From: a virus
Direction: 5' to 3' (one strand)
Length of the DNA stretch: 20,543 bases
Virus record (IMG/VR): IMGVR_UViG_3300042879_001539
Coordinates: 1 to 20,543 of that record
Shown here: positions 1 to 20,543 of the stretch, piece by piece
How the letters are laid out: the number at the start of each line of letters is the position of its first letter
How positions within the stretch are numbered: position 1 is the first letter of the stretch
Program-made: the position numbers and the translations under genes
Notes under the pieces: generated by a model
The model's input: only the letters and a program-made list of their open reading frames with translations
The model's database searches: none
Told to the model about the DNA's origin: nothing

Positions 1-2
1 AA

Positions 3-116
3 GAAGGGCACGTGCTCTGGGAAGCATTACACATGGGCCTCCCTGAAGAGAAGACTGCTCTTCGCAAACAACTCCGTCAACTCAATCTCTTAATCAAGGA
101 ACTTGAAAGTGAATAA
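3..116 (+). CDS. C-terminal end of an unknown protein (5' partial)
   Basis: An open frame runs in from the left edge and stops at TAA 114-116. The 37 visible residues begin EGHVLWEALHMG and end with a charged, helix-prone stretch rich in Lys, Glu and Leu (KQLRQLNLLIKELESE). No family is recognised. The stop overlaps the GTG start proposed for the next gene at 109, and the frame contains the AAGGA ribosome-binding site at 96-100 used by that gene. This tight coupling is the pattern seen across the rest of the plus-strand operon, which supports it being a real gene end. The start and most of the protein lie outside the window. Confidence 0.6.
   Translation, partial: EGHVLWEALHMGLPEEKTALRKQLRQLNLLIKELESE
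96..100 (+). promoter_or_regulatory. Shine-Dalgarno AAGGA that favours a GTG start at 109
   Basis: AAGGA lies 8 nt before GTG 109 but only 2 nt before TTG 103. The GTG is therefore the better start for the 86-residue downstream protein. Confidence 0.55.
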
Positions 117-369
117 GCTTATCGCACGCACGACGATGAGAGTACTTAATCGACTGCCATCATATGAACGAATGATCTTAAGTATTCAAATGGAAGAAGC
201 CATGTGCTCGTCGTACGGCTTCCCATTCACATTGCCGGTTGACACGATGTACGAACGTTGCTATAATGAAGCTGCCAAGATAGTCGCTCTACATTTTAAG
301 TGTACACCCGAGTACGTTCTCGAGTGTGTAGAGCACTACTTACATCTTCCACAAGGCCCGCAGGTATAA
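109..369 (+). CDS. Small unknown phage protein (86 aa)
   Basis: A GTG start at 109 is chosen because AAGGA sits 8 nt upstream; TTG 103 would be too close to it. The protein begins VNKLIARTTMRVLNRLPS and is mixed in composition with several Cys residues (AMCSSYG, ERCYNE, HFKCTP, LECVEH). It looks largely helical and has no membrane segment. No family is recognised. It lies between a partial gene and the SNF2-like helicase, with a gap of only 22 nt to the ATG chosen for the helicase, so it belongs to the replication operon. Its position is common for small accessory proteins of phage replication modules, but the sequence gives no direct clue to function. Confidence 0.7.
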   Translation: MNKLIARTTMRVLNRLPSYERMILSIQMEEAMCSSYGFPFTLPVDTMYERCYNEAAKIVALHFKCTPEYVLECVEHYLHLPQGPQV

Positions 370-377
370 TCCTTTGC

Positions 378-382
378 AGGAG
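378..382 (+). promoter_or_regulatory. Shine-Dalgarno AGGAG fixing the helicase start at ATG 392
   Basis: AGGAG ends 9 nt before ATG 392. A longer open frame starting at TTG 374 would place this motif inside the coding region, so ATG 392 is preferred. Confidence 0.65.
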
Positions 383-391
383 ATAACACGC

Positions 392-2248
392 ATGTACATT
401 CTTCACGTATCGTTAAGTGAGGATGGATCTTTCTTCCATCTTCGAGAGTTCATCGGCCAGCCTGACGGCCGAAGAGTTGTGTTCTATGGCCTAAGGCAAG
501 ACTGGCAGACGATGCCAGACATGAAGCGTCTCGACGACGGCTACATCCGCGTTGCAGCTAGCGACGTGTCAGTTGAGCGCATCGTCAAGTATCGTGAAAA
601 GGGCAATCAAGTCGAGCTCGATGATGATGCTCAAATCGTCTTCACCTACTGGCAAGCTGTCTTACAAGCATCACGCTTGTCTGCTGAATGCGTAGCCAAG
701 TTTAAGCTTGAAGGCGACGTGCCTGATGACCCAAACATTGACTTTGGTAGTCTTTCACCATATCAACGCGTTGGCTTGGTGAATGCTCTTAAGCTCCCAG
801 GCTACGGGCTATTCATGAAGCAAGGCACTGGCAAGACTGCAGTCGCTATTGCTGCAATATGCAATGATGCTAAGCAACGTGCTAAGCCCAAATACAGAGG
901 CATCATCGTATGCCCGCCCAATGTTCGCGCGAACTGGGCATCTGAGTTTAAGAAGTTCGCTACTCAAGAATGTGACATTCACATCTTACGTGGTGGACAG
1001 ATCACGCGCTTAACACAAATCATCAACGCCATCAAGTCACAAGCACCTATCTCTGTCATCATCTGCAACTACGAAACGTTGCAGCAGTCTTGGGACGCGT
1101 TGACTAACATCGAGTTTGACTATGCTGTTCTTGATGAAGGGCATATGATCAAAGCACATACCACTAAACGAAATCAGTACGCGCAGAAGCTCGGGCGCAA
1201 CGCTGCAAAGCGTCTTGTTCTTACTGGCACGCCTATAGCAAACAACGTCAATGACCTATTCACTCTATTCGAGTTCATGGGTCCTGGCACTAGTGGCTTT
1301 AGGTCATTCGATAGTTTTCGCAAGTACTTCGGCAAGTACAAGTCGTCAACGCACGGTCTTACTTTCGAAGAGGCACAGAACTTGCCTATCCTCAAAGACA
1401 AGCTGTCGCGTTACTCATTTATCATCTCAAAAGAAGAAGCATTGCCTTACTTGCCAGACAAGCTCTTTGACGTCGCTGAAGTAGAGATGACGCCTGACCA
1501 AGCCGAGGCTTACAATAAGCTGCGTGACGAACTCGTCATCGAGATAGAGAACACGCTTGAGACTGCAGAGAACGAAGCAGTCGCTGTCAACAACATTCTT
1601 ACACAGCTTCTTCGCTTGAGTCAAATTACTTCGTCGTTCCGCGTCATACCTCCGATCATTGATGAAGATGGCAACGTTACGTCGCCTCGTCGCGTGATAC
1701 CGTTTGAAACGAACATCAAAGCCGACTACATTGCCTCATTAGTCGAAGAGAAAGGACCAAACGACAAGACGATCATTTGGTCGAACTGGGTTGAGGATAT
1801 TCAAGCTATTAAACAGCGTCTAGAAGCACTTGGCGAGAGCCCTGTGGTATTCTATGGCGGCTCAAGTTTCGATGATCGTATTGAAGCTGAGAGGCGCTTT
1901 AATGAGGATCCATCCTGCCGTTGGTTCATTGGCAATCCACAAGCAGGTGGCACTGGATTGAACTTACTCGGGTTCCCGCCTAATGACCCTAATCGATTAA
2001 GTACGAATTGCACGCACGTCGTTTACATCTCACAGAACTGGTCAGCGATCCTTCGAGAGCAAAGCGAAGATCGTGCACATCGTCGAGGAACTCGCGTGCC
2101 AGTTCGTATCACCGAAGTAGTGGTGCCTAACACGATCGACACAGTCATCGCAACACGCGTTGCAAAGAAGCGACTCGATGCTGCATCGACGCTTGATATC
2201 AAAGACATCTTAAACGACATCCGCACAGGAGTCTTAACACAACTATGA
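392..2248 (+). CDS. SNF2-like superfamily II DNA helicase/translocase
   Basis: A 618-residue ATP-dependent DNA translocase of the SNF2/SWI2 branch of superfamily II. An N-terminal region of about 120 residues is followed by a Q-like motif (SPYQRVGL), Walker A (KQGTGKT, GTGKT at about 145-149), motif II DEGH (about 248-251), motif III LTGTPIANN, motif V GGTGLNLL and motif VI EDRAHRRGT (Arg at about 561, 564 and 565). These cover both RecA lobes. The ATG at 392 is set by AGGAG 9 nt upstream. Proteins of this type occur in many phage replication modules upstream of the primase, where roles in fork remodelling or recombination are assumed but rarely shown. The stop overlaps the next start as ATGA. 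No extra nuclease or zinc domain is visible. Confidence 0.95.
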   Translation: MYILHVSLSEDGSFFHLREFIGQPDGRRVVFYGLRQDWQTMPDMKRLDDGYIRVAASDVSVERIVKYREKGNQVELDDDAQIVFTYWQAVLQASRLSAECVAKFKLEGDVPDDPNIDFGSLSPYQRVGLVNALKLPGYGLFMKQGTGKTAVAIAAICNDAKQRAKPKYRGIIVCPPNVRANWASEFKKFATQECDIHILRGGQITRLTQIINAIKSQAPISVIICNYETLQQSWDALTNIEFDYAVLDEGHMIKAHTTKRNQYAQKLGRNAAKRLVLTGTPIANNVNDLFTLFEFMGPGTSGFRSFDSFRKYFGKYKSSTHGLTFEEAQNLPILKDKLSRYSFIISKEEALPYLPDKLFDVAEVEMTPDQAEAYNKLRDELVIEIENTLETAENEAVAVNNILTQLLRLSQITSSFRVIPPIIDEDGNVTSPRRVIPFETNIKADYIASLVEEKGPNDKTIIWSNWVEDIQAIKQRLEALGESPVVFYGGSSFDDRIEAERRFNEDPSCRWFIGNPQAGGTGLNLLGFPPNDPNRLSTNCTHVVYISQNWSAILREQSEDRAHRRGTRVPVRITEVVVPNTIDTVIATRVAKKRLDAASTLDIKDILNDIRTGVLTQL

Positions 2249-2502
2249 GCGACAAGGATAAAAGCCAATTAGACTTTTGGTTGCGTGTGTTAAAGGTGAA
2301 TGCATCAAACCCCATCATTGAGTTCTCTAGGTCTTGGAGACTTGGTAGCTTTGATATCAAATTCTCATACCGCTCAAGAAACAATGTATGGGGTAGGTTT
2401 GGTGCGGGTTGGAACTGGAAGTTAGGCTTCTCTGCTGGTGGCAGATGCTGCACATTACACCTCTTAATCGCTGACCTTCGTATCTATTACAAGAAAGTCT
2501 AA
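2245..2502 (+). CDS. Small unknown protein (85 aa), coupled to the helicase
   Basis: It starts with ATG inside the helicase stop (ATGA overlap), with AGGAG at 2227-2231 located 13 nt upstream. The protein is basic and rich in Trp and aromatic residues (FWLRVL, RSWRLGSF, VWGRFGAGWNWKLGF), followed by a CC pair and a hydrophobic LHLLIADLRIYY end. This aromatic, beta-prone pattern does not look like a signal peptide or a clear transmembrane segment. No family is recognised with confidence. Tight coupling to the helicase suggests co-expression with replication functions. Confidence 0.75.
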   Translation: MSDKDKSQLDFWLRVLKVNASNPIIEFSRSWRLGSFDIKFSYRSRNNVWGRFGAGWNWKLGFSAGGRCCTLHLLIADLRIYYKKV

Positions 2503-2507
2503 CTGAT

Positions 2508-2873
2508 ATGAGTAGAGTATTTATCTTAAGCCCAACGGATTATGACGTCTCAGACGCTGAAAGATATGGCAAGCTAACTTGCGTCTTCACAGGTCCGCGT
2601 CCATCCATATTCGATCATGCTCGATTTAGAGAGGAGTTCAAAAAGCGCATCAGAGCCTTAGGCTTTGACAACCGCACTGATCACTTCTTGTGTATCGGCA
2701 CTAGTGTGCCAATGGTGCTGTCAGCATCGTTCTTGTGTCAAGATTATGGCTATGTGAAGATGTTGTTTTTTCACGCAGCTGAACAACGTTATGTAATGAG
2801 GATTATTGGAGATGAAAGAGCACAACAGAGAGTACTTCAACTTCGCAATGAAAATGCTAAGCGAATGGACTAG
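2508..2873 (+). CDS. Unknown phage protein (121 aa)
   Basis: ATG at 2508, 5 nt after the previous stop; the Shine-Dalgarno is weak. The protein begins MSRVFILSPTDYDVSDAERYG and has alternating hydrophobic strands and charged helices (VFTGPRPSIFDHARFREEFKKRI; DHFLCIGTSV; VKMLFFHAAEQRYV), which suggests a small alpha/beta fold. The segment IGTSVPMVLSASFLCQDYG resembles a nucleotide- or ligand-binding turn but is not a recognised motif. The C-terminus overlaps the next gene by 62 nt. Similar small proteins occur near phage replication genes, but no function is known to me. Confidence 0.85.
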   Translation: MSRVFILSPTDYDVSDAERYGKLTCVFTGPRPSIFDHARFREEFKKRIRALGFDNRTDHFLCIGTSVPMVLSASFLCQDYGYVKMLFFHAAEQRYVMRIIGDERAQQRVLQLRNENAKRMD

Positions 2874-3336
2874 CTTTCATAATGACTTCATCAAGAAGTT
2901 GCATGAAGAAGCCGACATCGCTGAGCTTGCAGACATGGCTTATTCGATAAGTCAGATCATGCGAATGTTTGATGAGATCGAAAAGAAAACTCGTAACACG
3001 TATGAACTGGCTGAACGTCTGCTTTGCATGCTTTGGGCACAGCAAGGCGACTCTGATCCCATTCGTACTTCGCATTGCACCATCACCCCGCGTATCCGTA
3101 TGGCTGCGCAAATACCAAAGAAAGGAACTCCAGAGTATGAAGAACTAATGTCATCGTTAGGCATCGACACTGCGCTTCAGGCCACCGATGCCGTGCGTCC
3201 GCACTGGCCTGGCTTAGTCGATTATGTCACTGAGCTACTGACGAATGGGCGTCCACTCCCGCGCGGAGTTGACCCAAACAAAACCTACCCCGTATACGGG
3301 GTCACAATTCGACCAAAGAAAGGTATCACAGAATGA
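2812..3336 (+). CDS. Unknown phage protein with conserved-looking C-terminus (174 aa)
   Basis: Start ATG 2812 is preferred over TTG 2806 because TGAGGA (2797-2802) lies 9 nt upstream of the ATG. The N-terminal half (about residues 1-80) is helical and charged. The C-terminal half has a compact Pro/Gly-rich signature: PKKGTPEYEELMSSLG, then VRPHWPGLVDYVTELL, then LPRGVDPNKTYPVYGV. This arrangement looks like a conserved domain of phage replication operons, but I cannot name a family. It overlaps the previous gene by 62 nt and the next as ATGA, so it is firmly embedded in the operon upstream of the primase-helicase. Confidence 0.88.
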   Translation: MKEHNREYFNFAMKMLSEWTSFHNDFIKKLHEEADIAELADMAYSISQIMRMFDEIEKKTRNTYELAERLLCMLWAQQGDSDPIRTSHCTITPRIRMAAQIPKKGTPEYEELMSSLGIDTALQATDAVRPHWPGLVDYVTELLTNGRPLPRGVDPNKTYPVYGVTIRPKKGITE

Positions 3337-4136
3337 GTTCACTCTCAATTGTCAATAAAGACTTACCATCGTTCATGCAAGTTCAGGACACTGGCACTGA
3401 TGGCATGGGCCAGTTCATTATCCCACCAAGGATTAAGATCGTTCAGCCAGTGTCTCGAGGTGAGTACAAAGACAAGTTCTCTCCAGGAGACGCAGTGCTA
3501 GTTCCTCAGATGATTCGTATCGTGGGTCTTCAACTCGATGAAAAGAATCGACCGAAGAACGAAAGCGATTCGGTCATTTTCACTCCGCTCTTTTTCTTTC
3601 CTGAGTATTGCCTGTGGAATCCTCTCGAAGCAAAAGGCAGCATGCCGATGATACGTGAATCGTCATACGATCCGCAGTCGCATCTTGCAGTTAGAGCACG
3701 CGATCCTAAGCGTCGCTTTGAGCCATGCCCAGAGATGCCTGACAAACAGATGCGTTACGTCGAGCACCTTAACTTTGTGGTGCTGATACACGCTGACGGT
3801 TTGAACATGCTGCCGGCTATCATGTCGTTCTCTCGTGCTGAGCACCGAGCTGGATCAAACTTCATAGCTCTCATCAAGATGCGTATGGCACCGATGTATG
3901 GCTGCAAGTTTGTCTTCAAGACTCGTTATCGCGAGAATGACAAAGGTCAGTGGTACGGCATCGACATCGAGAACCCTCACGAGACGATCGGATCGTTCGT
4001 CGATGAGGAAACTTTCAAGTTCACTTCATATCAGTACACTGAGTTGAAGAAAGCACATGCTGATCGCTCGCTTCGAGTCGATCACGATCTTGAAGATGAA
4101 GTTATCGATGCAACCGCTATCAACCCTGAGCTGTAA
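3333..4136 (+). CDS. Unknown protein with acidic tail; candidate ssDNA-binding protein
   Basis: A 267-residue protein whose ATG overlaps the preceding stop (ATGA), with GAAAGG (3318-3323) 9 nt upstream. Visible features are a conserved-looking start (DLPSFMQ, then IPPRIKIVQPVSRGEY), beta-rich segments with many aromatics (FTPLFFFPEYCLWNP; HLNFVVLIHADG; GCKFVFKTRYREN), and a very acidic C-terminus (DHDLEDEVIDATAINPEL). Beta-rich aromatic cores plus an acidic tail are typical of phage single-stranded DNA-binding proteins such as T7 gp2.5, and the gene sits directly before the primase-helicase (TAATG overlap). The SSB role is an inference from these general features; no SSB motif was recognised. 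Confidence 0.9.
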   Translation: MSSLSIVNKDLPSFMQVQDTGTDGMGQFIIPPRIKIVQPVSRGEYKDKFSPGDAVLVPQMIRIVGLQLDEKNRPKNESDSVIFTPLFFFPEYCLWNPLEAKGSMPMIRESSYDPQSHLAVRARDPKRRFEPCPEMPDKQMRYVEHLNFVVLIHADGLNMLPAIMSFSRAEHRAGSNFIALIKMRMAPMYGCKFVFKTRYRENDKGQWYGIDIENPHETIGSFVDEETFKFTSYQYTELKKAHADRSLRVDHDLEDEVIDATAINPEL

Positions 4137-6922
4137 TGATTAATGTAATAGCCGAGCTTGAACGCATCGGCTGGGGTTTTAACTGGGCTGGAGACAGCGA
4201 AGTTCGCTGTCTCTGCCCTTTTCATAACGACTCATCACCCAGCTGTGCAATCAACGTAGAGAAACAACGATTCCGCTGCTGTACCGCAGGATGCGGAGCT
4301 AAAGGTGACATAGTCACGTTCTTAGCGGGTGCTTTAAAAAGCAATCGTGTAGACGTTAAAAAGGACTTATGCACGCGTTACGATCTTAACACAGATCGTG
4401 TCATCAAGGCTGATGTGATAGAAGACTACTTCTCTAACATCTGGGACGCAAAGCCTTTGTTGCACGAGCTATATGCTCGAGGAATGACAGACGATGACAT
4501 ACGCAAGTATCGAATAGGCACCAAAGATGGCAGAGTTACGATTCCTATCAAGAATGAATCAGGGTACTTTGTCAACATTCGTCTTTACTTGCCTGGTGCG
4601 CCTGGTAAAGACAAGTTTAGGAATCTTAAAGGGCGAGGTAAAGTCCGCATATTCCCGATAGAACAACTCAAGTATAACGAGATCTTGGTAGTCGGTGGTG
4701 AAGTTAAAGCTATCGTCGCTGCAAGACATCTCAATAAGCATGGGATAGGCGTAGTCACGTCTACTTTAGGCGAGAGCAACTGGGATCCTAGACTCACAAA
4801 CTACTTTAAAGATAAGCCAACGACAGTATGCTATGACATTGATGCTGAAGGCATTAAGTCGCAAGTGAATACGTGCAAGCATCTCTCGAGAGTTACCAAA
4901 GTCAGAACTGCGAAGCTTCCTCTTGATGCTAGCAAGTTCCCAAAAGGTGACATAAACGACTTCGTAGCGACAGACGGCGATCTCTTATCAGTGTATAAGA
5001 ACGCTAACGACTTCGTAGCGCCCAAGAAGCCGCATGAAGTAATGGAAAAGCCTAAGCGCGTTGACTTAGTTAATGCTATCAATGCGACAAGTGCTGGCAA
5101 GCGCGTACTTTTGACATGCACAGTGTCAACGCTTGACACATCACCATATGTGATACCTTCAGGTATTAAAGTTAAGTGCCCGCGTGACATCGAAGATTGT
5201 TCAGTATGCCCAGTGTTCTTAAACGATGAAGCGCATACGTACGAGATTGCAGCTGAATCACCGGCCATATTAGAAATGGTCGCTCGACCTAAAGCTAATC
5301 AGATGCCTGCTCTCAAAGAAGAGTTAGAGATACCGAAGCGATGTCAAGTTTGCGAGTTCGAGCCTGTGTCTTACTACAACGTTGAGGACGTGCGAATAAG
5401 TCCAAGACTTGAGATAACGAATCGCTCCATCGATCGATCGATGCAGCCTGCAATATGCATCGGGAAAGGTGTTGACTTGAATGAAACGTACGAGATGCTT
5501 GGACGTATGTATCCACATCCACAAACGCAGCAGTCAACACTTCTTATAAGCAAGTACAGGACAAGCCAAGACGCTTTAAGTTCCTATCGTTTAAAGGACC
5601 TTGATACGCTCTATAAATTCCAGCCAAAGGATTGGTCGTATAGTAGTCTTAAAGAAAAGTTGGATGCATTATACGACGATTTAGAGCGCAATGTAACCCG
5701 AATATATGGCCGTAGATCGATTCACTTAATGGTTGACCTGGCATATCACTCACCGCTGTTCCTTACGTTCGACCAAAAGAAAATCAAAGGCTGGGTTGAG
5801 GTACTTATTGTCGGTGACTCAGCACAAGGAAAGACAGAGACAACAATAAATCTTCAACGACATTATGGTCTTGGTGAAAAAGTTGAATGCAAGAATGCGA
5901 CAGTCGCTGGACTACTTGGAGGACTTCAGCAAATGGGGTCTCGATGGTTCGTTAGTTGGGGAGTTATACCAACACACGATAAGCGACTCGTTATTCTTGA
6001 AGAACTTAAAGGCACTTCAACTGAAGTCATCAGCAAACTAACTGATATGCGGTCTAGCGGTGTCGCTGAAATACCTAAGATTGAGAAACGACGTACACAC
6101 GCTCGTACACGTCTTATAGCCCTCTCAAACCCAAGGTCCGATAGCCCGATCGATCATTACAGCTATGGTGTCGATGCGATTAAAGAACTCATCGGCAGCC
6201 TAGAAGACGTGCGTCGATTCGATGCGTGCTTGTTAGTATCTGCAAAGGATGTATCACAGTCGCTCATCAATGATAAGCTGCCGATGAGCACGCCTGAATA
6301 CACGTCAGAAGACTGCCGGCGGCTAATACTTTGGGGCTGGACAGCGTCTGACATCATCTTCGAGCAAGAGTCCACTGACTTAGTTCTCGAGTTAAGCAGC
6401 AAGATGAGTAGCAAGTTCACTGACTCGATTCCTATCGTAGATCGAGGTTCAATGAGGTACAAGCTAGCACGTCTTGCAGCATCATTGGCGATACGAACGT
6501 TCTCGAATCAAGGCGAATCAGTCTTAGTGAGGCCATGTCACGTTCAATATGTACACGACTTCTTAGATGAAATCTACTCAAGCCGCACTTTTGGCTATCT
6601 TGACTTGACTCAATCGATTGAATCGCAAAGCAAGTTAAGCGACCCTGACACTGTTAGGCGCGCAATAGTCACTACGCCGTTCCCAAGAGACTTCGTACAG
6701 AACCTGCTATCAAGAATGTACATCGAGTTGCAGGACATTCAAGACTGGTGCGCCTGGGATAGACAGGCAGCTCAAGCGTTATTAAGCGTTCTTGTTAGGA
6801 AGCATGCGTTATCACGTAGGCAACGTGCGTACGTTAAGACGTCTGCTTTCATTTCGTTTCTTAAGGGCCTTGATGATCTTCCAGATAGGCCAGACCACAT
6901 CCCAGAAGGAGTAGAATTTTGA
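4136..6922 (+). CDS. Primase-helicase: CHC2 + TOPRIM primase fused to MCM-like AAA+ helicase
   Basis: A 928-residue two-enzyme protein. The N-terminus has a CHC2-type zinc finger (C27, H30, C48 or C49, C53) and a DnaG-type TOPRIM core (VVGGE with E189, then YDID with D233 and D235, then KGDINDF at about 269-275). Residues about 310-425 resemble the MCM N-terminal zinc/OB region (VIPSGIKVKC, CSVC, then IPKRCQVC). The C-terminal motor shows MCM-type features: Walker A GDSAQGKT (about 560-567), Walker B LVILEE (618-623), a region like the pre-sensor loop (RSSGVAEIPKIEKRR), sensor 1 RLIALSNP (about 659-666) and an arginine-finger-like DVRRFD (about 691-696). It would unwind DNA and prime lagging-strand synthesis. 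It is not a DnaB/T7 gp4-type RecA helicase: no such motifs follow the TOPRIM. A TAATG overlap couples it to the gene before. Confidence 0.92.
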   Translation: MINVIAELERIGWGFNWAGDSEVRCLCPFHNDSSPSCAINVEKQRFRCCTAGCGAKGDIVTFLAGALKSNRVDVKKDLCTRYDLNTDRVIKADVIEDYFSNIWDAKPLLHELYARGMTDDDIRKYRIGTKDGRVTIPIKNESGYFVNIRLYLPGAPGKDKFRNLKGRGKVRIFPIEQLKYNEILVVGGEVKAIVAARHLNKHGIGVVTSTLGESNWDPRLTNYFKDKPTTVCYDIDAEGIKSQVNTCKHLSRVTKVRTAKLPLDASKFPKGDINDFVATDGDLLSVYKNANDFVAPKKPHEVMEKPKRVDLVNAINATSAGKRVLLTCTVSTLDTSPYVIPSGIKVKCPRDIEDCSVCPVFLNDEAHTYEIAAESPAILEMVARPKANQMPALKEELEIPKRCQVCEFEPVSYYNVEDVRISPRLEITNRSIDRSMQPAICIGKGVDLNETYEMLGRMYPHPQTQQSTLLISKYRTSQDALSSYRLKDLDTLYKFQPKDWSYSSLKEKLDALYDDLERNVTRIYGRRSIHLMVDLAYHSPLFLTFDQKKIKGWVEVLIVGDSAQGKTETTINLQRHYGLGEKVECKNATVAGLLGGLQQMGSRWFVSWGVIPTHDKRLVILEELKGTSTEVISKLTDMRSSGVAEIPKIEKRRTHARTRLIALSNPRSDSPIDHYSYGVDAIKELIGSLEDVRRFDACLLVSAKDVSQSLINDKLPMSTPEYTSEDCRRLILWGWTASDIIFEQESTDLVLELSSKMSSKFTDSIPIVDRGSMRYKLARLAASLAIRTFSNQGESVLVRPCHVQYVHDFLDEIYSSRTFGYLDLTQSIESQSKLSDPDTVRRAIVTTPFPRDFVQNLLSRMYIELQDIQDWCAWDRQAAQALLSVLVRKHALSRRQRAYVKTSAFISFLKGLDDLPDRPDHIPEGVEF
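6906..6911 (+). promoter_or_regulatory. Shine-Dalgarno AAGGAG supporting a TTG start at 6919
   Basis: AAGGAG ends 7 nt before TTG 6919, which overlaps the primase-helicase stop. This strong site supports a non-ATG start for the MazG-like gene. Confidence 0.6.
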
Positions 6923-7341
6923 AAGAGCAATTAGAGCAAGTGAAAGAATTTCACGAGCACATGAACATCACGCCTCGACACGATTGGCCCAATTCATTTG
7001 AGCCAGCCTTGAACCAGCTCGGGCTGATGTTAGACGCTGAAGCGCGCGATGCACTCAAGTCGTATAACAATAGCAAAGACGTTCGCTGGCTTAGAGTTCA
7101 TTTGCTTATGGAAGAGCTAGCTGAGGTTATCATCGGGCTCGCCTCTTGTAAAAAGGTAGACGTACTAGACGGTCTAGCTGACTTGTCATACGTAACATTA
7201 GGCACGGCTGCCGTTTTCGAGTTGCCTTTGCCTGAAGCTTTCGAAGAAGTTCATCGAAGCAACATGACCAAGAAGCCATCAGACCAGCGTTGTTCAGACA
7301 AGACTGGTTACACACCTCCTAACTTGAAGAAGCTATTATGA
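6919..7341 (+). CDS. MazG-like nucleoside triphosphate pyrophosphohydrolase
   Basis: A 140-residue all-alpha NTP-PPase. The signature is EELAEV (E65, E66, E69) followed by DGLADLSYV (D84, D88), giving the four-acid metal site typical of MazG/DCTPP-type enzymes, and then AFEEVHRSNMTK, a phrase common in phage members. These enzymes hydrolyse (d)NTPs to the monophosphate plus pyrophosphate. The start is TTG 6919 (good AAGGAG 7 nt upstream); the end overlaps the next gene as ATGA. Family members range from house-cleaning to dCTP-specific enzymes. Its place before a methyltransferase, a thymidylate-synthase-family enzyme, a kinase and a deaminase suggests a role in pool remodelling, for example producing dCMP from dCTP. 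The substrate cannot be read from the sequence. Confidence 0.9.
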   Translation: MKEQLEQVKEFHEHMNITPRHDWPNSFEPALNQLGLMLDAEARDALKSYNNSKDVRWLRVHLLMEELAEVIIGLASCKKVDVLDGLADLSYVTLGTAAVFELPLPEAFEEVHRSNMTKKPSDQRCSDKTGYTPPNLKKLL

Positions 7342-8597
7342 AAGCTGTAGGCATTCACGTATTCGCAGGCGGGTTCTCTCATGGCGTCCAGCAAGTAGCC
7401 GATGTTACTGATCACTTAGAGGTTCATGGGTTTGGATTAGAGACGGCGAAGCAAATGTGCAATGTAGCCGTTCATAATTCACCCGCATCTGAGTGGCCTG
7501 ACATAACTGCTGACTTCGCGTTTGGCAATCCTCGTTGCACTGGTTTCAGCACTGTGACTGCAGGTTACGACGACCGCATACACGGTCCTTTCGCTGCGTG
7601 CACTAGGGACATTTGGGAGTTCATGAACTACTGCACTGGGCGGTACCCGATCTTTGCTTGGGAGTCGGTTCAACAAGCTTATTCGACAGGCAGGCCGCTC
7701 ATCGATATGCTAGTTGAAAAGGTTGCAGCTCAAGGCTATCGTGTCGCGCACTTATTCGTGAATGCTGCAAGTTTAGGCAATGCTCAATATCGTAAGCGTT
7801 ACTTTTTCGTTGCTTACGATAAGTCGAAGAACTTCAACATCTCACCTATGACTTTGCCAGAGTACGCTCCAACGCTGTATGATGCTATTTGGCATATGCG
7901 AGATCGGCAAGATATGACGTTGACAAAGCTATCTCCTGACGAACAAGCATGCTTAAGTCGACTGCCTAACGGCTGGGACCTTAACATGCTCGCGCAATAC
8001 GACTGTGATAATTTGCCCGAACGACTGCAAGATACTTGGCTTCTTCGTAACAGCGGTATGCCATTCAGCATGCACTGCGTCAAGAGGCTATCCTGGCAGC
8101 GTCCGTGCCCAACCATCTTCTCATCAGCTGGTCGCTTTATTCATCCTGAACACAATCGTGGATTGACACATGAAGAGTTAGCGACTATAATGGGACTGCC
8201 GATAGTGCCGCTAGGCCAAGACCCTGTTGCTCAAATTGCAAAAGGTGTTTGCCCATGCGTTGGAGAGTGGGTAGCGACTCAGGCAATTCATTATCTTAAC
8301 GATGCCTGGGGCAGCGAAGATTGGGAAGCAACTTATCAAGGTTCGCTTGGGCAATGGAAGACGGCTCAAGCTGACGGAAAGCTAGAAAAGATCTTCAATT
8401 TAACCTCTTACCTTCAAACCCGTGATAGAGATTTTAAAGATGAAACACTACCTAAGTATCGATTCAATGTGGACCCACACACTGGAGAACTTATTCGCCC
8501 ATGGTCAGGAGTCAGTAAGTCGCATCGGAAAAACAGTGGCACTACACGGCTACGTAGCACGCTTAGCGTCGACGAGAGCGACATGGTTGACGAATAG
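7338..8597 (+). CDS. Divergent cytosine-C5 DNA methyltransferase-like protein
   Basis: A 419-residue protein with the ordered motifs of C5-cytosine methyltransferases. Motif I is IHVFAGGFSHGV (about 6-17). Motif IV is GNPRCTGFS with the nucleophile C67. Motif VI is WESV with E109, where ENV is usual. Motif VIII is QYRKR (150-154). Motif IX is RPCPTI with a downstream GLTHEELATIMGLP, and motif X is like IAKGVCPCVGEWVA (300-313). The canonical PPCQ is changed to PRCT. The space for a target-recognition domain (about 165-250) is short. The catalytic Cys, Glu and QxRxR remain, so activity is plausible but substrate and sequence specificity are uncertain. The last 53 residues are basic and low in complexity and overlap the next gene out of frame by 158 nt. 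No cognate restriction enzyme is nearby. Confidence 0.88.
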   Translation: MKAVGIHVFAGGFSHGVQQVADVTDHLEVHGFGLETAKQMCNVAVHNSPASEWPDITADFAFGNPRCTGFSTVTAGYDDRIHGPFAACTRDIWEFMNYCTGRYPIFAWESVQQAYSTGRPLIDMLVEKVAAQGYRVAHLFVNAASLGNAQYRKRYFFVAYDKSKNFNISPMTLPEYAPTLYDAIWHMRDRQDMTLTKLSPDEQACLSRLPNGWDLNMLAQYDCDNLPERLQDTWLLRNSGMPFSMHCVKRLSWQRPCPTIFSSAGRFIHPEHNRGLTHEELATIMGLPIVPLGQDPVAQIAKGVCPCVGEWVATQAIHYLNDAWGSEDWEATYQGSLGQWKTAQADGKLEKIFNLTSYLQTRDRDFKDETLPKYRFNVDPHTGELIRPWSGVSKSHRKNSGTTRLRSTLSVDESDMVDE

Positions 8598-9357
8598 CCG
8601 TCGTAACCTTGATCCTCGTTATGCAGCTGGTGAATTCTTTTGGTACTTTAACCCCACTGGTGACTTGAATCACATCAAGCACTACGCACCGCAGTATGAA
8701 AAGTTCGCTAACGATGGCACGGTGCTAGGCGCATACGGCCCAAGAATACGCACTGCAATGACTGCTCTTTACTCGCTGCTTGTAGACTCGCCGAATACAA
8801 GACGCGCTGTGCTGCCGCTGTTTCTTCACACTGATCTTGAGCGTGCTGATTGGGCGAATGACGTGCCGTGCACGTTGTCTTACACATTCATGATCGTTAA
8901 TAATGAACTGTGCATGATAGCGAACATGCGATCAAATGATGTATGGCTTGGGCTGCCGTATGACGTGTTTGTCAACACTGCAATTCAGCGCTTTCTTGCT
9001 GGTGCTCTTCGTATCAAAGCTGGATGGTATCAGCATCAAGTCGCTGACCTTCATATCTACGGCCAAAACATCAAAGCAGCTAAAGAAGCGCTGCAGGAAG
9101 GCTTCCCTGCTGACGACCCGTATTGTGTATGGTCCGATGAACAAGCTGATGAGAACTTCTCGCACTTGTTTGACGCCATACAGCATGAAGCTCGATATCG
9201 ATTACATAGTGTTCGCGATGATATTAAAGCCATCACGTCGCCGACCGTTCGTTCGTTGTTACAATGTGTTCTTGACGTTCCCATAGACTCGGAGATCTTA
9301 GAAGATGCTTATAATCGAAGGCACAGATTGCGTAGGAAAGACAACACTAGCTCATAA
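8440..9357 (+). CDS. Thymidylate synthase family enzyme, possibly dCMP-specific
   Basis: A 305-residue member of the thymidylate synthase/dCMP hydroxymethylase family (start ATG 8440; GTG 8422 has no Shine-Dalgarno). Conserved elements are YAAGEFFWYF (E65, W68), HYAPQY, NTRRAV (R121, R122), the nucleophile C144 in VPCTLSYTF, phosphate-binding R164-S165, D167, and sugar-binding H205 and Y207 (LHIYGQN). In E. coli ThyA an Asn at position 177 reads the uracil ring; the equivalent residue here is D175 in GLPYDVF. Asp at this site is the known hallmark of dCMP-acting relatives such as T4 dCMP hydroxymethylase. The product could therefore be 5-hydroxymethyl- or 5-methyl-dCMP rather than dTMP. The gene overlaps the methyltransferase by 158 nt and the kinase by 53 nt. 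Confidence 0.92.
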   Translation: MKHYLSIDSMWTHTLENLFAHGQESVSRIGKTVALHGYVARLASTRATWLTNSRRNLDPRYAAGEFFWYFNPTGDLNHIKHYAPQYEKFANDGTVLGAYGPRIRTAMTALYSLLVDSPNTRRAVLPLFLHTDLERADWANDVPCTLSYTFMIVNNELCMIANMRSNDVWLGLPYDVFVNTAIQRFLAGALRIKAGWYQHQVADLHIYGQNIKAAKEALQEGFPADDPYCVWSDEQADENFSHLFDAIQHEARYRLHSVRDDIKAITSPTVRSLLQCVLDVPIDSEILEDAYNRRHRLRRKDNTSS

Positions 9358-9829
9358 GTTAGCTAAAAAGCTAGGCATGGTGTATCAACATCTTGGTCCT
9401 CTTCCTGATACTTGGAGCGATGACGATTATATTCGTCTAGCTTCCACAAACGCCGTGCGAGACCGCTATCACCTTAGCGAGGTTGCATACTCTGCAACAC
9501 TGAAGAACCGGTCTTGCAAGATCAAGGACGTTAAAGTATTGCACGCTACACTCATGCTGAAGTACATGGCCTTTACTGTCATTATCACGGCCGATGGCTC
9601 GGTGATACGCAGTAGGTTCGATGAAAAGCGCGAGCTTTTTACTTATGACGAAGTGTCGTTGGTTAACGAGACATTCAAGTTGATGGGCTACTATGCTGAC
9701 TACAAGATTCACGTTTCAAATGACCACCCTGACATCATCGATAGCATCATCGATAAGGTCTGCAGCGCTTATGAAAGGAAAAAGAAATGGATCCAGGACT
9801 GGAGCGATATAATGCGAAACTTGAAGTAA
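9305..9829 (+). CDS. P-loop deoxynucleoside monophosphate kinase (thymidylate kinase-like)
   Basis: A 174-residue P-loop kinase. The N-terminus MLIIEGTDCVGKTT holds Walker A (GTDCVGKT, about 6-13). RDRYHLSEVAY (about 52-62) matches the DRY/DRF substrate-binding motif of thymidylate and deoxynucleoside kinases. A later Arg-rich segment (SVIRSRFDEKRELF) may form the lid. GGAG (9291-9294) lies 10 nt before ATG 9305, inside the end of the preceding synthase gene. It probably phosphorylates the monophosphate made by that synthase (dTMP or a 5-substituted dCMP), in the same logical place as T4 gp1. The exact substrate is unknown. It overlaps the deaminase by 43 nt. Confidence 0.88.
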   Translation: MLIIEGTDCVGKTTLAHKLAKKLGMVYQHLGPLPDTWSDDDYIRLASTNAVRDRYHLSEVAYSATLKNRSCKIKDVKVLHATLMLKYMAFTVIITADGSVIRSRFDEKRELFTYDEVSLVNETFKLMGYYADYKIHVSNDHPDIIDSIIDKVCSAYERKKKWIQDWSDIMRNLK

Positions 9830-10278
9830 TGGTCAAGTTCGCAAAAGAAATCGCATGGCTATCAAAATGCAGGCGTCTTAACGTCGGAGCAGTGATCGTT
9901 GATCACGGGCTAAGAGACATCTTAGCGTTCGGCTATAACGGGCCTGCAAGCGGAAGAGATAACTCCTCTTGCAGAGACGTGACAGGGTCATGCGGCTGCA
10001 TACACGCTGAGGCTAATGCGTTATTGAAGCTCGACGATAAGACTACGCCCTGTTACATCATAACTACGCATTCGCCTTGCGAACTCTGCGCTGGGCTTAT
10101 ACTTAATTCAAGCAACATCACCGATGTTATTTCCATACACCCGTACCGGGTGCCTAGCATCATACCAGTAACATACTTTGGAGATCACTATGAAATTATC
10201 GAACGGCGGAAGATTATGTACGACGCTCGACGATCTGCCATGTTTGCAGAAGAGCCAGCGTCTATACCTCGACTTTGA
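9787..10278 (+). CDS. dCMP deaminase family protein
   Basis: A 163-residue zinc-dependent deaminase. The catalytic signature is CIHAEANALL (H73, E75) and SPCELC (C98, C101), the HAE plus PCxxC zinc site of cytidine/dCMP deaminases. The upstream Cys cluster (SSCRDVTGSCGC) resembles the second zinc site of T4-type dCMP deaminases. The N-terminal half carries LNVGAVIVD and GYNGPASG, which are standard for the family. AAAGGAA (9774-9780) lies 6 nt before ATG 9787. It would convert dCMP to dUMP for dTMP synthesis. In T4 it works alongside dCMP hydroxymethylase, and the same neighbours are seen here. The last 89 nt overlap the polymerase gene. Confidence 0.93.
   Translation: MDPGLERYNAKLEVMVKFAKEIAWLSKCRRLNVGAVIVDHGLRDILAFGYNGPASGRDNSSCRDVTGSCGCIHAEANALLKLDDKTTPCYIITTHSPCELCAGLILNSSNITDVISIHPYRVPSIIPVTYFGDHYEIIERRKIMYDARRSAMFAEEPASIPRL
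10180..10183 (+). promoter_or_regulatory. Shine-Dalgarno GGAG fixing the polymerase start at ATG 10190
   Basis: GGAG ends 6 nt before ATG 10190. The upstream TTG at 10178 would place the motif within the coding region, so ATG 10190 is preferred. Confidence 0.6.
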
Positions 10279-12013
10279 GACTACAAGCGGTGACACTAAA
10301 CTCGATTCTTTAAACGTCTGGAAGAACTGTTACATATCTGGCATATGCGTCACAGCCGATGATTGCCCGGATGCGTGGTACGTGCCAGTATGCCATCACA
10401 GAGGTGGCAATTTGCCATGGGAACCAGTTTATCAATGGCTTGAAGAGGTCGTAAATAGCTGTGACACATGGATAAATCATAACATTAAGTACGACATGCA
10501 TGTGTTCAGCAATAACCTTGGCGTTGAAGTAAAGTGCAATGTCATCGATACGCTAGCACATGCTAAGATTCTTAACTCTGATAGGATGAGATATGGTCTC
10601 GACTTCTTGTCTAAAGATTGGTTGAACCATGATATCAGCCATCACGAAAAAGAAATGAAGCCATATCTCAAAGGAAATAAGGACTTTGGTTGGATTCCAG
10701 TCGATGTCATGGCCCCATACGGCACTGATGACGTGTTCGTAACGCGTAAGTTGCATAAGTATCTTATCGACAACATCCCTGCAGAGTGCTTAAGAGTCTG
10801 TGAGCTTGAGAATAAGATCACTAAAGCGCTTTATCACATCGAAAGATCGGGAATGAACATCGACGTGATGAACACGATGGCAGTTCAGCTTAAGACTCTT
10901 CACCGCATGTCTCAAATAGACGATGAATTAGAGACTCTTATCGGCTATAGCATCAAAGCAAACTCGGATGAGGATTGTTTTGATGTTATCTGCAACACCC
11001 ACGGGCTGCCAGTCATTGCGTTCACCGATACCGGCGCACCTTCATTCGATAAACATGCTCTTAAGTCGTACATGTCGTATCCTAATGCTCCAGTCGATGT
11101 CTTAAAACTGATGCTAGAGTATAGGCGCTTAGCTACATTTAACGGCACGTTCTTAACTACCTACTTAGAGCTTAATATCGATGGAGTGCTACATCCATCG
11201 TATAACGCGAGTGTCCGAACTGGACGCATGAGCTGCATGAAACCAAACATGCAGCAGCTTATGATAGAAGCTAAAGAACTTATCGTTCCTCGTGAAGGCC
11301 ACATCTTGTTATCGTGTGATTATTCACAGATCGAGTATCGCACTATCGTGCACTACATAAAAGATCCTGATGCCATTGCAGCATATCACGCAAACCCAGA
11401 TCAAGACTATCATCAGTGGGTTGCAGATCTGTGCGGCATCAAGCGTAAGCCTGCAAAGACTGTTAACTTTTTGATGGGCTATGGTGGCGGGAAGGCTCGC
11501 TTGATTAGTGCGCTTAGTGTTGACCCTGACGTCGTGGAAAGTATCAATGCGACAGACCCGCTCGAATTTAAGCGCTTAGCTGAAGCTCGTGGCAATGACA
11601 TCTATAACACCTATCACGCGAAATTGCCTAACCTTCGCGTCACTTCACGCGAGGCTGAGATGCTGTGTAGGCAACGGGGGTATGTTCGTAACTTATATGG
11701 ACGCCGCCGTCACTTACCATCGGATCACGCGCGTAAAGCTTTTAATTCTGCAAACCAATCATCAGCTGCTGACCTTATGAAAGACAGGCTGATTGCATTG
11801 ATGGAGGCAGGCTACGAAGTGATAGGCAGCGTGCACGATGAACTTATCATCACAATGCCTAAAGAAGAGTACAACGAAGAGGTTCGCAAGGACATTGCTC
11901 GCATACTCGAGTCGCCGTCAATCGATTTACGCGTGCCTATTCGAGTTGGGGTAGGCTATAGCGAAAAAAGCTGGCTAGATGCTAGTTCAAATTCAAAACC
12001 TGTGTACTACTGA
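10190..12013 (+). CDS. Family A DNA polymerase with 3'-5' exonuclease
   Basis: A 607-residue replicative PolA-type polymerase. Exonuclease motifs: Exo I LDFET (D28, E30), Exo II NIKYD (N98, D102), Exo III YGTDD (Y177, D181). Polymerase motifs: A SCDYSQIEYR (D377), B RKPAKTVNFLMGYGGG with Phe427 at the place of E. coli Pol I F762, and C SVHDELI (D550). No 5'-3' exonuclease domain is present, as expected for phage replicative members. Motif A has Tyr where Leu is usual (IEYR for IELR). The start ATG 10190 has GGAG 6 nt upstream and overlaps the deaminase by 89 nt. It is the last gene of the plus-strand unit. With the primase-helicase it forms the core of an autonomous replisome. Confidence 0.96.
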   Translation: MKLSNGGRLCTTLDDLPCLQKSQRLYLDFETTSGDTKLDSLNVWKNCYISGICVTADDCPDAWYVPVCHHRGGNLPWEPVYQWLEEVVNSCDTWINHNIKYDMHVFSNNLGVEVKCNVIDTLAHAKILNSDRMRYGLDFLSKDWLNHDISHHEKEMKPYLKGNKDFGWIPVDVMAPYGTDDVFVTRKLHKYLIDNIPAECLRVCELENKITKALYHIERSGMNIDVMNTMAVQLKTLHRMSQIDDELETLIGYSIKANSDEDCFDVICNTHGLPVIAFTDTGAPSFDKHALKSYMSYPNAPVDVLKLMLEYRRLATFNGTFLTTYLELNIDGVLHPSYNASVRTGRMSCMKPNMQQLMIEAKELIVPREGHILLSCDYSQIEYRTIVHYIKDPDAIAAYHANPDQDYHQWVADLCGIKRKPAKTVNFLMGYGGGKARLISALSVDPDVVESINATDPLEFKRLAEARGNDIYNTYHAKLPNLRVTSREAEMLCRQRGYVRNLYGRRRHLPSDHARKAFNSANQSSAADLMKDRLIALMEAGYEVIGSVHDELIITMPKEEYNEEVRKDIARILESPSIDLRVPIRVGVGYSEKSWLDASSNSKPVYY

Positions 12014-12033
12014 TCAACTGGGTTCCTAGTTTA

Positions 12034-12100
12034 CACTAGAATGCACTTTCACAAGTACAGTTGATATATCTATCGTACAATTATATGATGCATTCTAGTG
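12034..12100. repeat. 12-bp inverted repeat at the convergent gene junction
   Basis: The arms CACTAGAATGCA (12034-12045) and TGCATTCTAGTG (12089-12100) are exact reverse complements separated by 43 nt. They flank the 81-nt space between the polymerase stop (12013) and the end of the opposing glycosyltransferase gene; the right arm includes that gene's TAG stop (12095-12097). The loop is AT-rich and holds a GATATATC palindrome. There is no T-run after either arm, so this is not a standard intrinsic terminator. It could still form a hairpin in both transcripts and act at the convergent junction. Its function is not established. Confidence 0.5.
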
Positions 12101-13162
12101 CATCTCAGTTTCTTTATTGTATCGCCGCTTCAATATAATCTTTCTTTGCTCAGCATCATGATACGGGCGATTCAGTCTCCACAGCCCCCAATCTTCTCCC
12201 GAGTTATAATGACGATCGATAAGATCTTCACCGATCTTTAGTGCAGAGTTGTCCCATCTTATGTCGTGACGCTTATGAAAAAAGAGAGGATCCACAAACC
12301 AGTTTGCAGTAACACCTAATCGTTCAAGATGCCATGGGACCCAGTAGTCCCACATCGGCTGCCCAATGCCAAAGTCAAGATCAGGGAATGTAGAGCACGT
12401 GTCATTGTGCAGTAGGAATGCATCCATGCCCCAGCGTTCAATATCATCATCCATCGGGGTGTCAAAGTAATTCCGTCGTATGCCGATAGCTGGCGCATTT
12501 GATAGGAAAGATTCGCAATCGTGTAACATCTCAATGTCAGAGTTTATAATAAGCTTCAGTTGGGTGTTCACTTTAACGTGAAGCATGCTTGAAACTTTAG
12601 GCACTGGCCTATCATACAGCAGAGTAGGCTCGCTTATCTCGAACCTAACTGGGAAGATGTCTTTGAGGTCGTTGATCTCATCCTTAAGATTCACTGAAAC
12701 GACGTCAAACCCGTTAGCGAACCATGATCGTAAACACTTAAGTTGCCTATCAATATTCCTAGGATAAAATGATGTCACTATAGTGGCGTTTCGAGGCTTA
12801 CGACAAGTACTAGGCATAATGTCCGGGCGCCAATGCTGCAATGCAGTATGGTACGTCATCTTACCTACCCCACGCTTGCAATTCACGAAGTTATGAAGCC
12901 TCCAACCCCAAGTAAAATCATCTTTAAAGTCAGGCGGATTCTCTAACTTATAGCAGCTATAGCTCTTACCGCAATTACACGGCTCAGGTATAAGAGGTTC
13001 CCAATGCTTCTCTAGCCACTCAAGAGTCGGATTGCGTTTAGTGTGCAGCATCTTCCATGCTTTAGGGCCTGCTGCGTCTGGTAGTATGGTTGTCGGTGGA
13101 GCTGTAGTTGCAGGCTCAACGCCAATTAACTTGATGCGGAACAGTCCAGGTGTAAGGTCCAT
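12095..13162 (-). CDS. Erv1/ALR-like domain fused to a GT-A-like glycosyltransferase
   Basis: A 355-residue two-part protein. Residues about 32-111 follow the Erv1/ALR sulfhydryl oxidase pattern: GPKAWKMLHT, EPCNCG (C62, C64, with C70), NPPDF, then WRLHNFVN (H90, N91, N94) and a closing helix. The usual redox CxxC is missing (CxC instead), so the domain may be redox-inactive or metal-binding. Residues about 120-350 look like a GT-A glycosyltransferase: ATIVTSFYPR start, LKLIINSDIEML with an acidic SDIE site, and TFPDLDFGIGQPMWDYWVP near the end. The sugar and acceptor are unknown. Start ATG 13162 has GAGG 9 nt upstream, and the gene overlaps the cysteine-rich gene by 37 nt. It is the last gene of the tail unit, so virion modification is the likeliest role. 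Confidence 0.75.
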   Translation of the reverse strand: MDLTPGLFRIKLIGVEPATTAPPTTILPDAAGPKAWKMLHTKRNPTLEWLEKHWEPLIPEPCNCGKSYSCYKLENPPDFKDDFTWGWRLHNFVNCKRGVGKMTYHTALQHWRPDIMPSTCRKPRNATIVTSFYPRNIDRQLKCLRSWFANGFDVVSVNLKDEINDLKDIFPVRFEISEPTLLYDRPVPKVSSMLHVKVNTQLKLIINSDIEMLHDCESFLSNAPAIGIRRNYFDTPMDDDIERWGMDAFLLHNDTCSTFPDLDFGIGQPMWDYWVPWHLERLGVTANWFVDPLFFHKRHDIRWDNSALKIGEDLIDRHYNSGEDWGLWRLNRPYHDAEQRKIILKRRYNKETEMH

Positions 13163-14325
13163 GTGTCTTCAACCTCAGCTAAAAGTTTAGGGTTCCCAGT
13201 CCAACCACCAGTGCGTGACCACCCTTGATTCCTTGCATCTTCTTTAAAGCGTGGCAAGCACTTGTTTATGAAAAGACCACCGAAGCCACCGGAGTTTTCG
13301 CTGCAAAATGGAGGGTCGTTGACTATGACTCCAAACGGGTCAAATGGTGGAGTGTTCCAAGACCCATAATCCGTTGTGGTCGGGTTCGTACGAGGGCAGT
13401 TTGTCAAAGATTGCCCGCCACACGGTGTGGCCACTGGGTCATCGTCTGGCTCATACATTGTGATTGGTGGCTGTGTTAGTCCAGCACAGCAAGATGAGTC
13501 AAAGTTAGGCTGATCATCTTCAGGACCAAAAGTCAGCGTGATAGGTCCGCACGCAATCGATGACAGCATAAAGTACTTGCTTCTCCAAAAGCAATATTCA
13601 CCTCTTGCTTCCCATTGAGCATCTGTCAATTCTGGGCAGCTTATTGACGGGTATGGCGCTTGAGTAATGTCGCCTGGATTAGGATATGAACTACGCGGGC
13701 CGTTATTCGCTTGGCACCAGCCGCACGTACCAGTGTATGTACCCGTTTGCCCTTGTATGATGCCGCATTCAAACGGCAAATCATATATCGTGTTAGTGAT
13801 CGTTTCATAATGACAAGTCTTCCATTGCGTCTCTATGTGTCGCTTTACTTTTAAGCATACGTCTGCGCGTACGACACAGACCCATTCGCCGTAAAGAAGT
13901 ATCTTGTCTCTTCGAAGTAGCACTTTTAACCCGCTATATCGCATATCGGCACGTGAACAGGTGCCGGTCACATGAACACCCGACCCAACTTCTCTAAAAG
14001 CAGGGTGCTCAGTGTAAGGTCCGAAACCACAACACACATAAGCTGTACGATCAACGCTATCCCAATACCTAATCCCAGCTGTCCAACTCTTTAAATGAGT
14101 GTGCCCAGTTGATGCTGCAAGGTTAGGGCTAGCTTCACCTACAAGCCCGCACCCTTTTGGGAACGGTCCTAATGGTCCTGGATCAGACGTGTAGGTTATA
14201 GGGTAGATGAGATCGGCTGGATGATTGCCTGACACGACTAGCCTAGTAGTGCACGGGTTGTTGCCTACACATATGCGAGGGCAGTCTTCGTATTCACACC
14301 AACAGCAGCATTTCCCCATTGGCAT
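13126..14325 (-). CDS. Cysteine-rich tail-module protein (about 27 Cys)
   Basis: A 399-residue protein, starting at ATG 14325 in a TAATG overlap with the preceding stop; GAGG (14333-14336) lies 7 nt upstream, and the GTG at 14331 is a poorer choice. It begins MPMGKCCCWCEYEDC and carries about 27 Cys spread along its length, often as CC, CxxC or CGWC. It is rich in Gly, Pro, Thr and aromatics and poor in Lys, which suggests a rigid disulfide- or metal-stabilised beta structure. No family is recognised. There is no signal peptide. Its place after the tape measure and two more tail genes fits a tail-tip or adsorption component. The next gene carries an Erv-like domain, which may be linked to the cysteines. 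Confidence 0.8.
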   Translation of the reverse strand: MPMGKCCCWCEYEDCPRICVGNNPCTTRLVVSGNHPADLIYPITYTSDPGPLGPFPKGCGLVGEASPNLAASTGHTHLKSWTAGIRYWDSVDRTAYVCCGFGPYTEHPAFREVGSGVHVTGTCSRADMRYSGLKVLLRRDKILLYGEWVCVVRADVCLKVKRHIETQWKTCHYETITNTIYDLPFECGIIQGQTGTYTGTCGWCQANNGPRSSYPNPGDITQAPYPSISCPELTDAQWEARGEYCFWRSKYFMLSSIACGPITLTFGPEDDQPNFDSSCCAGLTQPPITMYEPDDDPVATPCGGQSLTNCPRTNPTTTDYGSWNTPPFDPFGVIVNDPPFCSENSGGFGGLFINKCLPRFKEDARNQGWSRTGGWTGNPKLLAEVEDTWTLHLDCSASS

Positions 14326-15077
14326 TAGCACACCTCAACGCTTAAGTAAAGTCCTCTATGCGGTAAGAGCAAGCACGTGCCTCCGACACTAACTGTGCTA
14401 GGCGCAATGTTAATGGCTTTTACGACGCAAGTCGTTAATGGAGGAGCAGCCCAGGGACCAGTAGGCGGCCCCACATTCCAATTCGTTTTATAGAGCGTAA
14501 CATTGATCATTGACCATTGACCGCCGCCTCCGCTTACAGCTTTGCCAAACTCGATGCCTCTATAGCGTGTAACATATGCGCACAGGACTCCATCAACAGT
14601 GCCATGACCTCCGGATATGAACCCAGGCCACCCCATCTTAAGCTTACCGGTCGAAGGATCAATGCCACATACGCCATTGCAGTTCTCGTCTGCTTGAATC
14701 CATGCGAACTCGCCCTCTCTAAGAATGTGCCCATAACCCTTCTGATTAGCTTGCAGCTCAATGCTGCCATTGGTCACTAATAGTGCTTCGCCACTACTTT
14801 GCACATCAGCTTTTGTCACTGACATTACTGGCTTCTTAGTGTCATCATCATACTGAAAGCCTTGCAAACCGCCCTCGTTTGTCACGACGTATGCCGAGTA
14901 CTTTGGCATCAGCTGCACTGGCTTGATTACGACGTCATTAAGAGCTGTGACTCGCTTCGTTTGAACAATGTCACCGCTTGATGTAGTGAAGTCTACACCC
15001 TTGAACCCGTCCCCTAGCAACGCTATGAGGCTGTTCATATGCTCTTTTCGTATCTTATCGCCAGGTTGGTACTGCAT
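14325..15077 (-). CDS. Probable tail structural protein (250 aa)
   Basis: It starts in a TAATG overlap with the preceding gene's stop. The protein begins MQYQPGDKIRKEHMNSLIALL, then continues with beta-prone repeats of Val, Thr and Gly (DVVIKPVQLMPKYSAYVVTN; GYGHILREGEFAWIQAD; SGGGGQWSMINVTLYK). The opening 'PGDKIRKEHMNSL' resembles the start of phage tail or fibre proteins that attach through an N-terminal helix, but this is only a general likeness. Two Cys pairs (NGVCGI, TTCVV) are present. No family is recognised. Position between the tape measure region and the cysteine-rich protein supports a tail-tip or baseplate-like role. Confidence 0.8.
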   Translation of the reverse strand: MQYQPGDKIRKEHMNSLIALLGDGFKGVDFTTSSGDIVQTKRVTALNDVVIKPVQLMPKYSAYVVTNEGGLQGFQYDDDTKKPVMSVTKADVQSSGEALLVTNGSIELQANQKGYGHILREGEFAWIQADENCNGVCGIDPSTGKLKMGWPGFISGGHGTVDGVLCAYVTRYRGIEFGKAVSGGGGQWSMINVTLYKTNWNVGPPTGPWAAPPLTTCVVKAINIAPSTVSVGGTCLLLPHRGLYLSVEVC

Positions 15078-15829
15078 TAGAACAAGAAGTCAGAGAACGA
15101 AGCTGGGGCATAAGGCTTGTACGCCAAGCCATTGTACTCGTAAATAGATTCGTAGGATTTTGTCTTTTGATTCCAGAATCGGTTCCAAGTCGATTCTTTA
15201 TACGACATCTTCACCGTGACATTATACCCAGTGCTGCCACTAAGCTTAATGCTTCGTGTGATAGGCTGTATTCCAAAGAGCAGTGTCTCAGGCGCGAATG
15301 TCAGTCCAAGCAGCGTGGAAGTGTATGCTGCAAGATTAACAGTGCCTGGCAGAGATAGCAAAGAGATAGGTACGGACGGTCTATTGTACAAAGTACGAAC
15401 GATGTTCAATCCTCGTATAATTTGCCCTGGAGCCTCATTTTCATTGAGCAATAGACCGTTATTGTTCTGCCATCGGAAAGCTCTATGATCAAGAATACGA
15501 AACTCAGCTGTAGGTTCGATCGACTCAGTGACAAGATCTCTATCAGGATCAGTGTTATATGTCACAGATAATATGGCTTCTTCATACTCGCACGTCTGTC
15601 CTGATGTTGTGTACTTTGCGTAAACAGGAGTGATAGCTACTTGACGCGCTTTGGCTAGGGCAAAGTACGGCCACGCGCGCGCATTTGTTACAAGATCGTC
15701 GGCAAGCGTGAACCTATCAGCCCAAGAGCACTTGAGATTCACCGAAGCACTAAAGCTCGTAGCAGACGCGTTCTCTTTCTTCGTGCCGTGCATCTCTTCG
15801 CACGCTACGACGCTGCTGTATGTGCCCAT
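15077..15829 (-). CDS. Probable tail structural protein downstream of the tape measure (250 aa)
   Basis: It starts in a TAATG overlap with the tape measure stop. It begins MGTYSSVVACEEMHGTKKEN and is beta-rich, with many aromatic and Thr/Ser residues (NLKCSWADRFTLADDLV; AILSVTYNTDPDRD; TVKMSYKESTWNRFWNQ). The gene directly after the tape measure in siphovirus genomes is usually a distal tail protein, so this is a candidate for that role by position. No Dit sequence signature was recognised. It is followed by another coupled 250-residue gene. Confidence 0.82.
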   Translation of the reverse strand: MGTYSSVVACEEMHGTKKENASATSFSASVNLKCSWADRFTLADDLVTNARAWPYFALAKARQVAITPVYAKYTTSGQTCEYEEAILSVTYNTDPDRDLVTESIEPTAEFRILDHRAFRWQNNNGLLLNENEAPGQIIRGLNIVRTLYNRPSVPISLLSLPGTVNLAAYTSTLLGLTFAPETLLFGIQPITRSIKLSGSTGYNVTVKMSYKESTWNRFWNQKTKSYESIYEYNGLAYKPYAPASFSDFLF

Positions 15830-17688
15830 TAGACGACTGCTCCTATGTTGAGATCATTAACTGCTGTCGTAACCCTGTCAACAGCCGACACTGTATCACT
15901 AAGCTTAGTCACCATCAAGTTAAAGACATTAGTGTAATCGATAGTCTCCTGTGCAGGTGCCTCAGGTGCCTTCATTACAACTTCAGGCGGAGCCGGCGTT
16001 TCAGGGATTGCAGGCTGTGCAGGTTCTTGTTTATCCGCTTGCACTTGTTGATCTTGTGACGGAACTTGAAACGTGCTCATCAGTGCGTTAGCTTGATTCA
16101 TCGCATCGATAGGCATCTCACTAGCTTTAGCCGATGCTTCACTGATTCGTTTGTACAGGTCTTCAATGCCCGTCGTCTGTCCTGCCGTTGTCGACTCTTG
16201 CTTCACTTGCGGCAATGACGGTGTTTTCGTCTCAGTCTTTTTCTCTTCAGTCTTTTTCTCTTCAGTCTTTTTCTCTTCAGTCTTACCAAGCTTTCTTCGT
16301 TCTTTAGACTCTGTGGTTTCGAAGTCAGTCTTGACTTTCTTATCACGATTAAAGATGCGTTCAACAAACTGATCACCTTCTTGCTTTCGTCTATCATAGA
16401 CTGCAGCAATCTCTTTATCCATCTGAGATATAGACGACTTAAGATACTTCTCAGTGTCAGTGAGGTTACGCTCGGCGATCTTTGGTAACTCTTTCGTCGT
16501 TGCTTCAAAGCCATCAGTTAGGCCTTTCCATTCAAACGAAACTTCATCGCCTGATAGCCACTTCCATACGTTAGAGAAAAAGTTCTTAATGTTCGTCCAC
16601 ATGTTAGTGAACACCGTCGAAGTGAACGACGCCATATCAGTTAAGATGTTTGACCAATTCTCTCCAAACCATTGAATATATGCTGGCAGCTTGTCAGTGA
16701 ACCAATACTTAAGATCCTCAAAGAGCGTTGTGAAAGACAAGAACACTGCCATGGTGTCTCGCTCTGACTGCATGCTCCACGTCTCCATCGTTGCCATTAG
16801 ATAGGTGAAAGAGTCTACGCCTATCTTTACGACGGTGTGCAACGCATCAACTATGGCATCGGCGAACGATGTCTGAAAGTCCTCTCCCGCTCCTGCGAAC
16901 TCCGCGAAGATGTCTAAGAGAGCTTGCACTCCAGAGATCGCTATCTCAGCGGCTGGAAGCAATGCTTCGATGTACGGTATGATGATGCCGCCGATCGTCT
17001 CCCCTAGGTCGCCGAACTTTGCTCCTAAGATCGCTAGCTTGCCAGAGAACGTATCACCCATAGCTTCAGCGACGCCGCCTACTTTGTCTTCAAGAGCAGC
17101 TAAGATCTGTTCTTGAGCCGCTATGACATCGCCCGATTCAGCAAGAGATTGAATCATCTGCTTCTGTTCATCGGTGAAGTCAACGCCAGCACGCGCGAGT
17201 GCATTCACAGCATCGACTGGATCGTCAAGAGCCTTGCCGACCATACGCGCAGCAGCTGCAACATCTACACCGAGCGTTGCAGCTAAGTCAGTCGCAAGTT
17301 CAGTGGCTTTTTGAAACTGATCACCACGCACATTGTCGAACGTCAGCAATAATGCCTGTGCTTGCTGGATCGATTCAGCTTGAATGCCAGTCGTCTTCTC
17401 TAATTCATCTGCCATCTGGGCAAGCTGGTCAGCAGTGTACCCAGCGGCTCCGCCTGTAGACTGAATGATGGCCGCTAGCTTTGCAGTGGCGTCACTTGCG
17501 TTTGACGCATCACCGATCCATCCACCAATGCTCGTCTTTATAGCATCGAATACGAATGCGCCTGCGACTGCTGCAAGCGCTATCTTTACGCCGCCTGCGA
17601 ACTGTTTGACTAGTGCTTCAGATTCATCAAGATCAGACTCAAGCTTACGATTGTTGGCTTTTATGTCGATGACCGCTTCATTTGCCAT
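15829..17688 (-). CDS. Tape measure protein
   Basis: A 619-residue tape measure protein. Evidence: a helical N-terminus (NNRKLESDLDESEALVKQF) followed by a hydrophobic segment (KIALAAVAGAFVFDAI); a central Ala/Gly-rich region with phrases typical of tape measures (QAQALLLTFDN, ARMVGKALDDPVDAVNALARAG, GIIIPYIEALLPAAEIAI); a Trp-rich stretch (NMWTNIKNFFSNVWKWLSG); and a Lys/Glu repeat (KTEEKKTEEKKTEEKK, about 468-486). The C-terminus is Pro/Gln-rich. By the usual rule of about 1.5 angstrom per residue, the tail would be near 93 nm. The frameshifted chaperone immediately upstream confirms the assignment. Start ATG 17688 lies inside the end of the frameshift reading frame. Nothing in the window shows a contractile sheath. 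Confidence 0.93.
   Translation of the reverse strand: MANEAVIDIKANNRKLESDLDESEALVKQFAGGVKIALAAVAGAFVFDAIKTSIGGWIGDASNASDATAKLAAIIQSTGGAAGYTADQLAQMADELEKTTGIQAESIQQAQALLLTFDNVRGDQFQKATELATDLAATLGVDVAAAARMVGKALDDPVDAVNALARAGVDFTDEQKQMIQSLAESGDVIAAQEQILAALEDKVGGVAEAMGDTFSGKLAILGAKFGDLGETIGGIIIPYIEALLPAAEIAISGVQALLDIFAEFAGAGEDFQTSFADAIVDALHTVVKIGVDSFTYLMATMETWSMQSERDTMAVFLSFTTLFEDLKYWFTDKLPAYIQWFGENWSNILTDMASFTSTVFTNMWTNIKNFFSNVWKWLSGDEVSFEWKGLTDGFEATTKELPKIAERNLTDTEKYLKSSISQMDKEIAAVYDRRKQEGDQFVERIFNRDKKVKTDFETTESKERRKLGKTEEKKTEEKKTEEKKTETKTPSLPQVKQESTTAGQTTGIEDLYKRISEASAKASEMPIDAMNQANALMSTFQVPSQDQQVQADKQEPAQPAIPETPAPPEVVMKAPEAPAQETIDYTNVFNLMVTKLSDTVSAVDRVTTAVNDLNIGAVV
16232..16284 (-). repeat. 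15-bp tandem repeat in the tape measure gene (about 3.5 copies)
   Basis: The plus-strand unit TCAGTCTTTTTCTCT repeats exactly at 16232-16246, 16247-16261 and 16262-16276, and then partly at 16277-16284. It encodes the repeated KTEEK units of the tape measure protein. Exact copies at the DNA level point to recent expansion by slippage. The unit keeps the reading frame, so length variants would stay functional. Confidence 0.9.
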
Positions 17689-17858
17689 TCTTGATACTCC
17701 TCAATCGTCTCGAATGTTTTATGACGCGGTTGTATGATCCCTAACATTGCGTACTGTTGATAACGCGTTAAGTTTGCTATTTCTTTCGGCGTGATCTTGT
17801 ACCTTTTGATAATCTCGATGTAGACTTCTTCCTGCGTAAGCGAGCGTCCGCCAGCGCT
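17661..17858 (-). CDS. Second half of tail assembly chaperone, read by -1 frameshift
   Basis: After slippage at G_GGA_AAA (17858-17864), translation continues in the -1 frame from AGC 17858 for 65 residues to TAA at 17661-17663. The segment begins SAGGRSLTQEEVYIEIIKRY and runs through TPKEIANLTRYQQYAML, a helical sequence with good coding character that resembles tail assembly chaperone extensions (the T part of lambda G-GT). No convincing independent start codon or Shine-Dalgarno precedes it. The fusion of the first 141 residues of the upstream chaperone with these 65 gives a product of about 206 residues. The end overlaps the tape measure start by 28 nt. The zero-frame continuation is a short basic tail (RRKKSTSRLSKGTRSRRKK). 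Confidence 0.85.
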   Translation of the reverse strand, partial: SAGGRSLTQEEVYIEIIKRYKITPKEIANLTRYQQYAMLGIIQPRHKTFETIEEYQEWQMKRSST

Positions 17859-18280
17859 TTTCCCTTGGCCGCTACCTCAGCGAGCGGCTCAACGTTGAGT
17901 TCTTTGAAGACTCTGTTAGCTTCTTTGATGGACGATGGGTCGTACATCATCGCTCTGACTTGCTCATGCGTCAGGCTAGGATGTTTGTGTTTAAGCCCGT
18001 GCCAGAGTATGCGGGCTACACCATTCTGACTCTTGATAATTGCTGCACCTTGAGGTGACATGAACGTGATTGCAGACGCTTGCATAACAGCTGCATTGAT
18101 CAGTTTGTCTACGATGCTGCTATCTTGGCCTTTTGATGCATCAATCGCCGTTTGAATATGCACGTGCCTACAGTACGCATCAAGCTCGGCGATGTCCTTA
18201 TCCGTAAGAGGCGACACGTCATACAACTTGTCACCAAGTTTAATAGGAGCTGACGCACCAGTGATGTGAGCATGGGTCAT
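17777..18280 (-). CDS. Tail assembly chaperone, short form (lambda gpG-like)
   Basis: A 167-residue protein between the tail tube and tape measure genes, the usual place for the tail assembly chaperone. It begins MTHAHITGASAPIKLGDKLYD and contains VSPLTDKDIAELDAYCRHVH, a phrase typical of chaperone N-terminal domains, with an extended helical body (HEQVRAMMYDPSSIKEANRVF). At codons 140-141 a G_GGA_AAA slippery site lets a fraction of ribosomes shift to -1 and make a longer form. The zero-frame tail after that point is low-complexity and basic, as expected if it is a by-product of the frameshift arrangement. The start overlaps the tail-tube stop as ATGA. The long and short forms are thought to bind the tape measure protein and recruit tube subunits. 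Confidence 0.88.
   Translation of the reverse strand: MTHAHITGASAPIKLGDKLYDVSPLTDKDIAELDAYCRHVHIQTAIDASKGQDSSIVDKLINAAVMQASAITFMSPQGAAIIKSQNGVARILWHGLKHKHPSLTHEQVRAMMYDPSSIKEANRVFKELNVEPLAEVAAKGKALADARLRRKKSTSRLSKGTRSRRKK
17858..17864 (-). promoter_or_regulatory. Programmed -1 frameshift slippery heptamer G_GGA_AAA
   Basis: On the minus strand the bases are GGGAAAA, with codon boundaries G GGA AAA counted from ATG 18280 (GGA at 17863-17861, AAA at 17860-17858). It has the X_XXY_YYZ form and resembles the lambda G-T site GGGAAAG. A small GC stem (17852-17849 with 17842-17839) starts 5 nt downstream. The stem is weak and includes one G-U pair. Confidence 0.82.
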
Positions 18281-19110
18281 GGTGTTGATGGCCAGTAGTC
18301 AGTTAGTGAACCAGGCTTGCGAATGTGCCCAAGAACTCCAGCACTAATAGCGTTGAAGTTAAAGTTAAGAGTCTGTTGAATGATTGCACCGGTCTCGACG
18401 TCAACCGTAACACCGGTGATGCCTTGCAACTGGCACCATTTGAGCGACCAGAAGTCTGTGTCATTAGTGTATAGCTTAACAATAGCGTCAGCGCCAATGT
18501 TAACTGGGCCGATCCCTGCTTCATTGTACTGTGCGATTGCCAAGGTGAAGTCCAATGCGCCTCCACGTTTACGTTTCGTCCAACAGTTAGTCGACGAACT
18601 TACGAAAGGCTGGTTCGCCATACTTAGAGTAAGAGTAGCTGTCAAAACATCTGGCAGAATGACGTCGTCGACAAGCACATTCGTTCCACAAGGCGTCTTG
18701 TTATCGGCAACAGTAGCATCGATAACTCCAGCGCCTGATGCATGTGCCAATGCGCCGTCTCCACTAAAGTTAGAGACCATGCTGATGATCTCATTCGTGT
18801 TCCAATTCCACGTGATGGCCACACTATCGATGATGATGTCGCCAGTGCTACGAATACCATTAGTGTTTCGTACATCCGTTGTGGCATTGCGGTACCCGAT
18901 GAAAGGCAGGATGTCACCTGGCATATACGACGGGTTCCCGCCGTACTGCGCAAAAGTGCCAGTCCACGACTTTATCCCGGACTTGCGACTTGTGCCGCGT
19001 CGTGTCGCAGACGAAACAGCTGTCTTTGGATCGGACGTCTCTTCGATCGTCCAATTCCTAACGTTTGATATGCCGTTGATGGCCCCTAAATGGCCCGTAT
19101 AAACACCCAT
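18277..19110 (-). CDS. Probable major tail tube protein
   Basis: A 277-residue protein directly before the tail assembly chaperone, the standard position of the major tail protein. It has a strong Shine-Dalgarno (AGGAGG, 5 nt from ATG 19110), fitting a highly expressed structural gene. It begins MGVYTGHLGAINGISNVRNWTI, is beta-rich, and has phrases common in tube proteins (SGIKSWTGTFAQYGG; DSVAITWNWNTNEI; GALDFTLAIAQYNEAG; GIIQQTLNFNFNAISAG-like end). No cysteine-rich or lectin domain is present. I cannot name the exact family; the call rests on position, composition and expression signal. A 240-aa antisense open frame over this gene is considered a shadow. Confidence 0.82.
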   Translation of the reverse strand: MGVYTGHLGAINGISNVRNWTIEETSDPKTAVSSATRRGTSRKSGIKSWTGTFAQYGGNPSYMPGDILPFIGYRNATTDVRNTNGIRSTGDIIIDSVAITWNWNTNEIISMVSNFSGDGALAHASGAGVIDATVADNKTPCGTNVLVDDVILPDVLTATLTLSMANQPFVSSSTNCWTKRKRGGALDFTLAIAQYNEAGIGPVNIGADAIVKLYTNDTDFWSLKWCQLQGITGVTVDVETGAIIQQTLNFNFNAISAGVLGHIRKPGSLTDYWPSTP

Positions 19111-19115
19111 GATGA

Positions 19116-19121
19116 CCTCCT
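19116..19121 (-). promoter_or_regulatory. Strong Shine-Dalgarno AGGAGG of the tail tube gene
   Basis: The minus-strand AGGAGG is a full consensus site placed 5 nt before ATG 19110. It is the strongest ribosome-binding site noticed in the window and suggests high translation of the tail tube protein. Confidence 0.75.
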
Positions 19122-19133
19122 ATATGGTTATAC

Positions 19134-20345
19134 CTACAATAATGCAGGAATCAGTTTTGTACATTTATCGATAAGCAACGAAGTACTTTGCAACGCTAGC
19201 CCATTTTGCAGGACTGTGATTGCAGTCGCATCGATAGACGCTGCAGTGATTGCGCCTGCGTTGACTTGCCCGACGATAAGCGGTGTTGTGACTTTTGCTA
19301 AAATGCTTGACGCTTCAATTTGAAGCAGCGTCGGTTTAAGAGCAAGTTCTGACAAGATCTGATTAAGAACTGACAAGTTATCAAAGTCAACGACAGCTCC
19401 AGACCAAGGCGCGTATCTCGCCTCTGAACTAACAGTGCCACTCGCGTCTATTCGCAAAGGCTCGCGTGCATGAGAGGCAGCAACAGTGTATGTGAATCGG
19501 TATCTCCCAACAGATGGGTTCGTTACCGCTGACAAGTTAGTCGACCTATCTACACCACTAGAGTTCGTTGCAGTGATGGTAGGCAACGCGTCAAGATTCA
19601 CTAACTTGCCTTCATCGTCGTTCACTACGAGTGTAAACTCGTAAGACGTTGACCCCGTCTCTGGTGCCTCAAGTACCGATGACCCGAAGAGGTTGCACTT
19701 TGCACTCAAGTTGTTAAGATTAGAGATTGCAGATAGTATGCTTGAAGCCGATGTAGCGATCGAGGCATCAATGAAGTTTAGTCTTGCATCGTTGTCTCGT
19801 AGTGGATTAGTTGGAATCAAGTTGACACTTGCTTGTGTAGCACGACTAGCAACAGTCAGTTCTTTGGCTAGGACAGTTGAACCTTCGATCTGTAGTAGGG
19901 TTGGGCGGTTCGTAAGTGTCGCTTCTTTGGCGATTGTCGAATCGCTGACCACTTCCGCATTGCTTACCATCCGACCGCCATTCAACGCCGCTGGTAGCCT
20001 CGATTGAATATCTTGCGTGTCGGTCTCGATGTCTGCAAGCTTACTCAATCCAAACGCCGCGCCGTCACTAGGATTCGCTGCCGTAAATACAACAGTCTTT
20101 TCAACAGGAGAAGCACCAGTCGCAATAAACAAATACGAACCCTCGTCTGCATTTGTGTCAGCTTGCGACAAGTTGAACCTGTACTGACCATTACCAAGCT
20201 CGCTCGTCGTTCCTGTAGCTGTCGCTTGCGCACCATTGTCGAGAGCTAGATAAGCAGTGACGCTGGCACCCGTTAAGCCTGTGCCTGTCGAAGTGCTGAC
20301 CAAAGCGAAGTAAATGTATTGATTCGCGACGTTCTTACGGTACAT
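19134..20345 (-). CDS. Probable tail fibre/adhesion structural protein with Ig-like parts
   Basis: A 403-residue protein. Start ATG 20345 has GGAG (20353-20356) 7 nt upstream; TTG 20348 is less likely. The N-terminal part (about 1-100) looks like a beta-sandwich: SVTAYLALDNGAQAT, then GNGQYRFNLSQADTNADEGSYLF. A second similar sandwich is at about 225-320 (YEFTLVVNDDEGKLV, then VGRYRFTYTVAASHA). Both resemble Ig-like or carbohydrate-binding folds. Between and after them are helical linkers with a repeated phrase, PTLLQIE(G/A)S followed by LAK. DIETDTQDIQSRLPAALNGGRM is typical of phage fibre or neck linkers. The role is inferred from composition and from position before the tail tube. Confidence 0.78.
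   Translation of the reverse strand: MYRKNVANQYIYFALVSTSTGTGLTGASVTAYLALDNGAQATATGTTSELGNGQYRFNLSQADTNADEGSYLFIATGASPVEKTVVFTAANPSDGAAFGLSKLADIETDTQDIQSRLPAALNGGRMVSNAEVVSDSTIAKEATLTNRPTLLQIEGSTVLAKELTVASRATQASVNLIPTNPLRDNDARLNFIDASIATSASSILSAISNLNNLSAKCNLFGSSVLEAPETGSTSYEFTLVVNDDEGKLVNLDALPTITATNSSGVDRSTNLSAVTNPSVGRYRFTYTVAASHAREPLRIDASGTVSSEARYAPWSGAVVDFDNLSVLNQILSELALKPTLLQIEASSILAKVTTPLIVGQVNAGAITAASIDATAITVLQNGLALQSTSLLIDKCTKLIPALL
19293..19337 (-). repeat. Second copy of internal 15-residue repeat (KPTLLQIEASSILAK)
   Basis: It encodes KPTLLQIEASSILAK near the C-terminus of the 403-residue structural protein. It matches the copy at 19863-19907 at 11 of 15 residues. The DNA is more diverged than the protein, which indicates an old internal duplication kept by selection. 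Confidence 0.65.
19863..19907 (-). repeat. First copy of internal 15-residue repeat (RPTLLQIEGSTVLAK)
   Basis: It encodes RPTLLQIEGSTVLAK in the central linker of the 403-residue structural protein. A related partial phrase, STIAKEATLTN, lies just upstream in the protein, so the linker may be built from a degenerate heptad-like repeat. Confidence 0.65.
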
Positions 20346-20543
20346 CAATAAACTCCGCTTCCGATTAAGTGTTGTCGATTAGCCCAATAAGCCTTGAATC
20401 CGCCCGCCGCTTGCTGCGTGTATCTTCGCCTGCGTCTTAGTGGCATGTTACCGCGACCGATCTGCCATAACTGACGCACTTCGCCCGGCGTAAAAGACCG
20501 CAGATACAACCTCCAGTCGTCTGCCAAGCCGTCAATATTTCGC
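20345..20543 (-). CDS. C-terminal end of a LamG-like (concanavalin-like) protein (5' partial)
   Basis: An open frame enters from the right edge and ends at TGA 20345-20347, overlapping the next ATG as TGATG. The 65 visible residues begin RNIDGLADDWRLYLRSFTPGEVRQLW. This matches the last strand and following helix of LamG/concanavalin-like jelly-roll domains, where 'DDVRIYNRALSAAEV' is the usual pattern. A basic, Gly/Arg-rich tail follows (GNMPLRRRRRY, then AAGGFKAYWANRQ). Such domains bind sugars and are frequent in phage virion proteins. The TTG at 20527 is not taken as the start because the frame is open to the window edge with domain-consistent residues before it. Confidence 0.75.
   Translation of the reverse strand, partial: RNIDGLADDWRLYLRSFTPGEVRQLWQIGRGNMPLRRRRRYTQQAAGGFKAYWANRQHLIGSGVY

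Follow-up and report, generated by a model that had tools for sequence, protein, structure and literature searches.

In T7 gp4 and in the DnaB/DnaG system the primase rides a 5'-3' helicase ring on the lagging strand. Bacterial mobile elements also contain a different pairing, that of an MCM helicase with an archaeo-eukaryotic-type primase (AEP). MCM proteins in phages as well as AEP-MCM fusions have already been described (PMC5862659; PMC4538821), and BcMCM, an AEP-MCM fusion encoded by a prophage of Bacillus cereus (McGeoch and Bell 2005; Samuels 2009; Sanchez-Berrondo 2012), is credited in PMC4538821 with 3'-5' unwinding and primase/polymerase activity. No description of a TOPRIM-MCM fusion was found in the literature searched, and an earlier description is possible. 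We know of no biochemistry of any TOPRIM-MCM protein. DnaG and MCM are parts of two different replication systems of life, and in the locus presented here both types appear in one polypeptide.

The window, i.e., the whole stretch of DNA analysed, comprises 20,543 nucleotides of the IMG/VR virus record IMGVR_UViG_3300042879_001539. The fusion occupies a single intact frame of 928 residues with no internal stop, in the following setting:

374..2248, + strand: SNF2/SF2 helicase of the same replication module (PF00176, 2e-36)
3333..4136, + strand: Pam3 gp34-like gene directly upstream, with a stop/start overlap with the fusion (PF23977, 1.3e-13)
4136..6922, + strand: DnaG-type primase/MCM helicase fusion, 928 residues (profiles, predicted structure, Foldseek)
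10178..12013, + strand: family A DNA polymerase with 3'-5' exonuclease (PF00476, 4.8e-47; PF01612, 1.2e-10)

The ATG of the fusion overlaps the preceding stop codon (TAATG). Full-length homologues, 91-92% identical, are present in four independent contigs, and the homologue in the environmental phage MW202657 is about 44-45% identical to the window protein. Purifying selection is strong in every domain of the fusion (dN/dS about 0.01-0.04 where computable), with synonymous sites near saturation and little nonsynonymous change. Because homologues at both distances exist and dN/dS is low, the fusion ORF is not a chance one. The family A DNA polymerase is its likely replisome partner. The genes located at 6919-10278 encode a MazG-like pyrophosphohydrolase, a C5 cytosine methylase, a thymidylate synthase family protein, a thymidylate kinase-like protein, and a dCMP deaminase, a cluster that suggests a modified-pyrimidine pathway; in MW202657 a 'pyrimidine hmase' is annotated in the corresponding stretch. 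As called, the methylase ORF (7338-8597) and the thymidylate synthase ORF (8422-9357) overlap by ~175 bases, and the true start of the latter probably lies later than 8422.

The C-terminal half of the fusion, judged from profile searches together with a predicted structure, is a true MCM. Its features are listed below, with conservation counted among 54 relatives:

5048..5575, + strand: MCM-like N-terminal OB domain with the zinc site C348/C355/C358/C403 (conservation, strand pattern, Foldseek)
5633..6580, + strand: MCM-type AAA+ motor, P-loop core and lid (profile and Foldseek)
5813..5836, + strand: Walker A GDSAQGKT, residues 560-567 (G560, D561, and K566 in 54/54)
5903..5974, + strand: helix-2 insert (predicted structure, alignment to MCM)
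5987..6004, + strand: Walker B LVILEE, residues 618-623 (E623 in 54/54)
6062..6100, + strand: presensor-1 beta-hairpin, residues 643-646/652-655, with K648 (model, conservation)
6128..6130, + strand: sensor-1 Asn665 (54/54)
6215..6217, + strand: arginine finger R694 in RRFD, cf. SRFD of MCM (54/54)
6455..6457, + strand: sensor-2 arginine R774 (49/54, alignment to MCM6)
6644..6865, + strand: C-terminal winged-helix domain (predicted H-H-H-E-E)

With a helicase-only profile built from the 54 relatives, MCM proteins were the only ones among the 60 PDB sequence matches listed for the C-terminal 620 residues (best 4r7y, 2.6e-17), and a whole-protein profile of 62 relatives, run against all PDB sequences, likewise matched the C-terminal part to MCM proteins only. 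When the predicted structure was searched with Foldseek, all 50 matches listed were MCM chains (best 2.6e-24), and they span most of the MCM length, the N-tier included. A sequence-only reading of this DNA had called the half MCM-like and would have been refuted by a placement in DnaB/RecA, SF3, or another AAA+ clade; both kinds of search place it with MCM proteins only and thus support that reading. The four motifs on which it had relied were all found, GDSAQGKT and LVILEE as listed, ARTRLIALSNP at residues 656-666, and DVRRFDACLLV at 691-701. Its MCM-like Cys-rich OB region was also borne out by Foldseek and by a beta-rich region in the model carrying the four cysteines, which are kept in 49-54 of the 54 relatives at a spacing unlike that of classical MCM. 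The helix-2 insert and the presensor-1 hairpin, proposed there as structural checks, are both present in the predicted structure; the former is modelled as a helix (590-593), a hairpin (595-600/603-608), and a second helix (610-613) that align with the MCM insert, and position 648 of the latter is basic (K/R) in 49/54 relatives. The AlphaFold model of the fusion has a pLDDT of 88.6 and a pTM of 0.66, so the placement of the primase relative to the helicase is uncertain.

Two positions vary within the family. At Walker B position 622 Asp is found in 35 and Glu in 19 of the 54 relatives, and in Walker A the GD and K of the MCM signature GDPGxAKS are kept while the Ala position is Gly in 52/54 and Ala in 2/54, a signature detail that was not taken as decisive for membership. 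The Pfam MCM P-loop match (3e-5) was dropped as proof, because PF00493 exceeds its cut-off in E. coli and in every control genome; it is the PDB profile and fold searches that establish the assignment to MCM. The same behaviour of the Pfam model, which matches proteins in all control genomes including those of MCM-less bacteria, and weak AAA_5 matches in 2/54 members could be cited for another helix-2-insert AAA+ ATPase of the ComM/Mg-chelatase, MoxR, McrB, or BrxL type, but as every listed PDB-profile and Foldseek match of the helicase is an MCM, with the N-tier included in the fold search, such an identity seems exceedingly improbable. For the AEP-linked form of the helicase (see below), the nearest BLAST relatives beyond the family are annotated halovirus MCMs.

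The N-terminal third of the fusion matches DnaG primases (2au3, 8e-26, in the 62-relative profile search against PDB) and by homology its primase would be of the DnaG type, with the following features:

4196..4327, + strand: CHC2 zinc ribbon with C27, H30, C48, and C53 (Pfam PF01807, 7.5e-11, residues 23-87)
4397..4675, + strand: DnaG N-terminal RNA-polymerase subdomain with conserved R115, R149, and K160 (PDB DnaG profile matches, conservation)
4676..5005, + strand: TOPRIM domain in which D234, D236, D272, and D275 are kept (profile, conservation)
4694..4708, + strand: GGEVK in place of the canonical EGExD, with Glu replaced by G187, the +4 Asp by K191, and E189 kept (alignment, conservation)

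Of the CHC2 and TOPRIM core proposed from the sequence alone, the zinc ribbon and the TOPRIM domain can both be recognised, as can the DnaG N-subdomain, but the TOPRIM domain lacks its canonical glutamate, a point that the sequence-only reading had overlooked. The stretch reads GGEVKA in the window protein, and in the PDB alignment position 187 is paired with the E in VEGYFD of Aquifex DnaG. This glutamate is reportedly essential in T7 primase, a result of Lee and Richardson (2005) that is cited in PMC9198812. Among the 123 members with the column filled, position 187 is E in 67, G in 45, and A in 11, i.e., the glutamate is replaced by Gly or Ala in 56/123, the window protein included, and the +4 Asp (position 191) is replaced by Lys in 51/123; an alignment-independent regex count of the motif agrees in broad terms. 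At least seven changes between E and not-E are required at position 187 on the full tree. E189 is present in 123/123 members and D234 in 122/122 with a residue at that column, and the CHC2 zinc ribbon is kept in most TOPRIM-type members.

With the TOPRIM Glu lost, the +2 Glu and the DxD kept, and the sequence under purifying selection, primase activity of the window protein is plausible, not assured. A working MCM could instead carry a dead TOPRIM domain retained to bind the template, hand off primers, or load the ring, with primers supplied by the host DnaG or by transcription. The frequent replacements at positions 187 and 191 speak for such a protein, as do the two relatives L122 and L130, in which TOPRIM has been lost and the N-terminal part is reduced to a short remnant, and the precedent of human Twinkle, whose primase domain has lost its activity (PMC7231222). 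However, Twinkle has lost most of its zinc ligands and the fusion keeps them, along with R149, K160, E189, D234, D236, and D272; selection on residues 1-296 is purifying, which argues against simple decay of the primase half, and no other known primase was found in 16 related records. We consider a dead primase domain rather unlikely. The TOPRIM fold is also used by topoisomerases and OLD nucleases, and its altered glutamate might hint at a nuclease or another phosphotransferase, but here the domain is preceded by a CHC2 zinc ribbon and a DnaG N-subdomain, and its DnaG matches are specific, which makes such a function very improbable.

Among the fetched loci, 151 distinct ORFs contain this helicase: 127 with a DnaG/TOPRIM N-terminus, 19 with an AEP, and 5 with neither. 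Two of the AEP entries, L095 and L096, repeat L011 and L010 in shorter form, which leaves at most 17 separate AEP records. Three of the five primase-less ORFs start at contig ends; in the other two, L122 (5626-7884) and L130 (5698-7884), the same MCM follows a short remnant resembling the DnaG N-subdomain, and their contigs gave no CHC2, AEP, or PolA match. The AEP was confirmed by Pfam DNA_primase_S in phage vB_BboS-125, a B. velezensis plasmid, L104, and L107; in L164 the match is sub-threshold (0.0064), and the call for L174 relies on a profile built in this analysis and on DxD and SGxKGxH motifs that can be seen in its sequence. Mapping the primase type onto the helicase tree takes three changes, and the AU test rejects a topology in which the AEP forms make up one clade (p=0.00055); the careful tree was made without the long-branch rows L012 and L159. 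Since a single origin of the AEP form is rejected, at least two exchanges of the primase have taken place, and the helicase is an interchangeable platform for TOPRIM and AEP primases.

The TOPRIM-MCM fusions are a large family without a name. Homologues that match over most or the whole of the length are present in Microbacterium Krampusvirus, Bacillus BSP7/BSTP, Arthrobacter Wollypog, Weizmannia Youna2, Paenibacillus SV21, and MW202657, as well as in many environmental phages. The rarity of the design implied by the sequence-only reading did not hold, the fusion being present in dozens of sequenced phages. A search of genome contigs with the TOPRIM-MCM profile, using one pattern, returned no relative, which speaks only weakly for absence, and a scan of genomes for AEP-MCM returned only Sutcliffiella and Brevibacillus. 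GenBank labels the TOPRIM-MCM fusions 'DNA primase' or 'primase/helicase', with no mention of MCM. The label 'DNA primase small subunit', carried by L010, L014, and BSTP5, covers AEP and TOPRIM fusions alike, so product names do not reveal the primase type: it is correct for vB_BboS-125 and misleading for two candidates rejected as true AEPs, Youna2, in which TOPRIM was found, and BSTP5, whose match to the query starts at residue 22. The helicase half corresponds to phrog_18685, listed in PHROGs as of unknown function, so annotation would improve widely.

The role of the fusion in replication was considered together with 16 related records, among them eight named phage genome records (that of SV21 partial). 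In these relatives of the window, which is itself a fragment, no DnaB_C and no Prim-Pol match was detected, AEP occurs in the AEP fusion only, and there is at most one CHC2 per record, which lies inside the fusion in those records whose annotation was used to check its position. PolA is present in 11/16. It is also worth mentioning that polA of BSP7 is broken into two ORFs, between which lies a group I intron-like match (22428-22707; RF00028, E 1.5e-10, 48.5 bits, just below the gathering value of 50), and that polA of Youna2 is split in a similar place. The fusion is quite probably the phage's combined and self-contained primase-helicase, with a true MCM motor that presumably runs 3'-5' and a primase half that could prime the lagging strand for PolA. 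That it acts in repair or recombination-dependent replication, with the host DnaB borrowed, might be suggested by its location among nucleotide-metabolism and SNF2-helicase genes and by the use of host DnaB by some phages, but most relatives have it alongside PolA in a replication module, and neither DnaB_C nor another primase was detected in the 16 records, so a non-replicative role appears improbable.

As a combined primase-helicase the fusion would work as follows. By homology, the MCM half would form a hexamer, and the ring, as expected from MCM biology, would translocate 3'-5' on the leading-strand template. The N-terminal 300 residues (zinc ribbon, basic subdomain, and TOPRIM) occupy the place of the MCM A-domain, which would put six primase modules on the N-tier, the fork-facing side in known MCMs. 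In that position the modules could supply the phage PolA with primers on the excluded lagging strand. The weakest step concerns the active site: in this clade the TOPRIM glutamate is Gly, and the likeliest reading is that the invariant E189 may form a rearranged centre with D234 and D236. The full proposal, a DnaG-class primase on a leading-strand 3'-5' MCM ring that primes without the canonical Glu, on a platform repeatedly exchanging unrelated primases, is offered as tentative.

The presence of the fusion in culturable phages (BSP7 of Bacillus subtilis, Krampus of Microbacterium) makes the combination of a TOPRIM primase with an opposite-strand helicase testable, and the missing glutamate offers a test of how far the TOPRIM active site can vary. 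That TOPRIM and AEP were repeatedly swapped on a single helicase shows directly that one primase can take the place of another unrelated to it, which bears on the origin of the difference between bacteria and archaea.

With T7 gp4 and Twinkle the window protein shares a primase of zinc ribbon and TOPRIM that precedes a helicase, which in the window protein too would be hexameric, and 1nui was matched in the PDB profile search (1.7e-8). Their motor, however, has the RecA fold, whereas here it is an AAA+ MCM, for which the opposite polarity and strand are expected; Pfam gave no DnaB_C match in the window protein. Archaeal, eukaryotic, and halovirus MCMs (HFTV1, Humcor1) resemble its helicase half in having an AAA+ motor with the helix-2 insert, the presensor-1 hairpin, and the arginine finger, together with a Zn-OB N-tier and a winged helix, but they have no fused primase and possess the Walker A Ala that the window protein lacks; the MCM A-domain is not seen in the window protein, and the primase is in its place. 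The proteins of Krampusvirus (gp47), BSP7/BSTP, Wollypog, Youna2, and SV21 labelled 'DNA primase' are TOPRIM-MCM fusions whose homology to the window protein extends over most or the whole of the length, at about 21-29% identity. The EGExD motif is intact in Krampus, BSP7, Wollypog, and Youna2; MW202657 has GGExK and SV21 AGExD. Like BcMCM, the window protein belongs to a bacterial mobile element and combines an MCM with a primase on its N-terminal side in a single chain, and the helicase half of its family is also paired with an AEP, in vB_BboS-125 and the B. velezensis plasmid. BcMCM, compared here by description, differs in having an AEP primase in contrast to the DnaG/TOPRIM of the window protein, in which Pfam and profile searches gave no AEP match. 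The fusion is best read as a variant of the BcMCM-type AEP-MCM fusions, a sister architecture with a common helicase type.
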